IMG/VR virus record: IMGVR_UViG_3300042549_001746
Coordinates: 1 to 39,299 of that record
DNA: 39,299 nucleotides
Direction: 5' to 3' (one strand)
From: a virus
Below are positions 1-39,299 of this stretch, one piece after another; position 1 is the first letter of the stretch, and each line of letters starts with the position of its first letter. The translations under genes were made by a program, and so were the position numbers. The notes under the pieces were generated by a model. That model ran no database searches. It was not told the DNA's origin and worked only from the letters and a program-made list of their open reading frames with translations.

Positions 1-204
1 TGTACCTACTGCCATTATGAAATCTCGCTTCCGTATGCGTTGAATGAAACGTTTGCGCTAGATGCGTAGACCGTAAGTACGTCTGTTGCACCAAGCGTAA
101 TTCCTGCTGTGATAAATGTTGAATCAGATGCAGGTACTGTTGCTCCGTATACAATGTACTCTTCTGCAGATAGAGCAGAACCAGCAACGCGTACCGCGAT
201 GCGG
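1..204. repeat. Near-identical terminal overlap, left copy
   Basis: Bases 1-204 match 39096-39299 with five substitutions (positions 42, 66, 72, 90 and 105). All five fall at third codon positions of the minus-strand gene ending at 15 and all are synonymous. Bases 1-15 also hold the first codons (MAVGT) of the gene that is complete at 38649-39110, so the two window ends join in register. The simplest reading is a circular or terminally redundant genome of about 39,095 bp, with two strain variants sampled at the ends. A real tandem duplication is the alternative. Confidence 0.85.
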
Positions 205-344
205 TATGTAGCAGCAGTAGATGCCTGATTACATACTGAGATGGTAGACACTACAGTCTGCGTTGCAGACGGTACTGTATATAAAGTTGTTGCGGTTGTT
301 GCGCTTGGGTTGACCTGACCAAGCACCTTGTAAGTTGTTGGCAT
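15..344 (-). CDS. Small virion protein, beta-rich (109 aa)
   Basis: This is a 109-residue protein rich in Thr, Ser, Ala and Val, with alternating hydrophobic residues typical of a small beta-sandwich. It has no signal peptide and no catalytic motif. It starts at ATG with AAGGAG seven bases upstream and lies directly after the tail-fibre gene. Its stop overlaps the next start as TAATG, so it is translationally coupled to the tail paralog array across the circular junction. The context suggests a tail or capsid decoration protein; I do not recognise a named family. A partial second copy occupies 39110-39299. Confidence 0.8.
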   Translation of the reverse strand: MPTTYKVLGQVNPSATTATTLYTVPSATQTVVSTISVCNQASTAATYRIAVRVAGSALSAEEYIVYGATVPASDSTFITAGITLGATDVLTVYASSANVSFNAYGSEIS

Positions 345-364
345 TTATTTCTCCTTAGTGTTGG

Positions 365-2176
365 TTAAGCACCCATTAGCATTAATGGGTTGAATGTTTC
401 GCCTTGTGCGGTTCCAGCAGAAATTGATGTGATTTTACCAGCAGAGTCTACAACGACTGTAGCAAGAGTGTATGTACCAGCACTTGCGCCAGTAGCATTT
501 GCCCAAGAAGATACAGTTCCATTGGTAGTTAGGTACTTACCTGAGTTACCAGTCTGGCTAGGCACGACATACTGAGTAGAGTCTGTAGCAACAAGAGTTT
601 TGCTTGACGGAATCGTTGTTCCATTGATAGACGTAGCGGTAGCAACACCAAGGACTGGAGTAACAAGCGTTGGGCTTGTATCCACTACGAACTTAGTACC
701 AGTACCAGTCTGTGATGCAATCGAAGTTACATTGCCAACAGATGTGATAGGACCAGTTAGGTTAGATGGAGCAAGGATTACGTTATCAATGTAGTACTTG
801 GTCGCTGCATCTTGTGCATTAGTAGGGTTTCCTAGACCTGTAATCTTGTTGGTACCCATAGCAAGTGGACCAGACATTGTGCTGCCAGTCTTAAGAACTA
901 CTGTATCCGAGAAGTTTGCTGTATCAGCCAAGGCTGCAGCAATCTCATTAAGTGTATCAAGAGTAGATGGTGCTCCATCGATAAGATTGTTAATTGCAGT
1001 TCCAACATATGCTGTGGTTGCTACCTGTGTGGTGTTAGTACCTGCTGCAGCAGTTGGAGCGGTTGGGGTTCCAGTCAGTGCTGGGCTAGCAAGTGGAGCA
1101 TAGGTGCTCGCTGCTGTAGATGTTCCTAACTTACCATCAATCTGAGTTTGGATGGCAGATGTAACACCATCAAGGTACCCAAGTTCAGTTGCAGATACTG
1201 TCGATGATGGAGCAATCTTTGTCCACTCAATTGCAGCAGATGCATTGATGTCGGCATTGACAACGCTATTGGTAAGGGCTAACTTACCATAGGCAACTTG
1301 AGCAGAAGAGTTAATATCTGCATTCACAATTGTTCCGTCAGCAATCATAGTTGATGTGACGGTGCCAGTATCGCCAGCGGTAATTGCTGTACCTGAAATC
1401 TTTGTTTTATCAATTGCTGCTGCAGAGTTGATGTCAGCGTTAACGATTGTTCCATCTGCAATCTTGGCAGATGTAATTGCAGAATCTGCAATCTTTCCAG
1501 TTGTTACGTTCAGGTCAGCAATCTTTGCTGTTGTCACAGCAGAAGGAGCAAGTTTGCCTTCGGTAACTGATAAGTCATCAATCTTGGTTGTGCCAACGGC
1601 ACCAGTTGCAATCTTACCACTTGTGATAGCAGAGTCCGCAATATCTCCAGTAGCAATTGTAAGGTCTGCAATCTTAGCAGATGTGATTGCGCTGTCTGCA
1701 ATCTTGGCTGTTGTTACATTGGCATCTGTAATTTTAGCAGTTGTAATAGCATTCGATGCAATCATACCATTGGTAACGGTGCCTGTTTGGGATGTAAGAA
1801 CTACTGTATCAAGTTGAATTCCGTGTGCGGAATCTCCAGCATTTGTAGCAACTTTCTCAATATGCTGATTGGCTTCGCGGTAATCGCGACCAATTGCCAT
1901 ATGGCGTACTACTGCACCAGCAGAGTGAGCCTGACCAGTCGAGCCATCTACACCACGAGTAATTGTAAGCGTGTTGGTTGCTACCGCCGTGACATCTACA
2001 ATTTCTTCAAGCGCTGTATCTGGGTCAATGACAACTGTAAAGGTTTCACCTGCCGAGATGGTTGTACCACCAAGCAGTGCTGTACCTGATACTACAGTCG
2101 CTGATGTACCAGATGATGTAAGTGCGCCAGTCAGCGTTGTCTGCTGCGAGCGGGATGAGTATTTTCTAGTTGTCAT
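365..2176 (-). CDS. Tail fibre with AKI-type repeats (603 aa)
   Basis: The N-terminal ~110 residues form a beta-rich attachment domain. Residues ~130-310 are a run of about ten-residue repeats of the form TTAKIAD..(I/V)T, with variants such as ITSGKIA and IVNADIN, which usually build a trimeric beta-helical shaft. The C-terminal ~250 residues are Thr/Ser/Gly-rich and probably carry the receptor-binding tip. The gene follows the tail adaptor and precedes the 109-aa virion protein in the leftward late operon. The repeats, length and position support a tail fibre. The receptor cannot be inferred. Confidence 0.85.
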   Translation of the reverse strand: MTTRKYSSRSQQTTLTGALTSSGTSATVVSGTALLGGTTISAGETFTVVIDPDTALEEIVDVTAVATNTLTITRGVDGSTGQAHSAGAVVRHMAIGRDYREANQHIEKVATNAGDSAHGIQLDTVVLTSQTGTVTNGMIASNAITTAKITDANVTTAKIADSAITSAKIADLTIATGDIADSAITSGKIATGAVGTTKIDDLSVTEGKLAPSAVTTAKIADLNVTTGKIADSAITSAKIADGTIVNADINSAAAIDKTKISGTAITAGDTGTVTSTMIADGTIVNADINSSAQVAYGKLALTNSVVNADINASAAIEWTKIAPSSTVSATELGYLDGVTSAIQTQIDGKLGTSTAASTYAPLASPALTGTPTAPTAAAGTNTTQVATTAYVGTAINNLIDGAPSTLDTLNEIAAALADTANFSDTVVLKTGSTMSGPLAMGTNKITGLGNPTNAQDAATKYYIDNVILAPSNLTGPITSVGNVTSIASQTGTGTKFVVDTSPTLVTPVLGVATATSINGTTIPSSKTLVATDSTQYVVPSQTGNSGKYLTTNGTVSSWANATGASAGTYTLATVVVDSAGKITSISAGTAQGETFNPLMLMGA

Positions 2177-2185
2177 TGCTGGTCC

Positions 2186-3118
2186 TTATCGGCGGGAGTA
2201 GTGAACACGAATTGGGTAGTTTGCCTGCTGAGATTTTGTCTCTTCGTTAAGACGCTGTGTATAGAGCGCATAGAGTTGTTTAGTCGCACTCTGTGATGCA
2301 CCATATGGGCGCTTGCTGTCAGTCTCATCCGCCTGTGGGCTGACCTGTGATGCACGTGCTGGGTCAAGGAATGAGAGTAAACGATAGGCTGCGCCTAGGA
2401 TTACTACATCTCTTGTTGACTCAGGTAGTCCAGTCACTGTTGTATATACATCTGTGTTTGCTGCAAAAGTGTTAGGGTCTGTTGCATAGATAACCTTGAC
2501 TGTACGACCAGCGATAGGTGCCTCACCTAGAGTTACAGTTTGTACCTGGTCAGTACTGGTATATCCAAATGCTTCAGGGTTTGCGAATGCGTCAAAGTCC
2601 CAGCGACGAATTGGAACCCACTCTTTGGTAGGTCCGATGTCTTGCCAGGTTAGGCTCAAGATATTCTTAACGTTTAGATTAGCGAATGCGTATGTAGATA
2701 CCGCAGCATTAAAGGTAAAGGTTGTTGACTTGACGGCAAAGATGCTTGCTCCAAGGGAGCGGATAGTATCGTTGATTGCACGCTTGACTGTAAAACGCGG
2801 GAAGGTAGGTGAGATAGTTACCTTCGCATCAACAGCGTGTGTGGCTGGTGTTGTGCCAAGATAGCCACGTCCGTAAGGAGATACTGTTGCAGTGTTTGCT
2901 ACGCGGTCAAATGAATCTACCCAGAGCAACTCTTCGTCAATCTCAAGGATACCCTTACCTACTGAGTCAGTAGAACCTAGGCTAAGCACAAGAGGGGAAG
3001 CGCTTGTAGAGGTTGTGGTTGTTACCGCAGCGGATAAGTGCGTGGCTCTATCTTGCTGGAATGTATACCCTGCAAGGTTGATTAGAACCTCGTCAATCAT
3101 ATTAGTTAATGTTGTCAT
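2186..3118 (-). CDS. Tail adaptor / head-to-tail connector (310 aa)
   Basis: The protein begins with a short helix (MTTLTNMIDEVLINL), then a beta domain at ~25-110 with a conserved-looking GRGYLGT turn, then a mixed region and a helical C-terminus (RDVVILGAAYRLL followed by a long amphipathic helix). This layout is typical of adaptor proteins that dock on the portal and receive tail fibres in short-tailed phages. The start overlaps the stop of the 88-aa gene as TAATG, so the two are coupled. The assignment is by fold pattern and position, not by a diagnostic motif. Confidence 0.6.
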   Translation of the reverse strand: MTTLTNMIDEVLINLAGYTFQQDRATHLSAAVTTTTSTSASPLVLSLGSTDSVGKGILEIDEELLWVDSFDRVANTATVSPYGRGYLGTTPATHAVDAKVTISPTFPRFTVKRAINDTIRSLGASIFAVKSTTFTFNAAVSTYAFANLNVKNILSLTWQDIGPTKEWVPIRRWDFDAFANPEAFGYTSTDQVQTVTLGEAPIAGRTVKVIYATDPNTFAANTDVYTTVTGLPESTRDVVILGAAYRLLSFLDPARASQVSPQADETDSKRPYGASQSATKQLYALYTQRLNEETKSQQANYPIRVHYSRR

Positions 3119-3384
3119 TAGGCGTCTATGCTCCTTAGCGCTGCAGGGGCTGCAAGCCCAGTTGTTCCAGCAAGTTCGTTACAAATACCATCAATGTCCT
3201 TGAACTTGTCACGTGTGCGTGATGATGACGCCTTGATATTCAAAGCACCAACTGTAGAAAGTCCAGTGGTACTAGCCCAGCGATTAGCAGCACCTTGTTC
3301 GTCAAGATACTTAGCGACATCAGTGATACCTGCCAGCCTATTGAGTTCTGCTGTAAGGCTGCTACCTGCTTTGCCTAGTGCCAT
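3118..3384 (-). CDS. Small helical virion-region protein (88 aa)
   Basis: An 88-residue, mostly helical protein of unknown function, beginning MALGKAGSSLTAELNRLAG. The start has GGAAGG upstream, and the stop is coupled to the tail adaptor start. Its position between the glycosyltransferase and the adaptor suggests a head-completion or connector role, but I see no family motif. Confidence 0.7.
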   Translation of the reverse strand: MALGKAGSSLTAELNRLAGITDVAKYLDEQGAANRWASTTGLSTVGALNIKASSSRTRDKFKDIDGICNELAGTTGLAAPAALRSIDA

Positions 3385-3396
3385 TGTTAACCTTCC

Positions 3397-4107
3397 TTAG
3401 CGTTTTGGTACGATTAAATTTGATTTCTTCTGGGCTGCCCCAAAGAATGCTTTGTAGTAATGTTCATCAAAAGAGAATCGCTTCATATGTGGAGCAGTCG
3501 CACCTGTGTGACAGTAGACTGGAATCTCTGCCTGGTCACATAGTGCGAAGAAGTAAATGTCTTCTCCGATAAACTTTGTCCCGCGTCCCATTTCCATAAA
3601 CAGTGGTGAGTCAGGAACAGTTGCCCGAATCTTCTCAACCACACTGCGGTGCATAAGGACGAATCCCATACCCGCTGCGCCTACCTGAATCAACTTATCT
3701 TCTGGCATTGGGTGTAGTCTTGTCAGACCAAACCCGCCATCTTTATTGTCGACAAAATTAAATACAGTCGGCATCGGAATCATCAAAGGTTCCTCAGGGT
3801 TATCTGTTGTGAAGTAAACTCCAGTTACGATAGGACGCTTCTCAGCATCTCGACTATCCCAAAGTTTCTTGAATGACTCAGGACTAATTACTACATCCGA
3901 GTCAACCCATAGAAGCCACTCTGTGTCAGTCTTGTCATACCAATATGTGATGACAGTCTCACGCTGTCTAGCAATCTGGTTGCCCTGACTGCGTAGAGTA
4001 GACTTAAATTCTAATCCTGATTTAAGCATAACGTCGCAGACGCCCTGCATAAACTTCCCATCAACCATTCCGTTATCGCACCAGGCGATTGAAATTGTTT
4101 CTTGCAT
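3397..4107 (-). CDS. GT-A-type glycosyltransferase-like protein (236 aa)
   Basis: Predicted GT2-like glycosyltransferase with a GT-A fold. It has the metal/nucleotide-sugar motif D69-S-D71 in LLWVDSDVV, an RQRE segment upstream, and a late GEDIYFF segment that matches the acceptor-side ED motif of GT2 enzymes. The length suits a single catalytic domain. There is no signal peptide, so it acts in the cytoplasm. It sits among capsid and tail genes with its own good ribosome site (AGGGGA), so it may glycosylate a virion protein. Modification of host glycan is the alternative. Substrate unknown. Confidence 0.75.
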   Translation of the reverse strand: MQETISIAWCDNGMVDGKFMQGVCDVMLKSGLEFKSTLRSQGNQIARQRETVITYWYDKTDTEWLLWVDSDVVISPESFKKLWDSRDAEKRPIVTGVYFTTDNPEEPLMIPMPTVFNFVDNKDGGFGLTRLHPMPEDKLIQVGAAGMGFVLMHRSVVEKIRATVPDSPLFMEMGRGTKFIGEDIYFFALCDQAEIPVYCHTGATAPHMKRFSFDEHYYKAFFGAAQKKSNLIVPKR

Positions 4108-4122
4108 TTGTCCCCTGCTTTC

Positions 4123-4272
4123 TTATTTCTTCTTTGCTCTTGCGTTATCCACAAGATTTGGATAAGGTCTTCCTGCCTTCTTAGCCATTGCTTTAGCCTT
4201 AGCCTTCTGAGCAGGTGTAAGTGGTGTTGACTTCTTCTTAGGGTTCTTCTTATCCCAGAATGCTTTCTTCAT
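4123..4272 (-). CDS. Lys-rich small protein (49 aa)
   Basis: A 49-residue, extremely basic protein beginning MKKAFWDKKNPKKK, with lysine or arginine at over a third of positions and clusters KKNPKKK, KAKAKAMAKKAGR and RAKKK. Its start overlaps the next upstream stop as TAATG. It belongs to a run of four small basic or repeat-bearing proteins between the capsid and tail genes. Known histone-like and phage internal proteins share this composition, so DNA neutralisation in the head is plausible but inferred. Confidence 0.7.
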   Translation of the reverse strand: MKKAFWDKKNPKKKSTPLTPAQKAKAKAMAKKAGRPYPNLVDNARAKKK

Positions 4273-4529
4273 TACCACTTCACCTTATCTGCCCAGTATG
4301 CTGCACTCATCTTACCCTTAGCAATGTTCGCCTTATGGCGAGCCTTGAATGACTTCTGACGGGCGGTTGGCTTCTTGTCGCCAGTAACACCCTGTTGACC
4401 AAAGCGAATAGTCTTAACCTTTGCACCTTCTTTAGCCACAACAACGTGTGATTTGGTTGGGTGGTTAGGCGTACGCTTTGGCTTGTTAAAGCCTGATACT
4501 CCTGCTCGCTTTAGTCTTGGGTCACTCAT
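4272..4529 (-). CDS. Basic small protein (85 aa)
   Basis: An 85-residue basic protein (MSDPRLKRAGVSGFNKPKRT...) with many Lys/Arg, ending in a helical stretch and DKVKW. It is coupled by TAATG-type overlap to its neighbours on both sides. No recognised domain. Similar basic proteins in this position of actinophage genomes are uncharacterised. Being inside the capsid-tail operon argues for a virion or packaging role. Confidence 0.7.
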   Translation of the reverse strand: MSDPRLKRAGVSGFNKPKRTPNHPTKSHVVVAKEGAKVKTIRFGQQGVTGDKKPTARQKSFKARHKANIAKGKMSAAYWADKVKW

Positions 4530-4816
4530 TAGTAGTTGCTCATTCCTTGCTGTGCTAGAAACGCAGCCTTCTGCGCTGGAGTCATATTAGATGGGCTTGT
4601 GCGGTCCTTGTAGGCTTCTTGCGCTTTCTTGGCGCGGGCGCGTTCCTGTGCTGTACGCTCTGCAATTTGCTTTGCTTGCGCTGCTGCAATAGCCCTAGCG
4701 AGTTCTCTTTCATTTGCATATCCAGAGTTCATACCAGTTTTCTTTTTTGCTTTTGCGGAGGCAATAGCGTTGGCAAGTTCTCTTTCGTTTGAGTATCCTG
4801 AATTCATCCCTGGCAT
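4529..4816 (-). CDS. Protein with duplicated GMNSGY-NERELA motif (95 aa)
   Basis: A 95-residue protein whose first half is an internal duplication. GMNSGYSNERELANAIA and GMNSGYANERELARAIA lie about 25 residues apart, each followed by an Ala/Lys helix. The remainder is charged and helical (AERTAQERARAKKAQEAYKD) and ends in MTPAQKAAFLAQQGMSNY. The duplicated unit looks like a short binding motif presented twice. The stop is coupled to the downstream 85-aa gene. Function unknown. Confidence 0.75.
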   Translation of the reverse strand: MPGMNSGYSNERELANAIASAKAKKKTGMNSGYANERELARAIAAAQAKQIAERTAQERARAKKAQEAYKDRTSPSNMTPAQKAAFLAQQGMSNY

Positions 4817-4945
4817 TTACTTCTTCTTGCCCATCTTCTTAACAGCCTTCTTGACCATCTTCTTGCCTGACTTCTTTGATTCCATCTTTGCCATTGCCAT
4901 ACCTTTTGCTGTGTATGGGAATTCTTTCTTTCCGACTTTTGGCAT
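4817..4945 (-). CDS. Lys-rich small protein (42 aa)
   Basis: A 42-residue protein, about 40 percent lysine, starting MPKVGKKEFPYTAKGMAMAK and ending in a polybasic helix with repeated KK pairs. The start is coupled to the upstream stop (TAATG), and its stop abuts the next ATG. Composition resembles eukaryotic histone H1 tails and phage DNA-condensing proteins. Too short for domain recognition. Confidence 0.65.
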   Translation of the reverse strand: MPKVGKKEFPYTAKGMAMAKMESKKSGKKMVKKAVKKMGKKK

Positions 4946-5259
4946 TATATTGCTCCTACTTCCTTGAGTACTTCGGTTGTCTTCTTGGTTATATCTTTTG
5001 TCTTTGGCATTGTGTTTGCATCATATGGCTTACCCAATGTTGCTGACGCTTCGTATGCTGCTTGCACGTGAGCACGAGTTGTGCCCGCTGGCTGGATACC
5101 TTGTGCTCTCGCATCTCGGTAAGCCTGCAACTCTGATGTCCACTTCTTATCTGAGATGTCTCTGGTGGCATCACCAGTTCCCAGTTCAAGAGTTCCTATC
5201 TTGCAACCAAAGCAACCTTCTACATATTCAGGATGCTTTTGTATTTGATGTAGATTCAT
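4945..5259 (-). CDS. Conserved-looking small protein (104 aa)
   Basis: A 104-residue protein, beginning MNLHQIQKHPEYVEGCFGCKIGTLELGTGDA. The segment HPEYVEGCFGCK is a likely metal-binding CxxC with a preceding His. The middle is helical and charged (ELQAYRDARAQGIQPAGT). The start carries the AGGGGACAA ribosome-site context also seen at 4107 and 16110. Function unknown; it lies between the 89-aa post-capsid gene and the lysine-rich cluster. Confidence 0.7.
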   Translation of the reverse strand: MNLHQIQKHPEYVEGCFGCKIGTLELGTGDATRDISDKKWTSELQAYRDARAQGIQPAGTTRAHVQAAYEASATLGKPYDANTMPKTKDITKKTTEVLKEVGAI

Positions 5260-5266
5260 TTGTCCC

Positions 5267-5536
5267 CTACTGTGCTGTAAAGTTTGCCTCTGTTACGCCG
5301 ATACCGCCTGCGATAAGTTCAGCCTTAGTAGCCTCATCAACTGTATAGTCGTAGCCACCTTGATAAACAACGTCATAGTCACGAAGGTCTTCGTCTACTG
5401 CATAGCGTAGAGTCGAGTAGGTTGAACCAGACTTGACAACAGTAATACCACGCTTCAACTTGTAGAAGTAGAACAGGCGGTGCCCGCCTGCTGGACCTTC
5501 TTCTACAGTTGGACCTCTGAATGTATAAGTTGTCAT
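5267..5536 (-). CDS. Post-capsid small protein (89 aa)
   Basis: An 89-residue, beta-rich protein (MTTYTFRGPTVEEGPAGGHRLFYFYKLKRG...) immediately downstream of the major capsid gene, with AAGGAG before its ATG. Short beta-rich proteins in this slot are often capsid decoration or head-fibre proteins. The assignment here is positional only. Confidence 0.75.
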   Translation of the reverse strand: MTTYTFRGPTVEEGPAGGHRLFYFYKLKRGITVVKSGSTYSTLRYAVDEDLRDYDVVYQGGYDYTVDEATKAELIAGGIGVTEANFTAQ

Positions 5537-5563
5537 TGTTCTCCTTAGTGAACTTACTGATGA

Positions 5564-5581
5564 GGCTAGGTTTCCCTAGCC
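5564..5581 (-). terminator. Hairpin with GAAA tetraloop after capsid gene
   Basis: In the leftward transcript this is a perfect 7-bp stem (GGCTAGG/CCTAGCC) closed by GAAA, a GNRA tetraloop, 15 bp after the major capsid stop. No U-tract follows. It is better read as a partial terminator or an RNA-stabilising 3' hairpin that boosts capsid mRNA. The late terminator at 31.7 kb uses the same GAAA-capped design. Confidence 0.5.
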
Positions 5582-5596
5582 CCACCCGTCAATCAA

Positions 5597-6550
5597 CTAA
5601 GCGATTGATGAACCTGATTCGATTCGGAATAGTGCTTCTTCGCGGTAGCGAGCAAAGCCGAGTACGCCGTACCAACCCATTGGGCGGTGACGCATCAACT
5701 TGTCAACTACTGGTCCGATGACTACGTGTGGCTCTTCTGCCACTGCTTCAGCAAGTGCCTGCTGTCCTGCGACGATTGTGCGGTACACCTTTGCAGATGA
5801 AGCACCATCAGTTGCAGTGAACAGACGTGAAGACTCTACGAAGTATGCGCCTTCGTATGTTCCGATTTCTCCCGCCCAGATGCGGTCCTGTGATGAACCG
5901 TACTGATTTGGAAGAAGCCATCCTGCTGAGCCTGTTTCTGCACGAAGGTCGTGTGAAACTTCTGGGTGAATACCAGTCCAGTAGAGTGAACCCTTGCGAC
6001 CAACTGCTTGGTTAGCGCGGAGTTTCGCAACTGCACGACGAATGTTCGCAGATGAGATTGTTGCAGCAGCAGTGATTGTTGCTGTTGATGTTGCAGTTGA
6101 ACCTGAGTAGATGACGTTTGTGCCACCACGAAGTGTTGTCATTGCAACTCGGTCAATTGAGTCTGCGAGGTTGTAAGCGATGATGTTAGCAATTGCTGGG
6201 TCAACATCTGCAAGTGAGAAGAGTTCGAGCGCACGTGTTACCAATACTGAGTTACCGTACTCGTTAAGAGTAATTGTAACTGAGGTTGGTGTTGAGAGCG
6301 CTACTGCATCTGGGTCAGTATCTTCTGTGAGTGTTGATGTTGCAGCAGAGAGGTCAACGTAGCGCTGTAGAACTACTGATGAACCTGGCATTGCTTGCTG
6401 TGCTGGGCGCTTGTCGGCAACTGAGCGGATGAGTGGCTCTGAACGGAGTGCGAACTCCAAGAGACGGTCATAAGCCCGCTGTACCAGACCAGCAGCACCA
6501 ACGGTACCTCCGAGTGTGGAGGACCCTGTTCCTGTGTATGCGTTTGGCAT
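5597..6550 (-). CDS. Major capsid protein, N4-gp56-like (317 aa)
   Basis: A 317-residue major capsid protein with the pattern of the N4-gp56 family (HK97 fold). An N-terminal helix (VQRAYDRLLEFALRSEPLIR) is followed by a Pro-rich loop, a beta region around QRYVDLSAATSTLTEDTDPD, a long spine-helix region, and the family-typical end GWYGVLGFARYREEALFRIESGSS. It follows the scaffold gene directly and has a clear ribosome site (AGGA). There is no sign of a fused delta domain or propeptide, so scaffold and shell are separate genes. Confidence 0.88.
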   Translation of the reverse strand: MPNAYTGTGSSTLGGTVGAAGLVQRAYDRLLEFALRSEPLIRSVADKRPAQQAMPGSSVVLQRYVDLSAATSTLTEDTDPDAVALSTPTSVTITLNEYGNSVLVTRALELFSLADVDPAIANIIAYNLADSIDRVAMTTLRGGTNVIYSGSTATSTATITAAATISSANIRRAVAKLRANQAVGRKGSLYWTGIHPEVSHDLRAETGSAGWLLPNQYGSSQDRIWAGEIGTYEGAYFVESSRLFTATDGASSAKVYRTIVAGQQALAEAVAEEPHVVIGPVVDKLMRHRPMGWYGVLGFARYREEALFRIESGSSIA

Positions 6551-6584
6551 TAGGTTATTTTCCTTTAGTGTTAGAAACTATGAT

Positions 6585-7067
6585 TTATTTTTGTGAGTAA
6601 ATAAGATTAATGAGTTCTTCCGAGGATTGTGCCTGGTCGATTCTCATATTTATATCTTCTGCTCTGTCGGGTGTTAGTGCACCCTGAGTAAGAATGTCTT
6701 GCTGACGTAATGCAGCGCGGTCCATCTCACTCGCTTGCGGTGCTTCCTGAGTAGGAGTAAGCCCGAACAAATCTCCGTTATCTTCTAGCCAGTTATTCAC
6801 TGACTCTTCAGATACATCGTCGATGTCCTTGAGGATTAGTCGTACTGCTTTAGGATTCACACCCTTTTTTTCTAGGACTTCTTTGACAGTTCGCTCACGC
6901 TGCGACTTGGTTAATCCCTCAAGTTGCTCAGTGAGTTCCTTAATACGTTTCTCGTCATTACGCTTGGCTTTCCGCAACTTCTTTAAGAGGTCACTTCCAT
7001 CCATTTGTGTTTCAGATACATCAGTATCTAGGTCATCGTCTTCATCGTCCCAGTAGTTGTTGCTCAT
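6585..7067 (-). CDS. Capsid scaffolding protein (160 aa)
   Basis: The start at ATG 7067 (MSNNYWDDEDDDL) is preferred over an in-frame GTG at 7079, because GGGTGG sits at the right distance from 7067. The protein opens with a strongly acidic tail, continues with a coiled-coil stretch (LRKAKRNDEKRIKELTEQLEGL) and ends in short helices rich in Glu and Gln. Size, acidity, helicity and position just before the major capsid gene are characteristic of scaffolds. It may be a substrate of the proteasome-like hydrolase at 15568. Confidence 0.8.
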   Translation of the reverse strand: MSNNYWDDEDDDLDTDVSETQMDGSDLLKKLRKAKRNDEKRIKELTEQLEGLTKSQRERTVKEVLEKKGVNPKAVRLILKDIDDVSEESVNNWLEDNGDLFGLTPTQEAPQASEMDRAALRQQDILTQGALTPDRAEDINMRIDQAQSSEELINLIYSQK

Positions 7068-7191
7068 AGCAACTGCCACCCTTCTCTATTAGTTAGTTCG
7101 CAAGCCTCAGATTCATTCGGGGAAATGGTCTGGCTCTTACTACCAGTCTTTTACGCTGACGGGGCTGGCGGGTCCGTTCAGGATTCTATTT
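7068..7191. other. Intergenic gap before scaffold gene
   Basis: This is a short non-coding stretch upstream of the scaffold and capsid genes and downstream of the 424-aa internal protein. It holds the scaffold ribosome site and GC-rich imperfect inverted sequence near 7150-7175. I see no convincing promoter or U-tracted terminator. An extra promoter for high capsid expression would be logical here but cannot be supported. Confidence 0.4.
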
Positions 7192-8466
7192 TTAGATTAA
7201 GCCTTGTGCTCGGCTTCTTGATGCTAGGCGCCCAGCACCCCCACTGAAGCGACCAATCTCTTCGCCAATCAGTGACTGTTCTTGCTGTATTGCTCTTGCC
7301 TTCTTCTTGAGTTTAGATTCTTCAAGGAGAGCCTGAGCATCTGCAGTTTCTACATCTTGACCAGTACGCATTTCAAGGAACTTCTCATATGTAGGAAGAG
7401 CCTGAGCGATAGTTGTGTAGCCTGCCTGTGCCTGGGCTTGTGTAACTCCAAGACCTTGAAGTTCTGTTGCGGTAGCAAGGCTTGTCTTTAGATTCTGAGC
7501 AAGTGCTGCACCACCAATCTCCGCTGCAGCAACCTTCTTCTGAAGGACTGGCAACTGAGTCTTAGGGTCAAGGATTGCAGCAAGGATGTCGCCATCTGAT
7601 ACTGCAGAGTAAAATGTTTGGAATGCCTTCTTGACCTCAGGCAAAGCCTGGAGTCGAGCATAGGCTAGGTTCATACGGTCTGTCACATCTACCGCATCCA
7701 TACGATTACCAATAAGTGTTGCATAGTAGTCGCGGTTTGCTAGAGATGTAGCACCGTATGCTGTGAAAACCTTCTTGTATTCGTCCTCAGCCTTGAGGTA
7801 TGTTGCATCATCAAGGGTAGGAAGTCCTGCTTCTTTTAGTTTAACGTTACCAGCAAAACGCTTATTGTACTCAGCGTTGTAGCGTGTGTCATTCTTAAGA
7901 AGTGTAAGGAGTTGCTCGCTTGAAATCTCTGGGTATTCGCTACGAATCTTGGCGATAGTAGCAGCCATACCCTCTAGTCCATATGAAGTTAATGTTCTTG
8001 CAAGGATTGCATCACTTGCTGCATCGAATGCTGATACTTCTTTAGGTGCCTTGACTGGACCGCCAACGGTCTCAGATGAACCATCACTATAGAAAAGAGT
8101 TACGCTTCCATCTGGATTGACTCTGCGGTTAGTAATAGTTTTACCAGTTGCTGGCGCTGGTGGAGGTGTAGCACCAGGTACGTTCTGACCAGTAATGTAG
8201 TTAGGTGTAACTGTTCCTGTCTGGGTCGATACACCAGGAACTCCTTGACCAGTAATGTAATTAGGAGTAGGAGTAGGTGCATATCCAGCAGGAGCGCCAC
8301 CAATGGTTACTGTTGGCTGCATAGTTGTTGCTGGTCGATAGCCAGCAGGAGCGCCACCGATAGTTACTGTTGGTTGCAAACCAGTCCTAGTAGCAGCAAC
8401 CTGTGCCGCAATCTCTGCTGCGCTTAACTTCTTTCCTGAACCACCAGATTCTGCAAGTCTCGCCAT
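7192..8466 (-). CDS. Internal virion protein candidate with N-terminal repeats (424 aa)
   Basis: The first 100 residues contain two copies of TVTIGGAPAGY and two of PNYITGQ(G/N)VPG in Pro/Thr-rich sequence, followed by a small beta segment (VTLFYSDGSSETVGG). Residues ~145-424 are almost wholly helical, ending in a basic Arg/Ser tail. A flexible repeat tail followed by a helical body suits an ejected internal protein. The gene lies in a three-gene block (1814, 393, 424 aa) between the portal/protease and scaffold genes. No enzymatic motif seen. Confidence 0.65.
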   Translation of the reverse strand: MARLAESGGSGKKLSAAEIAAQVAATRTGLQPTVTIGGAPAGYRPATTMQPTVTIGGAPAGYAPTPTPNYITGQGVPGVSTQTGTVTPNYITGQNVPGATPPPAPATGKTITNRRVNPDGSVTLFYSDGSSETVGGPVKAPKEVSAFDAASDAILARTLTSYGLEGMAATIAKIRSEYPEISSEQLLTLLKNDTRYNAEYNKRFAGNVKLKEAGLPTLDDATYLKAEDEYKKVFTAYGATSLANRDYYATLIGNRMDAVDVTDRMNLAYARLQALPEVKKAFQTFYSAVSDGDILAAILDPKTQLPVLQKKVAAAEIGGAALAQNLKTSLATATELQGLGVTQAQAQAGYTTIAQALPTYEKFLEMRTGQDVETADAQALLEESKLKKKARAIQQEQSLIGEEIGRFSGGAGRLASRSRAQGLI

Positions 8467-8468
8467 TA

Positions 8469-9650
8469 TTACATCACTCCAAAGTTGCGTAGTACAGTCC
8501 TAGTGTCGTTAAGAACTTGGCTTTTGAATGTATCGCTTCCAAGATACTCGCTGCTTTTATACTCAGCACTCTTATATTCATTTACATTCTTGAATGTTCC
8601 ATCAGGATTAGTAACATCTGTCATATCTTGTGTCTTAATTTGGTCTTCAGGAACACCGCGAATCTGCGAACGAAGGGTGATGTATGGCTGCAAACGTGCA
8701 CGCACAGTCTGACCTGGCTTAAGACCTTCTGCTAACTTACCCCACTGTAGGGCTGCAGAACGGTTAATGTCATCTTGAACAGTATCCCAAGCCTCAGGGC
8801 TACGGAGAGATTTACCTGCTAGGTTGTATACAGTTCTATTGCTAACTGGTATTCCGTTCTCATCGTACTGTGCACGAATCTCACGGACTCTCTTACCCAA
8901 TTGACCTTCATCTAACTTCTCTGTAGCGGTCATATCGCCTGCAAGGGCGCTAGATGTTAGAGCAGATAGGCGCTTATTAGCGACAGACATAATAATATCT
9001 TCGCGTTCCTGGGCGGTCATACCACCCTTAACCTTCTTCTCTCTAGCATTGAGAGCCTCTTGGTATGCTTTAACCTCAGCCTTTGTTGGCTTTTCATTGA
9101 ATACATTGAGGAAGAAATCATTTAGATTTGACTTAGCCTCAGTAGTATCTGTAAGGATAGGTCCTGTTGACTCTTGCTTATAGCCACCAGACTTAAGGTA
9201 TGAGGCTACCTTTGAATCTTTCTTAGCCAAATCAAGTACAGCATTGACGTCGCCAATACCTCTTTGCTCACCTACTGCTACCAGTTTAAGTACAGCAGTA
9301 AAGTCTTCAGGTGTGACCATACCATCAAAGGTAGGTGCAAAGTTCTTTGGATAAAGACCAGCGTTAAACATTCTCTTCTGGAATGCAATACGGTCCTTAG
9401 GTGGTAAGTTCTTAATATAAGACTGCTCGTACCCTGGCTTATAGATTGTTCCAGTTATAGGCTGACCAGTTATTGGGTCTTGACCACGTGATACGCCAGT
9501 AATTATCTTGCTCTTAGAACCACTTGTACCAGTTGATTGTCCTGCAATTAAGGCAAGTTCTTCTTGTGCTCTAGCAGATAATGTTGCACCTGAGCCTGAC
9601 TTAGTAGGACCAGGAGATGGACTAGGATTAGGAGTTGGTCCCGTTGTCAT
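8469..9650 (-). CDS. Internal virion protein candidate (393 aa)
   Basis: A low-complexity Pro/Ser/Gly N-terminus (TPNPSPSPGP) precedes a helical body. Residues ~90-115 contain FQKRMFNAGLYPKNF and FDGMVTPEDF, which resembles the short helical repeat of peptidoglycan-binding modules, though I would not assign one. The start is coupled to the stop of the 1814-aa gene as TAATG. It is likely packaged or ejected with its two neighbours. Function inferred from context only. Confidence 0.6.
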   Translation of the reverse strand: MTTGPTPNPSPSPGPTKSGSGATLSARAQEELALIAGQSTGTSGSKSKIITGVSRGQDPITGQPITGTIYKPGYEQSYIKNLPPKDRIAFQKRMFNAGLYPKNFAPTFDGMVTPEDFTAVLKLVAVGEQRGIGDVNAVLDLAKKDSKVASYLKSGGYKQESTGPILTDTTEAKSNLNDFFLNVFNEKPTKAEVKAYQEALNAREKKVKGGMTAQEREDIIMSVANKRLSALTSSALAGDMTATEKLDEGQLGKRVREIRAQYDENGIPVSNRTVYNLAGKSLRSPEAWDTVQDDINRSAALQWGKLAEGLKPGQTVRARLQPYITLRSQIRGVPEDQIKTQDMTDVTNPDGTFKNVNEYKSAEYKSSEYLGSDTFKSQVLNDTRTVLRNFGVM

Positions 9651-12600
9651 TATTTACCTTCCAATTCGCTTGCGAAAAATGCATAGAACATCTTCTGGAA
9701 ATCTGGGTTTGCTTCGATAACCCACTCTGCTTGCGCTGCAAGCCAGTCACGCATTGCTTGTTCTGACCGAGCACCAGTAAACTTCTTCTTACCTAGGTTA
9801 TTAAGTGCTGCCTGGCGTAGAGCCATATAGTCACGTAGCGCTACTATTGAAGGTAGGTCCACGAAGCGCTCATCTTGGGCAAGGTCTTCAAGTTGATTAA
9901 TAATTCGACCACGCTTGTTAGGGTCAAACTCAACTACTGGACCACCACCCATAGAATCCTTGAGTGTCTGAAGTGCTTCTGAATATTGATTCTTGTCCAG
10001 TTCGCCTGCATCTACTCGTGTCATTAGTGCGTCACGAACGGCATAGAATCGCTGATTGTTAACCTTATCGAGAATCTGCTTAGGCGATAACTTCTTCTTT
10101 GTATCGTGGATAAGATTCCACTGGTACATTTCTGTAGATAGTCCGCCACCTGGCATCACGTATCCCCATACATCCTTGTATCTAGATGCAACATCTGGGT
10201 TAGATACCACAAAGTTATATGAATCCCAGTTAGATGGACCATTGCCAGCACTTGCTGTAATGAGTGCAAATGCCTGAGATGCACCGTATAGGTTCAAGAA
10301 GTCATACCAACTCTTGTTCCAGTCACCATCATTGTTCTGATAGATAGTCTGGAAGTCCTCGTATAGTGCAGTCTGAAGAGTTGTATCCCCATCTTGGTCC
10401 TTAGCAAGACCCTGTTGTAGCAAAGCCATAGGCGATACAAGACCGATAACACCACGCATAATAGATTCCCAGCGAGAGAATGTATCTGTATCACGTACCA
10501 AGCGTGCTTGGTCTTCAGCGTTATCTAGGTTGTAGTTACCACCTGATGCTAGGTAGTTCATTACTGGCTTAAAGTTAGAAGCATATGTCTGCTCCATACC
10601 AGTAACTCCACCGATAATCTTATTCCAGTTACCAGGTAGAATTGCTGTCTGCAATCCACCACTGAAGTCTGCACGTCCGAATGGGAATAACCACTTCTGG
10701 ATACCCATTGGCATATTGTCAATAAAGTTATTATTGAATGTGCTAAGTGCGCTTAGTGGCAGGGTTACACCAGGACCAATACCTGGAAGCAGGGTACCTG
10801 CACCGAATGCAAAGTTAAATGACATAGGGTTAGCAGAGAATGCTATAGGTGCACCTGAATAGTTAGCACCCGTCATAGTCTTAGCCAACTTAGCCATCAC
10901 TGTTCCAGCGAATGGTACAAAGAACTGTCGTTGCCCAGAGTCAGGGTTGGTAAAGAAGAATCCCTGGTTAGGGTCGTAGTAATCTTCTGCATCTGTCATC
11001 AAGTAAATGGATGAAGACTGTGGGTTTTGTGTCCACTGAAGAGCCTTGACAGCCTTATAGACAGTGCCTACGTTTTCTGTACCTAGTTCACTCCACTTTC
11101 GTATTGTGTTCTCCCAGGCTGCACCGAATGGTGCAATCAAACGTAGTTGATGGAAGATAAGTCGCTTCTCTTGTGCGTTATAGAACAGACCCTTTACCTG
11201 ATTGCGTGCATATGTATCAGCATATGCGTGTGCGTCCTCAAGTGACATAGGACCCTTGCCATCTGCTGACTTAAATGCACTCCATACTGGGTGCTTTTGA
11301 CCAATAGGCTTGCCTGCACGTTGCAATGGAGTAAGTGAACTCTGTGCGACTTCCTGAAGTTTAGCCTTAGCGTTAGAGTCTAGAGCCATTGCTATACGAT
11401 TGATAGCATCCCAGTAAGACTGGCGGTACTCTGGACCAAAAGTAGAATTCTTTTCTAATTCTGTAGCCTTGTCAAAGAACCATTCTACGAAACTGCGCTT
11501 GTCCATACCAGATTCGACATATGCCAAATTCTTAGATGGAACATTTACTAGGACATCATCCCATCGTCCAGCAGTTGAAAATGTGTCTCGCAAGTTACGG
11601 GCAAAAGTTGCCTGTGCATCAAGCAGTGCTTTCTTTCCAGAGCGCATTTGCTTTGAGTTGGTTACTGAGTTAATAGCCTCATCGTTTGGGCGTGGGATTC
11701 TAAACTCTGCGTTACCAACGGATGTCTTGCCACGTGCCACAAGTTCCATAAGTGACTTATTACCACCTGTGGCTTCTGTGATTCTAGCAAGAAGTGATAT
11801 ATCTTCACCATTTGGGTTCTTGCCAGAGTAGAGATAATTCTTAAGACCCTCAGGAGTCTTGATAAACGCCTTGAACTTATCTGGTGTTGACTCAGCAAAA
11901 GCGTCTAAGTCCTTACGTCCACCACCATAGAGGAAGTAATCGACTACAGCATCCTGACGGAACTGACCTTTGGCTACTGCTGCCTTGATTTGAGGTGTAT
12001 CAAACCCTGCAACAACACGAGCAAACATATCTGAGTTAAGCATACGTAACTGATTTGCTATGCCATCGAAGAAGCGCTTGTGACCAAAGCCAACTGCGCC
12101 GACATTCTTGAACTGCAAGACCTTAAAGTCGCGTTCGTCGAACGCTCCGCCTCTGCCAGAGTTCATCATATCTACATATGAGTTCTTTGCTCTTTGACCA
12201 AGGCTTTCATCCAAGATGTCTAGTGCGTCATCACCAGTTGAGAATGCTTCGTCAAAAACTGTGTGGCGATAGGTGTCGAACTGGCGAAGTACTTTACGCC
12301 AAGACTTACCCTCATCGCGCCCAAGCCACATAGCCAAAGCCATACCTGGGTTATTAAAGAATGAAATGTGTCCAGTTGCTGTAACACGAATCTGCTCTTC
12401 TGCAATGTTACGGATGATATATGCTGGACGAACCAACATTATCTTCTTCCAGAAGTTACCGATAAGCAAGTCACCGATTTCTTCACCCTTGGAAAGGGTC
12501 TTATACTTAGAAAGACTATTTGTTAAACGCAGAAGTTCTGTTACTGGTGGGAAGTATACGGTTGAGTTTAGCAACTCAGATGAAAGGTGTGGTCCAGGAA

Positions 12601-15094
12601 GGACAACGCTTTCACCCTTTAGGTTCATATACTTAAGTTCTGCTCCAGCAATGTGGCGCTTAGCCCAGTAGGATGACATCTGCTCTGCTGATGACTCGAA
12701 TGCTGTGGTGTACTTCTTGAAAGCATCCTGCATATGTGGAGGGATGTTGTCAGCGTACTGATTAAACACAGCCTTCATCAATTTAACTGATGATGCGTAG
12801 CCTGCAACTGCGTGAGTCGAGGCATTTGCTATCTCATCAATAAGTTCATCAAGAACATTCTTGTTCAACTTAGCGGCTACGCCGAAATCTTCTACAGAAC
12901 GGAGAAGTTCCTCTCTGTCGTGTACGTTTACAATGGAGCCAGCCTTAACCTTGGTCTGATAACCACGCTTAAACGGCTTAGCGATGAGGCTGTATTGTCC
13001 CTTAAAGCCTGCGTTAACGCCTTCAAATAATGCAGCAACCTTACCGTGGTCTTCCATACGAGACTGAACACGTGCACCTACACCCTGTAGGGTGCGAACT
13101 GCTGGCATTGCAAACTTTGTACGCTCTGCTGCTTTGATTCCAGCACGCTCTAAAATGCCAGGCTTAAATACGCCAGCCTGAATTTCACCCTTAAGCAGAT
13201 ATGGTGCTAGTGCGTCAACAACGTCATCTGGAGTAGTCGCATCAGCCAAAGCCCTTGCCACATCGTGGGTAATGCGACCATCAGCCTTACGCCAAATCTG
13301 CTTCCAGTCTGTCATTTCTACAAGTCTGTCAACAGCAACTGTGCCATTACCATTAGTCAAGAACTCTGCAATAGATTGATATGCGAATTCTGGACGCTCA
13401 AGAGTCTGGTTTATATTAGCAAGACGTTGGACTTCAATCTCCCAAGCCTTACGCTTGTCCTTAAGACTTAAGGTAGCATCAGAAAGTTTTTCAGAAAGAG
13501 TACGCTCTGCCTTCTTAGCCTTGGCAGTATCCTTCATAGCACGAGCACGTGCTGCTTCCATTATGCGCTGAGTGCGCTCACGTTCTGCAACCTGCTTGAT
13601 AGAGAACTTTTCTGCCTCTGATGCTTCCTTAACAAAAGCAATCGACTTCTTTTCAAGTTCTTTTGCTGCAGCAATAGCCTCAGGGGTTACTGGTGTCTCA
13701 GGAACAAGAGCCCTTGCTCCAGCAAGTTTATCCTCAAGTGCTTTGATTGAAGCCTGTAGGTTATCAAGGTCATCTGCTGTATACATAGGTATACGACCTG
13801 CTGCTACTGCTTCAGAAATTTCTAACTTAATCTGTTCTAATTGCTTAGTCTGCTTAGCAAGAGCATTCTGTGTACGCTCAACAACCCTAGGAGCCTTAGA
13901 TGCTTCTTCAAGAGCCTTGCGTGCTTCTGTAGCAGCGGTTGCTTTCTCACTTAACTGAGCCTTAGATGCAGATATTTCGTCAAGTCTAGCCTGTGCAACA
14001 CGTACACTAACAGCAGACTTAATTGCATCTTGAGACTTACCAGTTGCAGCAGCGCGGGCATCTGCAGCAGCACGGGCTGCACTCTCAACATCAAACTTTT
14101 TTAGTTCTTCTGATTGCTTGAGGATTGCCTTTGACGCAATAAGGGCTTGCGCTTCTTGTTCTTCAATCTTTGTGAGACGGTCCATAGTCTCGGCTGCAGC
14201 CTTAAGAGCACCTGATGCTTGCTGTTGTTCTGCAAGTTTACGAAGTTGCTTAATTTGCTGCGCTCTAGCAATACCTGGGTCAAGAAGGAATGAGCCAGCA
14301 ATATCTGCTGCTAAGGCAATGTTTGCACCAGCAACTGTTTCTGGATTTCCAAGCGTAAAAAGATTAGAGAATGTATCGCCAAATGCGGTACGTGGTCGGT
14401 ATCCAAGTATCTTGCCATCTGAATTCTTAATAGCAATCTTGGCTGCGCCCAATGAAGCCTGACGAGCAGCGTGTCCAATTCCCATTTCTTCTGATGCAAA
14501 GAATCCTTCACCCATTTGGATGTCTGGAAACTTTTTCTTTTTAGCATCAGTAATAGACTTGGTAATTACCTGACCATACTGAGTTTGGTTAAAGGTGCTT
14601 TCTGCTATCTGACCTTGTTCTTCGCCACCAATAAATGGGTTGATTCCAAGTCCAGCGGTAACGCCAGATACAACGCCACGCTTTCTTACTTGCTCAAGAG
14701 TGGTTCGATAGGTAGCGTCAACAAATTGTGGGATTGCGCTAAGTACTGTTACAGCACCACGAACACCAAACTTAATTGCTTGCCAAGCCTGACCACGAGC
14801 AGTGTCCTTGAACTTTTGAGTCTCACGTTGAATTGCAACATCTTTTTGGTTAGCAAGACGCTCTTCACGAGTGGCAGCATCAATGTTAGCAATGCTAGAT
14901 GCAACACCAGACTTAGCATCCACACCAAGTTGAGATAGTGATTTGAGAACACCAGGAGAAGAAATATTTCCCTGTGCGTTCTTCTTAATCAACTCAGCCT
15001 GATAAGGGTTAACTGATGCTGCGGCAGCATAAATTGCTTCAGCATCAATTTGAGCCTGTGTAAGTATATTAGAAAGTTTTTTTGGGTCAGCCAC
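9650..15094 (-). CDS. Giant internal virion / ejection protein (1814 aa)
   Basis: The largest gene of the genome, starting at GTG overlapping the previous stop (TAGTG). Residues ~280-560 are Ala/Lys/Glu-rich long helices or coiled coil. The remaining ~1200 residues are mixed helical with aromatic and glycine patches (around 1400-1450) that could be membrane-active. No tail-tube, sheath or frameshifted tail-chaperone genes exist nearby, so a T7 gp16-like ejection protein fits better than a tape measure. A tape-measure role cannot be excluded. No transglycosylase motif was recognised. Confidence 0.6.
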   Translation of the reverse strand: MADPKKLSNILTQAQIDAEAIYAAAASVNPYQAELIKKNAQGNISSPGVLKSLSQLGVDAKSGVASSIANIDAATREERLANQKDVAIQRETQKFKDTARGQAWQAIKFGVRGAVTVLSAIPQFVDATYRTTLEQVRKRGVVSGVTAGLGINPFIGGEEQGQIAESTFNQTQYGQVITKSITDAKKKKFPDIQMGEGFFASEEMGIGHAARQASLGAAKIAIKNSDGKILGYRPRTAFGDTFSNLFTLGNPETVAGANIALAADIAGSFLLDPGIARAQQIKQLRKLAEQQQASGALKAAAETMDRLTKIEEQEAQALIASKAILKQSEELKKFDVESAARAAADARAAATGKSQDAIKSAVSVRVAQARLDEISASKAQLSEKATAATEARKALEEASKAPRVVERTQNALAKQTKQLEQIKLEISEAVAAGRIPMYTADDLDNLQASIKALEDKLAGARALVPETPVTPEAIAAAKELEKKSIAFVKEASEAEKFSIKQVAERERTQRIMEAARARAMKDTAKAKKAERTLSEKLSDATLSLKDKRKAWEIEVQRLANINQTLERPEFAYQSIAEFLTNGNGTVAVDRLVEMTDWKQIWRKADGRITHDVARALADATTPDDVVDALAPYLLKGEIQAGVFKPGILERAGIKAAERTKFAMPAVRTLQGVGARVQSRMEDHGKVAALFEGVNAGFKGQYSLIAKPFKRGYQTKVKAGSIVNVHDREELLRSVEDFGVAAKLNKNVLDELIDEIANASTHAVAGYASSVKLMKAVFNQYADNIPPHMQDAFKKYTTAFESSAEQMSSYWAKRHIAGAELKYMNLKGESVVLPGPHLSSELLNSTVYFPPVTELLRLTNSLSKYKTLSKGEEIGDLLIGNFWKKIMLVRPAYIIRNIAEEQIRVTATGHISFFNNPGMALAMWLGRDEGKSWRKVLRQFDTYRHTVFDEAFSTGDDALDILDESLGQRAKNSYVDMMNSGRGGAFDERDFKVLQFKNVGAVGFGHKRFFDGIANQLRMLNSDMFARVVAGFDTPQIKAAVAKGQFRQDAVVDYFLYGGGRKDLDAFAESTPDKFKAFIKTPEGLKNYLYSGKNPNGEDISLLARITEATGGNKSLMELVARGKTSVGNAEFRIPRPNDEAINSVTNSKQMRSGKKALLDAQATFARNLRDTFSTAGRWDDVLVNVPSKNLAYVESGMDKRSFVEWFFDKATELEKNSTFGPEYRQSYWDAINRIAMALDSNAKAKLQEVAQSSLTPLQRAGKPIGQKHPVWSAFKSADGKGPMSLEDAHAYADTYARNQVKGLFYNAQEKRLIFHQLRLIAPFGAAWENTIRKWSELGTENVGTVYKAVKALQWTQNPQSSSIYLMTDAEDYYDPNQGFFFTNPDSGQRQFFVPFAGTVMAKLAKTMTGANYSGAPIAFSANPMSFNFAFGAGTLLPGIGPGVTLPLSALSTFNNNFIDNMPMGIQKWLFPFGRADFSGGLQTAILPGNWNKIIGGVTGMEQTYASNFKPVMNYLASGGNYNLDNAEDQARLVRDTDTFSRWESIMRGVIGLVSPMALLQQGLAKDQDGDTTLQTALYEDFQTIYQNNDGDWNKSWYDFLNLYGASQAFALITASAGNGPSNWDSYNFVVSNPDVASRYKDVWGYVMPGGGLSTEMYQWNLIHDTKKKLSPKQILDKVNNQRFYAVRDALMTRVDAGELDKNQYSEALQTLKDSMGGGPVVEFDPNKRGRIINQLEDLAQDERFVDLPSIVALRDYMALRQAALNNLGKKKFTGARSEQAMRDWLAAQAEWVIEANPDFQKMFYAFFASELEGK

Positions 15095-15558
15095 TACTGC
15101 ACCATCTGCTGCTCTTCAAAGTCCATTGTTTCTACAATGGCACGAAGGTCTTCGTTGCGTGGGTCTTGCTGGTACATAGCACGAATAATTTGACGTGATG
15201 GGTCTTGTGACTGCGCTAAACCTTGAGGTAGTGGGTTTACTTCAGTTCCTGCACCATCACCGAATGGCATACCGTAAGTAATTGGGCGGTCAGGGTTATC
15301 TGATGGCGCAGTAATTGGAGTTACTTCAGGTAATGAGATTCCTGCTACGCCTTGAGTTGCTGCAGGTTGCTGTCCCATAGCAAGTCCTGAATTAGCAGCC
15401 TCATTGACTGCCTTGTTCTGACCATATGCAAAGCCTGTGTAGTCGATGTTTGGAACGCCGTCGGCTGAACCTGCACCACCGATTGCTGATACACCAGTGT
15501 TGTTTTGTGGAGCAAGAGGACGATTTCCGCCTCTGTTCTCTTGTGGTGCAGTAGTCAT
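15094..15558 (-). CDS. Gly/Asn/Pro-rich virion-region protein (154 aa)
   Basis: A 154-residue protein, disordered in its first ~110 residues (Asn, Gly, Ala, Pro, Gln) and with an acidic helical C-terminus (IIRAMYQQDPRNEDLRAIVETMDFEEQQMVQ). It lies between the proteasome-like gene and the 1814-aa gene and is coupled to the latter. A disordered protein next to a protease could be a co-scaffold, protease partner or cleavage substrate. No family recognised. Confidence 0.7.
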   Translation of the reverse strand: MTTAPQENRGGNRPLAPQNNTGVSAIGGAGSADGVPNIDYTGFAYGQNKAVNEAANSGLAMGQQPAATQGVAGISLPEVTPITAPSDNPDRPITYGMPFGDGAGTEVNPLPQGLAQSQDPSRQIIRAMYQQDPRNEDLRAIVETMDFEEQQMVQ

Positions 15559-15567
15559 TGTGGCTCC

Positions 15568-16110
15568 CTACTTAGAATGCTTAAATTGTGTTTTGGATAG
15601 ATATGGACCAGCGGTAAACGCTGTAAGTTTAGATGCAATCTCCATTGCTTCGTAAGCATCGGCTCCTGCGTGCAATGCGCCTAGTGCAAACGGTGCACCA
15701 GAACCTGCTCCGTAAACTCCGCTAATGTTTTTACAAACTGACAACTCATCATCAATGTCGAATATCTCACCGCATACTGCGATTAGAAACTGAAATCTTT
15801 GCTCAGTCTTAGCCTCATCAAAGTTAAATCCATTTGATGATAAACACTTACGTAGCGAAGGCATTGCCTTAGATACCATAAAGTGAAATAAATCTTTCTT
15901 GTCAGTCTTGGTTGCGACTGGTGGCTCCCAAATATGTTGGGCTACATCGCAAGGTAGTACCTCGCCTGCGCCTGCAATTAAGAAACCATTACGTGCTGAA
16001 ATCTTTTTAACATTTGGATGAGTGTAGATATACCCAGCATCATCTGTGGTTCTACTATCAGCAACCAGGACACAACTGTCGTCGTATTCAATACCAATCA
16101 GTGTTGTCAT
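15568..16110 (-). CDS. Proteasome/HslV-like Ntn hydrolase, candidate prohead protease (180 aa)
   Basis: The N-terminus MTTLIGIEYDDSCVLVADSR aligns with HslV and proteasome beta subunits. Removal of Met would expose Thr (residue 2) as nucleophile. D18 and R20 match Asp17 and Arg19 of the proteasome. NVKKI (33-37) matches the HslV segment holding catalytic Lys33, and GAGSGAPFALGA (134-145) matches the Gly/Ser loop near Ser129. There is no propeptide, as in HslV. No ATPase partner is encoded. It lies immediately after portal, the usual place of a capsid maturation protease, and no other protease is visible. The family assignment is strong; the capsid role is inference. Confidence 0.85.
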   Translation of the reverse strand: MTTLIGIEYDDSCVLVADSRTTDDAGYIYTHPNVKKISARNGFLIAGAGEVLPCDVAQHIWEPPVATKTDKKDLFHFMVSKAMPSLRKCLSSNGFNFDEAKTEQRFQFLIAVCGEIFDIDDELSVCKNISGVYGAGSGAPFALGALHAGADAYEAMEIASKLTAFTAGPYLSKTQFKHSK

Positions 16111-16124
16111 TGTCCCCTACTTTG

Positions 16125-17918
16125 TCATCTCTTCGTTGTTGTTGAGACTCTTGCTGAACCTCTACCGCTTGATGTAAGCGCTGAAATTAATGTTTGCATA
16201 TCAGGTCGTTGCTGTATTGCAGGGGCTGCGCCCTCTGGAGCCATACCTTCAGGTGGAAGAGCGCCTCCTGCTGGAGTAGCGGCGGGAGCAGGGGACGGTT
16301 GCTCAACCATAGATGCTTCCCCAGCAGGAGGAACTTGTTGCTGCGGAGCGAAGGTTGCTTCAATCGCATCCTCAAGCGCCTGTCCCTTTTGGCGTGCTTT
16401 GATAACCGCAGCAATTTTACGAACTACCTCTGAGGCATCTCCGCCAGATGCAGCCATCTGTGGAATGGCTTGTGTATAGGCAGTAATGGAACCAAGAAGA
16501 GAATCTCTCATCTTCTCGATTTCAATCTTTTCTAGTTCTTGTGTGACGTTAACTGTGAATGGTAGTTCACGCATAGCCATATCCTTAGAGATAAGACCGC
16601 CACCAAGTGCTTGTAGCATAAAGATAAGACCCTGTGCTGGGTTAAGACCTGCAAGCATTCCGTAACGAACATCGGCTGAGTAGTCAGACTTGATGTCCTT
16701 AGAAGGCTTGTATGTGATTTCATATGGGGAACCAGCGTCAACACCACGAATGGTCTTCTCATCTGGGAAAATTTTCTCATCAACTTCAAAGCAAACGCTG
16801 ATTACATCACGAAGTGTTGCAGCGAAGATTGCTTGTGCTGATTTAACCTGGGTGTCGAATGCACCCATAAGAGCCTGTACGCCTTGTCCTGTGACGATAG
16901 AGGCATCGATGTTTCCAGTACGTCCTTCTGGATAACGTGCACCAACGCGGAGTTCTTGGTTGAGTAGTTGCTGCTCAGTAAATGCGCCCTGTGGTACATT
17001 TAGTTCCACACGACGAACACCCGCTGGGTTGGATGTACGGATAACCGCATCTCCACCTAATTGTAGTTCCTGTACATCTTGTGGTAGTACGATAGGAGCC
17101 TGGACAGACTTCTCTGCTGCTTCCATTGCAAGCAACGCAAAGCGATTGCGTAGCAACTGGATACCGAGAACGTCATCAAATTGCCCACGTAGTTCTCCAT
17201 CGATAGATGGCTTACGTGCGATGACTACCATCATCTTACCGAGAGGATTTGCAGCCCTCGATAGAACTAGGTTGTCCTTTGATGGGATATAGATAATTGA
17301 CTGGTCTTTGTCGTAATAGCGAATTAACTCAACCTGAGCATTCAAGTCCTGCTTATAACCCATAGGTCCAAGGAGCATTGAATCGTATTCAGGGAACTGA
17401 GTAACGAGTTCGCCAAGTGTCATCATATATCGTTTTGCGAATGCAACACAGCGTCCGTAGCGGTCAAACTCTGGGTAAGCCCCCACTGGGTTTTCTACGC
17501 GGATGCGTGGCATCTTGCTTTCTTCGTCTAATTCAATAATGAATGGGACGAAACCAAATGTGATGTACCAGTCAGCACCTGAGTACATCTGCACAGCCAA
17601 ATCAGAATGCTGGAAATAGTTCGCAGCGATTCGGGTGCGCTTGTCTGCAAAAGAACGAGCACGGTCATTGACTGCATTCGCTGCTGAGCAGTTAACGGCT
17701 GGAAGTGGAGCCATTACTTCCGAGAGGTCGCGAGCAACGATGTCGATAAAGTTTGCGACTACGTTAGCGTCTACGCCATCTGGGAAGAAGTCTGGGTAAA
17801 CCTCTGAAATCTTGCCCTTACGGACAGCAAGTACGTCAAGGTTGCGTGAGTCACGCTCATTGTTGCGATAGCGCAGCGACTGAACGCGGGCTGCAACCTG
17901 CTCCATTGATAATGCCAT
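16125..17918 (-). CDS. Portal protein (597 aa)
   Basis: A dodecameric-portal candidate, directly downstream of terminase. ATG at 17918 (MALSMEQVAARVQ) with AGGA upstream is preferred over an in-frame ATG at 17957, which would overlap terminase and has no ribosome site. The N-terminal helical and beta wing (ANYFQHSDLAVQMYSGADWYITFGFVPF) and central stem-like region (LLRNRFALLAMEAAEKSVQAPI) match the pattern of phage portals. The C-terminal ~90 residues are Pro/Ala/Gln-rich and probably disordered. No fused MuF domain. Confidence 0.82.
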   Translation of the reverse strand: MALSMEQVAARVQSLRYRNNERDSRNLDVLAVRKGKISEVYPDFFPDGVDANVVANFIDIVARDLSEVMAPLPAVNCSAANAVNDRARSFADKRTRIAANYFQHSDLAVQMYSGADWYITFGFVPFIIELDEESKMPRIRVENPVGAYPEFDRYGRCVAFAKRYMMTLGELVTQFPEYDSMLLGPMGYKQDLNAQVELIRYYDKDQSIIYIPSKDNLVLSRAANPLGKMMVVIARKPSIDGELRGQFDDVLGIQLLRNRFALLAMEAAEKSVQAPIVLPQDVQELQLGGDAVIRTSNPAGVRRVELNVPQGAFTEQQLLNQELRVGARYPEGRTGNIDASIVTGQGVQALMGAFDTQVKSAQAIFAATLRDVISVCFEVDEKIFPDEKTIRGVDAGSPYEITYKPSKDIKSDYSADVRYGMLAGLNPAQGLIFMLQALGGGLISKDMAMRELPFTVNVTQELEKIEIEKMRDSLLGSITAYTQAIPQMAASGGDASEVVRKIAAVIKARQKGQALEDAIEATFAPQQQVPPAGEASMVEQPSPAPAATPAGGALPPEGMAPEGAAPAIQQRPDMQTLISALTSSGRGSARVSTTTKR

Positions 17919-17925
17919 TGTTGTC

Positions 17926-19794
17926 CTATCCGTAAGTTTGTGCCCATTGCTCTGCAAAGGCTTCGTCTAAATTCAGTGAACCACGATTGGACATCTGTGC
18001 CCTCGTTGCCCATCGGTTGGTTTGGTACTGTCCCACTCTGGATGACTGTTGCATCAACTCACGAATGCGGATTACCGCAAACCATAAAGCCATAACGCAG
18101 TCGGTAGGGTTCTTGGTGTCAGGCTTCCACGTAATCAACTCTTGAACTAAAGTCTTAAGACCTTCGGAGCCTTCGTTAGAAGGCAGTTCGATAATGTTGT
18201 TATCGTTAAAGCGTCCATCACGGCTGTTGCCAAAGAGCATTGCCATAGATGCCACACCAAAAGATGTGTCCCACTTGTTCTTACCAGTGAAGTGTGAGTT
18301 CAACTGGCACCCATACTGGGCTAGAAAACTTCTTAGATTCTCATCCAGGGCGTAAGCCTTCTGGTGAGCGTTGATTTCGATTCGTACTTCTTGGGGCTTG
18401 TACTTCTCAACCCAATCTTCAATCAGATTCTGAATCTTTGCTGGTGTTGGTTCAGTCATATTGACCGCATCTAAAACGTAAATCTTGCCATCGGCTCGGT
18501 TGTACGTAGCGATGACTGCGCCTGTGGCGCCCGACATAGCAGGGTCAAGACCCATCACTGTGTAGGTGGACTCTAAATGCTTAGGGTGTCCAGGTATTCC
18601 AGCCTTTAGTGGTCCGCGCTTTCGCATTCCGTTGATGGAAGATTGCACACACAATGGTGAGAAGATGCTGTCTTCTTGGACATCCTCTTGCTGGTAGACC
18701 ATAGCCCAGACAGAGGGTGCGACTTCAGAGCGACGCGTAAAGAGAGAAGGTCCGTCCCACTTGGGAAAAAGTCCGTTCTCATCTGGCTCGTCCAATTCAT
18801 TTTCTTGCTGGTCTGATTTAGCCCAAAGCGTTTTCCAGTCAGCGGGCTTCTCATCAAACTCAAGTACGGCTGGCATAGCGCAGTAGGTGAACGGGGACTT
18901 GCCACCGCTCCACTGCTTTGGGTCACGCAACATCTTATAAAGGTCAATCGGTGCCACTCTGGTTCCGACAATAATCAACTTACCGTGGCGACCAAGACGG
19001 GTGATGACTTCTTTCTGAAGCCAGTCCATCTGTTTTTCCCACTCGTGGGCGTTTGACCCCATCACTGCGTCATCGACGATAATCAGGTCAGCACGAGCAC
19101 CGTAAATCTGGGAACCGATACCGAGGGCTTGGACCGTTGGGTCCTTCTCGCCTGAGTCTCGACCTGTGCCTAGGTAAATCATATCTGCTTGCCACTGGGT
19201 GGCATCTGCCTTGTATCCACCATTAGGTCCAAAGGCAACCTGTAGTTTAGTGTAGGCAGGGTGTGAGAGTCTTGTCTTGATAGCCCCTAGGAACTTACGA
19301 GCCATACCCTGGGTCTTAGAGACGATAATGACTCTAGTGTTGGGGTTGGTCACAATTCGGTAGACCACGTAGTTGGTCGTGATGACCGTGGACTTGGCGT
19401 GCTCAGGTGGAACGTTAATCAGGATTCGGTTCATCGCCGATGGCTCGTAGGTCATAGCGGGATGTAGCCATCTCGGTTCCCGACCCTCAATCATATCGAA
19501 CCAATTGAGGTGGTGGGGGAAAAGTTTGGTGTCTAGGAACTGCTCGCAGAAGTCAGGGAACTCGATGTCCTTAAGTTCCTTTAAGTCCGCTTTGACGCCT
19601 TTGCCCTCTAGGCGGGCTTTTTCGGAGCGTTCCTTAAATTCAGGGTCCTGCATCACCCATTGGCGGAAGGTGGTGTCATTACGATTGACGGTACCCATAG
19701 CCCCAGTGATGGTGTTGCCCTGGGCTAGTTGGATGAGAACTCGCTCCTGGGCTTCCTTCTTGGACATATCCTGCTTGCCCGCTTTGCGTCCCAT
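17926..19794 (-). CDS. terL: Terminase large subunit (622 aa)
   Basis: DNA-packaging motor. The N-terminal ~60 residues look like a helix-turn-helix (GNTITGAMGTVNRNDTTFRQW), so small-subunit DNA recognition may be fused here; no separate terS was found. The Walker A variant is PPEHAKST (129-136), with Ala replacing the usual Gly. Walker B is LIIVDDAV. The C-terminal RNase H-like nuclease shows VMGLDPAMSG, RIEINAHQ and PTDCVMALWF, giving the Asp/Glu/Asp metal triad. It is the first gene of the late operon, after a ~320-nt structured leader. Confidence 0.93.
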   Translation of the reverse strand: MGRKAGKQDMSKKEAQERVLIQLAQGNTITGAMGTVNRNDTTFRQWVMQDPEFKERSEKARLEGKGVKADLKELKDIEFPDFCEQFLDTKLFPHHLNWFDMIEGREPRWLHPAMTYEPSAMNRILINVPPEHAKSTVITTNYVVYRIVTNPNTRVIIVSKTQGMARKFLGAIKTRLSHPAYTKLQVAFGPNGGYKADATQWQADMIYLGTGRDSGEKDPTVQALGIGSQIYGARADLIIVDDAVMGSNAHEWEKQMDWLQKEVITRLGRHGKLIIVGTRVAPIDLYKMLRDPKQWSGGKSPFTYCAMPAVLEFDEKPADWKTLWAKSDQQENELDEPDENGLFPKWDGPSLFTRRSEVAPSVWAMVYQQEDVQEDSIFSPLCVQSSINGMRKRGPLKAGIPGHPKHLESTYTVMGLDPAMSGATGAVIATYNRADGKIYVLDAVNMTEPTPAKIQNLIEDWVEKYKPQEVRIEINAHQKAYALDENLRSFLAQYGCQLNSHFTGKNKWDTSFGVASMAMLFGNSRDGRFNDNNIIELPSNEGSEGLKTLVQELITWKPDTKNPTDCVMALWFAVIRIRELMQQSSRVGQYQTNRWATRAQMSNRGSLNLDEAFAEQWAQTYG

Positions 19795-19808
19795 TTAGTG
19801 TCCCATCT

Positions 19809-19917
19809 AATAAAATCCCACAGGCGTTTGGTCTATACCTTGCGGTATTTCAGGGACGTGTCTGTGGGGACCTAGGAGTATTCTGCAGTCTTCTCTAGGT
19901 TCAATCCTGTACCCCAC
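19809..19917 (-). promoter_or_regulatory. Attenuator-like RNA element, terminase-proximal copy
   Basis: In the leftward transcript GTGGGG (19869-19864 region) can be paired in two exclusive ways. With 19912-19917 it forms a 6-bp P1 closing an 11-nt bulge and P2 (ACCTAG/CTAGGT, 19870-19875 with 19895-19900). With 19817-19823 it gives the 7-bp stem CCCACAG/CTGTGGG, followed directly by the U-rich ATTTTATT. A small inner hairpin (19835-19848) lies in the terminator arm. This is the layout of a riboswitch or antiterminator switch. The ligand or factor is unknown. Confidence 0.65.
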
Positions 19918-19952
19918 CCAGCGAACGCTTCTGACAACAATTCCGAGTGGGG

Positions 19953-20043
19953 AATAAAATCCCCAACGTGCCTTAGCAGAGGCTGGGGTACCCAGGCTTT
20001 TCTGCAGTAGTCTCTGGGTCTGTACCTGTGCCCCTCTGGGGCA
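19953..20043 (-). promoter_or_regulatory. Attenuator-like RNA element, promoter-proximal copy
   Basis: Second copy of the same design. GGGG at 19985-19988 can pair with CCCC 20031-20034 (P1, around P2 ACCCAG/CTGGGT, 19990-19995 with 20014-20019) or with CCCC 19961-19964 (terminator stem, inner helix GCCT/AGGC), followed by ATTTTATT. P2 differs from the other copy by a compensatory change (C-G here, U-A there). Both keep an 11-nt bulge with ACAGG and a loop with ACTGCAGAA. A 6-bp hairpin TGCCCC/GGGGCA (20029-20043) can compete with P1. Confidence 0.65.
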
Positions 20044-20094
20044 AAATATAACACCTATCACGCCTATAAAATAACGGCATAACTCTGGCGCATT

Positions 20095-20107
20095 CCTACG
20101 AAGTAGG
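20095..20107. other. Small hairpin CCTAC/GTAGG
   Basis: A 5-bp perfect stem with a 3-base loop, just inside the predicted start of the late leader transcript. It may protect the mRNA 5' end or act as an RNA-binding site. Confidence 0.4.
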
Positions 20108-20151
20108 TTCGATATTTATATATTATATCGAACGAGCGAAGCCCTAGCGAA
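20107..20151 (-). promoter_or_regulatory. Candidate late promoter with overlapping palindrome
   Basis: Reading leftward there is a perfect TATAAT (20128-20123) with TTCGCT 17 bases upstream (20151-20146), placing the start near 20116. The -10 box and start region lie inside a perfect inverted repeat GTTCGATAT-9-ATATCGAAC (20107-20133), which looks like an operator. Transcription from here would give a leader of about 320 nt before terminase. The -35 is poor, so activation or the phage sigma-like factor may be involved. Confidence 0.55.
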
Positions 20152-20211
20152 GCGAAGTTCGCTAGAACTTTAATAAGTTCTTGCTATATAAGATAACCCG
20201 TTGGAACGGGT
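20144..20211. other. Three consecutive perfect hairpins
   Basis: CTAGCGAA/TTCGCTAG (8 bp, 20144-20165), AGAACTT/AAGTTCT (7 bp, 20164-20181) and ACCCGT/ACGGGT (6-7 bp, 20196-20211) follow each other closely. The first overlaps the -35 of the candidate late promoter. They could be protein-binding sites, a structured RNA or origin structure. No coding potential. Confidence 0.5.
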
Positions 20212-20264
20212 AAAACCGAACACTAGGTATTAAATATATTTATATATGGGGGCTAATATATATA

Positions 20265-20288
20265 AAAGCCCAGGTCAGCCAGGGCTTT
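20265..20288 (-). terminator. Terminator-like hairpin in control region
   Basis: AAAGCCC/GGGCTTT forms a 7-bp stem with a 10-base loop. In the leftward direction it is followed by TTTTATATAT, so it could stop transcription entering from the origin side before the late promoter. Confidence 0.45.
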
Positions 20289-20372
20289 ATAACAGAAAAA
20301 TTTAGGGTAAGACATATACATACATCGTACACAATCTTAATACACCTAGGGTCAAAACATTCTGACTACATA

Positions 20373-20392
20373 CAATTGTCGACATATCGACA
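20373..20392. promoter_or_regulatory. TGTCGACA operator-like site 1
   Basis: CAATTGTCGACA here recurs exactly at 20590-20601. Its core TGTCGACA is a perfect palindrome, and in this copy it is followed by TATCGACA, giving TGTCGA-CATA-TCGACA. Two copies flanking the candidate origin suggest binding sites for a phage or host regulator. Confidence 0.4.
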
Positions 20393-20423
20393 CTGACCTG
20401 TCTCTGTAGATTGTCCACTATAT

Positions 20424-20442
20424 GAGACCCCTGACGGGTCTC
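20424..20442 (+). terminator. Hairpin GAGACCC/GGGTCTC
   Basis: A perfect 7-bp stem with a 5-base loop, followed rightward by TATTTACTTTAC. The T-rich tail is weak. It may terminate a short rightward transcript or mark the left edge of the AT-rich origin segment. Confidence 0.4.
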
Positions 20443-20547
20443 TATTTACTTTACATAATAAATGAAAAACGGATTATCAAATCAAAATGGGAGATGGTAC
20501 TCTCCCCCTGTGCATAACCCTGTGGATAACTTTGCCCCTGTGGATAA
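20443..20547. other. Candidate replication origin: AT-rich stretch and DnaA boxes
   Basis: An AT-rich segment (about 20443-20488) is followed by three same-orientation repeats: TGTGCATAA (20509), TGTGGATAA (20521) and TGTGGATAA (20539). The last two are exact reverse complements of the DnaA box TTATCCACA. Each is preceded by CCCTG or CCCCTG. This layout of unwinding region plus clustered DnaA boxes is that of a bacterial oriC. It sits at the point where transcription diverges. Confidence 0.6.
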
Positions 20548-20589
20548 GTCTCATATGGCGGGGAAGTAGTTGAAACTTAAACTACTTTT

Positions 20590-20601
20590 CAATTGTCGAC
20601 A
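20590..20601. promoter_or_regulatory. TGTCGACA operator-like site 2
   Basis: Exact second copy of CAATTGTCGACA, lying 28 bases upstream of the first GlxR/CRP-like site, in position to influence the early promoter. Confidence 0.4.
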
Positions 20602-20628
20602 AATAGACTTTTCTCCCTTGTCGGTTGA

Positions 20629-20683
20629 TGTGATGTAAATCACACGATTTAGACTTGACAAGCGTGTAGGCGTGGGATAAGTT
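20629..20683 (+). promoter_or_regulatory. Early promoter 1 with GlxR/CRP-type site
   Basis: TGTGATGTAAATCACA (20629-20644) fits the TGTGA-N6-TCACA consensus of CRP-family regulators and the TGTGANNTANNTCACA form known for actinobacterial GlxR. It is followed 10 bases later by a perfect -35 TTGACA (20655-20660) and, 17 bases on, TAAGTT, which fits the actinobacterial TAnnnT -10. It drives the early operon starting at 20724. Confidence 0.7.
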
Positions 20684-20723
20684 ACGTGTAACAACTTAAT
20701 ACCAAACCAACAGGAGGAAGAAA

Positions 20724-20906
20724 ATGCAAAAAACTTTCAGAACTCACAAGGATTTGCTTGTAGACGTAATCCGCACAACTTGCGGAAATTGCTACAAGGA
20801 AGCAACAGAGAAGCGGGTCCACGTGGGAAGCATTGAGGGGTTTATCTTCTGCTCAAGAGAATGCGGTATGGATGCTATGAAGCGTAGTGGAAAGGTGGTG
20901 AAGTAA
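20724..20906 (+). CDS. Early zinc-finger-like protein (60 aa)
   Basis: First gene of the early operon, with the strong ribosome site AGGAGG 7 bases upstream. Two cysteine pairs, C20-GN-C23 and C43-SRE-C47, separated by a basic beta segment, suggest a small zinc-binding treble-clef or ribbon fold. It is followed by a coupled gene (TAATG). Likely an early host- or transcription-modulating protein; function unknown. Confidence 0.8.
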   Translation: MQKTFRTHKDLLVDVIRTTCGNCYKEATEKRVHVGSIEGFIFCSRECGMDAMKRSGKVVK

Positions 20907-21121
20907 TGTTAAAGGTAGGAGATACCCCTAGATTTCCCTTAGCGTCTGACGCTTGCCAAATCTGCGGGCGGTCCATATGGGGCAAATCCCAATGGGTCCA
21001 CCTAAGCATATGGGGCACGATTCTCCCCCTAGATTATGAGGGCGAAGATTCGCAGGGCTGTTGGCAGATTGGGGCGCGATGCGCCTCACAGATTGAAAAG
21101 GAATTGCTAAGGACATTTTAG
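20906..21121 (+). CDS. Early zinc-binding protein (71 aa)
   Basis: A 71-residue protein with C17-QI-C20-G and a later C52 and C59 (QGCWQIGARCA), a Cys4 pattern with Trp-rich beta segments between. It is translationally coupled to the previous gene. Similar treble-clef microproteins are frequent in actinophage early regions, but without known function. Confidence 0.75.
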   Translation: MLKVGDTPRFPLASDACQICGRSIWGKSQWVHLSIWGTILPLDYEGEDSQGCWQIGARCASQIEKELLRTF

Positions 21122-21124
21122 GCA

Positions 21125-21157
21125 AGTGATGCAAATCACAGCCCCGCACCCTTGACA
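21125..21157 (+). promoter_or_regulatory. Early promoter 2 with GlxR/CRP-type site
   Basis: AGTGATGCAAATCACA (21125-21140) deviates from TGTGA-N6-TCACA at one base. TTGACA (21152-21157) follows 11 bases later. The -10 is weak, as expected for an activator-dependent promoter. It precedes the gene at 21224. Confidence 0.6.
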
Positions 21158-21223
21158 GAGGGCGCAGAGTACGAGACTCTAGCGGGGCACGGGAACAATC
21201 CCACAATGACAGGAGGCAAGACA

Positions 21224-21526
21224 ATGGAGACAACAACACCAACAGCACGCGAACAGTTCGTGAGCGACTACACCCTAGTGGTGGATAACACAGTCGGGGC
21301 GTGGTTAGGTCACATTTCAAAAGCAAAAAATGGTAGCGTGGCTGTAGTGTCGGAGAAATTGCAAGAAGATTTTGAGACAACTATCACGCAAATCTGCGAC
21401 ATCGCACGGGCTGCAGGTCTCACCACAGGGGCAGACCTTGTCTCTCAAATGCTCATCGGTTGGGGCGCGGATACATTCGACAGCATCGCCCGTCATTACA
21501 TCTACGCAGCAGATGAGGTCAAGTGA
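21224..21526 (+). CDS. Early protein of unknown function (100 aa)
   Basis: The start is at ATG 21224 because AGGAGG lies just upstream; a longer in-frame start at 21152 would begin inside the -35 element. The protein is mostly helical (ARAAGLTTGADLVSQMLIGWGADTFDSIARHYIYAADEVK) with an N-terminal Thr-rich tip. No motif recognised. It is coupled to the 31-aa gene by TGATG. Confidence 0.75.
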   Translation: METTTPTAREQFVSDYTLVVDNTVGAWLGHISKAKNGSVAVVSEKLQEDFETTITQICDIARAAGLTTGADLVSQMLIGWGADTFDSIARHYIYAADEVK

Positions 21527-21621
21527 TGGAGTTCACACAGGAGACACTTAAAGAGATTCAAAAACAATTCTCCCAACAATGGACAGAGTTTTGGAAGAGA
21601 CTAGAGGAGGGCAAGAAATGA
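21526..21621 (+). CDS. Microprotein (31 aa)
   Basis: A short amphipathic helix (MEFTQETLKEIQKQFSQQWT...), overlapping the previous stop (TGATG) and the next start (ATGA). Tight coupling on both sides supports translation. Function unknown. Confidence 0.55.
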   Translation: MEFTQETLKEIQKQFSQQWTEFWKRLEEGKK

Positions 21622-21788
21622 CAGCGGAAAGAATCGGACACAGCGGGGCGATAGTAATCACCGCGCTAGTTAATTGGGAGGGCGTGCGATGGTACGAATC
21701 CTCCACCTACTACGGCTACACAGTACGAGAGGCGAAGAAATCTTTTAAGGAATCTTGCGAAAGATTGAAGTACAAAATAGAAGTGTGA
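21618..21788 (+). CDS. Small early protein (56 aa)
   Basis: The start at ATG 21618 (MTAERIGHSGAIVITALVNWEG) overlaps the prior stop and has GAGGAGG upstream. It has a beta strand pair followed by a basic helix (REAKKSFKESCERLKYKIEV). Its end overlaps the third GlxR-like site. Function unknown. Confidence 0.7.
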   Translation: MTAERIGHSGAIVITALVNWEGVRWYESSTYYGYTVREAKKSFKESCERLKYKIEV

Positions 21789-21815
21789 TGTATCTCACAC
21801 GGAAAACTATTGACA
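21784..21815 (+). promoter_or_regulatory. Early promoter 3 with GlxR/CRP-type site
   Basis: TGTGATGTATCTCACA (21784-21799) matches TGTGANNTANNTCACA fully. TTGACA (21810-21815) follows 10 bases later, the same spacing as promoter 1. It drives the long coupled operon starting at 21872. Confidence 0.7.
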
Positions 21816-21871
21816 CGCGACAGCACCTTGCACCACAATTAAACCAACCAACTAGACAGGAGAAACTAGAA

Positions 21872-22312
21872 ATGAATGCACAAGAATACCGCAAGACCCT
21901 TACACCCTTACAGTCTAAGGCGTTTCATAAGTTGCTAGAAACTAGGCTACAGGAGGCGGGGTACTACCGCAGAAACGTAGAGACCAACAACGCAGCAGAC
22001 GCACTACAACGTGGCGCGGTTAAGGAAATGCAAGAAGAATTCGAGACCCTTAAAGGCGATTACTATCAAGAGAAAGAAGAGATTGAGCGACAGATTAAAG
22101 AACTACAGACCCGCGCCTCTCAACTATGGGACAACTACCGCAAGGCAGAAGACGAACTCTATCACAAGGCTTACCTCAAGGTAGAAGACAAAGTGCAAGA
22201 GATTCACAAGACACGAGGCAACGCCTCACAAGAGCGCGAGATTATCGAGACCCTTACGATTTCAGAATATCAGAAACGACTAGACAAGAAGACACGAAAG
22301 GCGGTTGCATAA
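21872..22312 (+). CDS. Coiled-coil early protein (146 aa)
   Basis: The start at ATG 21872 (MNAQEYRKTLTPLQSKAFHK) is chosen because an AGGAG site lies upstream; an earlier in-frame ATG at 21755 would sit inside the previous gene and promoter. Residues ~45-125 form a highly charged Glu/Lys/Gln coiled coil. No enzymatic motif. It is the first gene of the third early transcription unit and is coupled to the next by TAATG. Confidence 0.75.
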   Translation: MNAQEYRKTLTPLQSKAFHKLLETRLQEAGYYRRNVETNNAADALQRGAVKEMQEEFETLKGDYYQEKEEIERQIKELQTRASQLWDNYRKAEDELYHKAYLKVEDKVQEIHKTRGNASQEREIIETLTISEYQKRLDKKTRKAVA

Positions 22313-22614
22313 TGAAACAGATGAACCAACGAGATGCGATTCACTTCATCGCAACGCAGCAGGATTTCAAGGCGTCTGCCCTATCGGGTAGTTATGTAAA
22401 GTTCACCCCATCTACGGGGCGACTAGACCCTGAAGAGTGTGCCAAATTACGAGACGCGGTAGCCCGCTATGTGGTCTTCTCATATGGCACACCTATCGCT
22501 TGGTATGGTGAGCAGGGGTGGTATGTAGTAGAGCAGAAGTTCAGCGTTACCACAAGCAAGCACCAAAACTATGTACGCCGAGCCATCGCCGAGAGTATGG
22601 AGATAGCAGTATGA
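22312..22614 (+). CDS. Early protein of unknown function (100 aa)
   Basis: A 100-residue alpha/beta protein (MKQMNQRDAIHFIATQQDFKASALSGSYVKF...), with an aromatic beta region (YVVFSYGTPIAWYGEQGWYVVEQKFS) ending in a helix. TAATG coupling on the left and ATGA on the right. The SYGTPIAW..GWYV pattern recurs in small actinophage proteins of unknown role. Confidence 0.75.
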   Translation: MKQMNQRDAIHFIATQQDFKASALSGSYVKFTPSTGRLDPEECAKLRDAVARYVVFSYGTPIAWYGEQGWYVVEQKFSVTTSKHQNYVRRAIAESMEIAV

Positions 22615-22943
22615 CACGCAAGCCAACGCAAGCAGAAATTATCGAGACAAATGCCAACCTCACAAAGACCTGCGACAAGTGTTCAAAGGTTATGCAAGCG
22701 GACGGGAACTACGGGACTTTCCCAAACGCTTTAACCCTTAACGTGTCGGGTGGGTACGGCGAATTCGTGGACACGATTTACCCTGATAGCAAAGAGTTCG
22801 AGTTCAATCTGTGCCACAAGTGTGCACACAAGTTGATGAAATCTTTCTTTCCTCAATGGTCATTCTCTCACTGGCACCCACGCACAGAAGATAAATTCTG
22901 TGATGGTTGGACGAGGGAAGGAAGGTTCGAGGAATGGAGTTAA
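22611..22943 (+). CDS. Zinc-ribbon-like early protein (110 aa)
   Basis: Contains CDKC (about residues 21-24) and CHKCAHK (about 68-74), a two-knuckle Cys4 zinc ribbon, with His/Trp-rich C-terminal sequence (SFSHWHPRTEDKF). The start overlaps the prior stop as ATGA. Predicted cytoplasmic zinc-binding protein; partner unknown. Confidence 0.75.
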   Translation: MTRKPTQAEIIETNANLTKTCDKCSKVMQADGNYGTFPNALTLNVSGGYGEFVDTIYPDSKEFEFNLCHKCAHKLMKSFFPQWSFSHWHPRTEDKFCDGWTREGRFEEWS

Positions 22944-23098
22944 CAGAGGTGGACACGATTCAAGACCTCAAGGAATGGGTCGAAGAGAATATGCAGGGCG
23001 CACGATTGACAGTAGATAGTGCGGGAGATATTGTAATCCATACAGGGTTGATGTCCACGATGGGCGGATACTTACACAAGACAGGAGATGAAGAATGA
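22934..23098 (+). CDS. Small acidic protein (54 aa)
   Basis: The start at ATG 22934 (MELTEVDTIQDLKEWVEENM) overlaps the previous gene and has GAGG nearby. Acidic, with a helix followed by beta strands. Overlaps the next start (ATGA). No family recognised. Confidence 0.6.
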   Translation: MELTEVDTIQDLKEWVEENMQGARLTVDSAGDIVIHTGLMSTMGGYLHKTGDEE

Positions 23099-23166
23099 AA
23101 GAATATACAGCGGAAGAGTGGAACTATATCCACGATGCAGCAGCAGCACCTTGGGGAGATGAATAA
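23095..23166 (+). CDS. Microprotein (23 aa)
   Basis: MKEYTAEEWNYIHDAAAAPW followed by GDE and a stop, overlapping the previous gene and abutting the next ATG. AGGAG lies 5' of its start. Coupling supports it; function unknown. Confidence 0.45.
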   Translation: MKEYTAEEWNYIHDAAAAPWGDE

Positions 23167-23319
23167 ATGAAACTTAACAAACGAGGCAAGCAGGTACGAG
23201 CACTCTTTATTCTTGCAGGTATCGGGGCTTTGATATGGTTTATGATAACTGGATTTTGGTGGACAGAGAATGGAATCTGTATCGGGTCAATGTCCGATTG
23301 TTTGGTAGGTGGATTATGA
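23167..23319 (+). CDS. Single-pass membrane microprotein (50 aa)
   Basis: A basic N-terminus (MKLNKRGKQVR) is followed by one hydrophobic helix (ALFILAGIGALIWFMITGFWW) and a short tail with two cysteines. This is a typical inner-membrane microprotein. It may alter host envelope or exclude superinfecting phage, but that is conjecture. Confidence 0.6.
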   Translation: MKLNKRGKQVRALFILAGIGALIWFMITGFWWTENGICIGSMSDCLVGGL

Positions 23320-23372
23320 TTCTATGTGGCGACCATCTCGTAGATATTAAAACCTGCGGGTGCAGACCTTGA
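23316..23372 (+). CDS. Possible Cys-rich microprotein (18 aa)
   Basis: MILCGDHLVDIKTCGCRP, overlapping the previous stop as ATGA and the next candidate start. Very short; supported only by coupling and its Cys/His pattern. Confidence 0.3.
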   Translation: MILCGDHLVDIKTCGCRP

Positions 23373-23464
23373 TAGCCTTGACACTAGCAGGGCTACCGAT
23401 TATAGTTCTATGTGTGTTAGGCATAGTACTAAGCGGGCAACCAATAGACGGAGGGGAAAAATAA
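23369..23464 (+). CDS. Possible TTG-started membrane peptide (31 aa)
   Basis: Starting at TTG 23369, the product is one hydrophobic segment (ALTLAGLPIIVLCVLGIVLS) with a short polar tail, ending one base before the next ATG. It fills an otherwise empty gap in a fully packed operon. No clear ribosome site. Confidence 0.4.
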   Translation: MIALTLAGLPIIVLCVLGIVLSGQPIDGGEK

Positions 23465-23596
23465 ATGGAGCAGTGCGTATATTGTGAAGGAGTAGCAGAC
23501 TTCATACAGATAGACGGCGACTGGTACGTGTGTACTGGTTGCATCAAAGACGGAGAGACAGATACCGAAGGACAGGAGAAAACAAATGAGCAGTAA
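23465..23596 (+). CDS. Zinc-ribbon microprotein (43 aa)
   Basis: MEQCVYCEGVADFIQIDGDW is followed by YVCTGC: two CxxC knuckles (C4/C7, C23/C26) joined by a beta hairpin, then an acidic tail. GGAGGGG lies upstream. Overlaps the next gene. Confidence 0.65.
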   Translation: MEQCVYCEGVADFIQIDGDWYVCTGCIKDGETDTEGQEKTNEQ

Positions 23597-23690
23597 AGAA
23601 CAGATTGACACAGCAATTGTCACACTAGAGCAGGCTATGAAGGCACTACGTGACCTTGGATTTATTACAGAGGCGGACGAAGATGAGTAA
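23586..23690 (+). CDS. Helical microprotein (34 aa)
   Basis: A single amphipathic helix with an acidic tail (MSSKEQIDTAIVTLEQAMKA...). The start has GGACAGGAG upstream and overlaps both neighbours. Function unknown. Confidence 0.55.
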   Translation: MSSKEQIDTAIVTLEQAMKALRDLGFITEADEDE

Positions 23691-23823
23691 GTACGTAGTA
23701 ATCTGTGAGGCAGAAGGGTGCGAGGCAGAGAACGAAGAATGGGAAGATAGAAACGGAACCTATTGGTTTACCTGTTCTACCTGTAACTATGACAACGAAG
23801 TTGTCTACGATGAGAGGGCGTAA
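23683..23823 (+). CDS. Zinc-ribbon microprotein (46 aa)
   Basis: Cysteines 8, 13, 31 and 34 (ICEAEGC ... FTCSTC) give a Cys4 site in an acidic small protein. Its start overlaps the previous stop region and its stop overlaps the next start as TAATG. Confidence 0.6.
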   Translation: MSKYVVICEAEGCEAENEEWEDRNGTYWFTCSTCNYDNEVVYDERA

Positions 23824-24044
23824 TGAATACCTATCGAGTCTCATACAAGGTAGAAGGCGTGCGGATTGTAGATGTTCACTTACCTGATGGCGTCACCCCA
23901 CCCAAAGGGTTTGCATTATGGGAGTACACAGAGCAGGACGAATGGCTATGGGAAAATCAGATAGGTAAATCAACTTACCTTGAGGATATACATTTCGCAG
24001 AGGCAGAGTCAGTTCTCAAGGTGACACATCTCAAGGCAGTATGA
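23823..24044 (+). CDS. Early protein of unknown function (73 aa)
   Basis: A 73-residue beta-rich protein (MNTYRVSYKVEGVRIVDVHL) with an aromatic/acidic middle (WEYTEQDEWLWEN). Coupled on both sides. No family recognised. Confidence 0.7.
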   Translation: MNTYRVSYKVEGVRIVDVHLPDGVTPPKGFALWEYTEQDEWLWENQIGKSTYLEDIHFAEAESVLKVTHLKAV

Positions 24045-24163
24045 AGTTAGTTAAACAGGCAAGTTTACTTTACATAATATTATTCTTCGGGGGTGGTGGA
24101 ACTCTCATCATACCCTACCTAATAGCAATAACAGTTCTATACCTGACAGGAGTAATCGGTTGA
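24041..24163 (+). CDS. Membrane microprotein (40 aa)
   Basis: Nearly all hydrophobic, with a basic start (MKLVKQASLLYIILFFGGGG) and a second hydrophobic half (LIIPYLIAITVLYL), so one or two membrane helices. Coupled to the WhiB gene, whose TTG start overlaps this stop. Confidence 0.6.
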   Translation: MKLVKQASLLYIILFFGGGGTLIIPYLIAITVLYLTGVIG

Positions 24164-24513
24164 ATAACGATAGAGATTGGCACAAGCAGGGGCTATGTGT
24201 TGGACACCCTGACCCTGACCTATGGCACTATGACAATAGTGTGATGGCAGATGAGCAGCAGTTGCAGGTATTGCGTAGCGTTGAGGCAATAGAGATATGT
24301 CACACCTGCCCTGTAAAGTTTGATTGCCTACAGCAAGGGCTAGAAGATGAGAACATCTTGTGGTCTATCGGTGGCAACGGGTCTATATGGGGTGGCAGGT
24401 TGACCTCAGAGCGTGCCTTAATGAAGGGATATAAGCACACGCACAATGCGGTACGGCACGAGCAGCGACACGCAAGGAATGTGAGGGCGAAACTTGGTAG
24501 ACTTGTCAGATGA
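24160..24513 (+). CDS. whiB: WhiB-family Fe-S transcription regulator (117 aa)
   Basis: Shows the WhiB hallmarks: four cysteines C13, C47, C50 and C56 (C-x2-C-x5-C) that bind a [4Fe-4S] cluster, followed by the turn S-I-W-G-G (75-79) and a basic, Arg-rich C-terminus for DNA binding. WhiB proteins occur only in Actinobacteria and their phages and act by contacting domain 4 of the principal sigma factor. It starts at TTG, overlapping the prior stop. As a phage early gene it probably reprograms host transcription; some phage WhiBs block host WhiB function. Confidence 0.92.
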   Translation: MNNDRDWHKQGLCVGHPDPDLWHYDNSVMADEQQLQVLRSVEAIEICHTCPVKFDCLQQGLEDENILWSIGGNGSIWGGRLTSERALMKGYKHTHNAVRHEQRHARNVRAKLGRLVR

Positions 24514-24932
24514 AAAAACGAATGATAATCCTGATACTTCTATTCATATTCGCTTGGACTTTCCCTCTCACCCACGATGTGGAAGTAAAGGTTAACATCG
24601 GTAAGCCTTTACCTAAGGAGGCAGTAGTGCAGACCAAGGCTACACCTGAGCAGAAGTACCACAACAAGGTGATGGCTATGCGCTATGCCAAGGCAGGGTG
24701 GAACTGGGATAGGCAGCAGCGCAGATGTATTTATACCCTGTTCACTAAGGAAAGTCGCTTCGACCATCTAGCCGACAACCCTATCTCTAGTGCATATGGG
24801 ATAGGGCAGGTACTCAGGGAGACAAGCAAGCACCCTGATATACAGATACTCAACGCCTATAAATATATCAAGCACCGCTATGACACCCCTTGCAGGGCAC
24901 TCAAGCATCACCTTCGCAAGAACTGGTACTGA
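24510..24932 (+). CDS. Secreted lytic-transglycosylase-like protein (140 aa)
   Basis: A signal peptide or anchor (MKKRMIILILLFIFAWTFPL) is followed by an SLT/lysozyme-like domain. Candidate catalytic E81 lies in FTKESRF; SSAYGIGQ is the family's substrate-side motif, and YIKHRYDTPCRALKHH near the end is typical. C72 and the late Cys could form a disulfide. It would cut peptidoglycan glycan strands outside the membrane. It lies in the early operon, coupled to WhiB, not in the lysis cassette, so early wall remodelling or exclusion of other phages is possible. Confidence 0.8.
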   Translation: MKKRMIILILLFIFAWTFPLTHDVEVKVNIGKPLPKEAVVQTKATPEQKYHNKVMAMRYAKAGWNWDRQQRRCIYTLFTKESRFDHLADNPISSAYGIGQVLRETSKHPDIQILNAYKYIKHRYDTPCRALKHHLRKNWY

Positions 24933-25114
24933 TGTTTGACCTATACAACCTAGAGAACCCGACCCTTGCCTGTATCTGCGGTTGCCTGATGTTCGAGGTG
25001 ACAGTGATGTGGGATAGCGAGACACGGGAGGTAGGTTGGTATGACTTAAGACAGAAGTGCAAGGAGTGTGGCACAATTAGCACAGCACCAACACCTATTG
25101 ACGGAGAGATGTAA
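24932..25114 (+). CDS. Zinc-ribbon protein (60 aa)
   Basis: The start at ATG 24932 overlaps the previous stop (TGATG). CICGC near residue 14 and CKECG near residue 43 form a two-knuckle zinc ribbon around a beta sheet. Coupled to the FmdB-like gene by TAATG. Confidence 0.7.
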   Translation: MFDLYNLENPTLACICGCLMFEVTVMWDSETREVGWYDLRQKCKECGTISTAPTPIDGEM

Positions 25115-25281
25115 TGCCTAAGTACGATTACAAATGCAACACCTGCGGTGGTGAGCAGGAGATTGAAAGAAGTATCGGTGACAGCACCGAGCCAATCTGT
25201 TGCCAAACCACAATGAGTAGGGTATGGTCAGCAGTAGCAGTAAAGTTTAATGGCACTGGATTCTATAGCACAGGAGGATAA
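25114..25281 (+). CDS. FmdB-like zinc ribbon protein (55 aa)
   Basis: MPKYDYKCNTCGGEQEIERS followed by CC and the tail VKFNGTGFYSTGG matches the FmdB/CxxC_CXXC_SSSS regulatory-protein family almost end to end (start MPxYxYxCxxCG, end F.G.GFYST). The family binds zinc; its molecular role is poorly known. TAATG coupling with the previous gene. Confidence 0.8.
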   Translation: MPKYDYKCNTCGGEQEIERSIGDSTEPICCQTTMSRVWSAVAVKFNGTGFYSTGG

Positions 25282-25282
25282 G

Positions 25283-25405
25283 ATGAACACAGTACAAAGT
25301 TGGAAAGAGATTGTCGAACTACATCACGCAGAGTTGATACAGGATTACCCTGAGATACTATGGGTTGATTCAAGTGAAGTGGATTATGATTCTAAATCAG
25401 AGTGA
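25283..25405 (+). CDS. Small acidic protein (40 aa), end of early operon
   Basis: MNTVQSWKEIVELHHAELIQ plus an acidic tail. CAGGAGG lies upstream. Its 3' end overlaps by 22 bp the 3' end of the convergent sigma-like gene, so the two operons meet tail to tail with no visible hairpin terminator. Confidence 0.6.
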   Translation: MNTVQSWKEIVELHHAELIQDYPEILWVDSSEVDYDSKSE

Positions 25406-26028
25406 GCAGGGTCAAAGTCCTCATCTTTGTATGGCTTGAAGCCACCAATCTTGTGGATAAGTTTCTTGATGGCACGCTTGTTACGCATACGAGCAGTGTC
25501 CTCACTACCTAGTTCCATCTCCTTGGCTATGTCATCGAAGTGCATCGCCTCCGCGTAGCGTAGGAACAATAACTTCCTATCGTCCTTGCTTAACTTCCAG
25601 AATCCATAGTCAACTTCAATCATCATAGCCATAAGATTGCCACCCTCATTGGGTGCGCTGGGCTTTCCTGGTCTACCAAGATTCAACTGAGCAGTGATAT
25701 TAAAATCACCTCTTAAGACAGAGGGCAACAGTGCCTCAACCATATCTGCTTCGTAGTAGAACAGGTCAGAGGTTTCATACCCACCTGACTTAGCCTTCCA
25801 ATGCTGACAGTAATCCAACGCTTGGTTGCGTAGGCTACGATAGATTAGATTCTTTGCGTCCTTCTCACCGATTGCTTCCCACTCATTAAGTTTATTGGGG
25901 TGAGTAACGAACCACTGATACAGTTCCTGCTTGATGTCATCGAAGTCCAACTCAAACTTCTTGTGGTACTCACTAGCAACAGAGTCGACCACATAATCCC
26001 AATGCTTGATGCGCTCCCACTCAATCAT
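25384..26028 (-). CDS. Sigma-70-like factor (214 aa)
   Basis: The N-terminal half has a sigma region-2-like pattern (DFDDIKQELYQWF, LIYRSLRNQALDYCQHW). The C-terminal part has a region-4 helix-turn-helix (LSKDDRKLLFLRYAEAMHFDDIAKEMELGSEDTARMRNKRAIKKL). The spacing suits an ECF-like two-domain sigma. It is the last gene of the replication operon and so a good candidate to switch on the late promoter near 20.13 kb. Family assignment is moderate; the target promoter is inference. Confidence 0.7.
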   Translation of the reverse strand: MIEWERIKHWDYVVDSVASEYHKKFELDFDDIKQELYQWFVTHPNKLNEWEAIGEKDAKNLIYRSLRNQALDYCQHWKAKSGGYETSDLFYYEADMVEALLPSVLRGDFNITAQLNLGRPGKPSAPNEGGNLMAMMIEVDYGFWKLSKDDRKLLFLRYAEAMHFDDIAKEMELGSEDTARMRNKRAIKKLIHKIGGFKPYKDEDFDPAHSDLES

Positions 26029-26411
26029 ATAATCTTAAACCCTTGGTCAACGTGGATAAATCCAACCATCTTCATCTTGTTATTCTTGTTGACGAACTCA
26101 GTAGTAGATGGCAACCACTTCTCTGCCCACTCTATTTCTTTAAGGTCGAGCAAGGGAAATGCCCAGATACCATTAGGTGTGGAGTTCACATACCAAGGGG
26201 ATAGCCCTAACTTAGCAGACTCTTCAAGCAAGAAGTCATACTTCATCTTCTCAATCAAGAGTTCAGGGTAGTGAGTACGTCTACACTTTAGTTCTATAAA
26301 TAGTTTTGCTTCCTCAGATATACAGTCGAAGCCATCGTACACTTCGGGGGAGTGAGTGAGGTCGGGGAACTTCTCTGTCTTAAGCCAGTCAAAGAGTTCC
26401 TGCTCTTTCAT
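26025..26411 (-). CDS. PD-(D/E)XK-like nuclease candidate (128 aa)
   Basis: Contains EVYDGFDCISEEAKLFIELKCRR, where an Asp is followed by a beta strand ending E-x-K, the metal-binding core of PD-(D/E)XK nucleases. The short length and replication-operon location fit a resolvase or T7 endonuclease I-like enzyme. The C-terminal half (KWLPSTTEFVNKNNKMKMVGFIHV) is beta-rich. Overlaps both neighbours by 4 bases. Activity is inferred. Confidence 0.55.
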   Translation of the reverse strand: MKEQELFDWLKTEKFPDLTHSPEVYDGFDCISEEAKLFIELKCRRTHYPELLIEKMKYDFLLEESAKLGLSPWYVNSTPNGIWAFPLLDLKEIEWAEKWLPSTTEFVNKNNKMKMVGFIHVDQGFKII

Positions 26412-26791
26412 TTATCCCACTTTCCTCGCAATACTAACAGTCCAATTATACCATAGTTTGCTATGTCCTTGAAGGAATCCTCAAGCGGTTCATTCTCTGC
26501 GCTCACGTTGCCTTGCTTAGTGAGGTTCACAATGCGGGCTATCTTGTCCCACATACGTACTACTAACCCATTGGTTGCACCATAAGGGGAGTTGCTAATG
26601 TTCTTCGGTCCGTAGTCCCTGTGCTTCTTGATGAGCAGGTCGCCTAGTTCCTGCATCACATCGCGTACATTTAACTCGAACTCTGCCCAGTTAGTAGAGG
26701 TATCTGTATGGTCAGGGTTAGCATCGAATCGTTGACGGAGTAACTCTTCACGCTCATTCCTTGTCCTGCCAAGTGGGTTATAATCTGCCAT
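26408..26791 (-). CDS. DUF1599 / nucleotide-modification-associated protein (127 aa)
   Basis: The stretch LLIKKHRDYGPKNISNSPYG ... GLVVRMWDKIARIVNL ... SFKDIANYGIIGLLVLRGKW matches the DUF1599 (nucleotide modification associated domain 1) pattern, an all-alpha fold related to MazG-type NTP pyrophosphohydrolases. Such proteins are common in phages and thought to act on nucleotide pools or modified bases. No partner base-modification enzyme is present here, so pool sanitation is the likelier role. Confidence 0.7.
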   Translation of the reverse strand: MADYNPLGRTRNEREELLRQRFDANPDHTDTSTNWAEFELNVRDVMQELGDLLIKKHRDYGPKNISNSPYGATNGLVVRMWDKIARIVNLTKQGNVSAENEPLEDSFKDIANYGIIGLLVLRGKWDK

Positions 26792-26797
26792 ATCTCT

Positions 26798-27199
26798 TCA
26801 CTCTCCGCCTTCTTCATCTTTGTCCTTTGATAGTAACTTCTCTATGTTCTTGTCTAGGTTCTGCATAGCAGACTTAACTACCATATCCTCGACCAATTCG
26901 TCAATCATATCGAACCCCATCTCCGCTGCAAATAGAGTGATGAATGTTGATTGTGTCATCAACTTAATCTGCTCTGGTTCTTCTGCGTGATGGTATAAAA
27001 ATCTAAGTAGTGACCCTAAGAGTAACTGCATACCATTAGGTAGTATGTAATACGGGTCGAACTCTTCGTCATCATCTAAGGTATGGTCTACCAAATCAAA
27101 TGAGTTATCGAACTGAATACCACAGTCGTGACAGTAGGATTCAGGTGGTTCGTTAGGGTCAAAGTCCAAGTCTATGTATCCATCTTCTCGTGAAACCAA
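26798..27199 (-). CDS. Acidic protein with CxxC...H finger (133 aa)
   Basis: YCHDCGIQFDNSFDLVDH near residues 22-39 is a C-x2-C-x12-H finger-like motif, flanked by very acidic sequence. The C-terminal part is helical and ends in a charged tail (KDKDEEGGE). It overlaps the TOPRIM gene by 28 bases. Possibly a replication accessory factor; not recognised. Confidence 0.7.
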   Translation of the reverse strand: MVSREDGYIDLDFDPNEPPESYCHDCGIQFDNSFDLVDHTLDDDEEFDPYYILPNGMQLLLGSLLRFLYHHAEEPEQIKLMTQSTFITLFAAEMGFDMIDELVEDMVVKSAMQNLDKNIEKLLSKDKDEEGGE

Positions 27200-27789
27200 C
27201 CTGCCCCTGCTTGGACAAACATTGAGTTTACGTCTTCCCCTTCGGGTAACTGAACAATAGTAACAGGTAGTTCACGAGCAAGCCCTCTGGCAAACTCTGT
27301 GCCTGGCTGGTCGCCATCGGCGAATACGAATACTCTTTCAAAGTCTGCAAGCAATCTTGTATAGTGTCTCTTCCAAGAGTTAGCACCAGGTACACCGACA
27401 CAAGGGATACCAACACAGTAACTTAGTGTCACAGTATCCAACTCACCTTCACATACACCAATGAAATCTCCTGCTTGTTCTATGTCAAGCACGTTGTACA
27501 TCTTAGTCTCTGCACCAATCATACCCATATACTTAGGTTCAACTGCAGGGTTAAGACTTCTAAATCGTAGGTCAACTACGCCAGTCTTAGTTACATAAGG
27601 TATAGCAAGGCGTCCTGCGTACTGCTCGTGCCCAACTTCAGGTTCCGAGACTACGCCTAATGACGCCAGACGTGCTACTTCCTGACTGATGCCTCTGCTT
27701 TCTAGGTAATCTGATGCCAGATGAATACTTTCCGCGTACTTCTTGCTGGCTTTGCCCAGTAATTCCCTCTGCAAATGTCCTTGCTTCAT
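27172..27789 (-). CDS. Primase TOPRIM subunit (205 aa)
   Basis: A TOPRIM domain with the conserved glutamate in GVCEGELD and the DxD pair in VFVFADGDQPG, as in DnaG and T7 gp4. The N-terminal helix (ASDYLESRGISQEVA) is typical of the segment preceding TOPRIM in primases. The zinc finger is in a separate, overlapping ORF in another frame (27638-28018). A TAA stop lies directly before this ATG, with AGGAGGG 11 bases upstream, so it can be started independently. Confidence 0.8.
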   Translation of the reverse strand: MKQGHLQRELLGKASKKYAESIHLASDYLESRGISQEVARLASLGVVSEPEVGHEQYAGRLAIPYVTKTGVVDLRFRSLNPAVEPKYMGMIGAETKMYNVLDIEQAGDFIGVCEGELDTVTLSYCVGIPCVGVPGANSWKRHYTRLLADFERVFVFADGDQPGTEFARGLARELPVTIVQLPEGEDVNSMFVQAGAGWFHEKMDT

Positions 27790-28018
27790 TTATATTTATT
27801 CCCTCCTGTTGACTTATGATTTGTAAACTGTTGCCCTGAACGCCACAGGCAAAGCATATAAAGATATTCTTATCGAGGTTGGCACTACCTGATTGGTGCG
27901 TATCTGAATGGAACGGACACTTAAGGTTGACCTGCCCGTGCCCTTGTCGAAGGTTCGCACCATAATGACGGAGGACATCTGCAATGTTCGGCAAATCATT
28001 TTCTATCCTTGTCACCAT
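27638..28018 (-). CDS. Primase CHC2 zinc-finger subunit (126 aa)
   Basis: C34-PF-H37 and C55-FA-C58 form a CHC2-type zinc-binding site, preceded by the usual helix (PNIADVLRHYGANL). Residues after ~85 are basic (GKYSSGIRLPRKQRHQSGS...) and are encoded in 150 bases shared with the TOPRIM ORF in another frame. It recognises the primer-start site in primases. Together with 27172-27789 and the helicase at 28722 it would rebuild a T7 gp4-like primase-helicase from three proteins. Confidence 0.8.
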   Translation of the reverse strand: MVTRIENDLPNIADVLRHYGANLRQGHGQVNLKCPFHSDTHQSGSANLDKNIFICFACGVQGNSLQIISQQEGININEARTFAEGITGQSQQEVRGKYSSGIRLPRKQRHQSGSSTSGVIRRSLGT

Positions 28019-28373
28019 TACCCGTCTTCTCCTTTACCCACTGCTCTAAGTCTTGCACAACCCACGCCTTATCTATCCCTGCGTTACGACGCTTAACTAT
28101 TACATAGTGCAACGGAACTTCTGGTAAGTTACGTGCCTTTGCATAGTTGACTGCTTCTACTTGTGCCTCTCGCCAAAACTGTGGCAAGTCCATCTTCTTT
28201 ACATTCTTAAGTTCAAGTATGTAATTCTTTCCTGCGATGGTGGCAACTAGGTCGCCTTCATCTTTAGCACCAGCCTTAGTTAGACGCTCAACCAGCACAC
28301 CGATTTGGTCACGTAACCATTTCATTGTGCCTGTCTCAAAGCCAGAACCCTTGCGCCCGTTAGGGTTTGCCAC
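27996..28373 (-). CDS. Holliday-junction-type PD-(D/E)XK nuclease (125 aa)
   Basis: GTG at 28373 (MANPNGRKGSGFETGTMKWL) is preferred; an earlier in-frame GTG at 28397 would overlap the previous gene by 38 bases. FETGTMKWLR holds the helix glutamate, AKDEGDLVATI the metal Asp, and YILELKNV the E-x-K of Hjr-like resolvases and phage VRR/RecB-type nucleases. The basic N-terminus fits DNA binding. It would resolve recombination or replication intermediates before packaging. Confidence 0.7.
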   Translation of the reverse strand: MANPNGRKGSGFETGTMKWLRDQIGVLVERLTKAGAKDEGDLVATIAGKNYILELKNVKKMDLPQFWREAQVEAVNYAKARNLPEVPLHYVIVKRRNAGIDKAWVVQDLEQWVKEKTGNGDKDRK

Positions 28374-28524
28374 GATAAATATACCACGCAAACTCACGAC
28401 CCATAAAAGTTATGGCAAGCATATAATCAAAGTCATCTCCTTCAAAGATAGACTTAGTAAAAAATATATCAAAGAGTTCTCTAAAGGATACATACTTCTC
28501 ACTACCCTGATATTTGATTCTCAC
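28360..28524 (-). CDS. Small protein with GTG start (54 aa)
   Basis: A GTG start (28524) overlaps the previous stop as GTGA. The product, MRIKYQGSEKYVSFRELFDI plus 34 residues, is a compact aromatic-rich alpha/beta protein ending FAWYIYRGKP. It fills a gap between the 65-aa gene and the resolvase-like gene and overlaps the latter by 14 bases. Function unknown. Confidence 0.55.
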   Translation of the reverse strand: MRIKYQGSEKYVSFRELFDIFFTKSIFEGDDFDYMLAITFMGREFAWYIYRGKP

Positions 28525-28718
28525 GATGCGCTCTTATCCTTACGCAAGATACGTTGTGCCCAAGATAGACCAGCGTTGAGTCCATCAGTCCACTCATCAG
28601 TGATGGGAACCTTGGCTGCTTCAATCTTCTGGATTAACTTCTCTGTCTCTTCTTTAATCTTTAGTACAACAAGAGCACGAGTCTCCTGTGTTACATCGTC
28701 TTCTTCTTCTCTAATCAT
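28521..28718 (-). CDS. Helical small protein (65 aa)
   Basis: An acidic helix (MIREEEDDVTQETRALVVLK) followed by a coiled-coil stretch and LNAGLSWAQRILRK. It starts three bases after the helicase stop. The pattern resembles small phage proteins that bind or load helicase, but nothing specific supports that. Confidence 0.65.
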   Translation of the reverse strand: MIREEEDDVTQETRALVVLKIKEETEKLIQKIEAAKVPITDEWTDGLNAGLSWAQRILRKDKSAS

Positions 28719-28721
28719 TTC

Positions 28722-29504
28722 CTATCCATTCTCTGGTATGTCTTCAACATACATATACTCAGGGTTAAATGATAGCCAACAAGTCAGGTTAGCGTTAGCA
28801 TCGGCACGCCCATATCTATTCTTTACAGGAGCGATACCAAGAGAAGTCCCGACAATACCAAGAGTACAGATAAGAGCGGGGAGTTGAGCCACCTTGCCTT
28901 GGAGTGCTGACCGAGGCTGGCAAGGATTGCCCAAGACGCCTTCAGAAGTATGATGTAAAATAATAATCCCAGCATTAGTTGCACGAGCAAGATACTTTAA
29001 CTCCTTCATAATCGCACGCATCGAAGCGAACTCTTCGCCCCCGTCGGTAGCAATATCCATTAGGTTATCCACGAAGATAGCCTCAGGTGGTACACCCCAT
29101 AGTTCTTCAAAGGCTTCGACCTCTTCAAGAATATCCTGCAGTGTGGGTGAGGATTCAAACGACCAGACTATGTGGCTTGCCTTAGTAAGCACAGCCTTAG
29201 TCCAGCCTGGGTCAGTGTTCATTAGATGTTCAACGTCAGTCTGATTCTTACCGCTAATCATTGATGCAAGACGCATAGCCATAGTGTGTGCGTTTGTATC
29301 TGCAGAAATGTACAGAGTGGGAACGTGCATACGAAGGGCTAAAGCCAGTGCTAGAGTGGACTTTCCGACACCTGGTACACCTGCAAGCATAGAGACTTCT
29401 GCTCTACGAAATATAATTTTGTTAGCATCAAATGTTTTGAAGCAACTTGGCAGTGGTTCACCGCCTATGTCGGACCTACCGACACTTCTTACTAAAGTTC
29501 TCAT
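28722..29504 (-). CDS. RecA-fold replicative helicase / ATPase (260 aa)
   Basis: Walker A GVPGVGKST (42-50), Walker B-like EAIFVDNLMDIA, and an IIILHH motif 3-like segment give a RecA/DnaB/RepA-type hexameric ATPase. It lacks any fused primase domain; the CHC2 and TOPRIM pieces are separate genes downstream. The length fits a lone motor domain like RepA or KaiC-type helicases. Likely unwinds DNA at the phage fork. Its start follows a 12-bp hairpin and a GACAGGAG ribosome site. Confidence 0.85.
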   Translation of the reverse strand: MRTLVRSVGRSDIGGEPLPSCFKTFDANKIIFRRAEVSMLAGVPGVGKSTLALALALRMHVPTLYISADTNAHTMAMRLASMISGKNQTDVEHLMNTDPGWTKAVLTKASHIVWSFESSPTLQDILEEVEAFEELWGVPPEAIFVDNLMDIATDGGEEFASMRAIMKELKYLARATNAGIIILHHTSEGVLGNPCQPRSALQGKVAQLPALICTLGIVGTSLGIAPVKNRYGRADANANLTCWLSFNPEYMYVEDIPENG

Positions 29505-29522
29505 CGACTCTCCTGTCTTAAG

Positions 29523-29569
29523 TTATAAGTGGGGCAGTCACCTTCCCCGATTAACTACCCCACTTATAA
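29523..29569 (-). promoter_or_regulatory. 12-bp inverted repeat upstream of helicase
   Basis: TTATAAGTGGGG (29523-29534) and CCCCACTTATAA (29558-29569) form a perfect 12-bp stem, with a further AGT/ACT pairing inside. In the leftward transcript it lies 18 bases before the helicase start and is followed by TTAAGACAGGAG. The same order (long G4/C4-cored hairpin, then AAGACAGGAG and a start codon) occurs at 30932-31006. It may be an operator or a translational control hairpin. Confidence 0.6.
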
Positions 29570-29576
29570 TTCTTAT

Positions 29577-30005
29577 TTAGTTTACTGGCTTACACTGGTC
29601 AGGAGTTCCCTGAGGGGTTGGGCACGCCCAGAAAGCGTAAGGCTTCCCAGTTGTTTTGCTCGTTCCCTGTCGGAATATTCTCGCGCCGTGTACGCACGTT
29701 GGTGTTGTTGGCTGCGCCGATGCGGGCGGTGGGGTTTGCATTGGTGCCCCACCGAACGGATTGCCCGCCTGGGTTGGAGTTGATAATCCAGATTGCGTTG
29801 TGTCTGTAGTGGAACTCTGCGTCGATAAAGGGAGCACAGTGTAAGCACCTGCGACCTTCTTAGATACAGCAGCAATCTGTGTAGAGTAGTCGCCTACTCC
29901 TTCGAGCAATACACTGAGTTCATCAGCAGTGTTTGCACGAACGTTAATCAAATCACCATTAGGTGACTTCATAGAAACTTGTAGTTTCCAATCTTCGTTT
30001 GCCAT
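29577..30005 (-). CDS. Zinc-ribbon protein, candidate ssDNA-binding (142 aa)
   Basis: An N-terminal alpha/beta domain (WKLQVSMKSPNGDLINVRANTADELSVLLEGV), a ~45-residue Thr/Pro/Gln linker, and a C-terminal knuckle region (CVHGARIFRQGTSKTTGKPYAFWACP ... QCKPV) likely to bind zinc. It sits between the Fe-S nuclease and the helicase. Modular proteins with this layout in actinophage replication modules may replace SSB; that role is inference. Confidence 0.65.
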   Translation of the reverse strand: MANEDWKLQVSMKSPNGDLINVRANTADELSVLLEGVGDYSTQIAAVSKKVAGAYTVLPLSTQSSTTDTTQSGLSTPTQAGNPFGGAPMQTPPPASAQPTTPTCVHGARIFRQGTSKTTGKPYAFWACPTPQGTPDQCKPVN

Positions 30006-30008
30006 AAT

Positions 30009-30620
30009 TTATTTATCCTTCTTTGTGAATTGGCAGTGTTCTTTTAAGCCACAGAAACTGCACGATTGTAGGTTCGGTAGAAATATACCAGCCTTGCGTG
30101 CTTTGTCAAACCCATCAACAAAGTATTCAAGTGTGTCCAAGGTATATCTACTTAGGTCAATCATCTCTCCTGTCCCCGATTCACGAGACATCCAGTAGTT
30201 GCCTAGATTGACTTGCACTCCAAGCATCTGCTCGACTCCTACTTTGTAGAAGCCTAACTGAAGGTCAGAGGTTGGGCGTGTGCGTGAAGTCTTAAGGTCG
30301 ACAATCACAAGTTGTCCGTTAACCTCAAAAATTCTGTCGATAAACATCTTCACTGGCACGCCTGCGATGACTGGGTTCAACTCCAACTCGATGGCACGTG
30401 CACCTTGCGGAGTTGTCCAAATCTTCCAGTCAGGATTGTTCTGTCTCCACTTGATGTAGTTGTCTACCCAAACAGAGCCATTGATATTCCACCAGTTAGC
30501 ATCCTCTTTGTTAGGATTCTCCTTGGTGGCTCGACCTGCACGGCGTGCAGTCTCAAGATTTAGTCCTTCAGTTTCTTTGCGCCAGGCTTTAGCCCACAGT
30601 TCATTCGTTGTCGTAATCAT
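30009..30620 (-). CDS. Cas4/RecB-like Fe-S nuclease, C-terminal part (203 aa)
   Basis: Carries the catalytic centre of a PD-(D/E)XK exonuclease: FIDRIFEV (metal Asp), LVIVDLKTSR (D-x-K), a Q-containing helix (LQLGFYKVGVEQ), and the C-terminal C-SF-C-x5-C triplet (SCSFCGLKEHC) that holds three of the four Fe-S ligands in Cas4/AddB enzymes. The fourth cysteine and the motif I His/Glu are in the separate upstream ORF (30601-30789). ATG at 30620 (MITTTNELWAKAW) lies inside that ORF's end. Confidence 0.75.
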   Translation of the reverse strand: MITTTNELWAKAWRKETEGLNLETARRAGRATKENPNKEDANWWNINGSVWVDNYIKWRQNNPDWKIWTTPQGARAIELELNPVIAGVPVKMFIDRIFEVNGQLVIVDLKTSRTRPTSDLQLGFYKVGVEQMLGVQVNLGNYWMSRESGTGEMIDLSRYTLDTLEYFVDGFDKARKAGIFLPNLQSCSFCGLKEHCQFTKKDK

Positions 30621-30789
30621 ACAACTCCGTTGCGTAGTGGAAAGCACGTCCTCCTGCTGACCAGATGGATGGTTCCTCTGGAACCTGAAGTAGTCGACCT
30701 AGGTAGTACTGATACCCACAGGTCAGATAAGTTGTGAACGCTGAGTAACTTATGTGCTCAGGTAATTCGTATGAGTCTAACTTAATCAT
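30601..30789 (-). CDS. Cas4/RecB-like Fe-S nuclease, N-terminal part (62 aa)
   Basis: Shows the usual start of RecB/Cas4 nucleases (HISYSAFTTYLTCGYQYYL, with C24 as the first Fe-S ligand) and motif I (AFHYATELYD, H51 and E55). It stops at ...DNE-TGA, where the rest of the enzyme continues in the +1 frame from the same place. Either a programmed +1 shift at GAA-TGA, reassembly of two chains, or an indel explains this. Confidence 0.7.
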   Translation of the reverse strand: MIKLDSYELPEHISYSAFTTYLTCGYQYYLGRLLQVPEEPSIWSAGGRAFHYATELYDYDNE

Positions 30790-30931
30790 TGAGGAAGTCT
30801 GCTAGGTAGTCGACTTCTTCACGCAGTTCTTCAACAGATTTTTGAAGTTCGATAACAGCACTTGAAAGAACTGTAAGTGCATCATCTATATTAAAATGTT
30901 CTTCTTCGTGTCGCTTAAATGGATTCCACAT
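30782..30931 (-). CDS. First gene of replication operon, coiled-coil protein (49 aa)
   Basis: MWNPFKRHEEEHFNIDDALT followed by a short coiled coil (VIELQKSVEELREEVDYLADF). ATG 30931 has GACAGGAG six bases upstream. Its stop overlaps the nuclease start by 8 bases. The ribosome site is complementary to the loop of the 30953-31006 hairpin. Confidence 0.65.
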   Translation of the reverse strand: MWNPFKRHEEEHFNIDDALTVLSSAVIELQKSVEELREEVDYLADFLND

Positions 30932-31006
30932 AATTGCTCCTGTCTTAGTTGTTTAGATAGGTCCCCTCAGAGGACAGGAGGTGACTCAATGAGGGGACCT
31001 ATCTAA
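30932..31006 (-). promoter_or_regulatory. Leader hairpin with SD-complementary loop (candidate pseudoknot)
   Basis: A perfect 17-bp inverted repeat (30953-30969 with 30990-31006) encloses a 20-nt loop. In the leftward RNA the loop contains CTCCTGTC, an exact complement of the downstream GACAGGAG ribosome site of the 49-aa gene, so an H-type pseudoknot could close the site. On the plus strand the same loop reads AGGAGGTGA, a perfect Shine-Dalgarno, ahead of a 5-codon ORF (MRGPI, 30989-31006). Confidence 0.6.
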
Positions 31007-31118
31007 TATTCAGTTGATTATATATTATAATATATATTATTATATAGGCGCCTTAGCGCCTTATATAGTATATTATATATTAATAATTTAATTATACACA
31101 TACCCTGATTGGATACTT
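31007..31118. promoter_or_regulatory. AT-rich divergent promoter region
   Basis: Almost pure A/T with TATAAT (31026-31031) and ATTATA copies on both strands, interrupted by a GC hairpin AGGCGC-CTTA-GCGCCT (31049-31064 region). It separates the leftward replication operon from the rightward methyltransferase gene and must carry both promoters; the -35 boxes cannot be fixed. A secondary origin is possible. Confidence 0.5.
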
Positions 31119-31691
31119 ATGAGCGACACGCCGACATTCCCCAACTGGTTCGAAAGCCAGAGGGCAAACTTCGAGGAACAACTTACCCATCTGGCTGGCA
31201 AGCCTGACCTCAAGTTCCTCCAGATAGGTGCATACACTGGCGATGCCAGCGTCTGGCTATGTGAGAATATCCTAACTGACCCTACCTCAAGGCTAACCGA
31301 TGTTGACACCTGGTCTGGGTCAGGTGAAGAACACAAGGACATCGATTTCGATAAGGTGTACGCATACTACGAGTCACGAGTTGCCCCGTATCAAAAGGTT
31401 GTGGCACTGAAGATGACCAGTGATGATTACTTTAAGTGGCACCTGATACCTGACCGAGACTTTGTATACGTTGACGGCGACCACACCTCCGCTCAGGTTG
31501 AGCGTGATGCTGAGAACTCTTGGTCCCTACTTAAGTCAGGTGGCATCCTTGCCTTTGACGATTACCTATGGGGTCAGGACTTAGCACCTGAACTCACCCC
31601 TAAGCCAGCCATTGACAGATTCCTGCTCACCCATACCAATGAGTATCAAATCCTGGTCGATAATTATCAGGTTTGGCTCCGCAAGAAATGA
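31119..31691 (+). CDS. Class I SAM-dependent methyltransferase (190 aa)
   Basis: FLQIGAYTGDASVWL (about 31-45) is motif I for S-adenosylmethionine. TDVDTWSG is the acidic motif II, and FVYVDGDHTSAQVERDAENS with GGILAFDDY is the pattern of Methyltransf_24-like and TylF-like enzymes. The acceptor is unknown; glycan or small-molecule O-methylation is common for the family. It is the only plus-strand gene between two leftward operons, with its own AT-rich upstream region and a terminator just beyond, i.e. moron-like. No good ribosome site is visible. Confidence 0.8.
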   Translation: MSDTPTFPNWFESQRANFEEQLTHLAGKPDLKFLQIGAYTGDASVWLCENILTDPTSRLTDVDTWSGSGEEHKDIDFDKVYAYYESRVAPYQKVVALKMTSDDYFKWHLIPDRDFVYVDGDHTSAQVERDAENSWSLLKSGGILAFDDYLWGQDLAPELTPKPAIDRFLLTHTNEYQILVDNYQVWLRKK

Positions 31692-31692
31692 C

Positions 31693-31735
31693 AAAAAGAC
31701 CCCCAAGCCATAGGTTTCCCTATGACCTGAGGGTC
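31693..31735 (-). terminator. Late-operon intrinsic terminator
   Basis: In the leftward direction GACCC/GGGTC closes around an inner 6-bp helix CATAGG/CCTATG capped by a GAAA tetraloop, followed by TCTTTTTG. This ends transcription of the lysis cassette. A second GC hairpin CGCCC/GGGCG lies at about 31749-31764, between it and the last gene. Confidence 0.75.
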
Positions 31736-31784
31736 AATGTGTCTCTATCGCCCTGCTAGGGGCGTATACGAGGATGTTTTAGAA

Positions 31785-31976
31785 CTACTTAGTACGTCCG
31801 AACTCAGGTGAGTTGGTGTCTAGAGCCTTGAGGATAGGACCAACGAAGCCTGCTACGAATGCAGAGGCAAGCACCTTTGGGTCGTGCTGTCCTGCCATAT
31901 AGAGCGCGACCACTGCTGTGGCTGCTGCTCTAAAATAAGACAGTCCGATTTGCTTTAGTTTATTTGTGTCGAACAT
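31785..31976 (-). CDS. Holin, r1t-like (63 aa)
   Basis: MFDTNKLKQIGLSYFRAAAT followed by a hydrophobic alanine/valine helix and a second weak hydrophobic segment (LASAFVAGFVGPILKAL), then DTNSPEFG. This arrangement (one basic helix, GQHDPK turn, second helix, PEFG tail) is that of r1t-type holins of actinophages. It would form membrane holes to release the CHAP endolysin encoded just upstream. AAGGAG precedes the ATG. Confidence 0.75.
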   Translation of the reverse strand: MFDTNKLKQIGLSYFRAAATAVVALYMAGQHDPKVLASAFVAGFVGPILKALDTNSPEFGRTK

Positions 31977-31985
31977 ATGTTCTCC

Positions 31986-32495
31986 TTATGACTTGAAGAC
32001 TGGCTTACCAAATCCCACGATGAACACAGGTAGTGACTTCTTGAGAGTAGCGCCATTCTTTTTCTTGTATGCACGCTTCTTGAGGCAGACTTCTCCTCCG
32101 TTGCGCTGGTCGCCCTTCTTGTCTGGGCTGGTATTACCTTCGATACAGGTTACAGTTCCGTCTCCGTTGTCTCTAACCACGATTCCAACGTGGCTAATAC
32201 GGTCAATACCATCATTGGGAAAATCAAAGAAAACAATATCCCCAGGTAGTGGAGTCGCTTCATCTACTTTTTCCCAAGCGCCCTTCTTAATGAACGCTTG
32301 CGCTCCCGCCAAAGTGCTGACCACATTAGGAATCTTAAGTCCCACTTCATTTGCACACCAATTCACGAACGAGCCACACCAAGGTAGGAAGTTAGCCTTA
32401 GTGAAAGCGCCGTACTTTGTCTCGTTATCTTTCGGACCTTCAATGACACCGACTTCCCCACGTGCCACCTTAATAAAGTCATTACGTTGACCCAT
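31986..32495 (-). CDS. CHAP-domain endolysin (169 aa)
   Basis: A single CHAP (NlpC/P60-like) peptidoglycan hydrolase. C40 lies in LPWCGSFVNW, H102 in RISHVGIVV, and the third-position residue in CIEGNTSP (E119/N121). It would cut peptide cross-links or the amide bond of host peptidoglycan. There is no signal peptide and no recognised cell-wall binding domain apart from a short basic C-terminal tail (KKRAYKKKNGATLKK). TAATG coupling with the 80-aa membrane protein. Confidence 0.85.
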   Translation of the reverse strand: MGQRNDFIKVARGEVGVIEGPKDNETKYGAFTKANFLPWCGSFVNWCANEVGLKIPNVVSTLAGAQAFIKKGAWEKVDEATPLPGDIVFFDFPNDGIDRISHVGIVVRDNGDGTVTCIEGNTSPDKKGDQRNGGEVCLKKRAYKKKNGATLKKSLPVFIVGFGKPVFKS

Positions 32496-32737
32496 TATTC
32501 ACTCGCCTTCTTGTCCACCTTAGCAAAGGCAGCATTGATTTCATCTGTTGTTAGGCTTCCATCTGCTAGGTAGAAGCGGGCTAGGGCTTCAAGTACTCGT
32601 GCTGCACCAAGTGCACCAGCGAGGACTGCTGCCTGCCAGACTTCGATACCCACTAGGGAACCAGCACCGATAACTCCCAGTGCTTCTGCTGCAATAACTG
32701 CGAGGATTCGCATCATTACATTCTTCAATGTATCCAT
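32495..32737 (-). CDS. Small membrane protein, second holin candidate (80 aa)
   Basis: Two hydrophobic segments (ILAVIAAEALGVIGAGSLVG and VWQAAVLAGALGAARVLEAL) are followed by a polar tail (YLADGSLTTDEINAAF). TAATG coupling with both neighbours. Two-helix proteins beside endolysins are usually holins or antiholins. Confidence 0.65.
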   Translation of the reverse strand: MDTLKNVMMRILAVIAAEALGVIGAGSLVGIEVWQAAVLAGALGAARVLEALARFYLADGSLTTDEINAAFAKVDKKASE

Positions 32738-32910
32738 TATTCATCGTCCTTTAGGTTACGTAAGTTAAGCGTGACTGTCCAGATGACTAGGCAAATCACG
32801 ATTGCATAACCAACAACTGTCTTGGCAGACCCTTCAAGGACTACCCAAGCAACGAACATTCCAAGGAGTGTCCATAGTTGATTGGCAATATCTGATAGCA
32901 GTTTCTTCAT
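32737..32910 (-). CDS. Two-helix membrane protein (57 aa)
   Basis: MKKLLSDIANQLWTLLGMFV continues into a hydrophobic segment, then a second helix (GYAIVICLVIWTVTL) and a charged tail NLRNLKDDE. TAATG overlaps at both ends. A third lysis-region membrane protein, so holin/antiholin roles are shared or one is a spanin-like helper. Confidence 0.65.
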   Translation of the reverse strand: MKKLLSDIANQLWTLLGMFVAWVVLEGSAKTVVGYAIVICLVIWTVTLNLRNLKDDE

Positions 32911-34310
32911 TATGGTTTTCTCCTGTACGCAGCGGTTGCGGCAGCGCCTGCTGCTGCCTGGGTTGCTATGCCACCAGCGATGATGGCTGATACGACTACC
33001 TCTTCGGCAGTCTCGCGAACTTCAGGTGGCAGGTCTGCACCCACGCTACCTAGGGCAGCGAGTGCTGCACCTGGGTCGGTAAACATTTCTTGCAGCAATG
33101 CTGCTGGGTCTTGCAATAAAGCCACAGCAATTGCGACTTCTGCTGTAACTACTACACCGTTATCCAACTCAACTGGAGTTGATGGTGGTAGACTTTCTAA
33201 ATTAACATCACTTACACTTGGAGGTTGCGATGGAGTATCAGGCACTGATGGTTGTACGGGCGCTGGAGTTGGCTCTGGCAAAGGCTCAGGATTTACTACA
33301 GGCGGTTCCTCTTGGGCAACCTCAGTCGGAGGCTCAGGTGCAACTTCTGGTGCAGGCTCTGGTTCAGGTTCAGCGACAGGCTCTGGCTCTGGAGCAGGTT
33401 CTGGCGCAGGTTCCTCAACAGCAGGAGGCTCTTCAGCAGGAGCAGGTGGTTCCTCAGGCGGTGCAACAGGTTCGGGAGCAGGCTCTGGAATGGGCTGCGG
33501 AGCAGGTGCTGGTGCAACTGGCGCAGGAGCAGGGACTGGTTGAGGCTGAGGCTCAGGTTGAGGTGCTGGCTGCGGAGCAGGTGCAGGAGTTGGTTCAGGT
33601 TCCACTGCTGGAGGCGGAGTAGGTACACTTGTACCAGATTCCGTACCACTCGAAGGAGGATTAGATGTTGCAGTCGTTGTATCTACTACTGTTGTTGTGT
33701 CTTGGATTGCTGTTGGCGTATCAGAAGAAACAGTTTGAGTATCAGATGAAGTTACAGTTGTCGAAGTATCGACAGAGGGAGTCTGAGTTTCAACAGTTGA
33801 GGGAGCAGTTTGTGTCTCTACAGAGTTCTCAGTCACAGAAGGACTTGGACTTGGAGAAGAAGTTTGAGCAGTTGAAGACTCAGTGGCAGATGGAGAGGGA
33901 GAAGGCTCTACGCTTGGCTCAGGAGTTGGCGATGGAGAAGGGCTCGGTTCAGGAGAGGGCGAAGGCTCTGGAGTGGGACTTGCAGTAACTACTCCGTTGT
34001 AATAACCCAGAGAACTATCAGCAAGATTATCGCTAACATAAACATTGAACTGTCCAGCGTATCCGCCTTCACAGAACAGTCTTGGGATGTACCCTCTGCC
34101 ATCAAAGAATTGAGCACTGTTGTCCCATCCGATTTGAAAGGACTGTTGGGTTCCATCTTGCCTGGCACAGACAACAGTAGCGTTAGCCTGTGCTGCTTGT
34201 GAAACAGGACTCCAAAAGAATGACGTGCCTAATACAATAAAGAATACTGCTAACTTACTTGCTCTTACTCTCGCAGAGGATAAGGTAAATCTGGTCAACG
34301 CGTTGTTCAA
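32910..34310 (-). CDS. Secreted Pro/Glu/Ser-rich protein with membrane tail (466 aa)
   Basis: The signal segment ASKLAVFFIVLGTSFFWSPVSQAAQA is followed by a ~65-residue domain with two cysteines (VVCARQDG ... RLFCEGG). Then come ~270 residues of low-complexity P-S-P, T/S and P-E-P repeats, a ~60-residue folded part and a C-terminal hydrophobic segment with basic end (ATAAYRRKP). This would span the cell wall from a membrane anchor. The start is TTG at 34310 and uncertain. It lies in the lysis cassette. Could disrupt the envelope, or be displayed on cells or virions. Confidence 0.65.
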   Translation of the reverse strand: MNNALTRFTLSSARVRASKLAVFFIVLGTSFFWSPVSQAAQANATVVCARQDGTQQSFQIGWDNSAQFFDGRGYIPRLFCEGGYAGQFNVYVSDNLADSSLGYYNGVVTASPTPEPSPSPEPSPSPSPTPEPSVEPSPSPSATESSTAQTSSPSPSPSVTENSVETQTAPSTVETQTPSVDTSTTVTSSDTQTVSSDTPTAIQDTTTVVDTTTATSNPPSSGTESGTSVPTPPPAVEPEPTPAPAPQPAPQPEPQPQPVPAPAPVAPAPAPQPIPEPAPEPVAPPEEPPAPAEEPPAVEEPAPEPAPEPEPVAEPEPEPAPEVAPEPPTEVAQEEPPVVNPEPLPEPTPAPVQPSVPDTPSQPPSVSDVNLESLPPSTPVELDNGVVVTAEVAIAVALLQDPAALLQEMFTDPGAALAALGSVGADLPPEVRETAEEVVVSAIIAGGIATQAAAGAAATAAYRRKP

Positions 34311-34479
34311 CTCGGTCCAATCGCTCGGTGTTGATATTAACTGCGTCCCTCATCGAACCGCCACCATTCGGTTTAAGTTCTTCTAAGTAGTGCTTGACTA
34401 ACCATCTGATTGCTGCTGTAAAACCACCAAGCAGAGTCATTATGGCAACGGCAAAGCCTGCCCATTCTGTTGGTGTCAT
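34255..34479 (-). CDS. Membrane protein with coiled-coil tail (74 aa)
   Basis: One membrane helix (WAGFAVAIMTLLGGFTAAIRWLV), then a Gly/Pro-containing turn and a short coiled coil (NINTERLDRVEQRVDQIYLIL). The layout is like DUF2746-type actinophage proteins found between tail and lysis genes. TAATG coupling with the tail protein gene. Confidence 0.65.
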   Translation of the reverse strand: MTPTEWAGFAVAIMTLLGGFTAAIRWLVKHYLEELKPNGGGSMRDAVNINTERLDRVEQRVDQIYLILCESKSK

Positions 34480-36452
34480 TAGACCGTCCTAATCGTTATA
34501 TTAATTACTCCACCGAATCCGCTAAATCGCTTATCTGGTGGGGTGGCACGTTGGAAAGATACTTGTTCGATAACTGCCTGACGGGATTCGCCAGTAGTTA
34601 GGTCTTGCCAGGTGAGTACATCACCCAATTCTTCGATGTCTTCAAGGGTAAGAATCTTTTCAAAAGCCTTACCTTCGTATCCAATCATTGAGTTATATCT
34701 GTCTGTCTCTAGGTCATAGCAGTAGACAGGGAACTGGATAACTCTCTGACGAGGTGTAGCAATAGTTGCTTTAGCCTGATAGCCCTTGAATACAGGACCC
34801 TTAGTGTTATCGGTTGCATCACGATAAAGGATAAACTTATAGGCTACATATTCCTGCGCTGTTGCAGGAGAAGATGTAGTTACTTCAATAGGATTGATAG
34901 ATGCGTCGTATGAGATATGGTCATATTCAGTGCCATCTTTATCAACAGTCTCAAGAGTCATTGAGCCAAATGAGAAGTCACCGCGTCCAAGTAGGCGCTT
35001 AAAGTTCTTAGGCTCAAGTGTTCCGTATCGGATATTACCTGTAGTCAGATAGCCAGAGGTGCGTAGAGTGCTGGCGCTTTCAATATAGATTGAACCATTA
35101 GTACTGCCAGCCTTGGCTGTTACAAATACAAGTTGGTCTGTGCCATTAGCAAACGCACAGCCTGTTGTTACGTGTCCAGTAACACCGTCCATATACAAGT
35201 CATTAGCCCAAGCAAAGCGTAGGGTTTCTAATTCGTTAGATAGGTCAAGACGGATTACTCCAGCCTCACCATCTACGCCAGTGGCGCACCAGATGTAGTG
35301 GTCACGTGCTGCAAAGTCATAGCAAGGCTGTGATGTTTCTACAATAAGTGGACCATAGTTAAGTGAACCATCTTGGTCAGATACCGCTGCAGCACGAATA
35401 CCCTTGTTGGTGCCAATCATCATATAGCCAAGGTAGTAATAAATTCTGTGAACAATCTCGCCTACTGGTAGTTCTGCTGCTACTACTGCTGAGGTTAGAG
35501 TTGGCATAACACCAGAGGTGTTAAGCGTGAACTTCTGAATAGTAGACTGAATGCCGTTGTATCCAGCAACATAGATAGCAGGACCTGATGCTGCTACAGA
35601 TGTGTATACGTGGGTAGAAGTTGGGTGTGTATATACAGGGCTTGGCATTGCAGTTGCTGATGTTGAGAACTCATAGACTTTGTTATCAGCACACATTACA
35701 ATACGGTCTTTGACGTATTCCATAGTTGCGTTTGCAACTGCACCAATCTCGTCAAACATAGTTACTACGTCGGCGGTAGATGCAGAAGAGCCAGTCAATG
35801 GCTTCTTGTACACAGTCTTCTTGGTTGCTGTATTGGTAATCCAATAGGCGAATGTTCCGTCGTCGCACATAGCAAAGACTGGGGCATCAGTGCCTGAGTT
35901 GTAATCTACGAAGTGGGTAACTGTGCCATCTAGCGCAATCTTATCTACGTCATACTCATCGCGCAGCAATACACCTGAGGTGTTGCTCCACTTGATAGAG
36001 CGTACGTGCTGTTGCACGCTACCATTGGAAGCAATAGTTCCAGTAGTTTCGTGGGTAGATGTGCAAGACGAGAGAAGTGTTACCTGTCCCTTGGTCCATA
36101 CGTCCACACCTTTAGAATCGGCAAAGCGATAGCGCCCGTTTTCATCTGTTGTTGCAGGGTCAAAGAACTTGATGCCTGAACCAGAGTGGAACGATGCTTG
36201 GCTACGAATCCACCAACCAGTTAGAGACTGCTCGCCAGGCTCAGAGCCATTGTCAAACTGGTCCTTACGAAAGGGTGCAGTCTGACGGATATAAGGGCGT
36301 GAGTCATTGATTGCATAGAAGAATGGGAGTCCACCAATGGCTACGTCGTAAGACATATCGGTGTTCTGCCATACTGCTGTAGATGAAACTACACCAACGT
36401 CAACTGCGATAGACCTATTGGCTCTACCATCTGTTATGTCGCGACCAGCCAC
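34479..36452 (-). CDS. Large tail protein, propeller-like (657 aa)
   Basis: A GTG start at 36452 with AGGAG upstream. The sequence is beta-rich with about six repeated blades (for example FAMCDDGTFAYWITN, IVMCADNKVYEFS, AIYVAGYNGIQSTIQKF, HYIWCATGVDGEAGVIRLDL), suggesting a beta-propeller, followed by a C-terminal beta domain. Candidates are a tail-nozzle or hub protein of a short tail. No depolymerase catalytic motif is evident. Confidence 0.7.
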   Translation of the reverse strand: MAGRDITDGRANRSIAVDVGVVSSTAVWQNTDMSYDVAIGGLPFFYAINDSRPYIRQTAPFRKDQFDNGSEPGEQSLTGWWIRSQASFHSGSGIKFFDPATTDENGRYRFADSKGVDVWTKGQVTLLSSCTSTHETTGTIASNGSVQQHVRSIKWSNTSGVLLRDEYDVDKIALDGTVTHFVDYNSGTDAPVFAMCDDGTFAYWITNTATKKTVYKKPLTGSSASTADVVTMFDEIGAVANATMEYVKDRIVMCADNKVYEFSTSATAMPSPVYTHPTSTHVYTSVAASGPAIYVAGYNGIQSTIQKFTLNTSGVMPTLTSAVVAAELPVGEIVHRIYYYLGYMMIGTNKGIRAAAVSDQDGSLNYGPLIVETSQPCYDFAARDHYIWCATGVDGEAGVIRLDLSNELETLRFAWANDLYMDGVTGHVTTGCAFANGTDQLVFVTAKAGSTNGSIYIESASTLRTSGYLTTGNIRYGTLEPKNFKRLLGRGDFSFGSMTLETVDKDGTEYDHISYDASINPIEVTTSSPATAQEYVAYKFILYRDATDNTKGPVFKGYQAKATIATPRQRVIQFPVYCYDLETDRYNSMIGYEGKAFEKILTLEDIEELGDVLTWQDLTTGESRQAVIEQVSFQRATPPDKRFSGFGGVINITIRTV

Positions 36453-36509
36453 GTTACTCCTTAGATAGAAAAATTAGTGGGTAGTTTCCGTCCATACCCA
36501 GGGAACTTA
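36453..36509. other. Short intergenic gap in tail module
   Basis: 57 bases with the ribosome site of the 657-aa gene. Nothing else is visible. Confidence 0.5.
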
Positions 36510-36746
36510 TTAGATGACTAGCGTTGCTGCTTCTTCTTCGGTAAGTGGTGTTCCTGCTACCAACTTAGCCTTAGCAGATGCCTTAAGTGCAGCAAGTGCT
36601 TCTGCTGCTGCTTCACGTTCTGCTTGCTCTGCAGCAAATGCTGCTGCGTCTGCTTCGCGCTGTGCAATTTCTTCTGCTGTAAGGTCACGTTCTGTAACTT
36701 CGCCTGTTTCGCAGTTAACTTCGATTGCTGTAAGTGTGTCTGTCAT
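36510..36746 (-). CDS. Ala/Glu-rich helical protein (78 aa)
   Basis: A short beta start (TAIEVNCETGEVTERDLT) is followed by one long Ala/Glu helix (EEIAQREADAAAFAAEQAER...) and a C-terminal LTEEEAATLVI. Similar helical proteins behind tail-fibre genes act as fibre assembly chaperones. AAGGAG precedes the ATG. The role is inferred from position. Confidence 0.65.
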   Translation of the reverse strand: MTDTLTAIEVNCETGEVTERDLTAEEIAQREADAAAFAAEQAEREAAAEALAALKASAKAKLVAGTPLTEEEAATLVI

Positions 36747-36755
36747 TTTATCTCC

Positions 36756-37271
36756 TTATGAGTTTTTAATACCGTAAAGGTATGCTGTGCTATTTTGGAC
36801 AAATGAATTTCCGCCAAAAGGTGCCAGAGTAACGCTTGTTACTGCTGCAGAGTTTGTAATTGAATTTGCCGCAAAGTTCATATTCCAACTAGAAGTAGAA
36901 TTGTTTTCTACAGCACCTTCTGATGAAAGAGTTTTAATGCCTGTTGAATTATAATTTGCTATATATATATCACAGTTAGAAAAAGTTGATGCTGTGCTAT
37001 TTGCACCATTTGCTGATGCCGCAATATTAAATCCTGTGCTAGTGCTACTAGCGGTTGAATTAGTTACTGCGTAAAATCCTCGCCACTGTCTGGCAGATTC
37101 ACCATTAAAATTTATATCTATATCTGTATAAACAGATGATTCGCCTGTTCTTAAAGAACATTTAACAATTAAATCTGTGTACGTGTTTGGAATTGAAGTA
37201 AATGCAATAGAAGAAGCACCACCAGACCCTACGGTCGAAGAGGCTATAAGTGTATATGTAGGTGTCGGCAT
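36756..37271 (-). CDS. Tail paralog 4 (171 aa)
   Basis: A member of a tandem family that shares an N-terminal strand pair LIASSTVGSGGASSIAFTSI, a central Y(T/K).L.(V/I) strand and a C-terminal AYLYGIKNS end. A beta-sandwich, lectin-like receptor-binding protein is likely. AAGGAG precedes the ATG. Confidence 0.7.
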   Translation of the reverse strand: MPTPTYTLIASSTVGSGGASSIAFTSIPNTYTDLIVKCSLRTGESSVYTDIDINFNGESARQWRGFYAVTNSTASSTSTGFNIAASANGANSTASTFSNCDIYIANYNSTGIKTLSSEGAVENNSTSSWNMNFAANSITNSAAVTSVTLAPFGGNSFVQNSTAYLYGIKNS

Positions 37272-37280
37272 ATTGTCTCC

Positions 37281-37793
37281 TTAAGACGCAAGAATTCCGT
37301 ATAGAGTTGCAGTAGTTCCAGATGACCAGTTAGTCGCACCACTAAAACCATTTGTAGATAGTGAAACGCTTGTAATTGCAGATGTAGAACGCCATAGATT
37401 GATAATGGCATCCAAGCCAGCATTTGCTCTATTAGAACGATTTATAACAGTCTTAAATGTATTTGCATTACTGTAGTTCATAATTTGTATAGTTGCAATA
37501 TGTTCGCCCGAAGTTGTTGTTGGCCATCCATAATTACTTAAAGTTAAATACGTTTGGTTAGTTGACCTATCAGTAAGCACCGAAGAACCGCTACCACTTA
37601 ATCGAGTTACAGAATAATTGCTTCCTGAGTCAGAATTAAAACGACCAAATATATTATTGCTGCTGCTTGATACGCCTGAAATAACTATAACTAGGTCAGT
37701 ATATGAACCACTTATAGATGTAAAGTTAATAGTTGCTGCTGAACTTCCAAGTGTGGTTGTAGCAAGAGGTTCGTATGTTCTTACTTCTGGCAT
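37281..37793 (-). CDS. Tail paralog 3 (170 aa)
   Basis: The same family: LATTTLGSSAATINFTSISG near the N-terminus, YTDLVIVISGVSS, FNSDSGSNYSVTRLSG in the middle, and ATLYGILAS at the end. Clearly diverged from its neighbours, so an old duplication. Function as for the neighbours. Confidence 0.7.
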   Translation of the reverse strand: MPEVRTYEPLATTTLGSSAATINFTSISGSYTDLVIVISGVSSSSNNIFGRFNSDSGSNYSVTRLSGSGSSVLTDRSTNQTYLTLSNYGWPTTTSGEHIATIQIMNYSNANTFKTVINRSNRANAGLDAIINLWRSTSAITSVSLSTNGFSGATNWSSGTTATLYGILAS

Positions 37794-37797
37794 TTAA

Positions 37798-38646
37798 TTA
37801 CCCCTCAATTCCGTATAGCGCAAACGATGAATACTGAGCAAGATTGCCAGATTCATTAAATATTGTTATTGAGGTGATAGCATTTGTATTTAACCAAAGG
37901 CTATTACGATAACTTATATAAGTATAGTTAGAAGAAGCATTGTTATCAGCACCACCCAAAGACCTTACAACTTTATACTTGTTAGTATCTTTGTAATCAA
38001 GTATATCGGTTACAAATGCACCAAACATATTAGCACTTGAGTTGGCTCCTGTGCCATAACCAATTCCTGCTTTTGTTTCACTTGTATAACCATAAGCATC
38101 TGTTGGGCTTGTTACGCCATCTGCAAGCATAAGATGTCCAGCATAATTTGCTCCAGAGTCTCCATTGATTCTGAAAAGCGTCTGGCTTACTGCGCTTGAA
38201 TTTGTACCTCTGGCGATTCCTCGAATCTGTAAATGCTTGTATCTTTGTGAAATGTCAGAGAATATAATTGATGCTACGCCGCCTGCACCAACTGTTGTTG
38301 TAGCAAGAGATACAAAGCCTTCTGCGGGAGCAATTGGTGTTGCACTAGCAGATGCAGAACTAAATACACCATTGCCTGTAGCATTACCAGCAGCCACAGT
38401 AAAGGTGTAGGCGGTTCCATTAGTAAGACCAGATACAGTTACTGGGCTAGCGGATGCGGTTCCAGTAAAGGAACCAGGGTTAGAAACAGCAGTATACTTT
38501 TGTACTGGACCACCTGTAGCGGGAGTAGAAGCAGTAAAGGCTACAGACACTGATGTATTACCAGCGGTAGGTGTACCGATAGTAATAGTAGCATCAGGAA
38601 TGTCTACAACTTTATTCTTCTTGGGAGATATGTTATTAATAGCCAT
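37798..38646 (-). CDS. Tail paralog 2 with fibronectin type III domain (282 aa)
   Basis: Residues ~15-105 form an Fn3 domain (ATITIGTPTAGNTSVSVAFT ... VSGLTNGTAYTFTVAAGN). The C-terminal ~165 residues are the same module as the flanking genes (LATTTVGAGGVASIIFSDIS, FRINGDSGANYAGHLM, FALYGIEG). The Fn3 domain is a common add-on for surface binding in phage tails. Two bases separate it from the previous stop. Confidence 0.78.
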   Translation of the reverse strand: MAINNISPKKNKVVDIPDATITIGTPTAGNTSVSVAFTASTPATGGPVQKYTAVSNPGSFTGTASASPVTVSGLTNGTAYTFTVAAGNATGNGVFSSASASATPIAPAEGFVSLATTTVGAGGVASIIFSDISQRYKHLQIRGIARGTNSSAVSQTLFRINGDSGANYAGHLMLADGVTSPTDAYGYTSETKAGIGYGTGANSSANMFGAFVTDILDYKDTNKYKVVRSLGGADNNASSNYTYISYRNSLWLNTNAITSITIFNESGNLAQYSSFALYGIEG

Positions 38647-38648
38647 AG

Positions 38649-39110
38649 TTATGCAGGAATTCCGTAGACGTAAAAAGTTCCACCAGTAAATGTTGCTGAG
38701 CCGTTGCTGGTTCTAACAACTAGACTTGTAATTGGTACTGGATTGACATATGCAGCCTGTGGAATCCAGTCTGCTGGGTCATATTCTCCTTCTATATCGT
38801 GTGGAATTGATTTATCAATATTAAAAATTCTAAAAGCGCTTGCTTGTGATGAAGCAGTAGCAGGAGCAATAAGGAATTGTGTATCAGTTGCGCCAGTCCA
38901 ACTCATACAATATGAACCAACAGATGAATCGTTATTTGGTCTAATTCCTATATTTACGGAAGCGCTTTTTGTAATTGATTGACCAACAATCCATATATGT
39001 TTATAGCCAGATAGTGAAGAAAAAGTTATAGATGTTCCTGATGCTGTTACGCTTGTAAGTAACTGCCAATTATCCTCTGGAACAATACCTGATACTGTAC
39101 CTACTGCCAT
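38649..39110 (-). CDS. Tail paralog 1 (153 aa)
   Basis: The tandem family again: WQLLTSVTASGTSITFSSLS, YKHIWIVGQSITKSASVNIG, and a C-terminal GGTFYVYGIPA. Its start overlaps the stop of the 109-aa gene as TAATG, so it is coupled to it. The first five codons are repeated at positions 15-1. Confidence 0.72.
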   Translation of the reverse strand: MAVGTVSGIVPEDNWQLLTSVTASGTSITFSSLSGYKHIWIVGQSITKSASVNIGIRPNNDSSVGSYCMSWTGATDTQFLIAPATASSQASAFRIFNIDKSIPHDIEGEYDPADWIPQAAYVNPVPITSLVVRTSNGSATFTGGTFYVYGIPA

Positions 39111-39299
39111 TATGAAATCTCGCTTCCGTATGCGTTAAATGAAACGTTTGCGCTAGATGCATAGACTGTAAGTACGTCTGTTGCGCCAAGCGTAATTCCC
39201 GCTGTGATAAATGTTGAATCAGATGCAGGTACTGTTGCTCCGTATACAATGTACTCTTCTGCAGATAGAGCAGAACCAGCAACGCGTACCGCGATGCGG
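39096..39299. repeat. Near-identical terminal overlap, right copy
   Basis: Right-hand copy of bases 1-204, differing at five synonymous third codon positions. See the left copy for interpretation. Confidence 0.85.
39110..39299 (-). CDS. Small virion protein, partial second copy
   Basis: The C-terminal 62 codons of the 109-aa virion protein, cut by the window end; the encoded sequence is identical to the copy at 15-344 over the shared part. On a circular map this is the same gene. Confidence 0.75.
   Translation of the reverse strand, partial: RIAVRVAGSALSAEEYIVYGATVPASDSTFITAGITLGATDVLTVYASSANVSFNAYGSEIS

Follow-up and report, generated by a model that had tools for sequence, protein, structure and literature searches.

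The window, i.e. the whole stretch of 39,299 nucleotides analysed here (IMG/VR record IMGVR_UViG_3300042549_001746), carries about 19.8 kb of leftward genes, which extend from terL, itself included, to the left end. A very large reading frame of 1814 codons (9650-15094) lies among these leftward late genes. The window encodes a WhiB gene and shows weak similarity, below the cutoff, to a sigma-70 region 4 domain, which is in line with the Planktophila phage family. The entire divergent intergenic region (19795-20720) is rich in hairpins common to relatives (e.g. GTTATGCCG...GGCGT) and probably serves as the promoter region of the late and early genes or as an origin. Just upstream of terL, on the minus strand, lies an element in two tandem copies, W1 and W2, of about 72 and 98 nt. 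An earlier, sequence-only reading of the window had described here two imperfect copies of one RNA design, and all the parts that it listed were found in place on this strand. The features of the locus are the following:

17926 to 19794, minus strand: terL, terminase large subunit (PHROG 38, E 7.7e-72; Pfam Terminase_6C).
19809 to 19906, minus strand: element copy 2 (W2), a hairpin, a long P4 and ATTTTATT (R1 70.0 bits; R3, built without W2, E 9.3e-14).
19809 to 19868, minus strand: long P4 of W2, CCCACAG...CTGTGGG, with the inner part ACGTCCCTGA..ATACC/GGTAT..GACCAAACG (sequence comparison).
19870 to 19900, minus strand: hairpin of W2, with P2 ACCTAG/CTAGGT, P3 AG/CT and loop ACTGCAGAATA (sequence, covariation and R3 model).
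19912 to 19952, minus strand: inter-copy hairpin (CCCCACTCGG...CTGGGTGGGG), containing the G strand that the sequence-only reading gave to P1 of copy 2 (fold).
19953 to 20025, minus strand: element copy 1 (W1), a P2/P3 hairpin, a terminator-like hairpin P4 and ATTTTATT (R1 86.3 bits; R3, built without W1, E 4.2e-21).
19953 to 19988, minus strand: P4 of W1, CCCCAGC...GTTGGGG, then ATTTTATT, terminator-like (sequence, fold and two P4 pairs with double changes in the family).
19990 to 20019, minus strand: hairpin of W1, with P2 ACCCAG/CTGGGT, two bulged A flanking a G-C pair, P3 CT/AG and loop ACTGCAGAAA (covariation in 11 copies).
20030 to 20042, minus strand: constitutive leader hairpin GCCCC-AGA-GGGGC, which provides the 5' G strand of copy 1 in the sequence-only reading (present in relatives without the element; fold).

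In W1, the order of the parts is GAGGGG, CACAGGTACAG (11 nt), ACCCAG, a loop with ACTGCAGAA, CTGGGT, A, CCCCAGC, GTTGGGG and ATTTTATT, and in W2 it is GTGGGG, TACAGGATTGA (11 nt), ACCTAG, a loop with ACTGCAGAA, CTAGGT, C, CCCACAG, CTGTGGG and ATTTTATT. The element folds as a P2 helix of 6 bp, a bulged A, a G-C pair, a second bulged A, a P3 helix of 2 bp and the loop RCUGCAGAA(U)A, the motif CUGCAGAA being the loop segment of this hairpin, followed by a one-nucleotide spacer and the terminator-like P4, which contains G-U pairs in W1. The P2 compensation between the copies pointed out earlier was confirmed (C-G to U-A), and P3 provides a second one, with CU/AG in W1 versus AG/CU in W2. Neither this inner P3 helix nor the inter-copy hairpin appeared in the sequence-only description; the latter hairpin was absent from every other locus fetched. 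The inner part of the long P4 of W2 is identical in the leader L088 and nearly so in L004.

Related terminase loci and the hairpin itself were searched, and 11 copies, W1, W2 and 9 from other phages, were aligned. Compensatory double changes were found in 6 of 13 named pairs, two each in P2, P3 and P4. Paired cells amounted to 98.6% in the 11 copies compared to 83.8% after shuffling, and the structure broke down when the partners were slid; 11 copies are few, and several are identical or almost identical in hairpin sequence. A covariance model (R3) was built from 8 copies in other phages, both window copies being excluded. On the window it recovered exactly W1 and W2, with E values of 4e-21 and 9e-14, the next best being 0.18. 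It is thus confirmed that W1 and W2 belong to one RNA family, far beyond chance.

The invariant loop together with the six compensated pairs constitutes an aptamer-like core with covariation. In a search of Rfam (4227 families) at permissive E values and gathering-free thresholds, the element remained unmatched, by ribozyme families as by all others, in agreement with the earlier statement that no known riboswitch family could be recognised. A coding sequence was rejected, as no reading frame is open throughout all the copies and each is broken in at least one homolog. The element therefore presents a conserved RNA fold with no conserved reading frame, as a phage small noncoding RNA does. Rfam thus has no entry for this structured RNA family, while phage noncoding RNA cargo as a kind is already known. 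All 11 copies exhibit the P4 hairpin, but with only 4-6 T in the next 8 nt, a weak U-run for an intrinsic terminator.

Among 2.9 million viral contigs scanned with a sequence pattern, the element turned up solely ahead of terL, in actinophages of fresh water that are related to cultured Planktophila phages. The window terminase is a member of a large group of related viral contigs, and the nearest named records to its TerL are two, each with 84% TerL identity, one of them being LanE43AprF5 (OX376641). By analogy with these relatives, the host would be a member of Ca. Nanopelagicales. Annotated phages searched with the leader gave chance-level fragments only. A pattern scan over 85,000 bacterial and archaeal genomes yielded 19 matches, approximately the number expected by chance, none of them with the P2 complement or the following C run, and a host riboswitch or CRISPR-repeat mimic with this sequence is thereby disfavoured.

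We then took a census of 163 distinct terL-plus-leader sequences. The element was present in 10 of the 163, a frequency that is not unbiased since the sample was enriched by pattern searches, and 136 had none of the modules or tRNAs sought. On the TerL tree, 10 changes are needed for the 10 carriers, no fewer than with random placement, and the TerL proteins of L010, a carrier, and L001, a non-carrier, are 100% identical. When carrier leaders are aligned to related empty ones, the cassette stands out as a single additional block, most cleanly in L004 and L010, and in the close relatives of the window its site lies between CACAGG and the pre-terL ATGGGACA stretch. At this same spot L282, which shares 99% TerL identity with the carrier L004, holds a tRNA-Ser and another RNA hairpin module. 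A tRNA-Trp in L011 and a tRNA-Ser in L088 begin directly after the TTTT of the element, and the leaders of 8 of the 10 census carriers, window included, contain no tRNA recognised by ARAGORN. Additionally, hairpin type and P4 type recombine, as L088 combines the common hairpin with a long P4 whose main difference from that of W2 is one compensated pair change. The element is therefore an optional, swappable cassette at a spot that elsewhere holds tRNAs, and not a conserved riboswitch.

These data also bear on a feature acting at the DNA level, such as a packaging (cos or pac) site, an attachment site or a cruciform, in which pairing would be kept as inverted repeats. The position beside terL and the helices, which are inverted repeats, would agree with it, but presence differs among phages with identical TerL, G-U pairs occur in P4 of W1 and in a sibling module, and the site is shared with tRNA genes, so that such a feature is highly improbable.

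The sequence-only reading had further proposed that the C-rich strand alternates between the 5' G strand (P1) and the 3' G strand, as a riboswitch-like attenuator whose tandem copies gate the structural operon. The complementarities that it reported for the terminase-proximal copy do exist, as 6-bp GTGGGG/CCCCAC and 7-bp CCCACAG/CTGTGGG. Nevertheless, P1 has at least 4 pairs in only 3 of the 11 copies, P1 of 4-6 bp being possible solely in W1, W2 and L010. The 5' G strand comes from the invariant leader (GCCCCAGAGGGGC), which is retained when the element is absent; in L084 and L088 this strand is missing. When W1 was folded with the terminator strand left out, its own leader hairpin gave −20.3 kcal/mol versus −15.5 kcal/mol with P1 forced. 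In the free fold of W2 in full context, the G strand stays within the 19912-19952 hairpin; P1 forms when the upstream half of this hairpin is removed, which makes the outcome conditional on an intact leader.

Considering that the P1 strand belongs to the leader, that P1 occurs in 3 of 11 copies and that it loses in folding, mutual exclusion is not a conserved property of the family. In related leaders the alternative pairing is lost while the hairpin covariation is kept, which goes in part against the proposal on its own terms. What stands of the attenuator is a structured, compensated RNA in two copies with a terminator-like hairpin end; the riboswitch, or mutually exclusive antiterminator, does not. 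Gating of the operon fails as a family rule, since most relatives have this late operon but lack the element, one of them with a TerL identical to a carrier's. An occasional switch effect may still occur in the window itself. A cis-acting attenuator or riboswitch, which would sense a ligand or factor and set the read-through into the late operon, is consistent with a terminator-ended hairpin placed between the divergent intergenic region and terL, with a conserved loop that could be an aptamer and with the 4-6 bp alternative P1 of W1, W2 and L010. It is judged unlikely given the restriction of P1 to those copies, with a strand that is the leader's own, its energetic inferiority in both window copies, the close relatives without the element and the chance-level matches in bacterial genomes, the usual place of metabolite riboswitches.

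Other RNA modules were observed in the same leaders. A second RNA family that is not in Rfam occurs just upstream of terL in L243-L258 and L082 (e.g. L244 at about 2315, minus strand; L246 at 1434, plus strand). Its hairpin has the invariant CTGA(C/G)ACCTCTCGCAGAAAGT(G/T)GAA, C going with G and G with T in 14 of 14 aligned copies, and is followed by a tRNA-like domain with the T-arm GGGTTCGAATCCC and often by tRNA-Arg(ACG). Identification of this tRNA-like module as a Y RNA, the partner of Ro60, was rejected, no TROVE protein being found in 14 phage records. A small hairpin module, GAACAATCCCTG...CAAATTGC, is present in the terL leaders of L034, L035, L130, L254 and L282 and at 1066 (minus strand) of L281, in which no homologous terL was found. 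Its stem covaries, with two pairs showing double changes and with G-U pairs present, its internal loop is like that of the long P4 of W2, and in most cases it adjoins tRNA genes (tRNA-Thr in L281). Homology of the element with the sibling module containing GCAGAA was rejected because covariance models do not bridge them, and the BLAST hits that the sibling hairpin gave in phages of Aeromonas and Erythrobacter did not exceed chance level. A further module, GCCTACACCGACAATGG, is a repeated hairpin in the same leader spot of L035 (1407) and L088 (166); the L064/L089 and L045 leaders hold more repeated hairpin modules at this spot, and some of these repeated modules end in TACTTTT.

It is possible, though we propose it only tentatively, that the late leader is an RNA-gene exchange site. 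At least three structured RNA families outside Rfam, namely this element, the hairpin with the tRNA-like domain and the small hairpin found next to tRNAs, would trade places with tRNAs there, and would work in trans while the phages infect Ca. Nanopelagicales, abundant actinobacteria of fresh water.

For the element itself, our preferred hypothesis, to which we give a probability of about 0.5, is that of an optional small structured RNA carried as cargo: the late leader would be its source, its terminator-like 3' end would be leaky, and it would act in trans via its invariant loop. The conserved fold, the patchy presence, the position and the sharing of the site with tRNAs and structured RNAs are observed; transcription, the 3' ends and the trans action are inferred. 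Transcripts of the late region would extend across the cassette, which lies between the late promoter region and terL; P4 and its short U-run would stop part of the transcripts, while read-through would supply terL. The 3' end could come from P4 and the U-run, or from cleavage by an RNase, which could be RNase P in the copies with a tRNA directly downstream, and the released RNA would act through the invariant loop during lytic growth. Several points count against small-RNA cargo: the copies are few and partly alike in their hairpins, the census sample was enriched, the weakness of the U-run makes a discrete 3' end uncertain, and the constant position just upstream of terL fits a cis role too.

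Alternatively, the hairpins could be passive, processing, insulating or protecting the 3' ends of transcripts while travelling with tRNA cargo, in an RNA without a target of its own. The element does abut tRNA 5' ends in L011 and L088, and tRNAs are the neighbours of the stand-alone module, with its internal loop similar to that of the long P4, in L035, L130, L254, L282 and L281 (tRNA-Thr). However, most carrier leaders (8 of 10) hold no ARAGORN-recognised tRNA, and the conservation of the loop RCUGCAGAA and of the bulged A's goes far beyond what processing would require of a hairpin, which makes this explanation rather doubtful.

Besides correcting the view that a riboswitch gates the late operon, the analysis contributes an RNA family that is supported by covariation and missing from Rfam, in phages whose kinship points to Ca. 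Nanopelagicales as hosts. It also points to a defined spot for RNA-gene exchange in these phages. Of greater interest is the locus as a whole, where tRNAs trade places with further RNA modules that are not listed either.

In lambdoid late leaders (lambda 6S RNA at pR'-tR', StxS), a terminator lies between the late promoter and the late operon and a short RNA results. A terminator before the late operon would likewise yield a short RNA here, but the lambdoid terminator belongs to Q control as a constant component, whereas most relatives of the window are without such a terminator. The put RNA of HK022, an early-operon antiterminator of about 70 nt with two stem-loops (PMC9378689), resembles W1 in size and in its two successive stem-loops, and W1 would, like put, lie close downstream of a phage promoter region. 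Put, however, has no sequence match to the element and no following U-run described, and the element is optional with a terminator-like hairpin end. A put-like antitermination RNA, which by analogy would bind RNA polymerase and confer terminator resistance along the late operon, would suit this layout and a place at the start of a long operon; the U-run after the second hairpin, the absence from the nearest relatives, the redundancy of two tandem copies and the lack of an Rfam match make it quite improbable.

HDV-like theta ribozymes, which are self-cleaving and proposed to process the tRNA 3' trailer (PMC10879173), are, like the element and phage tRNA cargo, structured RNA modules next to phage tRNA genes; the element, by contrast, matches no ribozyme family and sits 5' of a tRNA or alone. 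A further comparison is with the isolate Planktophila phage LanE43AprF5, for which WhiB and sigma factor genes are reported (PMC10202952, OX376641). It belongs to the same phage group as the window, with a TerL 84% identical and the same late-leader layout, and differs from it in having a leader without the cassette. As the Planktophila phages E7 and F5 are isolated and cultured (PMC10202952), the site being empty in F5, the effects of the cassette are open to testing in these relatives.
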